From Deltaproteobacteria bacterium (lineage in GTDB: Bacteria > Desulfobacterota > Syntrophobacteria > Syntrophobacterales > Syntrophobacteraceae), in contig JAAYVE010000035.1 of the NCBI GenBank assembly GCA_012517315.1, forward strand, positions 1-64,000: DNA of 64,000 nucleotides, read 5' to 3'. Position 1 is the stretch's first letter; each line of letters opens with the position of its first letter. Below, in pieces: positions 1 to 64,000 of this stretch. Made by a program: the position numbers and the translations under genes. The notes beneath the pieces are model-generated. The model was not told where the DNA came from. It searched no databases and saw only the letters and a list, made by a program, of their open reading frames with translations.

Positions 1-106
1 CAGCGAGGAGGCCACACCCGTTCCCATCCCGAACACGGTCGTTAAGCTCCTCAGCGCCGATGGTACTGCGTGAGTGATTGCGTGGAAGAGTAGGTCGCCG
101 CCGCCC
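1..106 (+). rRNA. rrf: 5S ribosomal RNA, 3' part (5' end lies outside the window)
   Basis: The stretch CCACACCCGTTCCCATCCCG, then GAACACGG, GCGCCGATGGTACTGCG and AGAGTAGGTCGCCGCC follow the order and spacing of conserved 5S rRNA elements (loop B/C region, helix IV/V, 3' helix I). The first roughly 15-18 nucleotides of the molecule are missing, so the window opens inside the gene. The exact 3' end is not fixed because its 5' pairing partner is absent. A hairpin terminator follows directly, as expected for the last gene of an rrn operon. No tRNA follows it. Confidence 0.93.
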
Positions 107-119
107 CAATCCCCATAAC

Positions 120-157
120 AAAAGCCGGTCGGCCCATGGGCCACCGGCTTTTTTCGT
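120..157 (+). terminator. Intrinsic terminator of the rRNA operon
   Basis: AAAGCCGGT and ACCGGCTTT are perfect complementary arms enclosing a further GGCCCATGGGCC palindrome, followed by a run of six T. Its position directly behind the 5S gene fits rho-independent termination of the rrn transcript. Confidence 0.9.
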
Positions 158-408
158 TGGATCCAGACACGAAACCTCCAAAGGGCGATGGCTTGCAACG
201 GGAAAGGTTGTTAGGGGTCACTCGCAGTACCGCCGCAAGACGTCTGATCGAGGCAGGCCGGCGTGTTGGCAGATGGTGCACAAGCGCTCTTCCAGTGGGT
301 GCCGGTAGCGGCGAAAGTGCGTTTTGCCGTAAAGCGTGAGTGCTCTTGTGGCGGCTGTTTGCCGAGTGCAGGACGTCTTCTGAGGAAGCATGGGGATGAC
401 TTGAGGCG

Positions 409-1656
409 GTGGGACGGAAGCCACTGAGAGACAAGGAGCAGGCCAAGGGTTCTCGCAAGAGCCATCCCTCCCAGGAGACCACCGGACGAGGGGCAGGGGG
501 TTCGTTGCAGGTGTTGGTTTTCTCCCTTGTCTGTGCCGCCTTTACGACCATTTACATCACGCAGCCTGTGCTGCCGGTTCTGAGGCAGGAGTTCGGGGTG
601 GATGCCACGACGGCCTCATACACCATCGCTGCTGTCGTCCTTGGAATCGCCCTAGCCAATCTGCCCTTCGGCGTGCTCTCGGATCGCTACTCGGTGAAGC
701 CGATCATCCTGGTGGGGGGAGTGGTGATCTCTGTCTGCGGCCTTGTATGCGCCGTGAGCACACGTCTTTCGTTTCTCGTGGTGGCCCGTTTCGTACAAGG
801 GCTGTTCCTCCCCTCTCTCACGACCTGTCTGGCTGCTTATCTCGCTCGAAACCTTCCTGTAGACTCCCTCAACGTGGTGATGGGTTCCTACGTTTCCGCA
901 ACGGTGGCGGGAGGTCTCGGCGGCCGACTCCTGGGGGGCTGGATCCATCCCCCTCTCCACTGGCGCTACGCATTCGTCAGTTCCTCTTTGTTGGTTCTTG
1001 CATCGGCATGGGCAGCGTATCGAAAGCTGCCGGCTGAAGAGCGCAGAGCTTCCGCCACCATGCCCCGGGCTGGTTTTCTTGAACTCCTTGCCAACAGAGA
1101 ATATCTCCGGATGTACTTGGTGGCCTTCGGTGCTTTCGCCGTTTTCTCATCTTTGTTCAACTACCTTCCGTTCTATCTCGCTGGTCCCCCGTTTGGAGCA
1201 TCCACGGAGCTTATTACGTTCATGTATCTGTCGTACGTCATCGGCATCATCATGGGACCGCTGTCGGGGACGCTGAGTAACCGCATCGGCAATGGTCTGA
1301 CCATGGTCGCCGGCTCCCTCGCCTTGGGCCTATCTATGGGCTTGACGCTCGTTCCGTCCATTTGGGTTATCCCCTTAAGTCTTGCGGGCATCTGCGCCGG
1401 TTTTTTCGCCGTCCATTCCGCAGCCGCCGGTTCACTCAACCGAAAGCTGGCTTCCAGTCGAGGCCGGGCCAATTCCCTTTACGTCCTTTTCTATTACCTG
1501 GGGGGAGCCGCTGGGATTTCCGCAAGTGGTCAAGCGTATGCCCTCATGGGCTGGACCGGCGTGGTGACACTGGCTTTCCTCATCCTTTGCATCCCAGGGG
1601 TGATCGGGCTGATAGAGACCCGAAACGAGAGGGGGACAGGCGCATGTCGGCCCTGA
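409..1656 (+). CDS. MFS transporter (YnfM/drug-efflux type)
   Basis: This 415-residue protein has the hydrophobic profile of a 12-helix major facilitator. The first helix begins near residue 33 with LQVLVFSLVCAAF and carries the ITQPVLPVLRQEF signature typical of YnfM-like permeases. The loop between helices 2 and 3 has FGVLSDRYSVKP, matching the MFS motif A (GxLaDrxGrk). Substrate cannot be read from sequence; relatives export small organic molecules. The assigned start is GTG at 409 with a weak GAGG upstream. Internal starts near 505-511 would remove a hydrophilic 30-residue leader and are possible. It stands alone between the rrn terminator and trkA. Confidence 0.85.
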   Translation: MGRKPLRDKEQAKGSRKSHPSQETTGRGAGGSLQVLVFSLVCAAFTTIYITQPVLPVLRQEFGVDATTASYTIAAVVLGIALANLPFGVLSDRYSVKPIILVGGVVISVCGLVCAVSTRLSFLVVARFVQGLFLPSLTTCLAAYLARNLPVDSLNVVMGSYVSATVAGGLGGRLLGGWIHPPLHWRYAFVSSSLLVLASAWAAYRKLPAEERRASATMPRAGFLELLANREYLRMYLVAFGAFAVFSSLFNYLPFYLAGPPFGASTELITFMYLSYVIGIIMGPLSGTLSNRIGNGLTMVAGSLALGLSMGLTLVPSIWVIPLSLAGICAGFFAVHSAAAGSLNRKLASSRGRANSLYVLFYYLGGAAGISASGQAYALMGWTGVVTLAFLILCIPGVIGLIETRNERGTGACRP

Positions 1657-1775
1657 TGAACCTGCACGGGCACCGAGTTTGCGCACCAGGTGCGCGGAAG
1701 AGCCTGGTGGAATCTGGTATGAATGGATTTCGCGAGGGTCGTTTGCGATTTTCAAACAGGGGAGGAGGGTGACCT

Positions 1776-3119
1776 TTGAAAGCGGTCATTGTCGGTGCCG
1801 GCGAGGTCGGTTTCCGCATTGCGCGGCGCTTGGGGCTGGAGAGCAAGCACGTTGTGGTCATCGACAGGAATCCTGAAGCGCTTAAAAGGGTTGCGGAACT
1901 CCTGGATGCCAAGACGATCCTGTGGTCGGGGAGCAACCCGAGATCCTTGGATGAAGCCGGGGTTCGGGATGCGGAGACCTTTCTGGCCGTGACGGACGGT
2001 GACGAAACGAACCTGGTTGCACGCCTCTTCGCCGACGTCATGTCGCCCGGATCGTCAAGCCGGTGAAGCTTCGCAACGCGGATTACACGCAGTACCGTCC
2101 AGAGTTGATTGAAATGATCATCAATGTGGCCCGCATCATCACTCCCGAGCTTGAGGTAGTGAAGACCATCGAGGGCTTGATGACGGTTCCGGACGCGGAA
2201 GAAATCATTGAGTTCGCCGATGGCCGGATTCATCTCATCGGCATCCGCATCCACGATGAATGCCCGGTCCTTGGAGAGGAGTTCATCGATTTGAGGCGAA
2301 GAACCGGTGAACTTCGATTCATCGTCGCGGCAATCATTGGACAAAATCGCCTCATTATCCCCACGGGAAGGAGCCACATCCCTAGGGGGGATCTCATCTA
2401 CTGCGTGTGTGAGCGGGCGGAGCCGACGAATGTCCTGACGGTCTTCGGCAGTCGGACGGAACCGGCGAAGCATGTGCTCATCATTGGTGGCGGAAACATC
2501 GGGCTGGGTCTTGCCCGGAAGCTCGAAAGAATATCGATGCATGTCCGACTGATCGAGAGAGACCGAAAGCGCTGCGAGTCGCTTGCCGAACATCTTGATC
2601 GCACCGCCGTGTTGAACGGAGACGGGACAGACCAGGAGGTCCTGGAGGAAGAAAACGTTCAGGGCATGGATGTGGTCATTTCTGCTACGGGGGACGAGGA
2701 AAGCAACATTCTTTCCTCCCTACTCTGTGGTCAGCTGGGTGCTAGGCGAACCATCACCAGGATCAACAAGATCGCTTATATGCCCATTGCCGAGGCCATC
2801 GGCCTTGGACAGATCGTGAGTCCACGGTTTTCGGCTGTCAACACGATCCTTCGGCACATCCGGAAAGGCAAAGTGGTGTCTGCATTTGTATGGAAGGGGG
2901 AAGGGGGAGGTGCTGGAGGCGGTGGCCCTGGAGCATTCGGGAGTTGTGGGCAGGCCGCTCAAGGACGTGCGTTTCCCCAGCGGCGCCCTTGTGATCTTTG
3001 CACTGAGGGGGGAACAGAGCCTTATCCCCACAGGGGACACCGTCATCGAGCCGCAGGTCCGCATCATCATCCTGGTGATCCGAAAGAGCATTCCCCATGT
3101 GGAACGCGAGTTCATGTGA
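1776..3119 (+). pseudogene. trkA: Trk potassium-uptake regulatory subunit TrkA, broken by two compensating frameshifts
   Basis: TTG at 1776 follows a strong GGAGGAGGG. The first frame (1776 to about 2050) has the TrkA N-terminal Rossmann fold (VIVGAGEVGFRIA, then SNPRSLDEAGV and VTDGDETNLVARLFAD). Homology then continues in another frame from about 2040 to 2895 (RIVKPVKLRNADY, TrkA-C domain, second Rossmann motif IIGGGNIGLGLARKL). It returns to the first frame (EVLEAVALEHSGVVGRPLKDV and the final TrkA-C domain) up to the TGA at 3117-3119. The two shifts cancel, so 1776-3119 is a multiple of three (447 codons plus stop), the usual TrkA length. The second shift lies in a G-rich homopolymer tract (2896-2908), so sequencing error is a real alternative to true decay. 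TrkA binds NAD(H) and gates Trk/Ktr channels; no trkH/trkG is nearby. Confidence 0.85.
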
Positions 3120-3136
3120 TGAATGAGGAGATTCCC

Positions 3137-3424
3137 ATGGTTGATCCGAAGAAAATCCAATCTGTCGTCACGCACCTGGAAAACGAATTCCCGGGCTGCA
3201 CCGTCGAAGGGCATCACGATCTCGCCCAGCGTGTGCACCGCTTCGTGATCAAGAACGGAGCCACAGCCTACCGGGCCATCGTGCTGGAGGAGTTCCTGGA
3301 AACTCACAAGGCGGAGGAAATCCCCCCTTTGCTGACCATGTTCACCTTGGCGGAGCATCTCAGAGAACTGCCTTCGGCTGGCTTTGTCGTTACCAAACGT
3401 GGCTTGAAGCTGGAGCATGAATAG
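3137..3424 (+). CDS. Small conserved protein, function unknown
   Basis: This 95-residue protein starts MVDPKKIQSVV. I chose ATG 3137 because GAGGAG lies 7 nt upstream; an earlier ATG at 3119 overlaps the trkA stop (TGATGA) and would add six residues. It contains no cysteine-rich or membrane segment. Features seen are an acidic/hydrophobic middle (AIVLEEFLETHKAEEIPPLL) and a C-terminal GFVVTKRGLKLEHE. Because of the trkA frameshifts, naive gene calling would fuse it to the middle of TrkA; the RBS shows that it is a separate gene, probably co-transcribed with trkA. I do not recognise the family. Confidence 0.7.
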   Translation: MVDPKKIQSVVTHLENEFPGCTVEGHHDLAQRVHRFVIKNGATAYRAIVLEEFLETHKAEEIPPLLTMFTLAEHLRELPSAGFVVTKRGLKLEHE

Positions 3425-3448
3425 TGAATGAGGTGGGAGTCGTGACCG

Positions 3449-3474
3449 TCGGCTCTCTGTTGCTCACGAGCCGA
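3449..3474. repeat. Inverted repeat between convergent genes
   Basis: TCGGCTC (3449-3455) and GAGCCGA (3468-3474) are perfect 7-bp arms around a 12-nt loop at the convergent junction of the small plus-strand gene and the NUDIX gene. It could be a bidirectional transcription stop, but no clear T-run follows on either side. Confidence 0.35.
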
Positions 3475-3988
3475 TGGGGCTCTTTCTGCGGCGCTTCTCC
3501 TGGAAGAAACGGCGCACCATCTCTTCATGCAGACGAAAGGCCAGTGGGCATGGCTCCTCTGCAATGACCCGTTCCGTGGTTTCTTCGGTGGCGAAGAAAG
3601 AGGGAAGAGCCCGGGAATCCCTTTTGTGTGCCAATCCAAAGATGAGAATGGTTCCGTCCTCGGCGCTTCTCACCGCGAACTCCCGGATTTCTCCCGGGTC
3701 GAGATGAATTCCGGTTTCCTCCAACACCTCCCTCGCCCCCGCCTCCTGCCAGGTTTCACCCAGGTTGATGTACCCACCCGGCAGGGCCTGCATCCCCTCG
3801 TGAGGTTCAATTCCTCGACGGATCAATACCAGTCCCTCATCAACGGGAACCAGGACCACAGCGACGGGAATGGGATTGAGAAAGGTGAAGTTTCCGCAAC
3901 GGGCGCATTGTCTAGGCCATGGCATGCAGGCAGTGAAAAGATGTCCGCAGTAAGAGCAGTGGGAGTTTTTGGAAGCCACCCGGTTCAT
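3464..3988 (-). CDS. NUDIX hydrolase with N-terminal zinc ribbon
   Basis: The protein opens with a zinc ribbon (CSYCGHLF ... CARCG) and then a NUDIX fold. The NUDIX box GYINLGETWQEAGAREVLEETG matches G-x5-E-x7-REUxEExGU, with the metal-binding REVLEE glutamates intact. Zinc-ribbon NUDIX proteins of this build are often NADH- or nucleoside-diphosphate-derivative pyrophosphatases; the exact substrate is unknown. The frame is open upstream to 4216, but the extra residues look non-coding, so I place the start at ATG 3988 (MNRVASKNSHC); ATG 4039 is an alternative. It lies downstream of flxA on the same strand and may be a distal member of that operon. Confidence 0.8.
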   Translation of the reverse strand: MNRVASKNSHCSYCGHLFTACMPWPRQCARCGNFTFLNPIPVAVVLVPVDEGLVLIRRGIEPHEGMQALPGGYINLGETWQEAGAREVLEETGIHLDPGEIREFAVRSAEDGTILIFGLAHKRDSRALPSFFATEETTERVIAEEPCPLAFRLHEEMVRRFFQEKRRRKSPIGS

Positions 3989-4163
3989 CTTTTTTGTGAG
4001 AGCGCACGCTGTAGGGAAGGCGGAGAGCACGGGCTGCATGCGGCAGAATCTCGAACTTACCAAACAGATTCCCGACAAAGCACTGACCCGCCCTCTCTCG
4101 AAGCCCCACACCTCCATTTCTGGGAAAGGGGCAATCCACAAATGAGAGGGGTCGGATGACGGC

Positions 4164-5000
4164 CTAGAGCTCAGGTACCATCCCCTGCAGTTGCGCGACG
4201 CTGAAAACGGGACCATCGACGCACACGTAATTCGTGCCGATGTTGCATCGGCCGCAAATGCCGATGCCGCACTTCATGCGCTTCTCCAGGGTGGTGAGGA
4301 TCTGGTCGCTTTGGAACCCCAATTCTTTCAGGTTGAACAGGACGAACTTGATCATGATGGGGGGACCGCACACGATAGCCACCCGGTTGTGGGGCGACGG
4401 GGCTTCCTCAGTGAGGACCGTCGGGACAAAGCCCACCCGGCCTTTCCATCCCGGGAACTCGCTGTCCACGGTGAGAACCAGGTCGACTTTGCCTTCCCTC
4501 CATTTGTCGAACTCGTATCGGTAACAGAGATCCTGCGGGGAACGGGCCCCGTAGATGATCATGATATCTCCGTAATCGGCGCGGTGATCGATCATGTGAA
4601 GGAGCAGGGTGCGCAGGGGGGCCATGCCGATGCCGCCGCCCACGAACAGGATGTCTTTCCCTTTCAACTCCTCGAAACAAAAGCCGTTGCCGAGGGGAGC
4701 ACGGACCCCGATTGGATCGCCCGCTGAGAGCTGGTGAATGCGCTGTGTCACTTCTCCCGCCCGCATCACGCTGAACTGCAGGTACTCTTTACACGACGGG
4801 GGTGAGTTGATGACGAAAGTCGACTCGCCGACCCCAAAAACGGAAAGTTGTCCCACCTGTCCCGGGCGGAAAACAAACCGGCGCATTTTTTCCTCGTCGT
4901 CCAGAACAATGCGCAGGGTACGGATGTTGTGCGTCTCCTGGATGACTTCCTTGACCGTCGCCAGTTCCGGCAGGTATGGATTATGAGCATGCACAGGCAT
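4164..5000 (-). CDS. flxA: FlxA-type FAD/NAD(P)H-binding oxidoreductase subunit, locus 1
   Basis: This 278-residue ferredoxin-NADP reductase-like protein has an N-terminal FAD barrel (RPGQVGQLSVFGVGE, then RAPLGNGF). A Rossmann NAD(P) domain follows (FVGGGIGMAPLRTLL, IYGARSPQDLCY, CGPPIMIKF). The C-terminal four-cysteine segment MKCGIGICGRCNIGTNYVC is like the 2Fe-2S site of dihydroorotate dehydrogenase electron-transfer subunits and sulfhydrogenase gamma subunits. In the FlxABCD-HdrABC family this subunit receives electrons from NADH. The ATG at 5000 sits directly on an AAGGAG, so GTG 4994 (7 nt downstream of it) may be the true start. It overlaps flxB by about 20 bp, so the two are translationally coupled. 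Confidence 0.88.
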   Translation of the reverse strand: MPVHAHNPYLPELATVKEVIQETHNIRTLRIVLDDEEKMRRFVFRPGQVGQLSVFGVGESTFVINSPPSCKEYLQFSVMRAGEVTQRIHQLSAGDPIGVRAPLGNGFCFEELKGKDILFVGGGIGMAPLRTLLLHMIDHRADYGDIMIIYGARSPQDLCYRYEFDKWREGKVDLVLTVDSEFPGWKGRVGFVPTVLTEEAPSPHNRVAIVCGPPIMIKFVLFNLKELGFQSDQILTTLEKRMKCGIGICGRCNIGTNYVCVDGPVFSVAQLQGMVPEL

Positions 5001-6048
5001 TCTCCTTGAGGTTCTCGACGACCTTGCGAATATCGATGGAAACAGGACAGCTGCGGATGCAGCGACCACAGCCGCAACACCCGATCATGCCGGCGTACTT
5101 TGCGGGGATGAAGCTGAATTTGTGCCCGATCCGGTTGCGGTAGCGTTCGAATTTGCTGGGCCTGGGATTATGGCCGCTGGCCTCCAGGGTGTACTGGTAG
5201 AACATACAGGAGTCCCAGGATCGCAGGCGCTCACCCTCCAGTCCCTGCATCTCGTCGGTAATGCTGAAGCAGTAACAGGTGGGGCAGACAAAGGTACAAA
5301 CGCCGCAACTGATGCACTGGCTCACCATGGAGCGCCAATATTCCAGGTCCTCAAAACGTCCTCTGAAGTCATCGCCGCTGTGAGTCAAGTCCCCAGTTCC
5401 CACCTGTTCCTCGGTGGTCTCCTTTTGCAGGTTCTCGGCGGCCTCCAACTGGGTCTTCGTGGGTTGCTCGCCGCCCATGAGTTTCAGGATGGGGTGAGCT
5501 CTCCGGTTGATGGCTTCCACCAAGAATCCGTCTTCCAGGGGGGTCAACCGCAGGTCACTTCCCTCCATGTCAGCGGGCCCGCTGCCGACGGAGGAGCAGA
5601 AGCAGGCGGCATCCCACTGGCGGCACACGAGGGTGGCGAAAAAGGTGTTTTCCCTTCGCTTTCGATAGTACTCGTCCTGAAAGGGTCCCCCGGTGAAAAC
5701 CCGATCGAAAAGGAGAAATCCCCGCACATCGCAAGGACGTGCCCCGAAGACGACCGTCGGTTTCGCCGCGATTTCTGCCTGCAGGTTGATCTTCACCCGG
5801 GAAGCATCCTCCGGGTCCTTCACATATGCGTATGACAAAAGGCTCTCCACCTGGGGAAGGAGAATTCTCTTGGGTGGTGTCGTGCTTTGGCGCTCCAGAA
5901 CGGGGACTGTTCCGGGCACGTAGCGAACGAACTCGCCGCCGCACTTCTGGGGGCCGGAGGCTACAGGGACCCAAACATCCATCTCGGCGGAGAGTCTGTC
6001 CAAAACCGGGTGCAAACCGTCCCGGGGGATGAAAATTGCTCGACTCAT
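4981..6048 (-). CDS. flxB: FlxB-type 4Fe-4S protein (hydrogenase/sulfur-reductase beta-subunit-like), locus 1
   Basis: This 355-residue protein has an N-terminal domain shared with sulfhydrogenase beta subunits (FGARPCDVRGFLLFD, CRQWDAACFCSSVGSGP). A dicluster ferredoxin region follows: CISCGVCTFVCPTC near residue 245 and CCGCGRCIRSCP near 325. It ends in a cysteine-bearing ENACACS tail. In Flx complexes it relays electrons between the flavin subunit and the other FeS subunits; cytoplasmic, no signal peptide. ATG 6048 has AAGGATA upstream. It overlaps flxA downstream and follows flxC after about 120 bp. Residues around 200-230 form a hydrophilic spacer. Confidence 0.87.
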   Translation of the reverse strand: MSRAIFIPRDGLHPVLDRLSAEMDVWVPVASGPQKCGGEFVRYVPGTVPVLERQSTTPPKRILLPQVESLLSYAYVKDPEDASRVKINLQAEIAAKPTVVFGARPCDVRGFLLFDRVFTGGPFQDEYYRKRRENTFFATLVCRQWDAACFCSSVGSGPADMEGSDLRLTPLEDGFLVEAINRRAHPILKLMGGEQPTKTQLEAAENLQKETTEEQVGTGDLTHSGDDFRGRFEDLEYWRSMVSQCISCGVCTFVCPTCYCFSITDEMQGLEGERLRSWDSCMFYQYTLEASGHNPRPSKFERYRNRIGHKFSFIPAKYAGMIGCCGCGRCIRSCPVSIDIRKVVENLKENACACS

Positions 6049-6167
6049 GGTCTATCCTTATAAGGCATGCGTTTTGGCTCCGGCGATTCGAGACCTGTGC
6101 GGAGCGGATGCACTGCGGTCCCAATCCCTCCATGTGCCCACTCACTCCCGAAAAGGCCGGGTGAAGG

Positions 6168-7136
6168 TCATATCCCTGCTTCGTTTGGGTTGTATGTGAG
6201 CAGTGGGGGCAAAGCTTCTGGATCGAGGCCGGCCTCATAATGCAGCAGGTCTCGGGTGATCTGGTTGAGTTTCTCCTTGATCAAGGTGACGGGAATCTCC
6301 ATGGGGCAGACCCGTTCGCATTCTCCACACTCGGTGCAGCGCCCGGCCAGGTGCAGGGCATGGATGAAGTGATACAGGAATTTCTCCGGCAGATTCACCC
6401 GCTGAGTGAGCCAACGGGGTTCTCTGGTCTCGGCGATGCACCGGTCCTGGCAGATGCATAAGGGACATGCGTTGCGGCAGGCGTAACAGCGGATGCAGCG
6501 GTCCAGTTCCGATGACCAGAAAAGATGCCGTTCCTGTAGGGAGCGGGCCTCCATGGCCTCAACGTCCCGGTAGGCATCCTCGGGCGCTGTTCGGGGCGTG
6601 ATGGGTTGGTACACCAGTTCGTCGTAAATGACCGGATTGGGATGACGGCATCGAAGGCATCGCCTGGCCAGGAAGCGCTCCAGTGGAAAGCGGTGAGCCT
6701 CTTCATCGTTTTGGACCACGAGGTGGTCGCCCTGGATGGTGACGGATCGGATTTGGGAAAGTCCCGATTCGTTCATGAGGCGGCGGACATCCAAGGTGCC
6801 TCTGCACGGGATGCCGAAGATGTGGAGGCTTTCCCGGGAGAGGAGTTTCTCCTGGATGAGGGCCACGAGAGAGCGGCTGTCGCAACCACGCACGCAGATG
6901 CCGATTTTTTTGCCTTCTTCGAGAGGGGGAGTCAAGGCCCCCTTCACGAGGTACCCCGTCAGGTTCTGAACGCAGAGGGGATTCCAGATAAGCCTGGAGA
7001 CATCTTCAAGGCCCCGGAGGAACACGGGGGTCACATGCAGCGGGTCATAGCCGGTGCCCCACCCGATCACCATGCTCAGTCCGGAAAAGGAAGCTGCCAC
7101 CTGTTCATGCAATCGTTTTGTTGCAGTTGAGTCCAC
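6168..7136 (-). CDS. flxC: FlxC-type 4Fe-4S protein (coenzyme F420-reducing hydrogenase beta-like), locus 1
   Basis: This 322-residue protein has an N-terminal domain with ICVRGCDSRSLVALIQE and IFGIPCRGTLDVRRL, then CLRCRHPNPVIYDEL near residue 160. Two ferredoxin clusters follow: CIRCYACRNACPLCIC near 213 and CTECGECERVCP near 264. It starts at GTG 7136 (VDSTATKRLHEQ) with AAGGTG upstream. It is homologous along its length to the protein at 46355-47305 in locus 2. In the family it is one of the electron-transfer subunits of the NADH dehydrogenase module. The 163 bp to flxD upstream contain only a short GGACCATGGTCC palindrome. Confidence 0.86.
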   Translation of the reverse strand: MDSTATKRLHEQVAASFSGLSMVIGWGTGYDPLHVTPVFLRGLEDVSRLIWNPLCVQNLTGYLVKGALTPPLEEGKKIGICVRGCDSRSLVALIQEKLLSRESLHIFGIPCRGTLDVRRLMNESGLSQIRSVTIQGDHLVVQNDEEAHRFPLERFLARRCLRCRHPNPVIYDELVYQPITPRTAPEDAYRDVEAMEARSLQERHLFWSSELDRCIRCYACRNACPLCICQDRCIAETREPRWLTQRVNLPEKFLYHFIHALHLAGRCTECGECERVCPMEIPVTLIKEKLNQITRDLLHYEAGLDPEALPPLLTYNPNEAGI

Positions 7137-7279
7137 GGTTCACCTTGACTTTCGAGCTTTGATTTCCCCACGGACCATGGTCCATGGTCTTTCTTGGGTT
7201 AGATGACGGAACAAGATGACCTCGGGGTGGGTCCCAATCCAAAGGGGCTCCAACGGAAACTGGAAGCAGAAGGATCTTC

Positions 7280-7717
7280 TCACTTCCTGGCAAGGGGATT
7301 CGGTCCCACTGCATGGATCGTTTCCGAGAATTCGCTCACCACCTGTTGCCATCTCTGTCCTTCAGAGGCGGAGACCCACGTGTAGCGAAAACGCCTCTGG
7401 TCGATCCCCATGAAAGAAAGGAAATTCTTCAGAACTTCCAGTCGTCTTCGGGCATAGAGGTTGCCGACGGCATAGTGACAGTCCTTGGGATGGCATCCCG
7501 AGACCAGCACGCCGTCCGCACCGTAGATCAAGGGCTTGGCCACGAAAAGGGGATCCACCCTGCCGGTGCACGGAACACGGACGACACGGAGATCGGTGGG
7601 TTGTTTGAAACGGCAAACCCCCGCCGTATCAGCGCCTCCGTATGAACACCAGTTGCACAGAAAACCGATGATCCGGATGCTGTCAACCAAGGCACCGGAC
7701 GCTGCGGATTGGTCCAT
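7280..7717 (-). CDS. flxD: FlxD / MvhD-like 2Fe-2S adaptor subunit, locus 1
   Basis: This 145-residue MvhD-family protein starts at ATG 7717 (AAAGGA 10 nt upstream; a nearer ATG at 7726 abuts the RBS). All hallmark cysteines are present: FLCNWCSYGGAD at the N-terminus, VRVPCTGRVDP, and SGCHPKDCHYAVGN. In methanogen MvhD this family carries a 2Fe-2S cluster that passes electrons from a donor module into HdrA; here the donor is the Flx module. It lies 15 bp after hdrA, consistent with one transcript. It serves as the reference for the altered paralogue at 45923-46354. Confidence 0.9.
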   Translation of the reverse strand: MDQSAASGALVDSIRIIGFLCNWCSYGGADTAGVCRFKQPTDLRVVRVPCTGRVDPLFVAKPLIYGADGVLVSGCHPKDCHYAVGNLYARRRLEVLKNFLSFMGIDQRRFRYTWVSASEGQRWQQVVSEFSETIHAVGPNPLARK

Positions 7718-7732
7718 CGCTGTCATTCCTTT

Positions 7733-9691
7733 CTAAGCGCAGAGGATGTTGAGCTCAGCCAGGATTTGGTTGTCTGTCGCATGCTGCAGCTGGATCGCCT
7801 TGGGAGGGCAGGTAGCGTTGCACAAGCCGCATCCCTGACAGACGCTGGCCAACACTTCCGCCTTGATGGAGCCGTCCCGGAGCGTTTTGGACTGGATGGC
7901 TCCGAAAGGGCAAACCATGATGCACTTGAGGCAACCCACACAAGTCCTTTCGTTGACAAGGGCCACCTGGGGATCCGTCTCGATGGCATCCCGCGCGAAA
8001 AGAGCCTGCACCTTCGCCGCCGCGGCGCTTCCCTGAGCCACCGAGGCGGGGATGTCTTTCGGGCCCTGGCATGCGCCCGCAAGGAAAACGCCCGCGGTGT
8101 TGGTTTCCACTGGCCTCAGTTTCGGGTGGCTTTCCATGTAAAACCCATACTGATCATAGGAAATGCGCAGTTTCTCCGCCAGTTCCCCCGCACCCGCGGA
8201 AGCTTCCACACCGGTCGCCAGCACGACCAGGTCCGCTTCCACCTCGACCTGGATACCCAGGAGCGTGTCTGCCCCCTGCACCACCATGCGGTCCCCCCGG
8301 GGGTAGATTTTGCCGACTCTTCCACGGATGTACTGGACCCCGTATTCCTCCTGGGCACGGCGAACGAACTCGTCGTAATTTTTCCCCGGTGAACGAATGT
8401 CCATGTAAAAGACATAGCAATTGGAATCGGGCAGATGATCCCGGGTGAGGATCGCCTGCTTGGCAATGTACATGCAGCAGACTCCGGAGCAGTAGGGCCT
8501 TCCCACGGAGGCGTCCCGGGAGCCGACGCACGCGATGAAGACGATGTCCCTGGGTTCCCGACCGTTGGAGGGCCTCCTGATATGGCCGCCGAAGGGTCCC
8601 GAGGCGCTCAGAATCCGCTCATACTGCAGCCCCGAGATGACGTCCGGGTAGCGACCGCCGCCGTATTCCCCGTAGACGGAGTGATCGAAGAGATCGAAGC
8701 CGGTGGCGACGATGATGGCCCCCACCTCTTCGCTCACCAGTTCATCCTGCATGTCATAGTCGATGGCATTCACCGGGCAGATCTTTTTGCACACGCCGCA
8801 TTTTCCCTTGGTAAAGTGCAGGCAGTAATCCCGGTTGATGGCCGCCTTCTTGGGAATGGCCTGGGGAAAAGGAATGTTGATGGCCCTGGCGGTGGCCAGG
8901 TGCTCGTTGAAGGGATCGGGGGCCTTCCGGGAGGGACATTTCCGCACGCATTCCCCGCATCCCGTGCAGGCATTCCAGTTCACGTAAGTGGCCTTCTTCC
9001 TGATCTGGACCTTGAAGTTCCCCACGTACCCCGACACCGACTCCACTTCGCTGCACGCATGGAGAGTCACGTTCTCCTTCTGGGAAATATCCACCATTTT
9101 AGGGCCGAGGATACAGGACGAACAGTCGATGGTAGGAAAGGTCTTGTCCAGTTGCGCCATTTTGCCGCCGATGGAAGGGTTCTTTTCCACCAAAACCACG
9201 TCCAATCCACCGTCGGAGCAGTCCAGGGCTGCTTGTATCCCGGCGACGCCCGCCCCGATGATGAGGACTCTCTTGTTGATGGGTACCTTGGAGGAGAAAA
9301 GGGGCTGGTTGAAGCGCAATTTGGCCACCGCCATATGGACCAGTTCCATGGCTTTCCGGGTGTTGGCCTCCTTGTCGGTGCTGATCCAGGACACATGCTC
9401 CCGGATGTTGGCCATCTCGAACATGTATCGGTTGAGACCGGCCCTTTCCACGGCCCGTCGGAAAGTGGGTTCGTGCATCCGCGGCGAGCAGGCCGCCACG
9501 ACGACCCCCTGGAGATTCATCTCCTTGATGCGCCGCTGAATCTCCTGTTGGCCCGGCTCGGAGCACGTGTAGACATAACTCGTCGCATAGACCACGTCTG
9601 CGTATTCCATCGCCCTGCGGGCCACCGCTTCCGTGTCCACGGTGCCGGCGATGTTGGTTCCACACTGACATACGAACACACCGATACGCAT
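7733..9691 (-). CDS. hdrA: CoB-CoM heterodisulfide reductase subunit A homologue, locus 1
   Basis: This 652-residue canonical HdrA is the bifurcating flavoprotein of the family. It has an N-terminal domain with the FVCQCGTNI and YTCSEPGQQ cysteines, an FAD-binding IIGAGVAGIQAA near residue 143, and the HdrA signature MAQLDKTFPTIDCSSCI. It carries four ferredoxin-like clusters (CTGCGECVRKCP near 241, CGVCKKICP near 297, CVGCLKCIMVCP near 583, CQGCGLCNATCP near 614). ATG 9691 has AAGGAT 10 nt upstream. In sulfate reducers, HdrA with HdrBC and FlxABCD is proposed to couple NADH oxidation to ferredoxin and a DsrC-type or other thiol acceptor. It is central in the minus-strand operon. Confidence 0.93.
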   Translation of the reverse strand: MRIGVFVCQCGTNIAGTVDTEAVARRAMEYADVVYATSYVYTCSEPGQQEIQRRIKEMNLQGVVVAACSPRMHEPTFRRAVERAGLNRYMFEMANIREHVSWISTDKEANTRKAMELVHMAVAKLRFNQPLFSSKVPINKRVLIIGAGVAGIQAALDCSDGGLDVVLVEKNPSIGGKMAQLDKTFPTIDCSSCILGPKMVDISQKENVTLHACSEVESVSGYVGNFKVQIRKKATYVNWNACTGCGECVRKCPSRKAPDPFNEHLATARAINIPFPQAIPKKAAINRDYCLHFTKGKCGVCKKICPVNAIDYDMQDELVSEEVGAIIVATGFDLFDHSVYGEYGGGRYPDVISGLQYERILSASGPFGGHIRRPSNGREPRDIVFIACVGSRDASVGRPYCSGVCCMYIAKQAILTRDHLPDSNCYVFYMDIRSPGKNYDEFVRRAQEEYGVQYIRGRVGKIYPRGDRMVVQGADTLLGIQVEVEADLVVLATGVEASAGAGELAEKLRISYDQYGFYMESHPKLRPVETNTAGVFLAGACQGPKDIPASVAQGSAAAAKVQALFARDAIETDPQVALVNERTCVGCLKCIMVCPFGAIQSKTLRDGSIKAEVLASVCQGCGLCNATCPPKAIQLQHATDNQILAELNILCA

Positions 9692-9839
9692 ACAACGATC
9701 CTTCTTTCACCTCAGGGGCGAATTGTGCCCGAACAGGGAAAAGAGAAGCCGGCCCTGCCCCCTTTCAGCAACGTTTCGAAACTTTCAGTTCTCTCGCAAA
9801 GAGGGAGGAGTCACTCCGTTTTCTGACCGTCCCGTGGTG

Positions 9840-9867
9840 CCCCTGAATCCAATCAGAAAGTCAGGGG
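9840..9867 (-). repeat. Hairpin between hdrB and hdrA
   Basis: CCCCTGA (9840-9846) and TCAGGGG (9861-9867) are perfect arms around a 14-nt loop in the 185-bp spacer between hdrB and hdrA. No T-run follows on the minus strand, so it is more likely an mRNA-stability or processing hairpin than a terminator. Confidence 0.4.
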
Positions 9868-9876
9868 GGGACCCTT

Positions 9877-10809
9877 TCAGGCCATTTTTCCCCCGACGGA
9901 TTGATCCCTTTCCCCTTCTCTGCTCAAGATATCCAGCAGGGAATCAGCCTCTACAAAGAGCTTATCGATACCGAGTGACTCGGGTTCCACGCCGAAAGCC
10001 AGTCCCATGAACTGGGAGATGTAAAGGACGGGCATGTGAAAGTCCCGCCGCCAGTATCGGTTCACCTGGGCCTGCCGCAAATCGAGATTCTGCTGGCACA
10101 GGGGGCAGGAGACGGCAATGGCTTGGGCGCCCACACGATTGGCCATGTCCAAGATGCGGCCTGTGAGTTTCCCCACGATTTCGTTTCGGGTCACACCGTA
10201 GGTTGCTCCACAGCATTCCGTCTTGAACGGAAATTCCGGCACGGAAGCTCCCAGGGCTTCCAGAATGCGGTCCATGGAGATGGGATTTTCGGGATCGTCG
10301 AATTGCATGAAATCCGGGGGCCTGGAGATGAGGCAGCCATAGTACGGGACAATCGACAGACTTGTGAGGGGTTTTGTGACGCGGTTCCGGATGGCCTCCG
10401 TTCCAATGGTTTCAAAGTAGAGCTGCAGGTTGGAAACGGCCTGGATGTTTCCCTGGAAAGGCATCTGCAAAATTTCCAGGAATGCCTCCCGCTTGTTTGG
10501 ATCCTTGAACACCTTCAAGGCTCCTTTGAGCGCTTTCAGGCAGCCGGGGCATGGAGTCATGACCACGTCGAAACCCTGCTGTTCGGCGATGGCGAGGTTC
10601 CTACCCGAGAGGGCCGCCGAGAGCAAAGGATCATAGGAATGGGCTGGTGTGGACCCACAGCAGCTCCAATCGGGAATTTCAACGAGCTCCACACCCAGCG
10701 CATCGCAAACCACCCGGGTGGAGACGTCGAACTCAGACGCCATCTGCTCCAGCGAACAGCCCTGGTAGTATGCTACTGTTGTCTTTTTCGGTTTCAGTTC
10801 CACAGGCAT
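9877..10809 (-). CDS. hdrB: CoB-CoM heterodisulfide reductase subunit B homologue, locus 1
   Basis: This 310-residue protein has two complete CCG domains. The first is YYQGCSLEQM ... SCCGSTPAH ... TPCPGCLKAL, the second PYYGCLISRP ... ECCGATYGV ... SCPLCQQNL; both fit C-x(31-39)-CC-x(35-36)-CxxC. HdrB ligates two non-cubane 4Fe-4S clusters and performs disulfide reduction in methanogens; in bacteria the partner is probably a protein thiol. The ATG at 10809 has AAAGGT upstream and lies 6 bp after the hdrC stop, so the pair is coupled. All catalytic cysteines are present as ordinary UGC/UGU codons, in contrast to the UGA in locus 2. Confidence 0.93.
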   Translation of the reverse strand: MPVELKPKKTTVAYYQGCSLEQMASEFDVSTRVVCDALGVELVEIPDWSCCGSTPAHSYDPLLSAALSGRNLAIAEQQGFDVVMTPCPGCLKALKGALKVFKDPNKREAFLEILQMPFQGNIQAVSNLQLYFETIGTEAIRNRVTKPLTSLSIVPYYGCLISRPPDFMQFDDPENPISMDRILEALGASVPEFPFKTECCGATYGVTRNEIVGKLTGRILDMANRVGAQAIAVSCPLCQQNLDLRQAQVNRYWRRDFHMPVLYISQFMGLAFGVEPESLGIDKLFVEADSLLDILSREGERDQSVGGKMA

Positions 10810-10815
10810 CCGTCA

Positions 10816-11406
10816 TCAACCTTTGTCTTTTTCCCGTCTGCTGCAGTATGCTTCAAATCTCTCGAAGATCCCCTCCACGTGCTTTCGCCCTTTCACCTTG
10901 TGCGGGATCAGACCCAGCTTGCCCTTGCGAATCACACGAGGTGCCAGGTCCATGTCTGTGAAAGGTTTCTTCGCCTTCATGCCGAAGAGGGGCAGGAGTC
11001 CCGTTTCGAAAACGCGTCCGAACCGTTTCACAAGCTTGAGGAACTCATCGTAGAAGAGCTGAATGTCTCGCCCCGACACTTTCTTTTCCTGCCGTGATAG
11101 GACCCGAAGGCTTTCCATCACTTTGGCCACGTCGATGTTGCACGGGCACCGGGTGGTGCAGGCTTGGCATGCGGCGCAAAGCCAAATCGCCTTGGAGGTG
11201 AGAACGATGTCTTTCTGTCCCAGTTGTACCAGGCGCATGATCTGGTTGGCAGGGTAATCGTACACGTAGGTATACGCACAGCTTGCCGAGCAGTTGCCGC
11301 ACTGATAGCAGTGACTGATTTGCTGCCCGCTGGCCCTCTCCACTTCTCCGATGAATCGGGGATCGCTTGTCGCCTGAATTGCCAGAGTGTGAACTCGTTC
11401 CATCAT
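10816..11406 (-). CDS. hdrC: CoB-CoM heterodisulfide reductase subunit C homologue, locus 1
   Basis: This 196-residue HdrC has two 4Fe-4S motifs, CYQCGNCSASC near residue 33 and CAACQACTTRCP near 76. The residues between and after them match the HdrC family (SKAIWLCAACQACTTRCP, NIDVAKVMESLR). It delivers electrons from HdrA to HdrB. The gene begins ATGATG with GAAAGG just upstream; the second ATG (11403) has the better spacing. It is the first Hdr/Flx gene of the operon. The 223-bp spacer upstream holds an inverted repeat and separates it from a tandem-GAF protein. Confidence 0.92.
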   Translation of the reverse strand: MMERVHTLAIQATSDPRFIGEVERASGQQISHCYQCGNCSASCAYTYVYDYPANQIMRLVQLGQKDIVLTSKAIWLCAACQACTTRCPCNIDVAKVMESLRVLSRQEKKVSGRDIQLFYDEFLKLVKRFGRVFETGLLPLFGMKAKKPFTDMDLAPRVIRKGKLGLIPHKVKGRKHVEGIFERFEAYCSRREKDKG

Positions 11407-11552
11407 GGCCTTTCGTACGACGTGGGTTCCACGCTTCGGGCTGTCGTGCCGTTCTCCCCCTCAAAAAATCACGGATCCCTTCCCTCCAGGGCGACACCGA
11501 AGAACCCCCCTGAGAAGGCCCGCTGAATCAGTTCCGTATCCTTTTTCTTGCG

Positions 11553-11576
11553 GGAATTGCTTTCAGAATCAATTCC
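11553..11576. promoter_or_regulatory. Inverted repeat upstream of hdrCBA
   Basis: GGAATTG (11553-11559) and CAATTCC (11570-11576) form perfect 7-bp arms around a 10-nt spacer, in the gap between the GAF-protein gene and hdrC. It has no downstream T-run on the minus strand, so an operator for the hdr-flx operon is at least as likely as a terminator. It does not match the Rex consensus. Confidence 0.35.
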
Positions 11577-11629
11577 GGGGCAGGTTCCCGAAGTTTTGGC
11601 CGGAGAGAGGAGGATAGCGGACGATCAGA

Positions 11630-12685
11630 TCAATGGCTGCTCCCGGCGTAACCCAAGTCGGTGAGAAGTTGCTGGTACTCGTACTTCACCCGTTCGTAGA
11701 TCCGGGCGTTTTCGATGGCGAATGCGCACTGCTGTGCCAAAGCGGAGGCAAAGTTGATCTCCCGGTTGGTGAAACGCGGTCTGTCCGAGGTGAATACCCT
11801 GAGCACACCGATCATTCTGCCTCGAATCATAAGGGGAATGGACAAGACCTTGCGGATGCCTTCCTCTGCCGTCTCCGCCGGATACTGGAGCCGGGGATCG
11901 GTCAACACATCGTCCACCACGACGATCTTACCGGCAAGGTTGTCGGCGATACTCTTCTGTGCGTCTACGGGTCCCTTGTTGAGGAACTCCTGAGAAACAC
12001 CGTAGCCTTTGGCCAGGTAAAGTTTCTGCGTTTTGGGGTCCAGGAGTCGGACGACGCTTCCTTTGGCCCTGAGTGCTTCCGTCACCTTGACCACCACCTT
12101 GCTCAGAACCTCGTTCACGTCGAGGGTCGCATTGATGGTGCTGCTCACTTCCTGAAAGCTGCTCAGGTAATACCGCTCCCGATCAATATGCCGGTCGAAG
12201 CGTCTTTTCCAGAAAATAGCCAACACCCCGCGGTTGGCCATGGCCTCGGCAAAAACCAGTTCATCTTCCGTGAACGCCTTGGAGACACCGGCAAAGAGGC
12301 CCACCATAGCGAGGATTCGATGTTCGATTTCGATGGGGATAACGGCGAAGGCCTTGATCCCCTCCGTCAGCAAGGCATCCCGGTCCAGGTAAGCGTCTCC
12401 GTTTTCGAAACGGGACACGCAGACGATCTTGTCGGGGAGTTGGAAGCAAACGCCCTCAGACGCGTTCTGTCCCACGCTGAAAAGGAAAGCCTCGCTCAAC
12501 CCCCAGTTGGCCAATATCTCCAGGCGATCTCCCTGAGCGTTCACCATCTTGATCAGACACCCCTTGATCTCCAACTGCTCTGCGATCCGCCGGGCAATGA
12601 GGTTCATGACGGTATTTGAGTTGGCGCCTTGGCTCATCAAACGACCGATTTCCAGAAAAGACCTCAGATAATCCGATTGAGACAT
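11630..12685 (-). CDS. Tandem GAF-domain sensory protein
   Basis: This 351-residue soluble protein consists of two GAF domains (about residues 20-170 and 185-335). Core segments such as FAVIPIEIEHRILAMVGLF and VLSIPLMIRGRMIGVLRVF are typical, and the second domain ends with FASALAQQCAFAIENARIYE. There is no output domain (no kinase, GGDEF, HTH or sigma54 AAA+), so it probably acts by protein contact or as a ligand sensor. ATG 12685 has AAGGAG 10 nt upstream. It is read in the same direction as, and just ahead of, hdrCBA-flxDCBA, so a regulatory or accessory link to that complex is plausible but only by position. Confidence 0.82.
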   Translation of the reverse strand: MSQSDYLRSFLEIGRLMSQGANSNTVMNLIARRIAEQLEIKGCLIKMVNAQGDRLEILANWGLSEAFLFSVGQNASEGVCFQLPDKIVCVSRFENGDAYLDRDALLTEGIKAFAVIPIEIEHRILAMVGLFAGVSKAFTEDELVFAEAMANRGVLAIFWKRRFDRHIDRERYYLSSFQEVSSTINATLDVNEVLSKVVVKVTEALRAKGSVVRLLDPKTQKLYLAKGYGVSQEFLNKGPVDAQKSIADNLAGKIVVVDDVLTDPRLQYPAETAEEGIRKVLSIPLMIRGRMIGVLRVFTSDRPRFTNREINFASALAQQCAFAIENARIYERVKYEYQQLLTDLGYAGSSH

Positions 12686-12998
12686 TTGTGTTGGCTCTCC
12701 TTCCCCTGGGAGAAAATGGGACGTGTTTACCTCGTCATGTGATGAAGATCAACGTTTCAGCAGGCGGCTCATGACTCTATCTGAGCGCTGTGATTTTAAC
12801 CACGCCCCTATGGAGGGACAAGTGCACAGGGGCACTTTATCGACGGGACGGCAAATTACCCTCATTTCATGCAGCAATCAAGTCCCATTGTCGACTTTTT
12901 GGTTCTCCCGGTTCCCTGCTTCCACTCGAAGGGCAGAGGCGCAAGCGGCCGCGCATTCGAGGTCCGGCGAGGGAACAGGGCGGCTTTTCCCTGCGAGG
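12686..12998. other. Gene-free spacer between DUF748 and GAF-protein genes
   Basis: No convincing gene is seen in 313 bp. On the minus strand TTGATC and TAAACA 17 nt apart lie upstream of the GAF gene and could be its promoter. A short hairpin AAGTGC/GCACTT is present near 12820-12840. Confidence 0.4.
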
Positions 12999-15900
12999 TC
13001 AAGGAGTTGTGGACAAGGCATCCAGGGAAAGCTTCACTGCAGGAGGGGAGTCTCCTGTGAGCGCTTCCGGATTCCCAATGGCCAAGCGTTCCGAACCGAT
13101 GCCGATTGTGCCGCGCAGCTCCTGGGCCACGGTTTGACTCCGATGGGTAGCCAGTTGCCGGAGGGCGGCTTCCGGCAAGGGTTCACTCTCCAGAAGCCGG
13201 AAGTACATCTCGGTGGCAAAATTCGCCGCCTGGTCGGAACTCATGACACCCGGGATGACCTTGTGAAGTTTCATACGGTCCACTACTCGGGACAGGGCGG
13301 AACCTTTGGAGGCTTTCTTATTGCCCTCCCCTTCTTTGTCCAAGACGCGGGGTGCAATGGTTCCCTTCTTGATTCCTTGCTCCAGTTCTTGGCGGGCATT
13401 TTTTCCCAGGCGCTCCTCGAAAAGGTTCTTCAGGGCGTTGCGCACTTTCGAGTCGGAAAAGTCCAAGGGTCCGGGATCTTCTCCATCCGGGACCTGTACG
13501 CCCATCCGTTGGGTCAGGGACCGACGGAGGTTGAGGTCTTTGTATTCGGCTCCATCCAATTCCGGACTGTACTGACCGTGGAGCACAAGACTCAGCCGAG
13601 GGCGTTTTTCGAGCAACTGGGCAAGCTTTTTCAGTTTCTCCTTTTCAGGTGGCAGGAGATCGGCTTTGCCCGCTTCGAACTCGATGGAGTTCAATTCCTT
13701 GTCTTCCTTTCCGGCCAGTGCCCCCAAAGCGCGAAAAGGGGCGGTCACGATGCGTGTGAGAAGATTGGTGAAGGCTTTCCAAAGGATGGGTCCGAGCTTG
13801 AATTGCGGGTTGTTGAGGTCGCCGCTCACAGGAAGCCCGATGTCGATACGACCATTGGAGTCCTGGAGCAGGGCGACCGCCAGTTTCAGGGGAAGGTTCA
13901 CGGCATCGGGACTCTCCACCCGTTCTCCCAACAACAGGTTGTCCACGATGATTGTGTTGTCCCCCTGCAGTTTGCTGTCTTTCACCTTGTACTTGAGATC
14001 GAGGGAGAGCTTTCCGGACTTGATCCTGTGACCGGCGAACTTACCTGAGTAGGGAGAAAGGTTTGCCATTTCCACGTTGCGAAAGACCATCTCCACATCG
14101 GTTGAGCTTCTTGGGTTATAGGGGCTCAAGACGCCATCGATCTTGGCCATGCCATATTGGTCCACGTTCCCGCTCAACTGGATTTTCGCCTGGGAGTCAG
14201 GGGAAGAGGAAATCCCCATGACAGCCCCCTTGAGACCATGGATCCGTGTCTGAAACTTGGGACGAAGGCTGAGATCCGCGAAAACCACGTTCCCGTCATC
14301 CACACGGAGTCTGCCGATGCGAAAAGGAAAGGAGGCCGATTCCCCCCCAGGTGTGGAGCCCGCCGCTGCAGCCGCCTTTTGGGCATCGCTTCCTTTTTTG
14401 AGGATTTTTGAAAGGTTCACGGTTCCGTCCTCAGCGATGATGAATTCACCCGCCGGCTTGACCAGGGTGATCTCGTCCGCTTCCAGTCCGTTGGGCTCCA
14501 ATGTCGCGCGCAGCCTGGGAGTGTTCAAGGACTCGAAACCGAGGTAGGTGGCTTCAGAGCCGAGTTCGCTGAGGCTGAGGCCGTGCAGGGTCATCTCTCC
14601 CTCATACGAAACCGAAGGTGCACTCCCTTGGGCATTGCGGCGGAGGATCCCGTTGGCGGAGAGGGCCAGGGATCTGAGCGTCAGCGTGATGTGCGGTTCC
14701 AGATAGGGCTGAAGGGGTGTGAGGTCGACCGCGGCAGCGCGGATCTCCGTTTTCAGCGACCCACTGGAGGGATCGAGGTGCCCGTCCAATTCGGCTCTTC
14801 CCCCCTGCCGCACCTCGAATGCCGCTTCAAACGAAAGGGGGGAGACGCCGTCCACGTTGGAGAGTTCCACGCGAATTCCGTCCAGGTTGTACAGGGGTTG
14901 CTGCGGCCTTGCCGCGAGATGGGAAAAAGCGGATTGGAAGTTCTCGAGCAGAAGGGATTTCACGAAGAACTTCCATCGGGGTGTCGCCTCGATGGAATCC
15001 CTTCCTTCCATATCGGACGGGGCGGAGGATCCGCCTCCCGCTAACTGGGCCCAGTTGAGCCGACCGTCTGCGTCCAGGATAAAATCGGCATGACCGTCCC
15101 CCATGAGGACACGGGACGCACTGACGGAGCGTTTGCCCGAGTCAAGTTCCCCTCCGTCGACGGCAAATCGGGAGGCGCTGAAAAGAGCGGGCCCGTTTTC
15201 CGAACCCTGCAGGCGCATTTCGTTCACATCGACATGCAGTTCTGTCAGGGCCACGCGGCTCTCCTGAGGCGATATCTCGACGCCCGCCTTGAGGGCCAAG
15301 TTCACTTCGGCGGCCTCGGCCCTCAGAGGGGTTGAACGGCTTTGGTCCGTCAGGGTGAGAGCAATATTTGCGATTTCAACGGAATCGGCCCGAATGAGGA
15401 AGGGAGGGGTTGATGAGCGACGGTTTGCCGATTCGTCCGGCGAATCCTCTCTGGCTTGAGAGGCGGGCTTTTCCTCCGCCTTCTGCCGGGAGGGAATCGT
15501 GCGCAGTATTTTCTGCACGTTTACGGCCCCTTTGGCATCAATTTGCAGGTCCAGTTCCCCACCTTCCACAGTGATCTTGTCCGGTTTCAACTCCCCCGCA
15601 CCAGTGTCGAAAGACGGCACCGCCGCCTCGATCCTGTTCAACTTCAGAAATGGGGTGTCATTGTCAGCCAACCGGAGCGAAAGGTCGGACACGCGCCCTT
15701 GCGTGCCTTCCAGCAGGAGTTTGACGGGGCTGGTGGATGCGTCCATGCGGTAACGGGTCTCGAGGTCCAGGGTGCCTCCTGGAGCTTCGAGGTTCAAACG
15801 GTCTTTGATGAACTCCCAGAAGGTTCTTGCCTGAACCGCCTTGAATGCGAGAGTACCTGCGGACCGAAAAGGAGAGAGGGCAATCTCCCCCTCCCATTGA

Positions 15901-16514
15901 AAGGTTTCTCCTTCGGGGCTGGCTGCAGCCAATGAATAGACTCCGTTTCGTCCCTGAAGGGTCGAGACTTCCTTCAGTTGCAGATTTAGGCCTACCAGGT
16001 GGAATTCCGCCGGTGTACTCTGCCTCATGTCGATGAGGTGAAGGCTTCCCCCGACCAAATGGACGTTGCGGAACAAGAGGCGCGGCGTTTCAGACGGCTG
16101 CTCCCCGGGTTCGGGACCTTTGCCGCCCGCGAGCTTCAGGAGGTTGATCCTTCCCTCCCCGTCGATGACTATGGAAAGGGATGGATTCTCGAGGCGGATC
16201 TCCCGGAATGCGCCCACCCAGTTGTTGATGCCGCTCCATTGGACGTCCACGAAGAGTCGGTCGAAGGAGGCGACGGGCTTTCCCTCGGGATCCTCGAGGT
16301 GGAATGCTTTTGCCTCAAGGGTGAGGAGATAGGGGTCGGTCCTAACCTCACCCAAGCTGAGGGAGCATCGGAACCTTTCCTTTACGAAGCGGGGGAGGTA
16401 GGAACGGACGGCAAGCGGAACTAGAAGGAAACCTGTCGCTGTGTACAGAAGGAAGAATGCGACCAGGGTGAGTAGAAATCGGTTGGTGAGTACGCGGAAG
16501 AAGACTCTCTTCAT
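12999..16514 (-). CDS. DUF748 / AsmA-like envelope protein
   Basis: This very long (1171-residue) protein has one N-terminal membrane helix (LLTLVAFFLLYTATGFLLVPLAV) followed by a repetitive beta-rich body of AsmA-like segments (LEDPEGKPVASFDRLFVDVQW and similar blocks). Near the C-terminus an OmpA-like stretch begins at SIEFEAGKADLLPPEKEKLKKL. DUF748 proteins are anchored in the inner membrane with a large periplasmic part and are thought to act in outer-membrane biogenesis or lipid transport. The start ATG 16514 (MKRVFFRVLTNRF) is preceded by GAAGGGC; the frame is open further upstream but lacks an RBS there. It is transcribed divergently from the periplasmic protein at 16871. Confidence 0.85.
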   Translation of the reverse strand: MKRVFFRVLTNRFLLTLVAFFLLYTATGFLLVPLAVRSYLPRFVKERFRCSLSLGEVRTDPYLLTLEAKAFHLEDPEGKPVASFDRLFVDVQWSGINNWVGAFREIRLENPSLSIVIDGEGRINLLKLAGGKGPEPGEQPSETPRLLFRNVHLVGGSLHLIDMRQSTPAEFHLVGLNLQLKEVSTLQGRNGVYSLAAASPEGETFQWEGEIALSPFRSAGTLAFKAVQARTFWEFIKDRLNLEAPGGTLDLETRYRMDASTSPVKLLLEGTQGRVSDLSLRLADNDTPFLKLNRIEAAVPSFDTGAGELKPDKITVEGGELDLQIDAKGAVNVQKILRTIPSRQKAEEKPASQAREDSPDESANRRSSTPPFLIRADSVEIANIALTLTDQSRSTPLRAEAAEVNLALKAGVEISPQESRVALTELHVDVNEMRLQGSENGPALFSASRFAVDGGELDSGKRSVSASRVLMGDGHADFILDADGRLNWAQLAGGGSSAPSDMEGRDSIEATPRWKFFVKSLLLENFQSAFSHLAARPQQPLYNLDGIRVELSNVDGVSPLSFEAAFEVRQGGRAELDGHLDPSSGSLKTEIRAAAVDLTPLQPYLEPHITLTLRSLALSANGILRRNAQGSAPSVSYEGEMTLHGLSLSELGSEATYLGFESLNTPRLRATLEPNGLEADEITLVKPAGEFIIAEDGTVNLSKILKKGSDAQKAAAAAGSTPGGESASFPFRIGRLRVDDGNVVFADLSLRPKFQTRIHGLKGAVMGISSSPDSQAKIQLSGNVDQYGMAKIDGVLSPYNPRSSTDVEMVFRNVEMANLSPYSGKFAGHRIKSGKLSLDLKYKVKDSKLQGDNTIIVDNLLLGERVESPDAVNLPLKLAVALLQDSNGRIDIGLPVSGDLNNPQFKLGPILWKAFTNLLTRIVTAPFRALGALAGKEDKELNSIEFEAGKADLLPPEKEKLKKLAQLLEKRPRLSLVLHGQYSPELDGAEYKDLNLRRSLTQRMGVQVPDGEDPGPLDFSDSKVRNALKNLFEERLGKNARQELEQGIKKGTIAPRVLDKEGEGNKKASKGSALSRVVDRMKLHKVIPGVMSSDQAANFATEMYFRLLESEPLPEAALRQLATHRSQTVAQELRGTIGIGSERLAIGNPEALTGDSPPAVKLSLDALSTTP

Positions 16515-16870
16515 TTTCAGCCCTTCAATTTTGCCGGCGATTATTCTGCATGGGAGGATCCCCCATGGAACGTAAATGAGAACCTTCTTGTTGACAACTC
16601 CTTCCATCGTTTTTCCGTGTTTTCCATGGGCGGGGCCACCGTGCGCTGCTATACTGCGTCCGGGAGCAGAGGGGTTGGAGGCGCCAATGCCGGAATGGGA
16701 TTGATGTTACAAGGGTTTCCGCCGTTTTTGAAGGGAGGGAGTGAAGGGATTCTTGCAGTTCGGAAGCATGCGTTCCGAAGGGGACGAAACAAAGGGGGCC
16801 AGTTTTCCCCCGTTTCCCATTGCAGCTGAGCAGGTGCAGGGGACTGATCAAAGGGGGCCGAAGAAGCAAT
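16515..16870. other. Divergent intergenic region, probable promoters only
   Basis: On the minus strand, TTGTCA and TACGTT spaced 17 nt lie upstream of the DUF748 gene. On the plus strand a TATACT (16650-16655) could be a -10 element for the small periplasmic protein, without a good -35. No open frame here looks coding. Confidence 0.35.
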
Positions 16871-17284
16871 ATGAGGATCGCCAGAATTCCATGGACCCTT
16901 TCGTCTGTTGTGTGCTTGACCTTTATTCTGTCCCTCTCACCCGTCCGGGCGTCGGATGATCTCCAGGTTTCGCCGTTTTATCAGAGATGGCAACTCATGG
17001 AGAAAGAGATCCAGAAGTTGAAAGGCTTGCTGCCTGCGGGAAGGGAACCGGAATCATCCCGGGATGCGATGGAGCGTTCGGACATCATGAAACGGATCAT
17101 TGTCATTTATAATGAAGCTGCCGGCATGTTCTCCAGCGGGGAGACCTTCACCGACTATCCGGAGCGGGAGCGACAGTGGTACGCACACATGAGGCGCACC
17201 TGCCGCATTTACTCCGACGCCTGGAGGAAGCAGGCCACTTCCATGGAGGAAGCGGCGGTGCGGTTGAGAGGTGAGGGCAAGTGA
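16871..17284 (+). CDS. Small secreted/periplasmic protein, function unknown
   Basis: This 137-residue protein has a typical Sec signal peptide: MRIARIPW, hydrophobic TLSSVVCLTFILSLS, and a PVRA-SDD cleavage site near residue 26. The mature part is hydrophilic and predicted helical (WQLMEKEIQKLKGLLP; RRTCRIYSDAWRKQATSMEEA), with one tryptophan-rich patch RQWYAHMRR. Start chosen at ATG 16871 because residues upstream in frame do not resemble a signal peptide. It lies 176 bp before ftsH on the same strand and may share its transcript. I do not recognise the family. Confidence 0.6.
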   Translation: MRIARIPWTLSSVVCLTFILSLSPVRASDDLQVSPFYQRWQLMEKEIQKLKGLLPAGREPESSRDAMERSDIMKRIIVIYNEAAGMFSSGETFTDYPERERQWYAHMRRTCRIYSDAWRKQATSMEEAAVRLRGEGK

Positions 17285-17459
17285 CGTTTTCCTGCTTTAC
17301 CCGCACTTGAGAATTCAATATCTTGTCATTCACAGCATTGGCTCGGCGATTCCCACGCAGACGGCGCGCCCATTCGGGGAAACGCTTCTATCCGCTTTTG
17401 TCCACCGAGGTCCGGGGAGTGTTTGCGTAACACAGACAGGACAAGAGGAAATCGAACTC

Positions 17460-19268
17460 ATGGAAAAAACCACTCGTTTCTCAATCTGGTACGTGGTGGC
17501 CGCCATCTGGGGGGTTCTGCTCCTTCAGGATTTCATTGCCTCCCAGTACCAACCCCGAATGATTCCCTACAGCGCTTTCCTCAACGCTCTCAAGGCAGAC
17601 CAGGTCATCGAGGTGGTCATCACTCAGGGGGCCATAGCCGGCAAGATGAAGGTGACAGAGGAAGGTCAGACCAAGGAGGTCCGTTTCAGGACATTTCGAG
17701 TGGACCAGGACCTTTCGGATGAACTGGCGAAGCACAATGTCATTTTCCGAGGTCAACCGGAGAACACCCTCCTGCGCGATCTTTTTTCCTGGGTGTTCCC
17801 CGCCCTGATTTTCTTCGGCATCTGGTACCTCCTGATCCGGCGCATGGGGTCCCAGGCAGGTGCAGGTATCATGTCTTTCGGGCGCAACAAGGCCAAAGTT
17901 TTTGCCGAGAGGCAGATCGAGACGCGATTTGATGATGTGGCTGGTGCTGACGAAGCCAAGGCGGAGCTTCAGGAAATCGTGGAATACTTGAGGAATCCCA
18001 GGCGCTTTCAAAACCTGGGAGGGCGCATGCCCAAAGGGGTACTCCTGGTGGGTCCCCCCGGCACGGGCAAGACCCTGCTGGCCCGGGCCGTTGCGGGGGA
18101 GGCGGGAGTTCCCTTTTTCACCATCAGTGGTTCCGAGTTCGTGGAAATGTTTGTGGGTGTGGGGGCCGCCCGTGTGAGGGAACTCTTCGAACAGGCCAGG
18201 GAGAAAGCCCCCTGCATCATCTTCATCGACGAACTGGACGCTATTGGAAAGTCCAGGGGGGGGTTCACCGTGGGGGGCCATGACGAAAGGGAACAGACCC
18301 TGAACCAGCTGCTCGTGGAAATGGACGGGTTCGACCCCCAGGTGGGCGTGATAATCCTCGCCGCGACCAATCGCCCTGAGATTCTCGATGCGGCCCTTCT
18401 CCGGGCCGGGAGGTTCGACAGACAGGTACTCGTGGATCGCCCCGACGTCAACGGGCGGGAAGCCATTCTCAAGATTCACGCCAAGAAGGTGAAGCTCGGC
18501 GCGGATGTGGATCTGAGACTCATCGCCCAGAAGACGCCCGGCTTTTCTGGAGCGGATCTTGCCAACATCATGAACGAAGCGGCCCTCCTAGCCGCCCGCA
18601 AGAACCGCGACGCCGTGGCCATGGAGGACCTGGACGAAGCCGTCGACCGCATCATCGCCGGCCTCGAAAAGAAAAACAGGGTGATCAATCCCAGGGAGAA
18701 GGAGATCGTTGCCTATCACGAAACCGGGCATGCTTTGGTGGCCGCGTTCACCCCCGGTTCCGACAAAGTCCACAAGATCTCTATTATCCCGAGGGGGATC
18801 GGAGCCCTTGGATACACACAGCAACTGCCGACGGAAGATCGGTATCTCATGACACGACAGGAACTCCTAGGAAAAATCGACGTGCTCCTGGGAGGCCGCA
18901 TGGCGGAGGCCATCGTTTTCGGGGATGTTTCCACGGGGGCTCACAACGATCTGCAGCGGGCGACGGATGTGGCCCGGGCCATGGTTTCCGAATATGGGAT
19001 GGGAGAGACTCTCGGGCTCTCCACATATCCCCGGCAAAAGCAACCCGTCTTCCTCGGGGCGGAACACATGGGGTACGGCGTGAAGGAGTACAGTGAGGCA
19101 ACGGCAGCCAGGCTGGACGAAGAAGTGAAAGCCCTTATGGACGAGCGGGCAAAGCATGTGCGGGAGTTACTCACCGAGAAGAAGGCGGTGATGGAGGAAA
19201 TCGCCGGCCGCCTGCTTTCCAGTGAGGTGATTGAGGGGGAAGAGTTCTACCGGTTGATTGCTTCCTGA
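17460..19268 (+). CDS. ftsH: ATP-dependent zinc metalloprotease FtsH
   Basis: This 602-residue FtsH is close to the usual length. It has two N-terminal membrane helices (residues about 8-28 and 108-125, [15 protein letters not shown]) flanking the periplasmic domain. The AAA+ module has Walker A GPPGTGKT near residue 197, Walker [12 protein letters not shown], and the [21 protein letters not shown]. The zinc protease motif HETGH lies near residue 420. FtsH degrades membrane and short-lived cytoplasmic proteins as a hexamer. Start ATG 17460 is chosen for AGAGGA upstream and because it begins directly before the first helix ([11 protein letters not shown]). The C-terminal tail is short. Confidence 0.95.
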
Positions 19269-19552
19269 CGGTAGGGGACTGAATCGAGCCCGGTTTTTTT
19301 CACTGCAGACCGACTTCTGCCCCGGATAGATTCAAGGCCGCGCTCAATGGGCTGTGGCGGATGTGAGGAACAACGATAGCCGCCACCTCTTGAAGGAGTC
19401 TGTGCCTCCGATGTTTTTCTTTTGTCTGTTGTCTGCGGTCCGGCCTGGCCAGGGGCGGTTGCGGAGGTCCTGTTTCTTGATCGGGGGCGTTTCCACTCTA
19501 TCTTCGCCTTCCCAGTGGTCACCCAGTGAAAACCTCCCGCCAGGAGTGCATC

Positions 19553-20545
19553 ATGCTTGAGAGCTTGGAAGAATTCTGTGCCCGTTTTCAGATCCGTTTC
19601 CAGGAGAACCCCAGTCCTCTGCGCAATTCCCGGGACGCCTGGCTGGTGAGGGATCTCTCCGGCAGGCTTTGGGTTGTCAAGTCCAAGCCTTCCCGAGACG
19701 CCTCTGGAGAGTTTCTCAAAAAGCTTTCCGTCCTCCATGGCCCCTTCGTCTGCCCTCAGCCCTCCTCAGATCATGAGGATGCGTTCCTGCTCTATCCCTA
19801 CATCGAGGGGCAGGTGCTGGCTGATGGACCGTTCGAGGAACCCGCCTTGGTGGAGCGCGTGGAAGAGATTGCCGGCAGGATTCAGGCCATGATGCGATCT
19901 CTCATCCTGGTGCCCTTCTACCAGGAAATGATTCGTCTCAAGGCCCCTGGAACGAACGAATCCTTTCCCATGGTGGACCGATATTCAGCGGAAAAGGTGG
20001 AGCTTGCAAACATGGAGAACAAGCAGGCTCGTCAGCGGGAGATCGCCGACTCCTACCGTTGGATGAACGAGAGACTCCCCGCGTGTTGTGAATTCGTACA
20101 GTCAAGGGGTTGGTGGCCGAGGACGCCTCTGGAGACCTACCGGGAGAAGATGCTCCAGTCGTTTGCCATTCATGTCCCTATGGTGGGAAGCAACCTCGCC
20201 CATTGCGCCTTCCACCCGGAGCACCTCATCCTGTGTCCCGAAGGCGACATCGCGATCGTCGGGTGGCATGTGGAATCACGACCGCGGTTCTACATGAAGT
20301 ACACCTACTGGGCTTGGAGCTTTCTGCACTCCAGGCATCCGGATCAAATGGATCATTACCGAAACCTTGTGGCCCGGGAGATGGCAGGGGCTTTTCAGCG
20401 GGAACGGAGCCAGGTTCTCAGTTTTTGCATCATGGAACAACTCGTCGAAACCTGTGAAGGAGGGCGCGAAGAAGCCTTGACCGGCCATAGGGTCGATCTG
20501 TCGGAGACTCTCTTTCTGGAGTGCACGCAACACATGCATCCATGA
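19553..20545 (+). CDS. APH/choline-kinase-fold protein lacking catalytic residues (pseudokinase-like)
   Basis: This 330-residue protein has the layout of an aminoglycoside-phosphotransferase-like kinase. It has an N-lobe with WLVRDLSGRLWVVKSKP (candidate lysine) and a C-lobe helix bundle, then LAHCAFHPEHLIL near residue 213 and IAIVGW near 235. In active members these read HGDxxxxN and DW; here the catalytic Asp is Ala, the Asn is His and the Mg-binding Asp is Gly. It may have lost phosphotransfer or use other residues. ATG 19553 follows CAGGAG by 8 nt. It precedes the AcuC-like gene by about 90 bp on the same strand. Family membership is my inference from the motif pattern. Confidence 0.6.
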   Translation: MLESLEEFCARFQIRFQENPSPLRNSRDAWLVRDLSGRLWVVKSKPSRDASGEFLKKLSVLHGPFVCPQPSSDHEDAFLLYPYIEGQVLADGPFEEPALVERVEEIAGRIQAMMRSLILVPFYQEMIRLKAPGTNESFPMVDRYSAEKVELANMENKQARQREIADSYRWMNERLPACCEFVQSRGWWPRTPLETYREKMLQSFAIHVPMVGSNLAHCAFHPEHLILCPEGDIAIVGWHVESRPRFYMKYTYWAWSFLHSRHPDQMDHYRNLVAREMAGAFQRERSQVLSFCIMEQLVETCEGGREEALTGHRVDLSETLFLECTQHMHP

Positions 20546-20637
20546 CCGGGCCGATCCCGGTGTTCCATCCACTCTTGATACAAGGCTCCCTGGAAGGGGT
20601 TTTTTCATCTCCGTGCTTCATTCCATAGGAGCGGTCC

Positions 20638-21603
20638 ATGAAGAAGACCGGTTTTCTCTACGACGAGCGATTTCTCCTGCACAAGACAGGTCCGGGTCAT
20701 CCAGAGTGTCCAGACAGGCTCGAGGCGATTTACAAGGGGCTCGAAGAAGCCAGGTTGCTCCCCAAACTGGTAACCATCCAAGCGAGCAGAGCCAAACAGC
20801 GGTGGGTTGAAGCCGTGCACACACCGAGGCACCTCATCCGCTTCGAAGAGGCTTGCATGCTCCATCTCCCCGAATACGGCTGTCCCGACAACCAGATGTG
20901 CCCCGAGACGTTCGACATTGCCATGCTGGCCGTGGGGGGGGTTCTGAAGATGGTGGACTGCCTCATGGAAGGGAAAATCGACAATGGATTCTGTGCGGTA
21001 AGACCCCCGGGACATCACGCGGAAGTGAGCCAGGCTCTCGGCTTTTGCTACTTCAACAATGTGGCCATCGCAGCCCGCTACTGCCAGTTGAAGTGGGGGG
21101 TGGAGAAGGTTGGGATCGTCGATTTCGACGTCCATCATGGCAACGGGACCCAGCACATTTTTGAACAGGACCCGACGGTCTTCTATTACTCCATACACGA
21201 GCATCCGTCCTTCTCCTTTCCCGGCACAGGGCGGGAATTCGAAACGGGAACTGGGGCGGGGGAGGGTTTCACCCTCAATTCCCCCGTTCTCCCCGGCCAG
21301 GGAGACAAGGAATACAAGGAAATCCTGCAGAGGGATCTCATGCCCGCCTTCGAGTCGTTCAAGCCGGACGTGATCCTCGTTTCCGCCGGGTTCGACGCAC
21401 ACGAGGACGACGACATGTCGGACATCCGGCTCACTACTGAATGCTTCACATGGATCATCCAGCGCATACTCCAAATGGCTGAAAAACACTCCCAGGGAAG
21501 GCTCATCTCCGTGCTGGAAGGAGGTTACTCCCTGGAACGACTGCCGGAACTCGTTGTCAATCATGTCCGGGTGCTTATGGGAGAGGCCGAGTGGATGGGA
21601 TGA
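20638..21603 (+). CDS. acuC: Histone deacetylase-family / acetoin utilization protein AcuC-like
   Basis: This 321-residue zinc amidohydrolase has the full class I/II deacetylase signature: RPPGHHAE, FCYFNNVAIAARY, VDFDVHHGNGTQ (zinc ligands), SAGFDAHEDD and LEGGYSLERLPE. Bacterial AcuC-type enzymes deacetylate lysines, notably on acetyl-CoA synthetase, while other members act on polyamines. The following gene encodes an AcuB-like CBS-ACT protein, the same pairing as in the Bacillus acu operon, which favours the AcuC reading. ATG 20638 follows AGGAGCGGTCC closely. The gene symbol is by family analogy. Confidence 0.85.
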   Translation: MKKTGFLYDERFLLHKTGPGHPECPDRLEAIYKGLEEARLLPKLVTIQASRAKQRWVEAVHTPRHLIRFEEACMLHLPEYGCPDNQMCPETFDIAMLAVGGVLKMVDCLMEGKIDNGFCAVRPPGHHAEVSQALGFCYFNNVAIAARYCQLKWGVEKVGIVDFDVHHGNGTQHIFEQDPTVFYYSIHEHPSFSFPGTGREFETGTGAGEGFTLNSPVLPGQGDKEYKEILQRDLMPAFESFKPDVILVSAGFDAHEDDDMSDIRLTTECFTWIIQRILQMAEKHSQGRLISVLEGGYSLERLPELVVNHVRVLMGEAEWMG

Positions 21604-21726
21604 AAGGAACCGGAGTCATCAGGGCCCGGCCGACCCCGTAATGCGAGGAATGCCTCCGCCGCCTCTGATTCCTAATGGACCTGAACCTGCGAATATCAGT
21701 GAATCTATCTCAACGGGAGGGGATCT

Positions 21727-22407
21727 ATGTTCATCGACAAATCCATGACGAAGAATGTCATCTCCGTTGGTCCGGACACGCCTGTCTCCGAGGCAAGAGA
21801 ACTCCTTGCCAAGCACAAGATTCGCCATCTGCCCGTCGTAGACGAGGAAATGAAAGTGATCGGGATCATCACGGACCGTGACATCCGAACGGCCCTTCCA
21901 TCCCCGTTCCTTGCAGAAGATGAAACCAGGAGAGGAATCGAACGGTTCGAGAGACTGCTGGCGAAGGACGTCATGACACGGAACCCGGTTACCATCACAC
22001 CTTTCAACACATTGGAAGACGCCATTCTCCTCATGCAGAAGATGCGCGTGGGGGCCTTTCCCGTCGTGGATCACGAGGGAAAGCTCAAGGGCATTCTCTC
22101 CATTCGCGATCTCATGCGGGCCTTCATCAATGTTCTCGGCATTGAGGAGCCTGGTTGCCTCTTCTGCATCGTCGTGGAGGACAAAGTGGGGCAAATGAAA
22201 CGGATCGTGGACTGCATCACCGAGGAACACATCTCGTTTGGGAGCATTCTTGTTGCGAGGCATTGGGAAGAGGGCAAACGGGCGGTTTTTCCGTATCTGC
22301 TCACGAGCAATGCAGCCCTGGTGAAGCGAAAGCTCAAGAGTGCCGGTTTTGAGCTGCTGGATCCCCTGGAATGGACCCTGGATCAAAATCCCACTTCCGA
22401 CGAGTGA
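21727..22407 (+). CDS. acuB: CBS-pair protein with C-terminal ACT-like domain (AcuB-like)
   Basis: This 226-residue protein has two CBS domains. The first is about residues 1-60 (MTKNVISVGPDTPVSEA, HLPVVDEEMKVIGIITDRD); the second, about 78-135, has DVMTRNPVTITPFNTLEDA and FPVVDHEGKLKGILSIRDL. An ACT-like domain follows (CLFCIVVEDKVGQMKRIVDC). CBS pairs bind adenosine nucleotides, so a role in energy-state sensing alongside the adjacent deacetylase is plausible. ATG 21727 follows GGGAGGGGATCT. It lies 123 bp behind acuC. Confidence 0.85.
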   Translation: MFIDKSMTKNVISVGPDTPVSEARELLAKHKIRHLPVVDEEMKVIGIITDRDIRTALPSPFLAEDETRRGIERFERLLAKDVMTRNPVTITPFNTLEDAILLMQKMRVGAFPVVDHEGKLKGILSIRDLMRAFINVLGIEEPGCLFCIVVEDKVGQMKRIVDCITEEHISFGSILVARHWEEGKRAVFPYLLTSNAALVKRKLKSAGFELLDPLEWTLDQNPTSDE

Positions 22408-22485
22408 AACCGTCCACGGGAAGGACCCACTCATGATCAGCCCCGCGGTGAGAGGACACGGAAACGGTTGCACGAGGGCGGACCC

Positions 22486-24117
22486 GTGAACCCTTCCTTG
22501 CTGCAGGCGGCATCCGACTATTTCAGTCATCTGGCCCGCCATTTCCCTGTCATGTGTGCCAGTGACGAGTTTCACTTCATGCCTCGCGTACAAGAAGCGG
22601 CGCAGTACTATGACCGCGTGGAGGATTTCCATTCGGGATTCGTGGAGGAACAGCTTTCCGTTCTTGCGGACTACAGTGCCCTGTTCCATCGTCTGAGCTC
22701 CGCCGATCTGCCCTTGGAAGACGCCATCGACTGTGAACTCCTCAAGGCCAGTGCAGCAGGAATCTGCCTTGAGTTTTCCCGGTGCAGGTCCTGGCGGCAC
22801 AATCCCCTCTTTTATCTCAAGATCGCCTTTATCGGCCTGGACCATGCCCTGAACAAGCCGTGCGGCGGCTGCGAGGAAAGGTCCCACCGGGTCAGATCCC
22901 GCCTGGAGCAGCTGCCGGGCCTGCTTCGGCAGGCCGCCCGGAATCTCTTGCAGGTTCCCGGCACTCACCGCCGGGCGGCTCTTCAAATGGCCTCTGACTG
23001 CGACAGGTATCTCGAGGAGATCCGGTGGAATGCGGAGCATCCGCTGCAGGGGTGTGATCCCGGATTGGAGGCGACACGTGCGGCACTGGTGTGTTTTGTC
23101 AAATACCTTGAGTCCCTTGCGCCCGTCGGGGACGGGGAATGCCCGGTGCCGCCCGTGAGGGAGATCCTGAGGGATCACCTGGCATCCGTTAGGAGTTTGA
23201 CCGAGGTCTATGAGTTGGCCGGGGAAGACTGGTCCCGGTGCCTTGAAGAGCTGAACCGACTCCAGAGGGAAATCGGAAAGGAACGAAGCTGGCAGGAACT
23301 CTACCACGGGTACATGCCTTCGAGGATCAATGAGGAGGATATCCTGGACCTTTACAGGGGGGAGATGGAATCCCTGAAGGCGTTTTTTCGGGGGCACGGT
23401 TTTGAGACGCCGACCGGCAGCGATCTCCCCGTGGTCTGTGCCACCCCCACCTATCTTCGTTCCACACGGAGTTCCGCCTCATTTAGCGCCGCGTTCACCG
23501 TGGACGAGAGGGAAAGGGACTTTTTCTACATCACCGCGGACGTTGCGGAGACACGGGGCCCGGAAGCGGCCGCGCTTCTTCGAAAGCGCATCCACCGTGA
23601 GTTTCGTTTTCTCACGGCCCACGAAACGTTTCCCGGCCACTTTCTGCTGGACTCCACCCGCAGGAGACTCCCCAATCCCGTGCGCAGCCAGATCGAGTCT
23701 CCACTTTTTTACGAGGGGTGGGCCTACTACTGTGAATCCCTGCTCACAGAATGCGGCTACGTGGAAGATCCTATGGAATGTCTCGTGGATTGGAAGCGCC
23801 GCTTGTGGCGCGCAGGCCGCTGCCGGGTCGACGTGGGGACGAGCATCGGCCTTATGTCGTGGGAGGATGCTGTGGAACAAATCGCTCAGGCCGGTTTCGG
23901 CCGCGAGGAGGCCAGAAACCAGGTGGAGCGGTATCGGCTGAACCCCGGCTACCAGTTGTGTTATGCCCTCGGTCGTTTTGAAATCGCAACGCTGAGAGAG
24001 CGTTATGCCGGGAGAATGGGAAGAGACGGTTTTCACAGGACTTTGCTGGAAGGGGGTGAAATTCCTTTTCACCTCCTGGAAAAGAGGCTGCAGGGCCTGA
24101 TGTCGACGGACCTTTGA
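22486..24117 (+). CDS. DUF885 family protein (putative zinc peptidase-like)
   Basis: This 543-residue protein matches the DUF885 layout: a helical N-terminal half and a C-terminal region with THETFPGHF near residue 381, then SPLFYEGWAYYCESLL. H-E-x-x-P-G-H is a metalloprotease-like motif, and a downstream E in EGWAYY is the probable third ligand. No signal peptide is visible, so it is likely cytoplasmic. GTG 22486 (VNPSLLQAASDYF) is preferred with GAGGG upstream; TTG 22468 is an alternative. It follows acuB by 78 bp and precedes the ATP-grasp-like gene by about 160 bp. Substrate unknown. Confidence 0.75.
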   Translation: MNPSLLQAASDYFSHLARHFPVMCASDEFHFMPRVQEAAQYYDRVEDFHSGFVEEQLSVLADYSALFHRLSSADLPLEDAIDCELLKASAAGICLEFSRCRSWRHNPLFYLKIAFIGLDHALNKPCGGCEERSHRVRSRLEQLPGLLRQAARNLLQVPGTHRRAALQMASDCDRYLEEIRWNAEHPLQGCDPGLEATRAALVCFVKYLESLAPVGDGECPVPPVREILRDHLASVRSLTEVYELAGEDWSRCLEELNRLQREIGKERSWQELYHGYMPSRINEEDILDLYRGEMESLKAFFRGHGFETPTGSDLPVVCATPTYLRSTRSSASFSAAFTVDERERDFFYITADVAETRGPEAAALLRKRIHREFRFLTAHETFPGHFLLDSTRRRLPNPVRSQIESPLFYEGWAYYCESLLTECGYVEDPMECLVDWKRRLWRAGRCRVDVGTSIGLMSWEDAVEQIAQAGFGREEARNQVERYRLNPGYQLCYALGRFEIATLRERYAGRMGRDGFHRTLLEGGEIPFHLLEKRLQGLMSTDL

Positions 24118-24279
24118 GTGCCGATCTCACGAGGTGTTGAGGGAAGAGGTTTTCGGCGTTGCAACGTTCCAAGGGACTCCCGGCAGGCTTTCGGGAGAAG
24201 CGGGTCCGTCTTGCGTGTTCGCTTCACATGACACCGCCGGTTCTGGCTGGCGGGCAACTCCGCCGCAGAGGAGCGCAGG

Positions 24280-25665
24280 TTGAAGGAATTCTTCGGATAT
24301 CATTCGGAATGGAACCTGGGGAGCCCGGGGGGCTGGGATTATCAACGGGTCACTCAGATCATCGGCAAGGCGGTTTGGGAGAAGCTGGGGACCTTCCGCC
24401 CCATGCCCGTCCGGGTCGATTTCGACCACCCTCTCCTCTATCCGGTAAACGGTCTGGTGGACATGCTCATCGGCGCCCACAGAACCCGGGAAGGGAAATC
24501 CCCCGGACTCATCGCCGTTGTGGCAGAAGAGGAAACCCTTGAGGACGTAACGGAGAACATCAACTTGGCAAAACACCTCAGTGCGGTGGAAGGCATCACG
24601 GGGGTGCTCATCCCCCCTGAGGATCTCGAACTGCGCGGCCGACGGGTCTGCTGGCGGGGAACCCCCGTGTCCATCCTGTTCGTGGATTTCAACTCGGACG
24701 TGCTTCTGTCTCTCCATAAGAAACACGATCTCAGTCCTCTTCTGGAGGCGGTGAGGCAGGGGCGGGTGATCAATCCAAGGGGCACTGAACCCATCAATGT
24801 GAAAAGCATGTTTGAAGTTCTCACCACCGACGCCGCGGACAGATTCCACGAGGAAGTCGTTGCCAGGACTCCCTGGACGCGCCGGTTTTTGGAGAGAAAG
24901 ACCACCGGCCCCAAGGGTGAACCCATAGAAGATCTGGTCCGTTGGACGATGGAGCATTGGGACCGATTGGTCCTGAAACCGGAAAGAGGGTATTCGGGAA
25001 AAGGAGTCAGGGTAGGGGGGATCCACCCGGATGCGGCGGGTGCGGTGAACGAGGCCCTCCAAAAGGGACAATACATCGTCCAGGAAAAGATTCCGCTGCA
25101 CCTGTGGGCCGAGGAGATTCCCGTCCTGGATCGAGAAAAAGGCGTTGTCCAACTGGAACGGGTGCAGACGGACTTTCGGTGTCTCGTGGGGCCTGAAGGC
25201 CTCATGGGGTTTCTCGGTCGGTTCGGCGGAGTCCCCACCAATGTGGGAAGCGGCGGCGGCGTTCAGCCTCTTGCGATCCTCCGGTCCGAAACGACGGTCC
25301 GGGACGCGGTGGGACGCGTCAACGAGGCCATCCTGAAAATGTCGCCGGGGGATGTGCTGGAAGCGGTGGAGGTGCAGAAGGAAATGGCCCTTGAACACCG
25401 ATTCACGTATCTTCTCGGGCCCATCAAGATCGCTCTGAGACCCCGGCTGCTCGGTGCGGGGCAAGTGGAGGCGCTGGGGCATTACTGTGCTGCCCTTTGG
25501 AGAGATTGTTTGACTCTGGAGAGCATGTGGTTGGCCGGAGAACTGGATGAGGTCGTGAAAATCGAAGCGGACGAATTAGAAATTGCCCGGATGCAGCCAT
25601 GGCGGGGGTCTCCGGCGATCATCGCATCAGACGGCCTGTTCAGTTTTGGGGCCAACCCGGAGTGA
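24280..25665 (+). CDS. ATP-grasp-like ligase of unknown substrate
   Basis: This 461-residue protein starts at TTG 24280 behind GAGGAG. The middle part has features of circularly permuted ATP-grasp enzymes: GTPVSILFVDFNSDVLL, then LLEAVRQGRVINPRGTEPINVKSMF, which precedes the ATP-binding core. Next come VLKPERGYSGKGVRVGG (lysine and glycine-rich loop) and YIVQEKIPL. Such proteins form amide or peptide bonds with ATP. The following methyltransferase begins 3 bp after its stop, so the two probably act together. I cannot name the product, and the ATP-grasp assignment rests on motif order only. Confidence 0.65.
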   Translation: MKEFFGYHSEWNLGSPGGWDYQRVTQIIGKAVWEKLGTFRPMPVRVDFDHPLLYPVNGLVDMLIGAHRTREGKSPGLIAVVAEEETLEDVTENINLAKHLSAVEGITGVLIPPEDLELRGRRVCWRGTPVSILFVDFNSDVLLSLHKKHDLSPLLEAVRQGRVINPRGTEPINVKSMFEVLTTDAADRFHEEVVARTPWTRRFLERKTTGPKGEPIEDLVRWTMEHWDRLVLKPERGYSGKGVRVGGIHPDAAGAVNEALQKGQYIVQEKIPLHLWAEEIPVLDREKGVVQLERVQTDFRCLVGPEGLMGFLGRFGGVPTNVGSGGGVQPLAILRSETTVRDAVGRVNEAILKMSPGDVLEAVEVQKEMALEHRFTYLLGPIKIALRPRLLGAGQVEALGHYCAALWRDCLTLESMWLAGELDEVVKIEADELEIARMQPWRGSPAIIASDGLFSFGANPE

Positions 25666-25667
25666 CC

Positions 25668-26447
25668 ATGGTCATCTCGGTTGACCCGGAATGGTGGAAA
25701 ACCCTTTTTGACGAAGTCTACCTTCTGACCGATGCCAGGTCGGTGTGCGACGCCGCCGTGACCGGGAAAGAGGTGGATCTCGTGCTTGCCCTGATCCCCC
25801 TCCTTCCACACCACCGCCTCCTGGATCTTTGCGGAGGACACGGAAGGCACGTCTTGGAGCTCTGCTCAAGAGGCTTAGAGCACTGCGTCCTGGTGGATTA
25901 CTCGCGGGTTCTGGTGAGACGGGCAAAGATGGAGAGCCTATCCCGGCGACTCCCACTCAGCTGCCTTGTGGCGGACGCAAGGAGGACGGGGCTTCTTTCC
26001 CGGTCCTTTGACCGCATCCTGATCATGGGCAATTCCCTGGGGTATCTCCGTGATTCCGAAGCCGATCTGGAGATTCTCCGGGAGTGCCACAGGCTCCTGC
26101 GATCCGAGGGCCGTCTCCTGGTGGACCTGGCGGATGGCGAAAGTGTGAAGAAACGCTTCAATCCCGAGGCATGGCATGAAATCGGGGAGGACATCCTTGT
26201 GTGCCGGCGCAGGGAGATGCATGAGCGTTCCGTATCGGTCCGTGAATTGGTCGTGAGCAAACGGAAAGGGCTCATCCGTGATCGGAGCTATTCCATCCGC
26301 TTCTACGAAAAAAAGTCGGCAGAAAAACTTCTCGCCGGGGCCGGATTCGAACAGATTGAAATCACAACGGATTTTTCACCGCATGTTGAGGCGGGGGATC
26401 ACGGCTTCATGGATTGCCGGATGATCGTCGTAGGTCGTAAGCCTTGA
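25668..26447 (+). CDS. SAM-dependent class I methyltransferase
   Basis: This 259-residue protein has the methyltransferase fold. Motif I is RLLDLCGGHGRHVLELCSRG, with acidic residue DYS at the end of beta-2, then LVADARRTG, and motif IV region SFDRILIMGNSLGYL, followed by LRSEGRLLVDLADGE. The residues after motif I (C-G-G-H-G-R-H) are as in the methyltransferase type 25/11 groups acting on small molecules. ATG 25668 overlaps the end of the ATP-grasp-like gene region (stop at 25665), so the two are translationally coupled. Substrate unknown. Confidence 0.82.
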   Translation: MVISVDPEWWKTLFDEVYLLTDARSVCDAAVTGKEVDLVLALIPLLPHHRLLDLCGGHGRHVLELCSRGLEHCVLVDYSRVLVRRAKMESLSRRLPLSCLVADARRTGLLSRSFDRILIMGNSLGYLRDSEADLEILRECHRLLRSEGRLLVDLADGESVKKRFNPEAWHEIGEDILVCRRREMHERSVSVRELVVSKRKGLIRDRSYSIRFYEKKSAEKLLAGAGFEQIEITTDFSPHVEAGDHGFMDCRMIVVGRKP

Positions 26448-26545
26448 GTGGGGTGGGAAGGATGCGCACCTCCCCCTTTCTCATTGTTGAGGACAGGATC
26501 GGGGGGGCACGGGAGGCGAAAACTGCCGGCGGTTCCTACGAAGAG

Positions 26546-26574
26546 TTGACGTTCTTCGCCTTCGTTTCTAACTT
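26546..26574 (+). promoter_or_regulatory. Probable sigma70 promoter for tpx
   Basis: TTGACG (26546-26551), a 17-nt spacer and TAACTT (26569-26574) lie about 120 bp upstream of the thiol peroxidase start. Four to five matches to each consensus hexamer with ideal spacing make this one of the better promoters in the window. Confidence 0.5.
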
Positions 26575-26697
26575 CGCCCTGTGGAGGGGCAGGCCGCAGG
26601 CCCTCGTAAGATTCTGCGTTGATTACCGAAACCATTGAGGGCATTTTCTGAACCGGAACATTACAATGGAAAACTCACGAAACGAGGAGGAAATACC

Positions 26698-27219
26698 ATG
26701 GCAGAGCGACCCGGTGCGATCACATTTCAGGGGAATCCATTGACCCTTTTGGGGGATGACATAGGGGTCGGCGCCAAGGCTCCGGATTTTGAAGCGCTGG
26801 ACACCGGCCTCGCCCCGGTGAGGCTTTCGTCATTTGCAGGTAAGGTGGTGGTCCTTTCGTCGGTGCCATCCCTCGACACACCCGTGTGTGATATGGAAAC
26901 ACGCCGTTTCAACGATGAGGCCGGAAAGCTGGGGGACGGAGTTGTCATCCTGACTGTGAGCATGGATCTACCGTTCGCCCAGAAGCGCTGGTGCGGGGCG
27001 GCCGGCGTGAACCACGTGAAAACGCTTTCCGACCACAGGGACGCCAGTTTCGGAATGAACTTCGGGGTCCTCATCAAGGAACTCCGCTTGCTGGCGCGGG
27101 CGGTCTTCGTGGTCGATCAGGGTGGGATGGTGCGCTACAAGGAACTCGTGAAGGAACTGACACACGAACCCGACTACGACGCCGTTCTCGAGGCCGTCAA
27201 GAAATGCATGGGCAAGTGA
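26698..27219 (+). CDS. tpx: Thiol peroxidase (atypical 2-Cys peroxiredoxin)
   Basis: This 173-residue Tpx carries the family signature SVPSLDTPVCDMETRRFN, with the peroxidatic cysteine in PVCD near residue 61. The resolving cysteine is in RWCGAAG near residue 95, in the spacing of E. coli Tpx. It reduces hydroperoxides with thioredoxin and is typical of oxygen-exposed anaerobes. ATG 26698 has a perfect AGGAGGAAATACC upstream; an in-frame extension to 26635 lacks an RBS. It has its own promoter and is convergent with the DUF3786 gene 20 bp away. Confidence 0.95.
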   Translation: MAERPGAITFQGNPLTLLGDDIGVGAKAPDFEALDTGLAPVRLSSFAGKVVVLSSVPSLDTPVCDMETRRFNDEAGKLGDGVVILTVSMDLPFAQKRWCGAAGVNHVKTLSDHRDASFGMNFGVLIKELRLLARAVFVVDQGGMVRYKELVKELTHEPDYDAVLEAVKKCMGK

Positions 27220-27239
27220 TGCGTGACGGGTGTGGGTGG

Positions 27240-28097
27240 TCAGTGTGAGCGGCCCCGGGTTCCCAGAAGGCGCTGTGTGACCTGCTCCGACGCGAAGACG
27301 AGCGACTCCAGGTCAACGGTCTGCAGGACCCGGGAGTCGAAGAGAAACTTGGTCACACAGCCGAAACCCTCCCGGACGTCCTCGTCCCACCAAAGGATAC
27401 GTATGCACAGCTTGGGGAAAATGGTCACCTGTGCTGCGAAGTCCACTCTCTCTTCCGAAAGGTGGATCCTTTCTCCGATTTTTTCCAAGGCGGGCGGGAG
27501 TTCTTCCAACTTCCCGGCAAATCGTTCTGCCAGCGGGATCTCACAGTGGGACTTGAGACTCTTGATCTTGGAAACGGAATTGGGGAGGCTCTCCATGCCG
27601 ACCCAGATTCCTGAAGGTTCTGCAGCCCCTCCGATGACATAATTGAAGATAAGAATTTTCTCCCAGGGATCGATGGGTTGGCCGGATTCAAGGATAGCAT
27701 CACCTCGAGAGACAATCACATTGTCCTTGAAATACCCGAAGCGCAACCCGGTCCCTTCGTTTCCCCGGATCAAACTGGCCCCCAGGCTGTCCGCGACACT
27801 TTCCGGCTCCCATCGCTCCATTTCCTTGCGAAGAAATTCCAGGGTCTTTTCGAAACTCTCCCGGCTTACCCCGATTCCAGCGCGATGTTGCTCCCGCAGC
27901 CGCAATTTGAATGGTTCCATAAGAGCACGATCCAGGTAGGGACATGCGTCGATGGAAACTTGTCCGACGATCACCTGGGTGGCGAAGGCGAGACATGTCT
28001 TCAAGCCGCATTCGCCGCAGTTCGTCTTTGGGGTGAGTTTGTAGAGCTGAAGAGGAGTGAGGCGGTTATCCAGCCTCTTTCGTTGGTTGTCGTCCAT
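27240..28097 (-). CDS. DUF3786 protein with N-terminal 4Fe-4S domain
   Basis: This 285-residue protein starts with a four-cysteine iron-sulfur module (KTNCGECGLKTCLAFA ... ACPYL), the domain found at the start of acetyl-CoA synthase/decarbonylase gamma subunits. It is followed by a DUF3786 body (FGYFKDNVIVSRGDAILESG, KILIFNYVIGG). DUF3786 proteins are frequent in sulfate reducers, acetogens and methanogens, often near corrinoid or CODH/ACS functions, but their role is not established. No CODH/ACS gene is in the window. ATG 28097 lies 15 bp after a tiny zinc-ribbon gene on the same strand; the two probably form an operon. Confidence 0.8.
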   Translation of the reverse strand: MDDNQRKRLDNRLTPLQLYKLTPKTNCGECGLKTCLAFATQVIVGQVSIDACPYLDRALMEPFKLRLREQHRAGIGVSRESFEKTLEFLRKEMERWEPESVADSLGASLIRGNEGTGLRFGYFKDNVIVSRGDAILESGQPIDPWEKILIFNYVIGGAAEPSGIWVGMESLPNSVSKIKSLKSHCEIPLAERFAGKLEELPPALEKIGERIHLSEERVDFAAQVTIFPKLCIRILWWDEDVREGFGCVTKFLFDSRVLQTVDLESLVFASEQVTQRLLGTRGRSH

Positions 28098-28112
28098 CGG
28101 GGAGCCCGCTTT

Positions 28113-28229
28113 TCAGTCCTTTTTCTCGGATTTCTCGAAGGTTTTTTTCTCTCCGCACTGGGGGCACTTCTGGGGTTTGCACTTGGCGTCCTTTTCGAAT
28201 CCACACTTGCTGCATTTGAAACCGGCCAT
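28113..28229 (-). CDS. 38-residue zinc-ribbon protein
   Basis: This short frame begins MAGFKCSKCGFEKD and continues with CKPQKCPQCGEKKTFEK. It has CxxC pairs at residues 6-9 and 22-25, as in rubredoxin-like/RCKP-type zinc ribbons. GGAAAAGGAA directly upstream serves as RBS. Its stop lies 15 bp before the DUF3786 gene, and codon use matches the neighbours. Small proteins with a CKPxKCPxCG core occur in Desulfobacterota; function unknown, probably metal binding or a protein contact. Confidence 0.75.
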   Translation of the reverse strand: MAGFKCSKCGFEKDAKCKPQKCPQCGEKKTFEKSEKKD

Positions 28230-28277
28230 TTCCTTTTCCTTTCCATTCTGGAGAAAACGGGGAACCAACGCCGGGAA

Positions 28278-29057
28278 TCAGGGAGTCCGATTGCTGTCCC
28301 CACTGGATGTGCCTGTCTGGCCTACCAGGGCCATGGCTGCGGCGTCGGCAAGAAGAGCCCCCACCGTTTCGATGCTTTTCCGGAACCTGGTGTTGCGTAT
28401 GGTTCCCCACCGCATGTCTTGAGGATACCTCTCGGGCCTGGAGAGATTATACAGGACGGGCGGCTTCAGTTCGCGCAGGCTTCCTGCGTGGACCCGGAAC
28501 CATGCGTCCCCCGAGGGCAGGACGTCGGTAATATATTCCACAAGCACCTGACCATTGTCAAAAACTGCGGTGGTGAGTTTTCTGCCGGAGTCAAAATTTC
28601 CGATGGTTGCATCGGGTACGACTTCCATGAGGTTCCAGCCGGCGAGAAGCAGGTTCTTCCCCATGTGGTTGATGCTCCCGGAGACACCTCCCACCAGGTC
28701 TCCCAGCAGGGCCTCCCTCAGCTTGCCCAACGCATGTCCTACTCTCCCTGCGACTCCCTTCGGGGAAGCATCCCTGCCTTTGCCCAGCAAACCCAGGGTG
28801 AGGGCGCTTCCAAGGTTCCTGAGGAAGTCGCTCAGAGACCTGACAAGGCCTCTCTGTTTTCCCTCCCTGATCTGGTTGTCTTCGTCCCGGTAAAGGATCT
28901 TGGAACCCATGAAAAGGTTCTGGAAAAAACTCCTAATGTTCCCCGCCGCATCCGAGAGGTCCTTGCGTAAGCGCACGGTAAAATTTTCCTGGTTTTCAGG
29001 GAAGGACTGCGCGGTCGCCCTTGCATGATCGTAGCAGTCTCCGCCGGGATTGCGCAA
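28278..29057 (-). CDS. Unknown protein, start uncertain
   Basis: This 259-residue frame begins at TTG 29057 with AAGGATG 9 nt upstream. The frame stays open back to a TGA at 29358-29360 with protein-like content (for example WQIYKDDQLL) but has no ATG, GTG or TTG there, so the true N-terminus may be lost or use a rare codon. Seen within it are a glycine-rich hydrophobic middle (GNIRSFFQNLF, LGSALTLGLLGKGRD, GGVSGSINHMGKNLL) and a C-terminal hydrophilic half (VEYITDVLPSGDAWFRVHAG). No family is recognised. It is on the same strand as the zinc-ribbon and DUF3786 genes and lies 48 bp before the former. Confidence 0.5.
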   Translation of the reverse strand: MRNPGGDCYDHARATAQSFPENQENFTVRLRKDLSDAAGNIRSFFQNLFMGSKILYRDEDNQIREGKQRGLVRSLSDFLRNLGSALTLGLLGKGRDASPKGVAGRVGHALGKLREALLGDLVGGVSGSINHMGKNLLLAGWNLMEVVPDATIGNFDSGRKLTTAVFDNGQVLVEYITDVLPSGDAWFRVHAGSLRELKPPVLYNLSRPERYPQDMRWGTIRNTRFRKSIETVGALLADAAAMALVGQTGTSSGDSNRTP

Positions 29058-29851
29058 GAGCTGGTCATCCTTATAGATCTGCCAACCGGTGACGCCGCGG
29101 ACACCCTTTTCCGGTTGGGCCTGTCGCCTGTAGGTCGCCGCAGCGTGGGTCGGTGGGGAGGTCTTTTCACGGTAGTCTCCGAGCGGAGTCAGATGCGGTG
29201 AAGTCGGATGTGAGTATTCAACGCGAAGAGGGACGGATGGCGGGTGGGCTTCGGGGGTGTCGGCTTCGGCACGGAGGAGTGCTTTGAAACCGGAGGGGTC
29301 TCCGGTTTCCGGAGTTGCGTCCCCCTGCCCGGGGGAACAGGCGCCGGCGCTGGCTGCTCAGCGGACTCTCATGTCTAGGGCTTTCCTGCAGATTCCAATG
29401 GACTCCACCAACGGGGCGTTTTTTAGCAAGCAATGTACCAACAATATGAGGGAGGGTCGTCCGAGGATGAGCAGAAGGTGCAAACAGTTTACTCTGCATG
29501 TTGCCGGCGCATTTTTTTCCGAGTGACTCCTCAAAAGTGTCTTTTGTGTTATAAAATGAAACGATTTTCCAAAAATTCGCACGGAATCGTTGCCCGGTCA
29601 TGGGGATTCCTTTCCCTGCCCCGAGCGGGCAGAGAGGGGGGATCCTGTGAATCTGTGGATTGGGGACGGCGGAATGGGCTGGTGGGGAGGTCGATCGAAA
29701 AGTCGGAGTCAGGGCCCCGAAGGACCTCCCCCGGCCTGATCCCTGCGCGCCACCTCACTGCTGGAGACAGTTTCCGGGGGGCGCACGGCCCTCTGCCGCC
29801 GGGGCCGATGGCTTTGAGCAACGGGTTCCACCCATAAAGGACGAAAACGCA
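29058..29851. other. Intergenic region with one good promoter, no convincing gene
   Basis: The minus-strand frame of the unknown protein continues open to 29357 without a start codon. On the plus strand an extended -10 promoter sits at 29547-29555. An in-frame extension of the SNF2 gene upstream to TTG 29660 exists, but its residues look non-coding (Pro/Arg/Gly-rich, no homology pattern). Nothing else is supported. Confidence 0.4.
29547..29555 (+). promoter_or_regulatory. Extended -10 promoter upstream of the SNF2 gene
   Basis: TGTTATAAA reads as an extended -10 element (TG-n-TATAAA) inside an AT-rich patch that contrasts with the GC-rich surroundings; there is no good -35. It is the likely promoter of the ATPase gene and would give a leader of about 290 nt if TTG 29852 is used. 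Confidence 0.45.
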
Positions 29852-32800
29852 TTGCCGGTTCCTTCAAGCGATCATGTGTCTGAAATCTATGCGGGGTTGA
29901 CGCCCCTGGGTAAGTTCCTGGTCCAGCTTTCCTCCGTCGTGTACATTTCCCCGAGTCTCTCCGGCCTCTACCGCATCTACTCCGAGGCAGCTTCGGTGGC
30001 TCCCGGCAGGCGAATCAAATCTGCCAGAACCCTGGAAAGGCACCTGAGGGACCTTCAGGATGTGGGCATCGTCGATCAACATTTCCGGTGCCGCAGGGAA
30101 TTTGTTGAGAGGGCTTCCAGACTGGCCCTTGCCGAGGGGCGCTATGAGGTTATGGCGAAGGCGGTTCTGAAGCTCTTTCCTCGGAAGAGCCATTTCTTCG
30201 AGAGCCGTGCGAGACTTTGCGGGATGCTCATGCGGGATTTTCGCATCGGCTTTCACACTGGTGACACGGCCCTCTGCAGCCGCGCCTACTCGGAGCTTGG
30301 CCATCGGTGCAGGCAGGGCCACGGGGAAAGTGATCCCTTTGTTCAGGTGTGCATGGAACCCTTCGACCGGCAATGGTTCCGGACCGTTCCCCTTGAGCTC
30401 CAGGTGACAGGACTGACTGCGGTGTTTCAGGAAACCGTCGCGCGCCTGACGCCGGATCATCCGGCTTTGGAATACGCCTTGGATCCGGGTTTTCTCCGCA
30501 GTGTCCCCAGGACTCACCGATTGGACTTCTACCGTAAATTGGCGGAGCGGTTGCTGGTGGGGGGGCGTTTCTCCGAAGCCGCTCCATTGATTGACGCCCT
30601 CAAACAGGTGCATGCGACGGAAGGTCTCCTGGGGAGCCTGACCTTCATGGAGGGGCGGCTGGAGAAAGCATGTGATTTGTTCGACATGGAACTGGCGTCA
30701 CTTCGAAAGCGGTTGGGTAAGAGGAACGTCTCCATTAGCGGACTGCCGGGTTTGTTTCATGTCTTGGCGCTGCTTCTCCGGCAGGATGGGGCTCTCCTTC
30801 GCCCGTGTGATCAACTCCTTGCCCGGGCGGAAGCAAGACAGTGGGAGGATCCGGGCATCAGCGCGGCTTACCGCGCCCTTCGAGCGATCTACTGTATGCA
30901 GAACTGCGAACCGGAAAATGCCCGTGAATTGCTGGTAGCAAGCGAGAAAAGCCACCATAGCTTTGCCGCTCTTTTTTCCGTTCTCGCCTCCTACTGGATC
31001 GACGGCCGCCTCACCGCTGCCAAAATCGATGTCCTGAGCAACCTGTTCATCCGGTCCAGAGAGGTCGGACTCAACTGGTTCGCCATGGAGTGTGCCATGC
31101 TCCTCAGCCGTGCCGAGCGGGACACCCCGGTGCGGCGCAACTTCATTGAAAAGGTGGAGGAGAGCGGGGCAAGATCCTTTGTGGGTGCGATCCGCCTGGA
31201 AGAGGAGTGGCGGAAGAGCTTGCGGGCGCTTATTCTCACAGCATCAGGCCACGAGGATTTCACTCCGGAAAGATCCGGGCACCGGCTTGTATGGCTGCTG
31301 CAGTACGCGAACGGATCACTGGATCTGCAACCGGTGGAACAGCGAGTAGGGGCAAAAGGGGTTTGGACAAAGGGCCGTCCCGTTTCCCTGGCCCGGTTCT
31401 ATAGCGGCAGCAAGCTGGAATTCATGACAGCTCAGGATGCCATGATCCGTTCGGCTCTCAGCAGGAGTGCCAATTACTTCAGAGGCTACAGCTATCGCTT
31501 TGACATGGAGAGAGTACTGCCGGCCCTCGTGGGACACCCGTTGGTGTTTTTGAAGAGTTCCCCATGGATTCGTGCGGAGGTGGTCCGGGGAGAACCGGAG
31601 GTCCTCGTGACCCGTGAACGCAATGATCTGAGGCTTCAATTCTCACCAAGGGTTGGCAATGCCCGCGTCGCCCTGGTTCATGAAACCCCCACCCGTTTCA
31701 GGGTGGTGCAGCTGACCGAGGATCAAATGCGCATGGCGAGGATCATCGGGGAGCGGGGGCTGAGCATACCGGAATCGGCGAAGGAAGAGGTGCTATCGGC
31801 CATTTCCGCCATTTCTTCCAAGGTGATGGTCCATTCAGCCATCGGGGGACCTCTGGGGGCGATCACCGAAGTCGAAGCCGACCCGACGCCTCACATTCAC
31901 CTGTTGCCGGTGGGGGACGGGTTCAGCCTGGAGATGTTCGTGTTGCCCTTCGGAGAAGTTGGTCCCTATCTGAAGCCCGGCCTGGGAGCGGAAAACGTTA
32001 TCGCCGAGGTTGAAGGACGAAGGCTGCAGGCGAGGAGAGATCTTTCACAGGAAGAGGCCATGGCGGACAGGGTGGAGAGCAGCTCTTCCATTCTTTCCGG
32101 CCTGCCTGAACGGGATCGCCGTTGGCGACTTGAAGGTCCTGAGCAATGCCTCCAAGTGCTTCTGGACCTGAAGGAAATGCAGGAGAAGGGCCATGCCGTC
32201 GTGAAATGGCCTGAAGGGGAAAAGCTCAAGGTCACCCGCCCCGTCTCCTTCGATCGGCTGCATCTATCCATCAGGGGGAAAAACGATTGGTTCGAGGTGG
32301 ACGGTCACTTGGCTCTGGACGACGGAATCGTCCTTGAGATGCGCAAGCTCCTGGACATGCTCCGTGATACCCCGGGCCGGTTCATCCCCCTGGATGAAGG
32401 ATGTTTCCTCGCATTGACCCACGAACTCCGCAAGAGACTGGAAGAGCTGGAGGCCTTCAGTGAGAAGCGGGGCAAAGAGTACCGACTGCATCCCCTGGCT
32501 TCCCTTGCCCTTGAAGATCTGCTGGACCGCATCCCCCACCTGGATGCGGATATCCAATGGAGGTCCCGGATCGCCAGTTTCCGTGCGGTGGATGACACGG
32601 CGCCGATCGTTCCATCGACCTTCAAAGCGGAGCTGCGCCATTATCAGTTGGAGGGATTCAAGTGGCTGGTCAGGCTGGCCCGCTTGGGGGTGGGAGGGTG
32701 CCTGGCGGACGACATGGGACTCGGGAAAACCATTCAGGCCCTTGCTCTGCTGCTGTATCGGGCTTCAGGGGGACCGGCCCTGGTGGTCGCTCCAACCTCC

Positions 32801-34003
32801 GTATGCATGAACTGGCTGAAGGAAGCCGCTCGGTTTGCGCCGACCCTTAACCCTCTCTCTTTCGCTGCTGGAAACAGAGAGGAGATGATCCGCAGTGCAG
32901 GGCCCTTCGACCTGGTGGTGTGCAGCTACGGCCTGCTTCTGCAGGAGGCCTCCCTGCTGGCCTCCATCCGGTGGAACACCATTGTCCTCGACGAGGCCCA
33001 GGCCATCAAGAACATGTCCACCAAGCGTTCCCAGGCGGCCATGAACCTCAACGGCAACTTCAAGCTCATCACCACCGGAACTCCCATTGAAAACCACCTG
33101 AGCGAATTCTGGACCCTTTTCAACTTCATCAATCCCGGTCTTCTGGGGTCTTTCAAGCGATTCAGCGAGCGCTTCGCCTTGCCCATCGAGAAATACGGCA
33201 GCCGCGATGCCGCAAAGCGCCTAAAAAAACTCATCATGCCTTTTGTGCTCAGGAGGTTGAAATCTGAAGTCCTGGAGGAACTGCCGCCCCGCACGGAGAT
33301 TGTCATGCAGGTGGAGATGACGCCTGGGGAGGCGGCCTTTTACGAGGCCTTGAGAGAACAGGCGCTGGAGAGGGTCGGAAACATTGCGGCTCCGGCGGGA
33401 GAGAAGCATTTGAGGATCCTTGCCGAAATCATGCGGTTGCGACTTGCGTGCTGCAACACACGCCTGGTGACCTCCGAGAGCCGCCTGCCGAGCGCCAAGC
33501 TCGACCTTTTCGGGGATATCGTGGCGGAGTTGCTGGAAAACGGGCATAAGGCCCTCGTCTTCAGCCAATTTGTGGGACACTTGGCCCTCATTCGGGAATA
33601 CCTCGACAGGAAGGGGATTTCCTATCGATACCTGGACGGGAGCACTTCTGCGAGGGATCGGGAGAGGGAAGTCAGCGCCTTCCAGCTCGGGGACGGAGAC
33701 CTTTTTCTCATCAGCCTCAAGGCGGGTGGTCTGGGATTGAACTTGACGGCGGCCGATTATGTCATCCACATGGATCCCTGGTGGAATCCTGCCGTCGAGG
33801 ACCAGGCGGCGGACCGGGCCCATCGCATCGGACAAAGACATCCCGTCACCGTCTACAAGCTGGTGACGCGTGGTACCATTGAAGAGAAAATCTTGAACCT
33901 GCATCGTGAGAAAAGGGATCTGGCTGCCAGCCTTCTGGACGGAACCGACGTGAGCGGAAAAGTCTCCGCCGAGGAACTCCTTCAATTGATCAGAGAAGAC
34001 TGA
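29852..34003 (+). CDS. SNF2/RapA-family ATPase with very long N-terminal region
   Basis: This protein of about 1383 residues has the SNF2 helicase core at its C-terminal third. Motif I DDMGLGKT is near residue 953, motif Ia VVAPTSVCMNW, motif II VLDEAQAIKN and motif III TGTPIENHLSE. The C-terminal RecA lobe has KALVFSQFVGH, SLKAGGLGLNLT and DQAADRAHRIGQ. The first 950 residues have no named enzymatic motif and look helical and repeat-like (about residues 70-450), followed by a mixed region similar to those preceding bacterial SNF2 cores. Start TTG 29852 is chosen with AAAGGA upstream; TTG 29660 would add 64 unlikely residues. It probably remodels protein-DNA or RNA polymerase complexes. The downstream hydrolase starts 15 bp after it. 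Confidence 0.85.
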   Translation: MPVPSSDHVSEIYAGLTPLGKFLVQLSSVVYISPSLSGLYRIYSEAASVAPGRRIKSARTLERHLRDLQDVGIVDQHFRCRREFVERASRLALAEGRYEVMAKAVLKLFPRKSHFFESRARLCGMLMRDFRIGFHTGDTALCSRAYSELGHRCRQGHGESDPFVQVCMEPFDRQWFRTVPLELQVTGLTAVFQETVARLTPDHPALEYALDPGFLRSVPRTHRLDFYRKLAERLLVGGRFSEAAPLIDALKQVHATEGLLGSLTFMEGRLEKACDLFDMELASLRKRLGKRNVSISGLPGLFHVLALLLRQDGALLRPCDQLLARAEARQWEDPGISAAYRALRAIYCMQNCEPENARELLVASEKSHHSFAALFSVLASYWIDGRLTAAKIDVLSNLFIRSREVGLNWFAMECAMLLSRAERDTPVRRNFIEKVEESGARSFVGAIRLEEEWRKSLRALILTASGHEDFTPERSGHRLVWLLQYANGSLDLQPVEQRVGAKGVWTKGRPVSLARFYSGSKLEFMTAQDAMIRSALSRSANYFRGYSYRFDMERVLPALVGHPLVFLKSSPWIRAEVVRGEPEVLVTRERNDLRLQFSPRVGNARVALVHETPTRFRVVQLTEDQMRMARIIGERGLSIPESAKEEVLSAISAISSKVMVHSAIGGPLGAITEVEADPTPHIHLLPVGDGFSLEMFVLPFGEVGPYLKPGLGAENVIAEVEGRRLQARRDLSQEEAMADRVESSSSILSGLPERDRRWRLEGPEQCLQVLLDLKEMQEKGHAVVKWPEGEKLKVTRPVSFDRLHLSIRGKNDWFEVDGHLALDDGIVLEMRKLLDMLRDTPGRFIPLDEGCFLALTHELRKRLEELEAFSEKRGKEYRLHPLASLALEDLLDRIPHLDADIQWRSRIASFRAVDDTAPIVPSTFKAELRHYQLEGFKWLVRLARLGVGGCLADDMGLGKTIQALALLLYRASGGPALVVAPTSVCMNWLKEAARFAPTLNPLSFAAGNREEMIRSAGPFDLVVCSYGLLLQEASLLASIRWNTIVLDEAQAIKNMSTKRSQAAMNLNGNFKLITTGTPIENHLSEFWTLFNFINPGLLGSFKRFSERFALPIEKYGSRDAAKRLKKLIMPFVLRRLKSEVLEELPPRTEIVMQVEMTPGEAAFYEALREQALERVGNIAAPAGEKHLRILAEIMRLRLACCNTRLVTSESRLPSAKLDLFGDIVAELLENGHKALVFSQFVGHLALIREYLDRKGISYRYLDGSTSARDREREVSAFQLGDGDLFLISLKAGGLGLNLTAADYVIHMDPWWNPAVEDQAADRAHRIGQRHPVTVYKLVTRGTIEEKILNLHREKRDLAASLLDGTDVSGKVSAEELLQLIRED

Positions 34004-34017
34004 AAAAAAGGGGCATC

Positions 34018-34848
34018 ATGGACATGAGCGGAACAACCGACCTGTCTGTTCTCGACCGACCGGAAGTGCTCTCGAGACTGTTTCATCCCCGCAAGGAATG
34101 GAGTCCAACCGACCGGGGAGGTCCTTCCATGGACGTGCTCATCCCCGTGGATGAAGGTGTGGAGATTGGGGCCCGTTTCCACATGGCGGACAAGGAGGCC
34201 GGCAACCTTCTTTTTTTCCACGGAAATGGGGAAATCGTCGCAGACTATGATGACTTGGCGCCTCTGTACAACCGGATAGGGATCAATTTCCTGGCAGTGG
34301 ACTATCGGGGGTATGGCCGGTCCACAGGCAACCCCACCGTGGTGGGCATGATGCGGGACTGCCACGCCATCTTCCGTTTCGTGAAGGATTGGCTTGGGGA
34401 CAGAGGGTACAGCGGAGGGGTGATTCCCATGGGAAGGTCCCTCGGAAGTGCTTCCGTCCTCGAAATCGCTGCGAACCACGGAGACCACCTCCGCGCTCTG
34501 ATTGTTGAAAGCGGCTTTGCCTTTGCCGTTCCCCTCCTGAGACTTCTTGGAGTGGACGCCGCATCCCTCGGGTTCCGTGAACAGCAGGGTTTCCGAAACC
34601 TGGATAAGATCGCCCGATGGGAAAAGCCTCTCCTGATCATTCACGGGGAATTCGATCACGTCATTCCGTTTTCCGATGCCCAGGCCCTCCATGATGCGTG
34701 TCCATCGAAGGAAAAGACGCTCCTGAAGATCAGAGGGGCCGACCACAACGACCTGTTCGCCCGTGGCCTGATGGAATACATGGGCGCGGTGAAGAAACTC
34801 GTGGACACGGTGCAGGGGAAGGGAGGGATAGCAGGCGTGCAGACCTGA
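34018..34848 (+). CDS. Alpha/beta hydrolase (BEM46/YfhR-like)
   Basis: This 276-residue cytosolic hydrolase has an oxyanion-hole region FFHGNGEIVADY and a nucleophile elbow GRSLGSAS (Ser near residue 142). The acid is in HGEFDHVIP and the histidine in GADHNDLF. The fold and the DYRGYGRS segment match the BEM46/ABHD13-type family of unknown physiological substrate. ATG 34018 or ATG 34024 follows AAGGGG. It lies 15 bp after the SNF2 gene, so the two are probably co-transcribed. Confidence 0.82.
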   Translation: MDMSGTTDLSVLDRPEVLSRLFHPRKEWSPTDRGGPSMDVLIPVDEGVEIGARFHMADKEAGNLLFFHGNGEIVADYDDLAPLYNRIGINFLAVDYRGYGRSTGNPTVVGMMRDCHAIFRFVKDWLGDRGYSGGVIPMGRSLGSASVLEIAANHGDHLRALIVESGFAFAVPLLRLLGVDAASLGFREQQGFRNLDKIARWEKPLLIIHGEFDHVIPFSDAQALHDACPSKEKTLLKIRGADHNDLFARGLMEYMGAVKKLVDTVQGKGGIAGVQT

Positions 34849-34872
34849 GAAGCGACCCGGTGGAAGGGTCCC

Positions 34873-35631
34873 TCAAAATCCCATCAGTTTCCTTTCGTAA
34901 ACCACCAGGGGTTCATAGCCGAAAAGAGCGTTCAGGTGGTGCAAAAGGGCGTGCCGTCCCTCGTCCCTCCAGGACTGGGTGATCTTTGCGTTGACCTGCT
35001 GGTAGATGGCGAGTCGCGCAGGCAGGGAGCCTGGGGGGGCGGTTTTCTCCATGGAGGCCCTGTGTTCCTGGATGAGTCTGAGCCACATCTCGCTCACCCC
35101 CATGATGAAGTGGGGCCAGGCTCGCTGGACTGCAGGGGACCAGCTGCGGTCGCTGGTGTCCTCAAGGCGGGGTTTACCGACGGTCGATGTCTCATCACAT
35201 CCGGTGCCGACGACCATGCCGGCGTCGGAGATCGCCTGCAAGTCCCTGCTGGAATTGAGATCGTTGAAAACATCGCGGGCGTTCCGGGCGGATGAAAAGA
35301 AAATGAAACTGAACTGATGACCGGCCTCGTCCCGCGCCGCTCTTCGATGGAACCGCCACAATGCGATTCGGCCCCTGTGCTTTTCCAGTACGGGACTCAC
35401 AACCCGGTCGGCGAGGTAAAGGTCCACACTCCAGTTCGGTTCTGCGTTTTCCGGCCACAAAATGCGATAACGGGCGTACCACCACCCTTCCTGCCCCAGC
35501 CCGGCATCCCGATCTTCCTGTATTGCGGTCCCGGATTCTGATGCCCGGAATGCGGCGCATCCGGACAAGAGAAGCGAAACGGCAGTCAGCGTCGCAAGCT
35601 TCGCAAACAGTGACCCCCTCCCCATGGACAC
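34873..35631 (-). CDS. Outer-membrane-type lipoprotein, function unknown
   Basis: This 252-residue protein has a lipoprotein signal peptide: MSMGRGSLFAKLATLTAVSLLLSGC, with lipobox L-L-S-G-C and Cys near residue 25. Ala rather than Asp at +2 suggests outer-membrane sorting. The mature part has WWYARYRILWPENAEPNWSVD and VVGTGCDETS with no known catalytic motif. The start could be Met 1 or Met 3. It is convergent with the alpha/beta hydrolase gene and divergent from the DUF5658 gene. Family not recognised. Confidence 0.7.
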   Translation of the reverse strand: MSMGRGSLFAKLATLTAVSLLLSGCAAFRASESGTAIQEDRDAGLGQEGWWYARYRILWPENAEPNWSVDLYLADRVVSPVLEKHRGRIALWRFHRRAARDEAGHQFSFIFFSSARNARDVFNDLNSSRDLQAISDAGMVVGTGCDETSTVGKPRLEDTSDRSWSPAVQRAWPHFIMGVSEMWLRLIQEHRASMEKTAPPGSLPARLAIYQQVNAKITQSWRDEGRHALLHHLNALFGYEPLVVYERKLMGF

Positions 35632-35837
35632 CCCCGGCTATTGCTTGTTCAAGAATTGACCCAACCCCACCGATTCTTTCTCAGTCACGCCCGTTCCGAT
35701 GCGCCCTCGCCACAACCGGCTCAAGAGCATCCTTCCCCAGGGGGCAACATTGGGGCGCCGGGCCTGTGAAATGAGAGACAGCCCCTTTTTGTGGAGCGAA
35801 CATTGCCAGGCTCTCTCAAAATGTCTGCAAATGCAAC

Positions 35838-35866
35838 TTGATATTGACCGTTGCCGGGCATAATCT
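35838..35866 (+). promoter_or_regulatory. Probable sigma70 promoter for the DUF5658 gene
   Basis: TTGATA (35838-35843), an exact 17-nt spacer and TAATCT (35861-35866) lie about 50 bp upstream of the ATG at 35918. This gives a short leader consistent with a housekeeping promoter. Confidence 0.55.
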
Positions 35867-35917
35867 CAGTGCCGCTGCTCTGTGGTGAGCACACGGCATC
35901 CGTCAAAAGGGAAATCA

Positions 35918-36436
35918 ATGAACGATGAATCGAGCCCTCCAAGAGTGGAAGGAGCGCATTACCCGGAAAGGAGATCGGGCAAGGATCGGAGGGCGAAACC
36001 CACCAAACCGTTCAGTTGGTCCAGCCTTTCGGGCTCGAGGAAACACATCCGGAGAGCGGAGGACAGGGAAAAACACCGATTTGTGGACGTGTACAGCACG
36101 GGTTTCCTGGTGGTCATTCTGGTCGTTCTCTGCTTTTCACTAATGGATGCATTCCTGACGGTGCAACTCATCGCCCACGGCGCCCAGGAACTCAACCCCG
36201 TGATGGCGTATTTCCTCGAAATGGGCCACCTGCCGTTTCTCATGGTGAAATACTCCCTGACCGCCTTCGGCGTGGTGGCATTGCTCGTCTTGAAAAATTG
36301 CACCCTTTGGGGCGGCAGGTTCAGTGCCAGGGTTGTTCTCCTGGCTGTCCCCTTTCTCTATGGAATGCTCATTCTCTACGAGCTTTTCTTGCTCAGAAGC
36401 GTCGGTGCCACCTTCCTCATGGGGGCTGTCTACTGA
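35918..36436 (+). CDS. DUF5658-like small membrane protein
   Basis: This 172-residue protein has a basic cytosolic N-terminal tail of about 65 residues (ERRSGKDRRAK, HIRRAEDREKHR) and then about four membrane helices. The first transmembrane helix runs into SLMDAFLTVQLIAHGAQELNPVMAYFL, the conserved D-x3-T-x-G-x2-E-x-N-P pattern of DUF5658. ATG 35918 follows AAAAGGGAAA. Function unknown. It is convergent with the histidine kinase gene; only 53 bp separate their stops. Confidence 0.7.
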   Translation: MNDESSPPRVEGAHYPERRSGKDRRAKPTKPFSWSSLSGSRKHIRRAEDREKHRFVDVYSTGFLVVILVVLCFSLMDAFLTVQLIAHGAQELNPVMAYFLEMGHLPFLMVKYSLTAFGVVALLVLKNCTLWGGRFSARVVLLAVPFLYGMLILYELFLLRSVGATFLMGAVY

Positions 36437-36489
36437 TCGCCGTTGATGAGGGATCGAGGCCGCCGACGAGGTTTTGGCCCCACATCTCC

Positions 36490-38685
36490 CTACCCGACGG
36501 GCCAACTGGCACATACCTCGGTTCCTTGCCCCACGCCGGAGTCGATGAAAAAATCCCCGCCTGAGAGTTCCGTCCGCTCACGCATGCTTCCCAGACCGAG
36601 TCCGCCCCCACGAGGGGACGAACGGTTGCCGTTCGCCATGGTATCGAATCCTTTTCCATTGTCCCGGACCCTGAGTTCCAGGCGCCCGCTCGTTCTGCGA
36701 AGAGTGATTGTGGCGGTGTCGGCCCCGCTGTGCTTGACGAGGTTGTTGAAACTCTCCTGGATGATCCGGTACATGACGATTTTAAGAGCCTCCGGGACGG
36801 CATCCTCCTCAACGGAAATCTCTTTGTGGATGCGAATGCCCGGGTGGACCTTTTCCATCTCCTCCACGAACCAATCGATGGTGGCGACAATTCCCAAGTC
36901 GTCCAATATGGAGGGCCTGAGATTCGTGTAGATTCTCCTCACCTCCTCGATGGACTGCTGGGTCATCTGGATCAGGGGCTCGAGGGACTGGTAGCCTCCT
37001 TCACCCCGCCTGAGACGCCGGGATGTTTCTTCAACCCCCATTTTGATAGCGCTCAAAGCCTGACCGATGCTGTCGTGGAGGTCCAGGGAAAGACGCTTCC
37101 GTTCTGTTTCGTGCGCCAAAAGAAGCTGAGCCGACCGGAGTTTGAGCATGGACTCGGACTTCCTGAGGGCCTCTTCCATGCGTTTTCTCTCAATGATCTC
37201 GCTCTGGAGCACTTCATTGGCTCTCACCAGTTCCGCGGTGCGCTCCCCCACTCGCTTTTCCAGTTCATCGCGAGCCTGTTCCATCGCCCTTTCAACCTCC
37301 CGGCGCACCGTGATGTCCCGGATGATGCTCTGGACATAATTCACACCTCCCAATTGCACGATGCGGGAACTCACCTCCACGGGAAAACTGGAGCCGTCTT
37401 TCCTGCAGTGCAGGGTTTCATAGACGATCCCTTTGTTCTCCCCGGTCTTCCGGGATTGAAGAAGGCTGTCGGCCGGTGATTCGACACTGCCGCAGCGGAT
37501 GTCCTGAATCCTGAGCCGAAGGATTTCGTCACGCCCGTATCCGTAAGCCGCCGTCGCCCGTTCATTTGCTTCCAGCAGGTTGCCCTGGAGATCTTCCAGG
37601 AGAATGATGTCGTTGGCATATTGAGTGAGAAATTCATAGCGCTTGGCCATTTCATGGCGTCTCAGCTCTGATTCGTATTGCCTCCTGAAGAATTGAGAAT
37701 GCTGCTGACTCCAGATGAAACCGATGCTGACGGCAGAACCCATGATGAGGACTCCCACCAGGCAGAAGACCAGCCACTTGCGCTCCGCCGCGGGCGCAAA
37801 AACCTCCTCCTCGTCCACCTTGGTGACCAGAAACCAGGGTGAGTTGGGAACGGCTTTGACGGACGCCAGGACACGCTTACCCCTGTAGTCGATTCCTTCC
37901 ACGATTCCCTCATGACCACGGACCGCCTTGACGGCGACAATCTGCTCCTGGTTCAGGAGGATGTGGTAGTGGAGAGGCGGCTTGTTCTCGTGTCGAAGTT
38001 GATTGAGGAAAACCACACTGTCTCCCGCCCGCCTCACGAGGAGCGTCTCTGACGTCTTGCTCGGTGTCGGCCAGGACTGAATGAGAGGAAACAGAAATTT
38101 CTTCGGGTCGATGGTGAGGATGAGGAAGGAGAACGCTTCCCCGTTTTTTGTCCGGCGGATCAAAATAGGTGCCACAAGGGTGAGTTCCGGCTCCTGCGAG
38201 CGCTGACAAATGAAAAGGTCCGAAAGAAACGGCTGGTTTTCCCTAGCCACTCCGGGAATGAGCTCCAAGACTTCCAGATCGATGCCGTGGTTATCATTCG
38301 GAACACTGAGGAAGACCTTTCCGCTCGAACCCACGAGCGTGACCCGGCTGAAGCCGTAGTTGTTCCTCAGGGAAGTCAGCCAAGCCAGGATATCGTGCTC
38401 CTCCGTTCCCGCTGAAGGGTTCTTGCTGTAGGATTCAAGGAAAGCAGCCACCATACGGTTCTCCATGATCCCTTTCGCATCCGCGAGGAACTCTTCCCTC
38501 CACCGGACCAACTGATCGACCTTCAACGCCGAAATGGCCGACAGTTCGTCCTCCTTGACAGCCTTGATGCCGGCTTTCTGGGTTTCGTCGTAAAAATACC
38601 CGGCAGCGGCAATGCCTGAGGAGAGCAGCACGAACAAGGCGATGAGATGAACCGGAGTAACCATCCGTTGCTTTTTATGAACCAT
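36490..38685 (-). CDS. Membrane-bound sensor histidine kinase (HisKA_3/NarL-type) with PAS domain
   Basis: This protein of about 731 residues has one N-terminal helix (HLIALFVLLSSGIAAAGYF), a periplasmic sensor domain of about 270 residues with a Cache-like layout, and a second helix (KWLVFCLVGVLIMGSAVSIGFIW). A PAS domain (YANDIILLEDLQGNLLEAN) and PAC, a coiled coil, the phosphoacceptor helix ERKRLSLDLHDSIGQALSAI and an HATPase domain (ESFNNLVKHSGA, VRDNGKGFD, GLGLGSMRER) follow. HisKA_3 kinases normally pair with LuxR/NarL-type regulators, but none is adjacent, so it is an orphan here. The start is uncertain: ATG 38685 is chosen over TTG 38733, which lacks an RBS. Confidence 0.87.
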   Translation of the reverse strand: MVHKKQRMVTPVHLIALFVLLSSGIAAAGYFYDETQKAGIKAVKEDELSAISALKVDQLVRWREEFLADAKGIMENRMVAAFLESYSKNPSAGTEEHDILAWLTSLRNNYGFSRVTLVGSSGKVFLSVPNDNHGIDLEVLELIPGVARENQPFLSDLFICQRSQEPELTLVAPILIRRTKNGEAFSFLILTIDPKKFLFPLIQSWPTPSKTSETLLVRRAGDSVVFLNQLRHENKPPLHYHILLNQEQIVAVKAVRGHEGIVEGIDYRGKRVLASVKAVPNSPWFLVTKVDEEEVFAPAAERKWLVFCLVGVLIMGSAVSIGFIWSQQHSQFFRRQYESELRRHEMAKRYEFLTQYANDIILLEDLQGNLLEANERATAAYGYGRDEILRLRIQDIRCGSVESPADSLLQSRKTGENKGIVYETLHCRKDGSSFPVEVSSRIVQLGGVNYVQSIIRDITVRREVERAMEQARDELEKRVGERTAELVRANEVLQSEIIERKRMEEALRKSESMLKLRSAQLLLAHETERKRLSLDLHDSIGQALSAIKMGVEETSRRLRRGEGGYQSLEPLIQMTQQSIEEVRRIYTNLRPSILDDLGIVATIDWFVEEMEKVHPGIRIHKEISVEEDAVPEALKIVMYRIIQESFNNLVKHSGADTATITLRRTSGRLELRVRDNGKGFDTMANGNRSSPRGGGLGLGSMRERTELSGGDFFIDSGVGQGTEVCASWPVG

Positions 38686-39197
38686 CACGGAATCCCACGG
38701 ATTTTCAAATAACGCTTCCCCTGTTTTCAACAACTGACGACCATGGCAGAAATATGTTCAGGCATGCCCCTCATTCCCAAAACGGAACACGCCAAACTAG
38801 CCTGGGCCGAGATCGAATTTCGTCCCTGTCCTCCCTGATCACCAATAACAATATAGGAAGTGAAGAAAGCCGTATCCACAACTCTCCGCAGCATGATGAG
38901 TTTTTGGCGAATGCCCTGCAAGGATTCTGTGAACCGCTGTTCCGTTCTGTCGAACTTCTCATCATGCTTCTTCAGTGGGGGTTCTGCAGCAAGCGGGTGA
39001 GAAAGGCCTCCTGGGAGACCGATGATGATTTCCACCGGCATGGCCCAGTGGAGACACGATCAGGAGTTTCGGTCAATGTGCTGAAGGCTGCGGGAAAAAC
39101 ACAGTTGACACCCAGTACCGTGCAATTACCTTACTTTTCCGTGTGGTATGAAAAAAGCGGTCATTTGTGAAAAGGACTGAGACTGAGAGGGGTATTC
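38686..39197. other. Intergenic region with long-range inverted repeat
   Basis: This stretch separates the divergent kinase and methyltransferase genes. It holds an 11-bp perfect inverted repeat (AGCATGATGAG at 38890-38900, CTCATCATGCT at 38958-38968) with 57 nt between the arms, and a sigma70-type promoter at 39105-39132. No open frame in it looks coding. Confidence 0.45.
39105..39132 (+). promoter_or_regulatory. Probable sigma70 promoter for the methyltransferase gene
   Basis: Consensus TTGACA (39105-39110), a 16-nt spacer and TACCTT (39127-39132) lie about 65 bp upstream of the start codon at 39198. Confidence 0.5.
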
Positions 39198-39935
39198 ATG
39201 GGCACTGAACAGGATTTGAAGCGAACCTCCTGGCTGATCAAGCAGCTTTATGCACCGGACGCATTCGCGCGACGCGACGAAACCGACGACAAAATCTTCT
39301 ACTCCGTGGACCGCTTTGTGGAGCATTTGGATTCGGTTGCCCTCGCCACGGTGGAACGCGTCGTCGGAAGCCTGGTAGTGGAAAAGGAGCCTGTCATTCT
39401 GGATCTCATGGCAAGCTGGGATTCTCACATCCCTCCAAACACGAAACCTTCGAGCGTCACCGGCATCGGGCTCAATAAGAATGAATTGGCGGGAAACCCG
39501 GCCCTTACCCAATACCTTGTCCATGATCTCAACGACAATCCTTTTCTGCCTCTACCCGACGACACCTTCGATGCGGTCCTGAACACCGTCTCCATCGATT
39601 ACATGACGCAGCCCGTGGAGATCTTCCGGGAAGTGGGCAGGGTCCTCAAACCCAATGGGGTTTTCCTGGTCATTTTCTCCAACCGCATGTTCCCGCAGAA
39701 GGTGGTGAAGGCATGGTGGCGCATGAACGAGGAAGAGCGGGTGACTTTCGTGGAGGAGCTTTTCAAATACGTGGACATGTTTGACCCGCCCAAGACATTT
39801 GTGAGCAGGAACAAGGCGAGGCCTCCGGATGACAAGCACGCCCACCTGGGCATTCCCAGCGATCCGGTTTATGTGGTGTATGCGGACAAGAAAGGCCCTT
39901 ATCCCCTGCCTAGGCCGGAACTGTTGGACGATTGA
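39198..39935 (+). CDS. Class I SAM-dependent methyltransferase
   Basis: This 245-residue protein has a Methyltransf_11 layout: motif I region VILDLMASWDSHIP (less glycine-rich than usual), then VHDLNDNPFLPLPDDTFDAVLNT (motif II/III) and FREVGRVLKPNGVFLVIFSNRMFP (motif IV/V). The unusual motif I (LMASWDS in place of GxGxG) is as found in a subgroup of bacterial methyltransferase-like proteins; activity is not assured. GAGAGGGG precedes the ATG by 6 nt. It stands alone, with its own promoter, and is convergent with pfk. Confidence 0.75.
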   Translation: MGTEQDLKRTSWLIKQLYAPDAFARRDETDDKIFYSVDRFVEHLDSVALATVERVVGSLVVEKEPVILDLMASWDSHIPPNTKPSSVTGIGLNKNELAGNPALTQYLVHDLNDNPFLPLPDDTFDAVLNTVSIDYMTQPVEIFREVGRVLKPNGVFLVIFSNRMFPQKVVKAWWRMNEEERVTFVEELFKYVDMFDPPKTFVSRNKARPPDDKHAHLGIPSDPVYVVYADKKGPYPLPRPELLDD

Positions 39936-40021
39936 CCTACGGGTTGCGACCGACGAGACCTTTCCTTGACACCACCAATTCAGTATGGTCCCGTATCGCT
40001 GGGGCTGCTTGGGCTGACCAT

Positions 40022-42238
40022 TCAGGGTGAAGGCGCGGTCGGGCCCTGTTTTGCCAAGGTCTCTGCAACCTCGACGAGCTCCATGAACCACTGCTCCCTC
40101 GGTCGGCCTCTCTTTAAGTCCATTTCGGACAGAGCTTCCAGAAGAGGTACCCGGTTGAGACCCCTTCCCCGCAGACCGAGAACCGATACGGATCTGTCCC
40201 CCGTCTCCATGGCATCCAGCAAGGTGAGAGCCGCTTCCGCCCCCATTCGGCTTGCGGTGATGCGGTCAAAGGCCGTGGGGATGCCGCCGCGCTGCAGATG
40301 GCCCAGGATGGCTGTGCGCACTTCGAACTGCTCCTTGCTCTCCTCTTCAAAAAGCCGGCGGATGAAATCCGTGGTGTAGTGGACCGAAGACTGCTCATTG
40401 CGCAGGTAGATGAACATGCGCTTTCCCTGGGCAAAGCTCTCCTTCATGATTTCAACGTCCCGGTTGAGGTCTGCCAGGCTGATCCCGGTTTCGGGCAGGT
40501 AAGCCTTTTCCGCTCCCGAGGCGAGAGCCCCCATCAAGGCGAGAAACCCGCATTCCCGCCCCATCACCTCCACGATGAACGTGCGTCGGGTCGCACCGGC
40601 CGTGTGGCGTATCTTGTCCACCGCATCCACGATGTTGTTCAGTGCCGTGTCAGAGCCGATGCTGAACTCCGTGGCGGGTAAATTGTTGTCGATGTTGGCG
40701 GGGATGATGACCATGGGGATGTTCAGGGCGGGGTAGGCCTCGCGCCATTCCATCAATTGGCGGACCTTGAGGTAAGTGCCCAGACCGCCGATGGCGATGA
40801 TGGCCCGAATACCCCGTCTGCCCAGATTCTCCGCTATCTGGGGGAAATGGGAGTCCTCGAAGGGGAACCGAGCCGTGCCGATTTCGGATGCGGGCCGATT
40901 GACCCAGCTCACCAGTTGATGCCAATCCAGTTCCATGAATTCATCACGGATCAGGCCGTGGAAACCGTCTCTGGAGCCGTAGACGGAGACACCGTGGTTG
41001 AGGAGGCATCGGGCGGCCACACTCACGGCCGCGTTCATCCCCGGCGCGTCCGCGCCTCCGGTAAGAATGGCCACAGCCCCCTCGGACGCCCTCTCCTGGG
41101 CGGGGGTGATGCGGGTGAGGGTCTTGACCAGTTCCAGATAATAGCGAAAGCTTTCTCCTCGAAGTTCCAACGCCTTGCCGTAATTCCCGTTTTCGATCTC
41201 CTGGCGCACCGCCTGGCTCTTTTCCACCACCTCCGCGAGCGGGGTCGCCACCACCCTGTTTTTGACCAGGCCGACCATGTGCTTGTGAAGGCGGTTGGGT
41301 TCGTCCAGCAGCAGGTCCACGGCGGCGACGCCGAGACGTGTGGCCAGAAGGCGGTCGAACGCCGTGGGAGATCCGCCCCGCTGGACGTGCCCGAGCACCG
41401 TGACCCGGACGTCGATGCCGAGCCGCTCACTGAGAATCTTCCTGATGTCGGTGGAATTGATGAGGAGGCCATCTGCGTGCCGGGCCCCTTCGGCCACGAT
41501 CACCATTTGGTGGGGTCGGCCCAGCTCTCTCGCCTTCTGAATGGAGGCGACCATCTTCTGGTGCCAGCGCAGTTCCAGCTCTTCTTCCGGCACCAGTACC
41601 CAGGATGCTCCACCGGCAAGGGCACCCGCTAAGGCCAGGTACCCGCAGTGACGCCCCATGGTTTCCACGACGAAGGTCCTTTGGTGAGAGGCGGCGGTGG
41701 AGGCGAGATTGTCGATGGCGCGGACGATGTGATTGAGAGCCGTGTCGGCCCCGATGGACATGTCTGTTCCGTGCAGGTCGTTGTCGATGGAACCCGGTAG
41801 CCCCACCACCTGCAAAAGGGGAGCGTCGGAATCGGTGAACAGATCGGGATGGGTTTTGCGGATCACGGCCACGTGCTCGGACCATTCTGAGGAGAGAATG
41901 TGGGCGCCCATGAGCGAGCCGTCGCCGCCGATGACGATCAAGGCTTCGATGCCGCAACGGAGGAGGTTTCCCACCGCGAGCCTTCTGCCCTCCAGCGTTC
42001 GGAAAAGCTCTGAGCGGGCCGTACCGAGAAATGTGCCCCCCTTTTGGAGCGTACCGCCCACATCGTCCCAGCCGAGAGGGCGCAGGTGGTTGCCGCCGTT
42101 CACCAGTCCCTCGTAGCCGTCGTAAATTCCCCAGACCTTCAAGCCCCGGTCCAGAGCGCGGCGGACGATGGCCCTCACAGCGGCATTCATGCCGGGGGCG
42201 TCACCACCGCTGGTCATCACTCCGATCGTCGTCGTCAT
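40022..42238 (-). CDS. pfkA: Tandem-fused 6-phosphofructokinase, C-terminal half degenerate
   Basis: This 738-residue protein consists of two complete phosphofructokinase folds. The N-half has GVMTSGGDAPGMNAAVRA, GGDGSLMGA and GLPGSIDNDLHGTD with the catalytic aspartate. Gly follows the Asp in GGDG, and G in PGS marks ATP rather than PPi use. The C-half repeats ILTGGADAPGMNAAVSV but has GGLGT where GGDGS binds ATP/Mg, and PANIDNN where PGTIDND is catalytic. It resembles the eukaryotic arrangement of catalytic plus regulatory halves. ATG 42238 has GGAGGT 8 nt upstream. It phosphorylates fructose 6-phosphate in glycolysis. It is divergent from Flx-Hdr locus 2. Confidence 0.88.
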   Translation of the reverse strand: MTTTIGVMTSGGDAPGMNAAVRAIVRRALDRGLKVWGIYDGYEGLVNGGNHLRPLGWDDVGGTLQKGGTFLGTARSELFRTLEGRRLAVGNLLRCGIEALIVIGGDGSLMGAHILSSEWSEHVAVIRKTHPDLFTDSDAPLLQVVGLPGSIDNDLHGTDMSIGADTALNHIVRAIDNLASTAASHQRTFVVETMGRHCGYLALAGALAGGASWVLVPEEELELRWHQKMVASIQKARELGRPHQMVIVAEGARHADGLLINSTDIRKILSERLGIDVRVTVLGHVQRGGSPTAFDRLLATRLGVAAVDLLLDEPNRLHKHMVGLVKNRVVATPLAEVVEKSQAVRQEIENGNYGKALELRGESFRYYLELVKTLTRITPAQERASEGAVAILTGGADAPGMNAAVSVAARCLLNHGVSVYGSRDGFHGLIRDEFMELDWHQLVSWVNRPASEIGTARFPFEDSHFPQIAENLGRRGIRAIIAIGGLGTYLKVRQLMEWREAYPALNIPMVIIPANIDNNLPATEFSIGSDTALNNIVDAVDKIRHTAGATRRTFIVEVMGRECGFLALMGALASGAEKAYLPETGISLADLNRDVEIMKESFAQGKRMFIYLRNEQSSVHYTTDFIRRLFEEESKEQFEVRTAILGHLQRGGIPTAFDRITASRMGAEAALTLLDAMETGDRSVSVLGLRGRGLNRVPLLEALSEMDLKRGRPREQWFMELVEVAETLAKQGPTAPSP

Positions 42239-42421
42239 CGGTTCAAACCTCCATGGACGAACATTGAAAATCCGGCGGTCGATCGCCCCCCATGCGCCGC
42301 CCCTCCCAGCCTGCAGGGCGAAATGGGCCTGGGGCCTCCCAGCCACCCGCTCTCATCATGCACAACCCGCGCACCATTTTGCAAGGATCTTGGGCAGGTT
42401 TGATCACAGCAAAAAAATAGT

Positions 42422-42437
42422 GAAAAGAATTCTTTTC
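42422..42437. promoter_or_regulatory. 16-bp perfect palindrome, probable operator
   Basis: GAAAAGAATTCTTTTC is perfectly self-complementary. It lies 9 bp upstream of the -35 hexamer of the putative hdr-flx promoter, where an activator or dual regulator of the divergent genes would bind. Confidence 0.5.
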
Positions 42438-42446
42438 TCAAATACC

Positions 42447-42475
42447 TTGACTTCCCAACCTTGTTTGGATTATGA
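42447..42475 (+). promoter_or_regulatory. Probable sigma70 promoter of Flx-Hdr locus 2
   Basis: TTGACT (42447-42452), a 17-nt spacer and TTATGA (42470-42475) read toward hdrA. The -35 is one mismatch from consensus; the -10 is weak, as expected for a promoter that needs an activator. Confidence 0.45.
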
Positions 42476-42965
42476 GGTTTTTCGTATCTGTTTCTGGGCT
42501 TGGAGAATCGTTCAGTGGAATGTTGGGTTGTCATCGCTCTGCAGCAGTGCTCAGGAAGAAATCAGTCCCAGAAATTTCCCTCGAAGGCGTATCACCACAA
42601 CCTGGTGCTGCACGGGTGAGTGCGGAGCCGCTTCCCTTCCCAGGCGGCCATTCAGGCGGGCAGTCGCCGTGCCTCTGGTCCCAAAGGATCCTTCTTTCAA
42701 GCTCGAAAGATGCGACCAAGCCATCAGCAGGTGAATTGAATCCGGAATCTATCAGCCCCCGCCGGATCTGGGGGCACGGGTCTTGTGCGCTCCCCCGGGA
42801 GAAAGGTCTTCCCGGTGCAGTCTCTTTTTTGGGCCCGGTATTGTGATTGTAGTCACATGGCTCTCTCGCGCCACCAGCGAAGGTTCGGTGGTGGCAGAGG
42901 GCGGCGAGGGGCCCGGTCGGTAGGGCGGATCTTCGGCGAATCGTTTGCTTACGGAGTGGATGTTC

Positions 42966-45878
42966 ATGAACGGAAATCTTGGATTGGAGCCATCGGCAGG
43001 TGCGGTCATGGTGGTCGGGGGGGGAGTGGCAGGCGTGCAGGCAGCCCTCGATCTGGCCGAATCCGACTTTCAGGTTTATTTGGTGGAGAAAGGCCCCTCT
43101 CTAGGGGGTGTCGTCCTCCAGTTGGACAAGACGTTTCCCACCAACTGCGTGGGCTGTCTGGGCTGCCGGGCCCAGCATGTCGGCATGGCGCAGCTGGACG
43201 AGAGCATCCCGGTGAACGATTGCTCCACATGCATCGTTTCTCATAAGCTGGAGGAGAGTGGGCGCCACCGCAATGTTCAGATCCTGACGATGGCCGAAGT
43301 GGAGTCCGTTGAGGGGGGAGCGGGGAATTTTCAGGTGCGGGTGCGCAGGAAGAGGCGCAACCTCGACTGGTCGACGGCACCTCCTACGGTTTCCTACGGA
43401 GCTGACGAAGTCGTCTCGCTCCGTGTGGGGGCCATCATTTTGTCCCCCGGGTTCAAGGTGTTCGATCCCAGCATCTACGATACCTTCGGATACGGTGTTT
43501 ATCCCAATGTGGTTTCCAGCCTGGAGCTGGAGGGCATTCTCAATCCATACGGACCCAATCACGGGCGCCCCGTGAGGCCGTCCGACGGCCGGCCGCCAAA
43601 GCGGGTCGCTTGGTTGCAATGCGTTGGTTCCAGGGACCTGCACAAGGGCGCCCATGGCTACTGTTCCAGCGTTTGCTGCATGTACGCCATAAAGGAAGCT
43701 CTGGCCGTGAAGCAGCATGACCCCGAGATCGACACCGCCATTTTCTTCATGGACATGCGCACCTTCGGCAAGGAATACGAGGAATACTACAACTGCGCCA
43801 AGAACGAAGCGGGGGTCCGGTTCATCCGGTCCCGGATTCACAGTGTTGAGCCTGCAGGAGCGGGCTCGGGCGACCTCAGGCTCGACTATATTGATGAAAG
43901 TGGGCAGCATTGTAGTGAGATCTTCGACATGGTCGTCCTCTCGGTGGGCCTCGAATCGCCTTCAGGCATTCAAAGTCTGGCGGAGAAACTGAACATTTCG
44001 CTGGACGACAACGGTTTCGCTGCGGTGGGTGATTTCACCCCCGTGGAGACGAGCCGTCCCGGGATTTTTGCATGTGGTGCCTTCGCCGGTCCCAAAGATG
44101 TGCCGTCTTCCCTCATCGAGGGATCGGCCGCTTCCGCCGCGTCCGCAGCTATTCTTTCCAACTCCAAGAAAGCCGGATTTCAAGGGAACACTTATCCTCC
44201 GGAAAACCCCGTCGTTTTCGAGCGGCCTCGGGTGGGAGTGTTTTTCTGTGTCTGCGGTTCGGAGGGAACAGGGGCGGTGGATGTGGCATCCGTCCGAGAG
44301 TCCGTGAAAGGGCTGCCCAACGTGGTCTATGTTTCCGAGGAGATGCTGAGCTGCGGTCCCACTGCCCAGGAGGCCGTCGTGAAAGCCGTCGGTGAGAGGC
44401 GCATCAACCGGGTGGTAGTGGCCGGTTGCAGCCCCAGGACCCACGAGAAATTCTTCCAGGAGACCCTCCGAAATGCGGGCCTGAATAAGTCCCTTTTGGA
44501 ATTCGCCAACCTTTGGTTTCAAGACGCATGGGTCCACGAGGATCAACCCGCACCGGCGACGCAGAAGGCTGTGGATCTCATCCGCATGGCGGCGGCCAAG
44601 GCGGTTCTGCTGGAACCGTTTCCCCAGCAGGAATACAAGGTCAATCAAAAGGCTCTTGTGGTGGGAGGCGGTGTCAGCGGCATGGTGGCGGCCCGCTCTC
44701 TTGCGGACCGGGGGTACCCTGTGGTGCTCGTGGAGAAGTCCGACCGTCTCGGGGGCTATGCCCTCAATTTGTTCAAGACGTGGAGAGGGAACGACGTTGG
44801 CCCGTACGTGAAGGAACTGGTGGGGAGCGTCGCCAATCACCCGAATATCACTGTCCGTCTCTCCTCCATCGTTGATCGTGTGGAAGGGTACGTGGGGAAT
44901 TTCAAATCCACGCTGAGTAACGGTTCGGAGTCGGAGGTGGTGGAACATGGCGTGGTGATCTTGGCCACAGGCGGCAAGGAGTTCGAACCGGCGGAGTATC
45001 TCTATGGAAAAGACAACCGGGTGTTGACCCATCAGCAGCTGGATGCACGTTTCAAGGCTGCGGATCCGGCTCTGCGCTCCCTTGAGTCCGCCGTCTTCAT
45101 CCAATGCGTGGGGTCCAGGGAGCCCGAACGTCCGTATTGCAGCCGCGTGTGCTGCACCCATTCCATGGAAAGTGCCCTCCAGTTGAAGCGGATCAACCCG
45201 GATGCAGACGTCTACGTGCTCTACCGCGACATGAGGACCTACGGGGACCGGGAAAAACTCTACCTGGAAGCCAGGAAATCGGGTGTGGTGTTCATTCGGT
45301 TCTCCCTGGATTCAAAGCCCCGTGTGGATAGAGTGGACGGAAACCTGCATGTCACGGTCTTCGATCCCATTCTTCAAAGAGAGATCACCATCGTGGCCGA
45401 CCTGGTGACCCTGGCCACCGCCATCCTGCCAAACGATGCCGGGATCCTTGCAAAGGCCCTGGATGTGCCCGTGGGGAGGGAGGGGTTCCTGTGCGAGTCC
45501 CACCTGAAAATGCGACCTGTGGACTGTGAGACGGACGGGGTTTTTCTTTGCGGACTGGCCCACTTCCCCAAGTCGCTGGACGAAAGCATTGCCCAGGCGA
45601 TGGCGGCGGCATCCAGGGCCGGCGCCTTCCTGTCGAAAGAGTCGGTCCGGTTCAGCGGCGCTGTGGCCTACACCAATCAAATGATGTGCAGCAGTTGCGG
45701 CACCTGTGTGTCCATCTGCCCCTTTTCCGCTCCCCGGTTCAATGACAAGGGCAAGGCCGAAATCAACCCGGCCCTCTGCAGGGCGTGCGGCCTGTGTGTG
45801 GCATCCTGCCGCTCCGGGGCCATCCGGCTGCGCGGATACGAAGACGCTCAAATCTATGCAATGATCGAAAGCATTTAG
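42966..45878 (+). CDS. hdrA: Double-length HdrA-type flavoprotein, locus 2
   Basis: This 970-residue protein is a fusion of two HdrA/pyridine-nucleotide-oxidoreductase modules. Module 1 has the FAD motif VVGGGVAGVQAALDL at residues 15-30 and the HdrA signature QLDKTFPTN, followed by a cysteine-rich CVGCLGC and a second QLDESIPVNDCSTC. Module 2 begins near residue 415 with VGVFFCVCGSEG and has a second FAD motif VVGGGVSGMVAARSL near 565. Conserved VGSRDLHKG..YCSSVCC and VGSREPERPYCSRVCC occur once in each module. Two C-terminal clusters (CSSCGTCVSICP, CRACGLCVASCR) end it. The mid-protein ferredoxin clusters seen in hdrA of locus 1 are missing. ATG 42966 has GGAG 9 nt upstream. It is probably the bifurcating core of locus 2. 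Confidence 0.88.
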   Translation: MNGNLGLEPSAGAVMVVGGGVAGVQAALDLAESDFQVYLVEKGPSLGGVVLQLDKTFPTNCVGCLGCRAQHVGMAQLDESIPVNDCSTCIVSHKLEESGRHRNVQILTMAEVESVEGGAGNFQVRVRRKRRNLDWSTAPPTVSYGADEVVSLRVGAIILSPGFKVFDPSIYDTFGYGVYPNVVSSLELEGILNPYGPNHGRPVRPSDGRPPKRVAWLQCVGSRDLHKGAHGYCSSVCCMYAIKEALAVKQHDPEIDTAIFFMDMRTFGKEYEEYYNCAKNEAGVRFIRSRIHSVEPAGAGSGDLRLDYIDESGQHCSEIFDMVVLSVGLESPSGIQSLAEKLNISLDDNGFAAVGDFTPVETSRPGIFACGAFAGPKDVPSSLIEGSAASAASAAILSNSKKAGFQGNTYPPENPVVFERPRVGVFFCVCGSEGTGAVDVASVRESVKGLPNVVYVSEEMLSCGPTAQEAVVKAVGERRINRVVVAGCSPRTHEKFFQETLRNAGLNKSLLEFANLWFQDAWVHEDQPAPATQKAVDLIRMAAAKAVLLEPFPQQEYKVNQKALVVGGGVSGMVAARSLADRGYPVVLVEKSDRLGGYALNLFKTWRGNDVGPYVKELVGSVANHPNITVRLSSIVDRVEGYVGNFKSTLSNGSESEVVEHGVVILATGGKEFEPAEYLYGKDNRVLTHQQLDARFKAADPALRSLESAVFIQCVGSREPERPYCSRVCCTHSMESALQLKRINPDADVYVLYRDMRTYGDREKLYLEARKSGVVFIRFSLDSKPRVDRVDGNLHVTVFDPILQREITIVADLVTLATAILPNDAGILAKALDVPVGREGFLCESHLKMRPVDCETDGVFLCGLAHFPKSLDESIAQAMAAASRAGAFLSKESVRFSGAVAYTNQMMCSSCGTCVSICPFSAPRFNDKGKAEINPALCRACGLCVASCRSGAIRLRGYEDAQIYAMIESI

Positions 45879-45922
45879 GAAACCTGTTTGCGCATATGCA
45901 TGCATGACATCAGGAGAGAAAA

Positions 45923-46354
45923 ATGTCCCAGTGGGAACCGAAAATCGTCGCTTTCATGTGCAGCTGGAGTTCTTATCCCGGAGCGGACTACGCGGGGCTG
46001 AGCCGGCTGGCCTATCCGCCCAACATCCGCATCATCAAAGTGCCCTGTGCCGGGCGCATCAATCCGAAATTCATTCTCTCGGCCCTGCGACAGGGTGCGG
46101 ATGGGGTGTGGATTTCCGCGTGCCATCCCGGGGACTGCCATTACATGGAGGGAAACCTCTATGCCAGCCGCAAATTCGCCCTCATGAAGAATTTTCTGGA
46201 ACACACGGGGATCGAACCCGGCCGGGTTCATTTTTCATGGGTTTCCGCAACGGAGGGACACAAATTTGCGCAGACGGCCAAAGAGGTGGTCGATTCGGTG
46301 AAGGCTTTGGGACCTGCCAGGCACATGATCAAAAAAGAAGCTGAGGTGGCATAG
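45923..46354 (+). CDS. flxD: FlxD / MvhD-like adaptor subunit with altered cysteine motif, locus 2
   Basis: This 143-residue MvhD-family protein starts 45 bp after hdrA, with GGAGAG upstream of the ATG. It keeps VPCAGRINP and SACHPGDCHYMEGN, but the N-terminal motif reads MCSWSSYPGAD where family members (and the copy at 7280-7717) have CNWCSYGGAD. One expected cysteine is therefore serine. Whether the 2Fe-2S cluster survives with a changed ligand cannot be told. It passes electrons between the Flx module and HdrA in the family. Its stop is directly followed by the ATG of flxC. Confidence 0.88.
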   Translation: MSQWEPKIVAFMCSWSSYPGADYAGLSRLAYPPNIRIIKVPCAGRINPKFILSALRQGADGVWISACHPGDCHYMEGNLYASRKFALMKNFLEHTGIEPGRVHFSWVSATEGHKFAQTAKEVVDSVKALGPARHMIKKEAEVA

Positions 46355-47305
46355 ATGCAAGGCTATACACAACGGATCCGAGAGGCGGCCAAACGCCTGC
46401 TTGCCGAAAAGAAGGTGGATGTGGTGATGGGCTTCCGCAAGGGGACGATCCCCTTCATGAACGAGCCCTTTTTGGCCAAAAGCCCTGAACAGGTGGACCA
46501 GCTTCTGTGGGACGGCAACTGTGGGATCAACCTGGCCAATTATCTTTCCGGGAGGAAGGACAGGATCGGGATCGTGGCCAAAGGGTGTGATTCGCGAAAC
46601 ATCGTCGTCCACCTGCTGGAGTACCAGATCAAGAGAGAACAGCTCTACATACTGGGTGCCCCCTGCCACGGCATGATCGATGGACGGCGCATCACAGAGG
46701 AGCTTGCGGGAAAAGAGCCTTTGCAGGTGGAAGAGGAGAACGGCCGGATTCGCGTGAGCGGCAAAGGCTTCGAGGAGAGTTTTGACCGGAAGCAATACCT
46801 CCAGGAAAATTGTGCCATTTGCATGCATCGCAACCCCGTCGTCTATGACGAGCTCGTGGGCGACTTGGTGGAAGAGCAGAGGGACGTGGACCGGTACGCG
46901 GATGTGCGCGAGGTGGAAGGGTTGTCCCCGGAGGCCAAATGGAAGTACTTCGAGGACCTCATCGCCCCCTGCATCCGCTGCTACGCCTGCAGGAACGCCT
47001 GTCCCGTCTGCTACTGTCCCACCTGCTTCGTGGACGAGTCGAGGCCCCAGTGGGTGGGCAAGACCGTCGACCCCACGGACACCCGCACCTTCCATTTCCT
47101 GAGAGCATACCACGTGGCCGGTCGCTGCACTGACTGCGGGGCGTGTGAGCGGGCCTGCCCGGTCGGCATCAAGATGCGTCAGTTCACAAAGAAGCTGGAG
47201 AAGGACATCAAGGAGATGTACGGATACGAAGCGGGAGTGGATCCGGAATCGAGACCCCCTCTAGACACCTATCGGCCGGACGATCCGAGAGACTTCGCCA
47301 AGTAG
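46355..47305 (+). CDS. flxC: FlxC-type 4Fe-4S protein, locus 2
   Basis: This 316-residue homologue of the protein at 6168-7136 shares KGCDSRNIVVHLLEYQ, LGAPCHGMIDGRRI and CAICMHRNPVVYDEL. Two ferredoxin clusters follow, CIRCYACRNACPVCYCPTC near residue 206 and CTDCGACERACPVG near 258. It begins immediately at the flxD stop (TAG then ATG), so it is tightly coupled to flxD; GAAGCTGAGG upstream serves as RBS. It functions as an electron relay in the NADH-oxidising module. Confidence 0.87.
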   Translation: MQGYTQRIREAAKRLLAEKKVDVVMGFRKGTIPFMNEPFLAKSPEQVDQLLWDGNCGINLANYLSGRKDRIGIVAKGCDSRNIVVHLLEYQIKREQLYILGAPCHGMIDGRRITEELAGKEPLQVEEENGRIRVSGKGFEESFDRKQYLQENCAICMHRNPVVYDELVGDLVEEQRDVDRYADVREVEGLSPEAKWKYFEDLIAPCIRCYACRNACPVCYCPTCFVDESRPQWVGKTVDPTDTRTFHFLRAYHVAGRCTDCGACERACPVGIKMRQFTKKLEKDIKEMYGYEAGVDPESRPPLDTYRPDDPRDFAK

Positions 47306-47433
47306 GCACGGGGGGGCCCTCCAGCGCCGCCCCTCCTCCGGAAGGGACGGCCGGGTTCCATACATGCTGTGCGCCTCGTTGTCAACGCATGGGTTCGCTC
47401 TGCATTCGAATTGGATACCGAAAGGGACAGATC

Positions 47434-48486
47434 ATGTCGGAAATATACATTGCCAAAGACAAGTTCCCCTCAGTCCTCGGGCAGTTGATGGGAAAGTGCC
47501 CCGTGTTCGGACCGGTGCTTCAGGGGAAGTTCCACGAGTTTGGCCGGCTCGAAAGGCCCGAGGACGTGGACCTGGGATATGGGAACACCCGGCTTTCGCC
47601 CAAGGCGCTCTTCCACCCCCAAGCGGAGAAAATGTTTGATTTCAGTCTCTCCAAGGGGGACCCCGAAGCGGGAATTCTCAAGGAGACTCCCAAGGACTTC
47701 AGACCCCGTGTCATCTTGGGGATCCGCCCTTGTGACGCCCGAGCCTTTCAGCTGGACGACCGCAACTTTGACACCGATTCCGTGCGGGATCCCTGGTGGG
47801 TGAGGCGGCGGGAGACGACCACCCTGGTGGGACTCGCGTGCAACACTCCCGGCAGCACCTGCTTTTGTACCTCAGTGGGGACAGGGCCCTTCGACAAGAC
47901 AGGCCTGGACGTGCTTATGGTGGACGTGGGTGAGGGTTACCTCTTCCAGGCGTCCACGAAGAAGGGGGAGGAATTCCTGGCTGGCCTTTCGGCCGGCGAG
48001 GCGGTTTCGGGATCCGTTGCGGAGAAGGCGGATGCCCTGAAGAAGGGTGCGGAAGGGAGCATGGGGACGCAGTTCAGCGTGGATGCCATCGTGCAGAACC
48101 CCACCCTGGACCTTTTCAACGCCGCCTTCTGGGATGAGGTGCAGTTTTCCTGTATCAACTGCGGCACCTGCACTTTCGTATGCCCGACGTGCTGGTGCTT
48201 CGATATTCAGGACGAGGTTTACCAGGAGAAGGGAAGCCGCATCAGGCTTTGGGACTCGTGCATGTTCCCCCTTTTCACCTTTCACGGTTCCGGCCACAAC
48301 CCCAGGAGCCAGAAATTGCAGCGGGTGCGGCAGCGGTTCATGCACAAACTGAAATATTATCCCGAAAAGTACAAGGGGGGGGTTGCCTGCGTGGGATGCG
48401 GCCGGTGCGTGAGACAGTGCCCCGTCAATATCGATATCCGTCACGTGGCGCGTCTCATGTCCGCCTCCTGTGTGTGTCCGACCTGA
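47434..48486 (+). CDS. flxB: FlxB-type 4Fe-4S protein, locus 2
   Basis: This 350-residue homologue of the protein at 4981-6048 has GIRPCDARAFQLDD, CNTPGSTCFCTSVGTGP and two ferredoxin clusters (CINCGTCTFVCPTC near residue 240, CVGCGRCVRQCPVN near 322), ending SASCVCPT. Start ATG 47434 (MSEIYIAKDKF) is chosen for AAAGGGA upstream; the frame is open further back without an RBS. The spacer to flxC (128 bp) contains a GC-rich imperfect hairpin. It is a cytoplasmic electron-transfer subunit. Confidence 0.87.
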   Translation: MSEIYIAKDKFPSVLGQLMGKCPVFGPVLQGKFHEFGRLERPEDVDLGYGNTRLSPKALFHPQAEKMFDFSLSKGDPEAGILKETPKDFRPRVILGIRPCDARAFQLDDRNFDTDSVRDPWWVRRRETTTLVGLACNTPGSTCFCTSVGTGPFDKTGLDVLMVDVGEGYLFQASTKKGEEFLAGLSAGEAVSGSVAEKADALKKGAEGSMGTQFSVDAIVQNPTLDLFNAAFWDEVQFSCINCGTCTFVCPTCWCFDIQDEVYQEKGSRIRLWDSCMFPLFTFHGSGHNPRSQKLQRVRQRFMHKLKYYPEKYKGGVACVGCGRCVRQCPVNIDIRHVARLMSASCVCPT

Positions 48487-48582
48487 TGCACACCGGGATG
48501 TGACCGGCGCCTGAGCGAATGTGTGGAAATCCTGTCAGGAAGATTTCGCCGAGGGAGTCATGCTCAAGATGGAGGAATCAAG

Positions 48583-49425
48583 GTGAATAACCCTTACTTG
48601 CCATATCCGGTCAGAATCGAGTCCATTGTCACGGAGACCGAGGACCACAACCAGAAGACGTTCAAGCTGGTCTTCCTCAGGCCGGAGGACGAGGCGAAGT
48701 TCGTGTACATGCCCGGCCAGTTCGCGGAACTCTCCGTGGCGGGGGTGGGTGAAGTTCCCATCGGCATTGCCACGTCACCCACCGAAAAGGGCTTCATCAG
48801 CTTCACGGTGAACAAGGTGGGGAAGGTGACGAGCCACCTTCACAACATGGAGGAGGGGGAGATCATGGGAGTGCGGGGTCCCATGGGCAACAGCTTTCCG
48901 TGGGATGTTCTCGAGGGGAAGAACGTGGTGATCATCGGCGGCGGATTCGCTTTCACGACACTGCGCTCTTCCATCGTCTACATGCTCCATCCTGAAAACA
49001 GGTCACGCTTCGGGGACATCACGGTGGTGTACGGGGCGAGGTCCCCCGGGCTTCTCCTCTACAAGGAGGAACTGGCGGCATGGGAGCGGCGGGAGGACAT
49101 CCGGATGCACATCACGGTGGATGCCACCACCGATCCCAACTGGAAATACAACGTGGGCTTCGTCCCTGCCGTCACTAAGGAGAAGGCTCCCAGCGCGGAC
49201 AATTCCTACGCCATCATCTGCGGTCCGCCCATCATGATCAAATTCACCCTCCCCGTGCTCACGGAACTGGGATTCCCTCCCGAACGGATCATCTCCAGCC
49301 TGGAAATGCGCATGAAATGCGGGATCGGAATCTGCGGCCGTTGCAACATCGGAACGGAATACGTTTGCAAGGACGGCCCGGTGTTCACCCTGGCCCAGCT
49401 GTCCCGCTTGCCCAACGAGTACTGA
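48583..49425 (+). CDS. flxA: FlxA-type FAD/NAD(P)H-binding subunit, locus 2
   Basis: This 280-residue protein is related to the one at 4164-5000. It has an FAD domain (YMPGQFAELSVAGVGE, VRGPMGNSFPWD), an NAD(P) domain (IIGGGFAFTTLRSS, VYGARSPGLLLY, CGPPIMIKF) and a C-terminal 2Fe-2S segment MKCGIGICGRCNIGTEYVC. The GGG-x-G loop here is GGGFAF rather than GGGIGM, a small change in the pyridine-nucleotide loop. GTG 48583 (VNNPYLPYP) has GGAGGAATC upstream; the longer frame from 48523 lacks a better site. It is probably the NADH entry point of locus 2. Confidence 0.87.
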   Translation: MNNPYLPYPVRIESIVTETEDHNQKTFKLVFLRPEDEAKFVYMPGQFAELSVAGVGEVPIGIATSPTEKGFISFTVNKVGKVTSHLHNMEEGEIMGVRGPMGNSFPWDVLEGKNVVIIGGGFAFTTLRSSIVYMLHPENRSRFGDITVVYGARSPGLLLYKEELAAWERREDIRMHITVDATTDPNWKYNVGFVPAVTKEKAPSADNSYAIICGPPIMIKFTLPVLTELGFPPERIISSLEMRMKCGIGICGRCNIGTEYVCKDGPVFTLAQLSRLPNEY

Positions 49426-49573
49426 GCTTGACCTCCAGGAGGGCTCCGCAGGGGAAAAGGGTTTTCTGCCCCGGATGCTTTGATTCCTGATTGGCTTTGG
49501 AGGAGAAGTATTGTATTTTGACATGCAACCTGTCGAGCCCTGCTTTCGAAAACCGTCTTAGGGGAGAGTGTAA

Positions 49574-50794
49574 ATGGAGCCATTGCTTTTGACCAAGCGT
49601 GAAAGGCGTAAGTTGGCGAGCCAGTATGCCGAGTTATGCCTGACGTGCGGCACCTGCGCGGGAGGATGTCCGGTCACCGGGGTGGACGGACTGGATGTCC
49701 GCAAAGTCGTGCGTCTGGCGGTCCTGGGACTGGACCAGGAGATCATCGATTCCAAGTTCCCCTGGGTGTGCACCTTGTGTGGACGCTGCGAATACGCATG
49801 CCCAATGAACATCGACTTGTTGACGCTGCTCCGGTCCGCCCGAAGCATGAGGGACAGAGACAAGGTTCCCGGCGTGCTGCACAAGGGGGTTGAACAGTGC
49901 CTCAAGTCGGGAAACAACGTCGGGATTCCCAAAGACGACTTCCTGATGCTCATGGAGGACGTGGGAGCCGAATTGGCCGAGGAACTGCCGGGTTTTTCGG
50001 TCCCCATCGACAAAAAGGGCGCCAAGTACCTCTTCACCGTGAATTCCAAGGAACCCTTCGCGGAACCCGAGGACATGATGCACTGGTGGCGGATTCTTTA
50101 CGCCGCCAATGAGTCCTGGACCATCGCATCGGAAAACTGGGAAGGGGTCAACTGGGGCCTTTTCACCGGGGACGATGAGGCCATGAAGGAAATTGTTGGC
50201 CGGGTCGTGAGGAATTACAAGGAACTGGAATGCGAGTACCTTGTCTTACCCGAGTGAGGTCACGCCTACTATGCGACCAGGCTTGGTCTGCAAAAATGGT
50301 ATGCTCATGAAAACGTCAAGTTTCTTGCCGTCCATGATCTTTTGAAACAATATCTCGAGGAGGGGCGCATCAAGGTGGACAAGTCCATTCACCACGAACT
50401 GGCCACCTACCACGACCCCTGTAATTACGCCCGCAAGAGCGAGCGCACCTTCGGCCACGGGTATTACGAGGAGCCCCGTTGGGTCATGCAGCAGTGCTGT
50501 GAGAACTGGGTCGAAATGTATCCCAACAGGGCGAACAATTTCTGCTGCGGTGCGGGCGGCGGTGCCTGGGCTTCGCCATACGTCGAAGAGAGAATTTTTT
50601 ACGGTCGCACCAAGGCCAAGCAGATCAAGGACACGGGGGCGAAGCTTCTCATCGCGCCATGCCACAACTGCCGCGACCAGATCATGAAAAGCCTCCGCAA
50701 GGAATACGGCATGATGGATGTGGAGGTGATGTATCTGTGGGAGCTCGTGGCAAACTCCCTCATCATCGAACCACGGGAAGCGGAAGAAGAGTAG
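49574..50794 (+). CDS. HdrD-like iron-sulfur oxidoreductase, probable selenoprotein (UGA 50255-50257 read as Sec)
   Basis: An N-terminal dicluster ferredoxin domain (CLTCGTCAGGCP near residue 19, CTLCGRCEYACP near 66) is followed by a CCG-type catalytic domain. The frame meets TGA at codon 228, but the same frame goes on without any other stop to 50794 with perfect family content: GHAYYATRLGLQKW, DPCNYARK, NFCCGAGGG and APCHNCRD. In HdrD/GlpC-like proteins the residue before GHA is the conserved Cys of E-C-G-H, so the UGA replaces exactly that ligand. A bulged hairpin with a GGCT loop lies at 50272-50292. Sec is therefore the best reading; a C-to-A error is the alternative. The whole is 406 residues, the usual length. 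ATG 49574 has AGGGGAGA upstream. It closes the locus and replaces HdrB/HdrC. Confidence 0.82.
50272..50292 (+). promoter_or_regulatory. Candidate bacterial SECIS element
   Basis: TGC-GACCA (50272-50279), loop GGCT (50280-50283), TGGTC, one bulged T (50289) and GCA form an 8-bp stem with a four-base loop starting GG and a single bulged U on the 3' side. This is the arrangement of the E. coli fdhF SECIS. The loop starts 22 nt after the UGA, within the distance used by bacterial SelB. Confidence 0.7.
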
Positions 50795-50821
50795 CCCGCC
50801 GTTTCTCACCTTCGTTGAAAA

Positions 50822-50867
50822 CAAGCCCCTGAGTCGCGCTGCAAGCGTGGGAGGGGGCTTTTTCATT
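50822..50867 (+). terminator. Intrinsic terminator of Flx-Hdr locus 2
   Basis: AAGCCCCT and AGGGGGCTT form a GC-rich stem followed by TTTTT, about 30 nt after the stop of the HdrD-like gene. It marks the end of the 42966-50794 operon. Confidence 0.75.
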
Positions 50868-50900
50868 TCTTGAGGCACATTTTCGGGATTAGGTCGAACC

Positions 50901-52124
50901 ATGGGCAAGAAGACAGGGGAGAAAAAGAGGGGTCAGGCGGGACTGACGGCGGAAGAGTCCATGGAATTGCAGATGATTCTGGACCGCCTTTCCGTCCAGG
51001 TACCCAACGGCGAAAGCTTCCAGGCTTATCTGGCATCCCTGCGCAAGATCCTGGAGAGGAGGGAGAGGCTGGTCACGGAGCTCCTTTCCCATTTGAGCAG
51101 AAAGCCATCGGCCGTGGGATTCCGGACGTACCAGGCCATCGAGGGGCTCGTCACCGACCGGACTCTGCGCAAGGCGCTGCGGCAGGCGGCATACCGCTTC
51201 TCCCAGAAAGGGTTTTCCACGCCAACCCGGGGCGCGCCCCAGGAAAGGGTGGTCCTGGTGCAGAAGGAGCAGAAGCGGGTGGTTTCCCATCTCATCCTGG
51301 GATCGGGAACCCTCTGGCTCCTGACAGCCCTTGTGCCCAATGAGTTCGCCGGCGGGTCCGCCACGGTCCTGGCTTTCTTTGATGAGGGGTTCCATCGGCT
51401 TGCCGTGCGCGTATCGGAAACATCCAACAGGAACTATCGGGACCTTTTGGCCAAGATGGGGGAGGCGGCCCCCAAGGGAAGCCCCTGCGAAATCCCTATC
51501 CGCCATGGAGCCCGACTGTTTTTCGAGATGCTCGATTTTTCCCAGGACCCCACACCGCCCCCCGATGTGGAGGAGGCCCGGCGACTCCTCACTCCTTACC
51601 ATGATCCGGGAACGCCCCCATACGTTTACGAAATCATGGATCCGGGGGGCCTACAGACGAGAAGACTGACGGAGCAGGAGACGCTGGCCCTCCTCGCCCC
51701 CATGGACCTCAGTTGGCTGCTCTTTCCCAAAGAGGATCTGAGGCCGTTTCACCAGAGGATCCAGGACGTGACCCACTCGGTGCTCGTCGTTTCCGGGGAA
51801 ATCAAAGAAGAGCGTCAGCGCCTCATCGTCCGGGAGGCTGCGGATGCTCTTTGCACGGGAAAGCGCCGACTGCTCTTCCGACGCTTTTTCGAGGAACAGG
51901 CGTTGTGGCTCAAAACCCAGGGCAAGGAGGTCCCTGCGCGGGATGCCCTCCTCACCGCCACCCATCTGGCCTCTTCCGCTCCCGCCGGCGAAAATCCCGT
52001 CGTCTGCCGAATGGTTGTTGAATCTCTCAGGCGTCATTGGCCCGAGGACGAGGGGGCCCGTGAACAGGAGGAGGTCAGGGAAGCGTTTTACCGAACCGAT
52101 TCGGGACTGATCGTCCCCCGTTAG
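50901..52124 (+). CDS. Conserved protein of unknown function
   Basis: This 407-residue soluble protein begins MGKKTGEKKRGQAG. It is predicted to be mainly helical, with KRVVSHLILGSGTLWLLTALVP and a Pro-rich linker (DPTPPPDVEEARRLL) near residue 220. No cysteine cluster, nucleotide-binding motif, signal peptide or membrane segment is evident. GGTCGAACC lies before the ATG; the RBS is weak. It is behind the locus 2 terminator and so probably has its own promoter. Family not recognised. Confidence 0.65.
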   Translation: MGKKTGEKKRGQAGLTAEESMELQMILDRLSVQVPNGESFQAYLASLRKILERRERLVTELLSHLSRKPSAVGFRTYQAIEGLVTDRTLRKALRQAAYRFSQKGFSTPTRGAPQERVVLVQKEQKRVVSHLILGSGTLWLLTALVPNEFAGGSATVLAFFDEGFHRLAVRVSETSNRNYRDLLAKMGEAAPKGSPCEIPIRHGARLFFEMLDFSQDPTPPPDVEEARRLLTPYHDPGTPPYVYEIMDPGGLQTRRLTEQETLALLAPMDLSWLLFPKEDLRPFHQRIQDVTHSVLVVSGEIKEERQRLIVREAADALCTGKRRLLFRRFFEEQALWLKTQGKEVPARDALLTATHLASSAPAGENPVVCRMVVESLRRHWPEDEGAREQEEVREAFYRTDSGLIVPR

Positions 52125-52319
52125 GGAAAGTGCATCATGGGGCTGGAAACCGGCGCGGGATGCACGGAGGTTCCCCTGAAGCGCTCACAGTTCTCTTTCG
52201 CCCTTTCCGGCGGGATCGGAATTCCCAGGAGGCAGGGGATTGAACGCCGGTCGACTGCGGGGGGCCCGGGTGGGGTCGGGTTCCAAGGGAATTCGAACAC
52301 CGTTTTTCTTGCACTTGTG

Positions 52320-52347
52320 CCTCAAGTGTTTTGCAGGGCACTTGAGG
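52320..52347 (+). promoter_or_regulatory. Perfect inverted repeat in the yjbQ leader
   Basis: CCTCAAGTG (52320-52328) and CACTTGAGG (52339-52347) are exact 9-bp arms around a 10-nt loop, ending 25 nt before the yjbQ start. It could be an operator or a leader hairpin near the RBS; it lacks the T-run of a terminator. Confidence 0.45.
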
Positions 52348-52372
52348 ACAATTCGTCATGGAGGGTTCGGAG

Positions 52373-52771
52373 ATGTTGGAAACGATTCAGGTGAACACTC
52401 CCGACCATTGCGTGGCTGTGGACATCACGGATCTCGTCTCCCGGAAGATCCAGGAGAGCGGGATCCAGAGCGGCGTTTGCCTGGTCTACGTCCCCCACAC
52501 TACGGCGGGGATCTTTGTCAATGAGGGGGCGGACCCCGCCGTGCTGGAGGACATCATGCAGGCGTTGGAAAAGCTGGTGCCATGGCGGGCGGGTTACAAG
52601 CATGCGGAGGGGAATTCCGCCGCCCACATCCGGTCCATTCTTGTGGGGGGAAGCGCTCACCTCATCATCGAAAACGGGAGACTGCTCCTGGGGACGTGGG
52701 AGCGGGTTTTCCTGTGCGAATTCGACGGACCGAGGACGAGAAAGCTGCGTGTCAAGATGCTGGCCGGTTGA
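52373..52771 (+). CDS. yjbQ: YjbQ/UPF0047 family protein
   Basis: This 132-residue protein matches the whole UPF0047 fold: VYVPHTTAGIFVNEGADP, MQALEKLVPWRAGYKHAEGNSAAHIRSILVG, and GTWERVFLCEFDGPRTRKL. E. coli YjbQ has weak thiamine-phosphate synthase activity, but the true role is unsettled. The conserved His and Glu residues (PHTT, HAEGNSAAH) of the putative metal site are intact. Start ATG 52373 is preferred over 52358 because GGAGGG lies 8-10 nt upstream of it. It lies 150 bp before the acyl-CoA synthetase gene. Confidence 0.9.
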   Translation: MLETIQVNTPDHCVAVDITDLVSRKIQESGIQSGVCLVYVPHTTAGIFVNEGADPAVLEDIMQALEKLVPWRAGYKHAEGNSAAHIRSILVGGSAHLIIENGRLLLGTWERVFLCEFDGPRTRKLRVKMLAG

Positions 52772-52921
52772 AGGTCCGCCGGTTTGCCGTACTTCCCGAA
52801 ATCCTTCGTTACTGGAAGGACTCACGCCGACACAGCCGGGGGGAAGGACCGGCGAAGGCGGGAGCAGTGGGGCACTTCCGCAGCGGATTTCAACCCTCAA
52901 TCCAGATCGGAGGAGTGAGTC

Positions 52922-55057
52922 ATGGAGAGCCTGGAGGCGATCTTTTCCCCCAGATCGGTTGCGGTCGTTGGTGCTTCCACGGTGCCGGGGAAGGTGGGCC
53001 ACGACATTTTTGTGAACATTCTCAAAGGGGAATACCGGGGCACCCTTTTTCCCATCAACCCGAAAGCCGCTTCCGTCAAATCCGTGAAAGCCTATCCCTC
53101 GGTTTTGGACGTTCCCGACCCTGTGGACCTCGCCATCCTGATCGTTCCTCCTTCCGCCGCCCTGCAAGCCGTGGAGGAATCCGCACAAAAGGGTGTGAAG
53201 GGGGTGGTCATTGTCTCCGCGGGCTTTCGGGAAGTGGGAGGGGAGGGGAAGCGGATTGAAGAGGCCATCACGGGCCGTTGCCGGGAACTGGGTATCCGCC
53301 TTGTGGGTCCCAACTGCCTGGGAGTGATCAATCCCCACCCCGATGTGCGGCTCAACGCGAGCTTTTCCGCCCGCATGCCCGCCTACGGCCATATTTCGTT
53401 CATTTCTCAAAGCGGGGCGCTGTGCACCGCAGTGCTGGATTTTGCCGCGGACCGGGATTTCGGGTTTTCCAAATTCATTTCCATCGGAAACAAGGCGGAC
53501 GTCGATGAATTGGATCTCTTGCGGTATCTCCATCAGGACGCCGATACGGAAGTGATCATGATCTATCTGGAGGAACTGAAGCAGGGTTCCGCTTTTGTTC
53601 AGGAGGTGAAAAAGATCACGTCGGGCGATCGCCCCACACCCGTCCTCGTGGTGAAATCCGGGCGGACTCTCGCCGGGGCTAGGGCAGCGGCGTCCCACAC
53701 GGGATCTCTCGCAGGGTCCGATGCCGTCTACGAGGCGATTTTTCAGCAGGCGGGGATCATCCGGGCCGAGTCCATCGAGGAGTTGTTCAATTTCGCCAGT
53801 GCATTTTCCAGCAAGAAGATACCCAGGGGCAACAAGGTGGCCATTGTGACCAACGCAGGGGGTCCGGGGATCGTGGCCACGGACATGACCATCACCTCGG
53901 GGTTGGAGTTGGCCAAATTCAAGGATGAGACCCTGGAGGTCCTGGCGAGTCACCTGCCGGCCACGGCCAACGTGCACAACCCGGTGGACGTGATCGGGGA
54001 CGCGGCCCAGGATCGCTATGAAAACGCCCTGAGCGCCGTGATCCGGGATGAGGGGGTGGACGGCGCCCTGGTCATTCTGACCCCCCAGTCCATGACCAAC
54101 GCCTTGGGGACCGCCCAGGCCATTTCCCATATCTATCGCCGGACGGACAAACCCATTTTGTGCTGCTTCATGGGCATCATCGATGTCTCAGCGGGGGTGA
54201 AGCACCTTCAGGAGCACGATATTCCCGTCTACCGCTTCCCGGAGCAGGCGGCTCAGTCCTTCGGGGCCCTGTACCGGTATTCCCGATGGTTGAACCGACA
54301 GCACCTGGCCCAGTTCACGTTTCATCACGACAAAGAGCGGGCGTCGGCCATCCTTCGGGATTGTCTGGACAGGGGGAAGCGCTACCTGGGGGAAATGGAA
54401 GCAGGGGAATTCCTGCGCTGCTACGGCTTCAACACGCTTCCCTCCCAGTTGGCGGGAAACCCGGATGAAGCGGTGTCACACGCAGAGGCCATGGGATTTC
54501 CCGTGGTGCTCAAGGTCGTGTCCCCGCAGATCATTCATAAATCCGACGCCGGGGGGGTCGAAGTGCAGCTCCGGGATAGGGAAGCCGTGGCCGCTGCGTT
54601 CCAGAGAATCATGGGGAGGGTGCGGGACCATTCCCCACAGGCGGTCATCGAGGGGATTCTGGTGCAGAAGATGGCCCCGAGGGGTGAGGAAGTCATCCTG
54701 GGGGTGAGCCATACCCCGGGGTTCGGGCATCTCCTCATGTTCGGGCTGGGAGGCGTCTTCGTGGAAATCTTCAAGGATGTGGAGTTCCGGCTGGCTCCCA
54801 TCGGCCGCAACGAGGCGAGGCGCATGATCCGTGGTATCCGGGGGTACAGCATTCTCCAGGGGGTGCGGGGAAGGCCGCCGTGCGACACCGATGTGCTGGA
54901 GGTGGCTCTGGTGAGTCTTTCGGACCTGGTCCTGAACCACCCCGAAATCAAGGAGATGGACATCAACCCCCTCCTCGTCCATGAAAAGGGAAAGGGAGCC
55001 ACGGTGGCCGACTGTCGCATCATCCTGGAACCGCGCGAGAGGAGCGGGGAAGCTTGA
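52922..55057 (+). CDS. acdA: ADP-forming acetyl/acyl-CoA synthetase, fused alpha-beta
   Basis: This 711-residue protein has the alpha part first: CoA-binding domain SVAVVGASTVPGKVGHDIF, ligase domain with GPNCLGVINP and FISQSGALCTA, and ASHTGSLAGSDAVYEA with the phosphohistidine-type His. The beta part is an ATP-grasp_5 domain from about residue 490 (ECLRCYGF-like start; VLKVVSPQIIHKSDAGGV, FGLGGVFVEIFKDV, EMDINPLLV). It converts acyl-CoA, ADP and Pi to acid, CoA and ATP, an energy-conserving step in fermentation, or the reverse activation. ATG 52922 follows GGAGGAGTGAGTC. The DnaJ-like gene follows after 54 bp. Confidence 0.92.
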   Translation: MESLEAIFSPRSVAVVGASTVPGKVGHDIFVNILKGEYRGTLFPINPKAASVKSVKAYPSVLDVPDPVDLAILIVPPSAALQAVEESAQKGVKGVVIVSAGFREVGGEGKRIEEAITGRCRELGIRLVGPNCLGVINPHPDVRLNASFSARMPAYGHISFISQSGALCTAVLDFAADRDFGFSKFISIGNKADVDELDLLRYLHQDADTEVIMIYLEELKQGSAFVQEVKKITSGDRPTPVLVVKSGRTLAGARAAASHTGSLAGSDAVYEAIFQQAGIIRAESIEELFNFASAFSSKKIPRGNKVAIVTNAGGPGIVATDMTITSGLELAKFKDETLEVLASHLPATANVHNPVDVIGDAAQDRYENALSAVIRDEGVDGALVILTPQSMTNALGTAQAISHIYRRTDKPILCCFMGIIDVSAGVKHLQEHDIPVYRFPEQAAQSFGALYRYSRWLNRQHLAQFTFHHDKERASAILRDCLDRGKRYLGEMEAGEFLRCYGFNTLPSQLAGNPDEAVSHAEAMGFPVVLKVVSPQIIHKSDAGGVEVQLRDREAVAAAFQRIMGRVRDHSPQAVIEGILVQKMAPRGEEVILGVSHTPGFGHLLMFGLGGVFVEIFKDVEFRLAPIGRNEARRMIRGIRGYSILQGVRGRPPCDTDVLEVALVSLSDLVLNHPEIKEMDINPLLVHEKGKGATVADCRIILEPRERSGEA

Positions 55058-55111
55058 CGGAGAAGCCTCCCCCTTGGGCATGGGGCGCAATCCCGTTGAA
55101 GGATGGCTGAC

Positions 55112-55471
55112 ATGGAACCGGCCGTGATTTTGGAGGAACAGGTTCTGCTGGAACGGGCCAGGAGGGTGCTGGGGATTGAAGGGGCCGTCGGGAAGGACGA
55201 GATCAGGTATGCGTATTATCGCCGCATGCTCCAGTTTCACCCGGACAGGCATCCCGAAAACCCGCAAGCCCACGAAATGACGGCTCTCATCAACGAGGCT
55301 TTCGGCCTTTTGACCGGCAGGAGAAGTGATGCACTCCTCCTGCGCAAGGACTCCCTTCTGGAAAGGATCGTCAAAAGCCCGGTGTCGGGGCTGGAAGGCG
55401 TACTTTCGTACGAGGAGTGGGTGAAGACCCAGTTCTACAACATGGAGGAAAAGTCCATCTGGCCGTGTTGA
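55112..55471 (+). CDS. J-domain (DnaJ-like) protein
   Basis: This 119-residue protein has a single J-domain: an N-terminal helix, EIRYAYYRRMLQFHPDRHPENP with the essential HPD, and MTALINEAFGLLTGRR. The C-terminal 45 residues are unlike full DnaJ (no G/F or zinc region), so it would target DnaK to a specific client. ATG 55112 is preferred since AAGGA lies 8 nt upstream; the ATG at 55103 overlaps the RBS. It probably belongs to the yjbQ-acdA transcription unit. Confidence 0.82.
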   Translation: MEPAVILEEQVLLERARRVLGIEGAVGKDEIRYAYYRRMLQFHPDRHPENPQAHEMTALINEAFGLLTGRRSDALLLRKDSLLERIVKSPVSGLEGVLSYEEWVKTQFYNMEEKSIWPC

Positions 55472-55657
55472 TGGGGCCGACTGAAATGTTTCCATGGGCG
55501 TCCCTTGTCCTCGCCGTTCACGACGGACGCTCCGCTGTCCTTCGTTCATCGCCCATCGCCCCGGGCGTTTCTCACCGACTCCGGTTTGCCTGGGTGGCCA
55601 CCCATCAGGGGATCCCACATCCGATGCATGCGCCGTTTTTTTTGACTTGGAGCGGTC

Positions 55658-56626
55658 ATGGGCGATCGCCTCTACCTGGAACGCATCCTGTTGTTTGACA
55701 GCCAGATCCGGAAGGGGCTTTTCCCCAATTCCACCGCGCTGGCCCATGAATTCGAGTGCAGCGTCAAAACCGCCCAGCGAACCATCGAGACCTTTCGGGA
55801 CCGCTACGGGGCCCCCCTCGAATACGACGCCTCGCGCCGCGGCTATCACTATGCGGTCCCGGACTACCGGCTCCCCGTGACGCGGCTGACCGATTCGGAG
55901 ATCCTGGCTCTTCTGGTTTCCCGAAAGCTGCTTGCTGATGCGGCCGCGGGATCGTTGGGGAGGGAACTGAACAACCTCGTCGTCCGGCTCGGGAAACTCC
56001 TGATCGAGAGCATCCCCGGGCCCGTCGACCCCGACAGGGCGTTTTCCTTTCGCTGGTCTGCCGTCACCCCTTGCGACGCCGACATCTTCGGGCAGACCGT
56101 CAATGCTTTGGCTCGGAGCATTCCCCTCTCCTTCTGCTATTATTCCCCCTACGCCAACGTCTGCACCACGCGGACCGTGGAGCCGCATCATCTCGTCAAC
56201 TACCAGGGCGCCTGGCACCTCATCGCCTGGTGTCGCCTCCGCGGGGACTGGCGGGATTTCGTCCTGGCCCGCATGTCCGATTGCCGATTGGGGACCGACC
56301 CTTTCCAGCGGCGGGAGGACGGGGAATGGCTCCCGTTTCTGGAGGAATCCTTCGGCATCTTTCATGGGCGGGAGCGCTTCGAAGTGACCCTGCGGTTTTC
56401 GAGGGATCTGGCCCGCTGGGCCAGGGGGCAGCGCTGGCATCCCGACCAGCGTTTGGAGGAAACGGAAGCGGGCGAGCTGGACCTGACCCTGCCCGTGGCT
56501 CATGAAAGGGAAATCCTCATGGAGGTGCTCAAGTACGGCTCGAACGTGGAGGTCCTGGCGCCTGAATGGTTCCGGGATCGGGTCCGAAAAGAAATCGAGG
56601 GGATGGCGAAGAATTATCGCACCTAG
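55658..56626 (+). CDS. WYL-domain transcriptional regulator
   Basis: This 322-residue protein has an N-terminal HTH (PNSTALAHEFECSVKTAQRTIETFRDR), then a WYL domain (PHHLVNYQGAWHLIAWCRLRGDWRDFVLARM) and the WCX C-terminal extension (VALRFS-type VTLRFSRDLARWARG, HEREILMEVLKYG). WYL regulators bind nucleic acids or ligands and often control CRISPR-Cas or other defence loci. Here the gene stands 284 bp before csb1 on the same strand, so autoregulation plus control of the cas operon is likely. GGAGCGG precedes the ATG. Confidence 0.87.
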   Translation: MGDRLYLERILLFDSQIRKGLFPNSTALAHEFECSVKTAQRTIETFRDRYGAPLEYDASRRGYHYAVPDYRLPVTRLTDSEILALLVSRKLLADAAAGSLGRELNNLVVRLGKLLIESIPGPVDPDRAFSFRWSAVTPCDADIFGQTVNALARSIPLSFCYYSPYANVCTTRTVEPHHLVNYQGAWHLIAWCRLRGDWRDFVLARMSDCRLGTDPFQRREDGEWLPFLEESFGIFHGRERFEVTLRFSRDLARWARGQRWHPDQRLEETEAGELDLTLPVAHEREILMEVLKYGSNVEVLAPEWFRDRVRKEIEGMAKNYRT

Positions 56627-56848
56627 GACACGCTTTGGGGGAGGTAAGGTGGTATGCCTATGATGCGGAGGAAACCCTTTTTCCGCAGCAAAGACGGCAA
56701 TTGGGGCGATCCGTTTAACACTGAGCCTGGAGACTCCTCCGCGGTTCCTGGAGCCATCGCCGACCAGTCCGTGACCCTGCGGGTGTCCATCACCGCCATC
56801 GGACCTCCCGTCCGCCGTGGGACCGGGTGCCCGTGAAGGTGTGGCACG

Positions 56849-56862
56849 AGGTGTGAGCACCT
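56849..56862. promoter_or_regulatory. Small inverted repeat upstream of csb1, possible operator
   Basis: AGGTG-TGAG-CACCT lies about 50 bp upstream of csb1, within the only sizeable gap between the WYL gene and the cas operon. TTGATT follows directly and could be part of a promoter. It is short and may be chance. Confidence 0.3.
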
Positions 56863-56910
56863 TGATTCATCACTGGATTCCACATTCGTTGAGCCAAAGG
56901 AAAGGAGCAA

Positions 56911-58143
56911 ATGATGGAGGAGCTTACGCTGAAGATCTTGAAGGAGGCCATGGCCGGCACCGCCGCCGCATTCCGTTGTGTGACAACGTATCAGCCGGCC
57001 GGAGGGGTGGGCGACAAGGTTTTTCCACCCACCTACGAGGGGGGCAAGTACGCCGTCGAAGAGCGGGTCGTCGAAAACGGCGAGATTGTGAATTGCGTGG
57101 TCCTGGATTCCGTTCAATCCCAAGCCAACCGCATGGAGTTAGCCCTACTCGAAGGTCGACGCGCGGGTCTTTTCGAGTTGCCCCTGGTAACAGCGGCCTT
57201 CAATGATGATCGTCTGCGGAAGAAATTCAAGATTACGAGCCTGGAGGCGCCCCACCGGGTCGCCGATGCCATTTTCCGCGACAGCCTGTACAAGGGCGTC
57301 ATCTTCCGCAAATCCGAAAAGGGCAAGATATTGGACCATGCCGATATTTCCAATGCCACCGGGCTCTTCGGTCTTTGCCCCACAGCGCTTGTCTTCGGCA
57401 TTTGGGATTCGACAGGTCCGAGGGGAGGGTTGGGGGCGAAGATTCAGCGGGCGATCGTTTCCGAGATGATCGGATACGGAGCGTTGGAAGGAGTGAAAAC
57501 GAGCAGTCGCATCGACCCCGCCCAGATCACCCTTAAGGCGGCTACCGTGTACGAGCGTGCGGAAAAGAGCGCCTCCTCGCCCGATTGGACTGTCGATGAA
57601 AGCCTTGCGATGCGTGACAAGAACCAGCCCAAAAAGGTCGGCAAAGACGGAAAACCGTCCGAGATCAACCATGGCAACGTCACGCCCACGATCGAAACCG
57701 GAGGATTCACTTTGTCATACGCCAGGCAGACAACGGTTCTTTCCTTGGCCGCTTTACGTCGGCTGCGTTTCCCGCCGGCAGGGGAATCGAAATCCAGCAG
57801 CGAACGCGATCGGGTCGCCCGTACGTTACTCGCCTCTTTGGGGCTGATGAGTGCAGTGCTAGTGAGAGAGCAGGGAGCGGACCTGCGCTCACGATGCCTG
57901 CTGGTACCCACGGAGGATTTTGTCTGGGAGCTCTTGGCAAATTCACCCGGGAAAAATGAGCCAAAGAAGTATTCTCTTACCGGAGGTCAGGCTGTCGAGG
58001 TCTACAAAGCGGCTTTGGCAGAAGCGAAGAGCTCGGAGCTCCCCTGGGAGGATGAAATCGAGCTCCTCCCGTCCGAGGATTTGATCAAGCTCGTGGCCAG
58101 GAGCCAGGAGCTCGCCATGCATCAGGCGGAAGGAGACGAGTGA
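56911..58143 (+). CDS. csb1: Type I-G (I-U) CRISPR protein Csb1 (Cas7 backbone, GSU0053 family)
   Basis: This 410-residue RAMP protein has family-specific blocks VFPPTYEGGKYAVEERVV, CVVLDSVQSQANRMELALLE, RDSLYKGVIFRKSEKGK and ALVFGIWDSTGPRGGLGAKIQRAIVSE. It builds the Cascade backbone along the crRNA. The start is ATGATG with AAAGGAG; the second ATG (56914, MEELTL) has the better spacing. Its TGA overlaps the ATG of csb2, so translation is coupled. Confidence 0.92.
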   Translation: MMEELTLKILKEAMAGTAAAFRCVTTYQPAGGVGDKVFPPTYEGGKYAVEERVVENGEIVNCVVLDSVQSQANRMELALLEGRRAGLFELPLVTAAFNDDRLRKKFKITSLEAPHRVADAIFRDSLYKGVIFRKSEKGKILDHADISNATGLFGLCPTALVFGIWDSTGPRGGLGAKIQRAIVSEMIGYGALEGVKTSSRIDPAQITLKAATVYERAEKSASSPDWTVDESLAMRDKNQPKKVGKDGKPSEINHGNVTPTIETGGFTLSYARQTTVLSLAALRRLRFPPAGESKSSSERDRVARTLLASLGLMSAVLVREQGADLRSRCLLVPTEDFVWELLANSPGKNEPKKYSLTGGQAVEVYKAALAEAKSSELPWEDEIELLPSEDLIKLVARSQELAMHQAEGDE

Positions 58144-59744
58144 TGTTCGGGCTCGGCATTCGCTATCTCATGGGATGGGCCATGGCGGCGGCGGATGGTG
58201 CCGGCAAACAGCGGGCCGAATGGCCCCCGCACCCGGACCGGGTGTTCATGGCGCTGGCTGCTGCCTGGTTTGAAACGGGGCGGGATTCCGGTGAGGGCAA
58301 GGTGCTGGAGTGGCTGGAGGAGCAAGGTCCACCCAAGTTGGCAACGTCCCTCGAGAAGACATTGCGCAGGGTGGTCAGCCACTATGTTCCAGTCAACGAC
58401 AGCGGTATGGCCAAGCCCAAGACCATCGAGGACAAATTGAAGAGCCAAAAAGACGTGCTGAAAGGTCTCAAGGAAGTTGGGTTGAGCCTTCTCCCGGAGT
58501 TTCGAGCACGTCAGCCGCGTTCGTTTCCGGTGGCAATCCCGAGGGATCCCGTTGTCCATCTCGTCTGGGAGCAACCTCTCCTCGAAACGCATCGGCATGC
58601 TTTGGAATCCCTCTGCGGCAAGGTCACCTCCATCGGCCATTCGGCTTCCCTGGTCCAGATGTGGGTGACCGATGAACCCCCAACAAGCAACCTGGTGCCG
58701 GTTTCCGGGACGGCCGAGTATCGATTGCGCATCTTCGGCCCAGGTCGTCTCGCCTACCTCGAGGGACGCTGCAACCGCGACCGGTGCATCGCCTACGGGG
58801 ATTTGGAGGAGGCGTGCAAGAACGCAAAGGGTAAGCTCAAGGCCACCCTCAAACAGCGGCTGGATGAGGAATTCCCCGAGGGCAAACCCGCCAGCCTGCG
58901 GCCGGAACCGGGACTCTGGCAGGGGTACTCATCGCGGCGGACCGAGCTCGAGACGGAGGTGCCCGGGAGCGTGTTCGACCCCCGGCTCGTTGTCCTCTCT
59001 TTCGTTTCTGGGAAACGGCTGCCGCTTCCGGCCACGTTGAAGGTCACGCAGGCCTTGCGAGGGGCCGTCCTCAAGGCATGCCCTGAGCCCATTCCGGAGT
59101 GGGTCTCAGGTCATGACGAACGGGGGCGGCCAAGCAGGGATCCTCACGTCGCCTTCCTCCCTCTGCCTTTCGTGGGGCGGGAGCACGCCGACGGGCGTCT
59201 GATGGGTGTGGCGCTGGCCGTGCCGCGATCCATAAGCCCGGAAGAAACGGCCCGCGTGCTGGTGCCGTGGCTTTACGACGACCAGGGGTTCCCCAGGCGC
59301 ATCAGGCTGTTCGATGGGGAATGGCTGGAATGCGCGGTGGAACTGGAAACTCGGGAAAAGCCGCCCTATAACCTCGACGCCGAAACCTGGAACGGCCCCG
59401 CCGTTCGTTGGGGGAGTGTGACCCCCGTGGTCCTCGACCGGCACTTCGACGGTCCGACCAAGTGGGAACAGGCCGCCGAAACGGTCAAGGCCTCCTGTGA
59501 GCGTATCGGGCTGCCCCGTCCCGTGGAAGTGCTGCTGCACCCGGTCTCCCTGTTTCAGGGAGTGCCGAGAAGCAACGAGTTTCCCTGGATGAGCCGCAAA
59601 CAGGACGGGGGACGCATGCACCATGCCCACGCGCTCATCGTGTTCCGGAAACCCGTTCAAGGGCCGGTGATCATCGGAGCCGGCAGGTTTCGGGGCTATG
59701 GCCTGTGCCGTCCCCTATACCAGGGGGGTGATGGAAATGGGTGA
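58143..59744 (+). CDS. csb2: Type I-G (I-U) CRISPR protein Csb2 (Cas5-Cas6 type, GSU0054 family)
   Basis: This 533-residue protein starts FGLGIRYLMGWAMAA and has the Csb2 signature RAEWPPHPDRVFMALAAAWFET. The C-terminal Gly-rich loop IIGAGRFRGYGLCRPLY is typical of Cas6-type RAMPs. In type I-G it combines a Cas5-like and a Cas6-like part, capping and processing crRNA. GTG 58140 is an alternative start, but ATG 58143 overlaps the csb1 stop and has GGAG upstream. It overlaps cas3 by 14 bp. Confidence 0.9.
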   Translation: MFGLGIRYLMGWAMAAADGAGKQRAEWPPHPDRVFMALAAAWFETGRDSGEGKVLEWLEEQGPPKLATSLEKTLRRVVSHYVPVNDSGMAKPKTIEDKLKSQKDVLKGLKEVGLSLLPEFRARQPRSFPVAIPRDPVVHLVWEQPLLETHRHALESLCGKVTSIGHSASLVQMWVTDEPPTSNLVPVSGTAEYRLRIFGPGRLAYLEGRCNRDRCIAYGDLEEACKNAKGKLKATLKQRLDEEFPEGKPASLRPEPGLWQGYSSRRTELETEVPGSVFDPRLVVLSFVSGKRLPLPATLKVTQALRGAVLKACPEPIPEWVSGHDERGRPSRDPHVAFLPLPFVGREHADGRLMGVALAVPRSISPEETARVLVPWLYDDQGFPRRIRLFDGEWLECAVELETREKPPYNLDAETWNGPAVRWGSVTPVVLDRHFDGPTKWEQAAETVKASCERIGLPRPVEVLLHPVSLFQGVPRSNEFPWMSRKQDGGRMHHAHALIVFRKPVQGPVIIGAGRFRGYGLCRPLYQGGDGNG

Positions 59745-62694
59745 GCTGACAGCCTCCGCGTTTGCCGATTTCTTCAAAGCCCTTTGGGGTCGGGAGCCGT
59801 TTGGGTGGCAGTCGGCCTTGGCGCAACGAGTCCTCACCCATGAGACAAACCCGTGGCCTGAGGCTGTCGCATTGCCTACCGCCGCGGGGAAGACCGCCTG
59901 CATGGATATCGCCGTGTACTGCCTCGCGGCCCAGGCTGAAAGACTCGGAAGCTCACGGCCGCTCGCGGCTCCGAGGCGCATCTTCTTTGTGGTGGATCGG
60001 AGGGTGATCGTCGACGAGGCCCATCAACGAGCCGTGAAGCTGGCCGCGAAGTTGGGCGAGGCCAAACAGGGTATCCTGAGGGAAGTGGCCGACCGGCTGC
60101 GCCGTCTTGCGGGGGGCGATGTGCCGCTGGCCGCCTTCGAGCTCAGGGGCGGTATCCTACGCTCCGACGCGTGGGCCAAGTCCCCGACTCAGCCGCTCAT
60201 TGTCTCCGGTACCGTCGATCAGGTCGGCTCACGTCTCCTGTTTCGCGCTTACGGCCCCGGCCACGGCATGAGGCCGATCCATGCCGGGTTGGTCGCCAAC
60301 GACAGCCTGATTCTGCTGGATGAGGCCCATTGCGCCCAGCCGTTCCTGGAAACCCTTCAGGCCGTCAAGCGCTACCGCGGTTGGGCCGAGACTCCTGTTC
60401 CCTCACCCTTCTGGGTCACCGTCATGAGCGCCACACCACCCGGCGGCTTGGAAGTTTTTCAAGACCTTTCGGGGGAGGGTGAAGATCCGGCCCATCCCCT
60501 CGGCAAGCGGCAGCTCGCCTCCAAGCGGACGCGGCTGCTCGTTGCGAAGCAGGCCAAGGGTAAAGGCAAGGCCCAAGCGAGACAGGAGCTGGCGAATTTT
60601 CTAGTCGAGCAGGCGAGGGAGCTCGTTAAGCAATGGGAAAATGGAAGTCCCGACAGCCCACCGGCCGTCGTCGTTTTCTGCAACCGTGTGGACACGGCTC
60701 GGCTGGTCTATGCAAAGCTTGTGGATCTTAGAGAGGACGCCACGCTGCTCACCGGTCGCATGCGCCCCATCGATAAGGATGACAGCGTCCAGACAGAGTT
60801 GGACGAACTTTCAGCGGAGAGATCACCGGACCGGTGTCTGCCGCAGGCCAAATATGTGGTTGCGACACAGACCCTCGAGGTGGGGGCCGACCTGGATTTC
60901 GATCTCCTTGTGACCGAATGCGCCGGCCTCGATGCCCTGCGTCAGCGTTTCGGGCGTCTCAACCGCATGGGGCGCGCCATTCCGGCACAAGGCGTCATTG
61001 TCGTTCGCGCGGATCAAAGCGAAAAGAGCGATGAGGATCCCGTTTACGGGGCTTCCCTCGCCGAGACCTGGCAATGGCTCGTGGATCAAGCTGAAGACGG
61101 CCTGGTCGACTTCGGCATCGCCGAGCTCAACAAACGCTTGCCCGTCGGGGACGAGCTTTTCGGTTTGAACGCACCGAGCCGGCACGCGCCGGTGCTGCTG
61201 CCGGCCGACGTGGATGCATTGGCACAGACTTCCCCCGAACCCTGGCCGTCGCCCGAGGTGGCTCTGTTCCTTCATGGTTCTGAAAGCGGCCCCGCCGATG
61301 TGCAGGTGTGCTGGCGCGCAGACCTGATCGGCGATGAGAGGGTTTGGGCCGAGATATTGAGCCGGTGCCCTCCGTCCCCTCCCGAATGTCTCGCAGTTCC
61401 CTTCGGGAAAATGCGCCGGTGGCTGGCCGGTGTGGATGGCGGGGACGGGGGTGACGTGGAAGGGGAAGCCGAGGGCGGCGAAACCGTCGTTGCATCCGGA
61501 AAAGCGGCGCGCATCGTCGTGCGCTGGAAAGGTCGGGAGCAAATCGACGTGCTTCGTGGGCCCGATGCGTTGAGACCGGGTGATGTCCTCGTCATCCCTG
61601 CAGCACTCGGAGGGTGGGACGAGCTGGGCACGTTGGGCAGACACCCGGTGGCCGATTGGGGGGAGCGCGCGTACGCCATGATGCGTGATCGGGCCATCCT
61701 GCGCCTCCACCCGGAAGTCCTCAAGCAGTGGCCGGAAAGCCAGGCGCTGCAGGTTCTTGCGGAAACGGGACCCGAACGCATCGCCTCCGATGACCGGGAA
61801 GGGCTCGTGGACGATCTGCAGTCCGCACTGTCCGAGTGGACGGTCGGTTTGGAATCCCCCCGATGGGACTGGCTCAAGCACTTGGCGGAGAACCTCGGAC
61901 GCGACTCGCGGCTCGCCAGGGGGATCTTCCCACACCCCACGGGAGGCCTGTTTATCCTCGGCACTCGCCGGCTGAACCTGCATGAGATGGAGACGGCGTC
62001 ATTCAGCGATGAGGATGACGTATCCGCCTCGGGGGGCTCCCATGCCTGGCTGCTTCCGGGGCCGGAAGGGAACGGCCACCTGGAGGGTGTGGCCCAACTG
62101 GCGGGGAGGCACGCACGCCTCTGCGGTTTATCCGACGAATTGGTCGAAGTGTTGGAAGCTGCAGGGCGGGGACACGACTTGGGGAAAGCCGACCCCAGAT
62201 TCCAAGCTTGGCTCCGAGGCGGTAACCCATGGGTTCGGGGACCGCTGCTGGCGAAATCCCCCGGCATGCCCCAGGGACCGGAAGAAAGCCGCAGGGCCAG
62301 AATGCGGGCCGGCTACCCCGAGGGGGGGCGACACGAACTGCTTTCCGTGCGGTTGCTCGAATCGGCACCGGAAGCCTTGCCTGCGGACGATGACCTGCGG
62401 GATTTTCTCCTGCACTTGGTGGAAAGCCACCACGGCCACTGCCGCCCCTTCGCTCCCGTTGTCGACGACCCTCAACCGGTTCAGGTCACGGTGGAATCGT
62501 GGGGATGCACCTACAGCGCTTGCAGCGCAACAGGACTGGAGCGCATCGATGCCGGTCCCGCGGAGCGGTTCTGGCGTCTCACCCGCCGGTACGGCTGGTG
62601 GGGACTCGCCTGGCTCGAGGCCTTGCTGCGACTGGCGGACCACCGCAGGAGCGAGAAGGAAACCCATCAGATTGAGGAGGGACCCAGGGCATGA
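59731..62694 (+). CDS. cas3: CRISPR helicase-nuclease Cas3, type I-G (helicase first, HD last)
   Basis: This protein of about 987 residues has a superfamily 2 helicase core: Walker A LPTAAGKT near residue 48, DEAH box LLDEAHC near 196, motif III MSATPP, FCNRVDTARLVY and ATQTLEVGADLDFD (motif V), then FGRLNRMGRA (motif VI). The HD nuclease motif GRGHDLGKADPRF lies near residue 812, and DFLLHLVESHHGHCRPF follows. The C-terminal HD order is that of type I-G Cas3 proteins. Starts at 59731 and 59737 are both usable; the latter is 8 nt from AGGGGGG. It overlaps csb2 and csb3. Confidence 0.92.
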   Translation: MEMGELTASAFADFFKALWGREPFGWQSALAQRVLTHETNPWPEAVALPTAAGKTACMDIAVYCLAAQAERLGSSRPLAAPRRIFFVVDRRVIVDEAHQRAVKLAAKLGEAKQGILREVADRLRRLAGGDVPLAAFELRGGILRSDAWAKSPTQPLIVSGTVDQVGSRLLFRAYGPGHGMRPIHAGLVANDSLILLDEAHCAQPFLETLQAVKRYRGWAETPVPSPFWVTVMSATPPGGLEVFQDLSGEGEDPAHPLGKRQLASKRTRLLVAKQAKGKGKAQARQELANFLVEQARELVKQWENGSPDSPPAVVVFCNRVDTARLVYAKLVDLREDATLLTGRMRPIDKDDSVQTELDELSAERSPDRCLPQAKYVVATQTLEVGADLDFDLLVTECAGLDALRQRFGRLNRMGRAIPAQGVIVVRADQSEKSDEDPVYGASLAETWQWLVDQAEDGLVDFGIAELNKRLPVGDELFGLNAPSRHAPVLLPADVDALAQTSPEPWPSPEVALFLHGSESGPADVQVCWRADLIGDERVWAEILSRCPPSPPECLAVPFGKMRRWLAGVDGGDGGDVEGEAEGGETVVASGKAARIVVRWKGREQIDVLRGPDALRPGDVLVIPAALGGWDELGTLGRHPVADWGERAYAMMRDRAILRLHPEVLKQWPESQALQVLAETGPERIASDDREGLVDDLQSALSEWTVGLESPRWDWLKHLAENLGRDSRLARGIFPHPTGGLFILGTRRLNLHEMETASFSDEDDVSASGGSHAWLLPGPEGNGHLEGVAQLAGRHARLCGLSDELVEVLEAAGRGHDLGKADPRFQAWLRGGNPWVRGPLLAKSPGMPQGPEESRRARMRAGYPEGGRHELLSVRLLESAPEALPADDDLRDFLLHLVESHHGHCRPFAPVVDDPQPVQVTVESWGCTYSACSATGLERIDAGPAERFWRLTRRYGWWGLAWLEALLRLADHRRSEKETHQIEEGPRA

Positions 62695-63614
62695 ACGAAT
62701 GGGTGTTGGCTGGACTGAATGGTACGAACCCACTGGCGTTTCTTGCGGCCATTGGGACCTTACGTGTCAGCACGCTGGCCTTTCCGGACCGCACCCCTCG
62801 TATGCGATGGGCAATTTGGGAAGGAGCGTGGCGACCCTGGCTTTCGATTGAGGCAACGGTTGATGTCGAGACATGGCTCGAGGGAATTGACCGGGTGCTC
62901 CGCGAAGAAACAGGGCACATAGCGTTTGGGATTGCAGACAACCTCAACCTTCCTATCGAGGCTTTTCGAAAAGTTGGACGGGATGCCATGGAACTGGCCC
63001 GCCCTAATGACCGGCGATACGCGGATTTCCTAGCCGCATTCGGTTCCGATGCCGTCGAATCTGTGGTCAACGGCAAGCGATCGGGCATGATGGCCGACAC
63101 TGCGCTGCGAACAATGAGTGGGGCGGGGCACCAGCATTTTCTCGGGTTCATGCGGACTCTGGCCAAGGACAACGAGATCAAGGACATTCGATCGGCGCTA
63201 CTGGGTAGATGGACCTACTCGGACCCGGGTCCAAGCATGCGCTGGGATCCGAACGATGACCGGCGATATGCCCTTCGTTGGCTGGAACCGTCGGGGGACC
63301 CCATCAGGACGGTGCGTGGCGCCAACAGACTTGCCATCGAGGGGATTCCTCTGCTGCCGACCATGCCGGTCAAAGGGCGTCTGGAAACTACTGGTTTCAC
63401 TCAGGAGAAACGACGGCAAGCTGTTTGGAGTTGGCCGATTTGGAAGCAACAGATCGGACTCAAAGTCCTCTCCTCGCTCATCTCGCTGCCTGAACTGCAG
63501 AAGGACAATCCGGACCGGAATGCCCTCATGGCGATGGGAATCGCTGAGGTTTATCGATGCGATCGGATTACGGAAGGTAAGTACCGGAACTTCACCATTG
63601 CACATCCAGTTTGA
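62691..63614 (+). CDS. csb3: Type I-G (I-U) CRISPR protein, Csb3-like (Cas8-type subunit)
   Basis: This 307-residue protein overlaps the cas3 stop (ATGA). The N-terminus WVLAGLNGTNPLAFLAAIGTLRV matches the opening of Csb3/Csx17-type large-subunit proteins, and position between cas3 and cas4-cas1 fits the role. The length favours Csb3 (GSU0052-like) over the longer Csx17. Further blocks are DRRYADFLAAFGSDAV, MSGAGHQHFLGFMRTLAKDNEI and RRYALRWLEPSGDP. It probably recognises target DNA in Cascade. No zinc ribbon or nuclease motif is seen. Confidence 0.8.
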   Translation: MNEWVLAGLNGTNPLAFLAAIGTLRVSTLAFPDRTPRMRWAIWEGAWRPWLSIEATVDVETWLEGIDRVLREETGHIAFGIADNLNLPIEAFRKVGRDAMELARPNDRRYADFLAAFGSDAVESVVNGKRSGMMADTALRTMSGAGHQHFLGFMRTLAKDNEIKDIRSALLGRWTYSDPGPSMRWDPNDDRRYALRWLEPSGDPIRTVRGANRLAIEGIPLLPTMPVKGRLETTGFTQEKRRQAVWSWPIWKQQIGLKVLSSLISLPELQKDNPDRNALMAMGIAEVYRCDRITEGKYRNFTIAHPV

Positions 63615-63896
63615 TTCCGGGATGAATCGATCGGAAGTTGGAACGGGTGATTTGAGGTCATGCCAACGACGATGGTGGGAATAGGTTACTCCCGAGTGGA
63701 ATGAGCTATTCATTGGCAACAGCTCATGCGATGTGACGAAAATGATTCAACTAACGAGCAAGAGAATTGAATCGATGCCCGTGGAGCCGGCTACGGCCTG
63801 CAGCTCGGTGAGTGCATGGAGGCTCCGGAGCCTCGGGAATTGTCGATGGGGTAATGCATCAACGTGCCCATCATGGACTGAAGGTGGGGCGAATAG
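63615..63896. other. Spacer between csb3 and cas4-cas1 with three perfect inverted repeats
   Basis: Only 4 bp overlaps occur between the preceding cas genes, but here 282 bp are free of a reading frame. Perfect arms are ATGAGCT/AGCTCAT (63701-63707, 63721-63727), GATTCAA/TTGAATC (63744-63750, 63767-63773) and the 16-bp palindrome GAGGCTCCGGAGCCTC (63819-63834). It is more AT-rich than its flanks. It may carry a promoter or a structured RNA. No CRISPR repeat is seen. Confidence 0.5.
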
Positions 63897-64000
63897 ATGA
63901 ACGCGATGCATGACGCGAACGCCGGTGGCTTAAGCCGGACGGAAGTCTTGATCCCGGTGCGGATGCTGAACGAACACGTGTACTGCCCGCGGCTTGCCTA
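63897..64000 (+). CDS. cas4-cas1: Cas4-Cas1 fusion, N-terminal fragment (runs off the window)
   Basis: The frame reads MNAMHDANAGGLSRTEVLI then PVRMLNEHVYCPRLAY and is still open at the last base. P-x-R-M-L-N-E-x-x-Y-C-P-R-L is the N-terminal Cas4 signature, with the first cluster cysteine in YCPR, as found in the Cas4-Cas1 fusions of type I-G systems. The fusion itself is inferred from this subtype; only the Cas4 start is visible. It would select and integrate spacers. cas2 and the array are expected beyond the window. Confidence 0.85.
   Translation, partial: MNAMHDANAGGLSRTEVLIPVRMLNEHVYCPRLA

Follow-up and report, generated by a model that had tools for sequence, protein, structure and literature searches.

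Predicted selenocysteine in an HdrD-like protein encoded at the end of a Flx-Hdr operon of a Syntrophobacteraceae bacterium

The last gene of a Flx-Hdr operon in the analysed window (the whole stretch of 64,000 nucleotides) very probably encodes one selenoprotein, whose in-frame UGA is read as selenocysteine (Sec) 228 by the canonical tRNA-Sec and SelB under the guidance of a hairpin. The protein is considered an HdrC-HdrB fusion of the GlpC (UGH) family, and it is predicted to form the HdrBC-type arm of the Flx-Hdr complex. The features are listed in the table; G, C, and L numbers denote genomes, contigs, and loci, respectively, and G000 is the source genome.

Table. Positions of the Sec-HdrD gene, its operon, and related features (window coordinates, except for locus L112)
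Feature	Position	Strand	Basis or remark
HdrA-like flavoprotein, two HdrA modules, same operon	42945..45878 (predicted start)	+	ORF list, domain matches, synteny
MvhD/FlpD-like subunit (FlxD equivalent), Cys form	45923..46354	+	Domain matches, synteny
Fe-S protein, FlxC-like operon position	46355..47305	+	Domain matches, synteny
AsrA/sulfhydrogenase-beta-like Fe-S subunit (FlxB-like)	47389..48486	+	Domain matches, synteny
AsrB/sulfhydrogenase-gamma-like FAD/NAD-binding subunit (FlxA-like)	48523..49425	+	Domain matches, synteny
Shine-Dalgarno-like AGGGGAG	49560..49566	+	7 nt 5' of ATG, spotted by eye
Sec-containing HdrD-like (HdrC-HdrB fusion) gene	49574..50794	+	406 codons, the TGA among them, before the TAG stop
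In-frame UGA, predicted selenocysteine 228 (PEUGHA)	50255..50257	+	Codon identical in all fetched close orthologues; Cys in homologues
Bacterial-type SECIS-like hairpin within the coding sequence	50272..50292	+	GGCU apical loop 50280-50283, bulged U 50289
selC*-type tRNA	L112 3591-3682	-	With SelB-like gene 1508-3571 (-); likewise L118, L120; compare L113-L117

The frame contains a single TGA and is otherwise open up to its stop codon. Ordinary ORF calling splits it into products of 227 residues (49574-50257) and 150 residues (50342-50794, TTG start). These results confirmed the sequence-only reading, which had described one TGA-interrupted frame at the same coordinates and two broken genes from conventional calling. 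Among the 148 related genomes searched, over 40 copies of the gene keep a single in-frame TGA; the same holds for every close orthologue (76-90% identity), and these span the Syntrophobacterales and related groups. The position of the TGA is invariant in all fetched orthologues, in the context (V/L)LPEUGHAY. It is also present in the isolates Desulfacinum hydrothermale, D. infernum, and Desulfoferrobacter suflitae, and in many MAGs. The alignment with Cys homologues, proposed earlier as a check, showed Cys at the UGA codon (PECGHA/PDCGHA) in the closest ones (55-61% identity), which are continuous across it; more distant Cys homologues have PDCGGGS at this site. Third-position divergence greatly exceeds second-position divergence upstream (0.47 vs 0.05) and downstream (0.46 vs 0.11) of the UGA, which argues that translation continues in this frame through the 3' part. 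An in-frame UGA, homology on both of its sides, and Cys in the homologues, by which a bacterial selenoprotein is recognized, are thus all found in this gene.

The two ORFs from ordinary calling would also be expected from a pseudogene or split gene in which the UGA is a true stop. This explanation is hardly credible, since dozens of genomes carry this same single TGA, both sides are under purifying selection, and the Cys homologues are continuous. A frame that truly ends in the homologues had been named as possible counter-evidence; in the close orthologues the frame instead continues past the one TGA. A sequencing or assembly error at a TGC or TGT codon has a smaller probability still: nothing was found in its favour, and the TGA is shared by independent isolate genomes and MAGs. 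With the identical codon in independent named isolates and MAGs, both error and pseudogene were rejected.

The machinery for selenocysteine insertion was searched in the source genome (99% complete), as had been suggested, and selA, selB, selD, and the canonical tRNA-Sec (selC, anticodon UCA) were all found. The selB complement comprises one full-length canonical copy and two further divergent SelB-like genes. In G027 and G035, no more than about 2 kb separate the canonical tRNA-Sec gene from the Sec-HdrD orthologue. This spacing is recorded at L123 (4092-4190) and L124 (3283-3381), from a pair of genomes that belong to a different family within the order. One of the two selD genes above the cut-off (G000:C42:27607-28530, L049) contains an in-frame TGA, so the selenophosphate synthetase is probably also a selenoprotein. 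Several MvhD genes of the source genome (C24, C33, C28) carry in-frame TGA codons as well, which indicates a large selenoproteome.

The SECIS-like hairpin (TGCGACCA-GGCT-TGGTC-T-GCA) has 8 bp and one bulged U. As expected for a bacterial SECIS element, it lies just downstream of the UGA and has G in the apical loop; the UGA is followed by the stem after 14 nt and by the GGCU loop after 22 nt. The sequence-only reading had given the coordinates, pairing, bulge, and loop correctly, but its start 22 nt downstream is the distance of the loop, not of the stem. Codons 233-240, coinciding with the hairpin, show the strongest synonymous-codon conservation in the whole gene. Compensatory changes were found at two stem pairs in separate lineages: C-G to U-A in L063-L065, which costs a Gly-to-Ser replacement, and G-C to A-U in L066-L067. 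About one sequence in four does not keep the three basal pairs. The folding energy by itself does not set the hairpin apart (z -1.42; 20 of 200 shuffled sequences are as stable), and RNAalifold gave another, short lower stem. Therefore, the case for the SECIS element rests on the synonymous constraint and the compensatory changes, which support selection on this putative hairpin. Together, the machinery, the conserved UGA, the Cys homologues, and the hairpin give good support to the original proposal of Sec at this codon of an HdrD-like protein.

A second tRNA with anticodon UCA, of the selC* type and with discriminator A73, adjoins a divergent SelB gene on contig C43 of the source genome, and likewise in G001 and G036. 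A selC* tRNA-Cys and selB* have been described in Syntrophobacterales (PMC7609411). In Desulfacinum-type relatives, the tRNA at the matching site has GCA and U73, and corresponds to this described pair. As anticodon and discriminator are both changed, the UGA-reading form might have an altered amino-acid identity. It could be argued that the UGA of the HdrD-like gene is read, at least partly, by this second tRNA and its SelB-like partner, giving Cys or another residue and not Sec; the location of the tRNA directly upstream of the divergent SelB in the source genome and the published tRNA-Cys system are consistent with this. However, the selC* tRNA of G026, G028, G030, G032, and G038 has the anticodon GCA, which cannot read UGA, and the orthologue still keeps its UGA. 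The tRNA of the source genome also has A73 in place of the U73 of tRNA-Cys, and in G027 and G035 it is the canonical tRNA-Sec that lies near the Sec-HdrD gene. Decoding by the second pair is thus very unlikely. There is an equally small chance that codon 228 is switchable: with selenium in supply the canonical tRNA-Sec would insert Sec, and without it the selC*-like tRNA (UCA, A73) and the divergent SelB paired with it would deliver another amino acid. Insertion of Sec by the canonical tRNA-Sec and SelB is the preferred reading.

Another SelB-like gene (L126 2184-4085, minus strand; 44% to the C43 copy) is adjoined by an N-terminal MvhD fragment (G000:C28:4133-4336, minus strand). No tRNA was found near this C28 SelB-like gene; relatives have the order tRNA-MvhD-SelB. 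The C28 locus may be a decayed or rearranged copy. In G001, the second tRNA, selA, and MvhD genes with UGA are present, and the canonical tRNA-Sec was undetected in the assembly. With 740 contigs, an assembly gap is likelier than true loss.

Domain searches of the Sec protein showed a 4Fe-4S dicluster domain and one CCG domain (Pfam). The best NCBIfam matches are HmcF, TmcB, and DsrK of the sulfate-respiration complexes (E 1e-48 to 1e-57), which have the same domain order. However, the scores are far below the curated cut-offs (195/750, 182/735, and 165/400 bits, respectively), so that none of these equivalog names applies, and the gene belongs to a soluble Flx-Hdr operon. The AlphaFold2 model (mean pLDDT 87) matches EtfD over its full length (Z 26.0), HdrB over residues 150-399 (Z ~20), and HdrC in the N-terminal part (Z 8.4). 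By these fold matches, the protein is a predicted HdrC-HdrB fusion of the HdrD type (HdrD/DsrK/HmcF-like).

By analogy with EtfD and HdrB (PMC13083937), two sets of invariant Cys residues, 22, 25, 28, and 32 and 66, 69, 72, and 76, would each match a cubane cluster, and Cys 283, 324, 325, 363, and 366 would match one noncubane cluster in the C-terminal CCG domain. The fold and the C-terminal noncubane ligand pattern C-(CC)-C-x-x-C are common to EtfD (PDB 9ojn), HdrB (5odc, 8rvy), and the Sec protein, whereas the latter lacks the membrane domain and keeps only Sec in its N-terminal CCG half. The hhalign comparison, a weak match (probability 53, E 1.3e-4), placed Sec228 at the first Cys of the CxxC in the N-terminal CCG domain of HdrB. 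All other Cys ligands of this half are missing, so that Sec228 stands alone beside the remaining cluster. In proteins of the HdrB type, both CCG domains are complete and each binds a noncubane cluster; here the C-terminal one alone is complete. The earlier description of the UGA as replacing a catalytic-site cysteine therefore holds for the aligned position, but no other ligand survives in that half, and the intact noncubane site is C-terminal. In EtfD, His583, between Cys581 and Cys584, completes the noncubane cluster (PMC13083937), and His230 of the UGHA motif may be its counterpart. In several searches, the printed sequence alignments to EtfD (9ojn) ended before the Sec loop, and no open paper on a DsrK cryo-EM structure was found in the literature search.

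The gene order hdrA-mvhD-flxC-flxB-flxA-Sec gene is kept in Syntrophobacterales, and two lineages further removed share it. Homologues of HdrA, MvhD, and FlxA-C are thus encoded together, as in the NADH-dependent electron-bifurcating FlxABCD-HdrABC complex. That complex has separate HdrB and HdrC, whereas one Sec-containing fused protein is encoded here; no separate hdrB or hdrC was found in the Flx-Hdr cluster within the window. The FlxA-like frame as listed probably begins about 20 codons too early, as its alignments with homologues start at residue ~16-21. The window also contains a second Hdr cluster, with an MvhD homologue (7304-7672, minus strand) and an HdrB homologue (9931-10776, minus strand) whose two CCG domains are both intact.

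The most likely role that we infer for the Sec protein is that of the HdrBC-type arm, disulfide-reducing or electron-delivering, of an NADH-dependent bifurcating Flx-Hdr complex. Electrons would pass from NADH through FlxA/FlxB and the MvhD/HdrA flavin to the Sec protein, where the two cubane clusters of the HdrC half would feed the single C-terminal noncubane [4Fe-4S] cluster. Sec228 would be located in the N-terminal CCG loop facing this cluster, and might act as a selenolate that attacks the substrate disulfide or as an outer ligand of the cluster. The most plausible acceptor would be a disulfide, either of the DsrC type or a small molecule.

The selenoprotein status of the family is already known, and the present gene adds one member. 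The "Fe-S oxidoreductase (GlpC)" has figured among the selenoprotein families since 2006 (PMC1794560), and its motif is given as UGH in a 2026 review (PMC13188914); the same motif is found here (PEUGHA). Like the Sec protein, members of this family (PTHR43551) are Fe-S oxidoreductases with a CCG domain and Sec in (E)UGH (PMC1794560, PMC13188914), and in Deltaproteobacteria they adjoin hdrA and mvhD/frhD. The reported operon is glpC-hdrA-frhD-frhG-frhA, in contrast to the hdrA-mvhD-flxCBA arrangement here. Three UGA-containing members were counted in Syntrophobacter fumaroxidans in 2006 (PMC1794560). G006, taken as S. fumaroxidans MPOB, has three UGA-containing homologues, matching this count; one is a direct orthologue with 87% identity in the same Flx-Hdr operon. 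On this identification, the gene would be orthologous to a GlpC selenoprotein of this species. HdrD4 of Desulfobacterium autotrophicum HRM2 is likewise described as a soluble HdrC-HdrB fusion and predicted selenoprotein (PMC2702500). Among the titles returned by the literature search, none indicated a selenoprotein in a Flx-Hdr operon.

In summary, a gene that ordinary calling splits in two is now corrected, and the sole HdrBC-type component of a widespread Syntrophobacterales Flx-Hdr operon is very probably a selenoprotein. The alignment provides a testable proposal, that of one selenolate at the cluster-ligand Cys site of HdrB, beside a single noncubane cluster. Selenium supply would thereby be tied to the NADH-based bifurcation of electrons by sulfate reducers and syntrophs.
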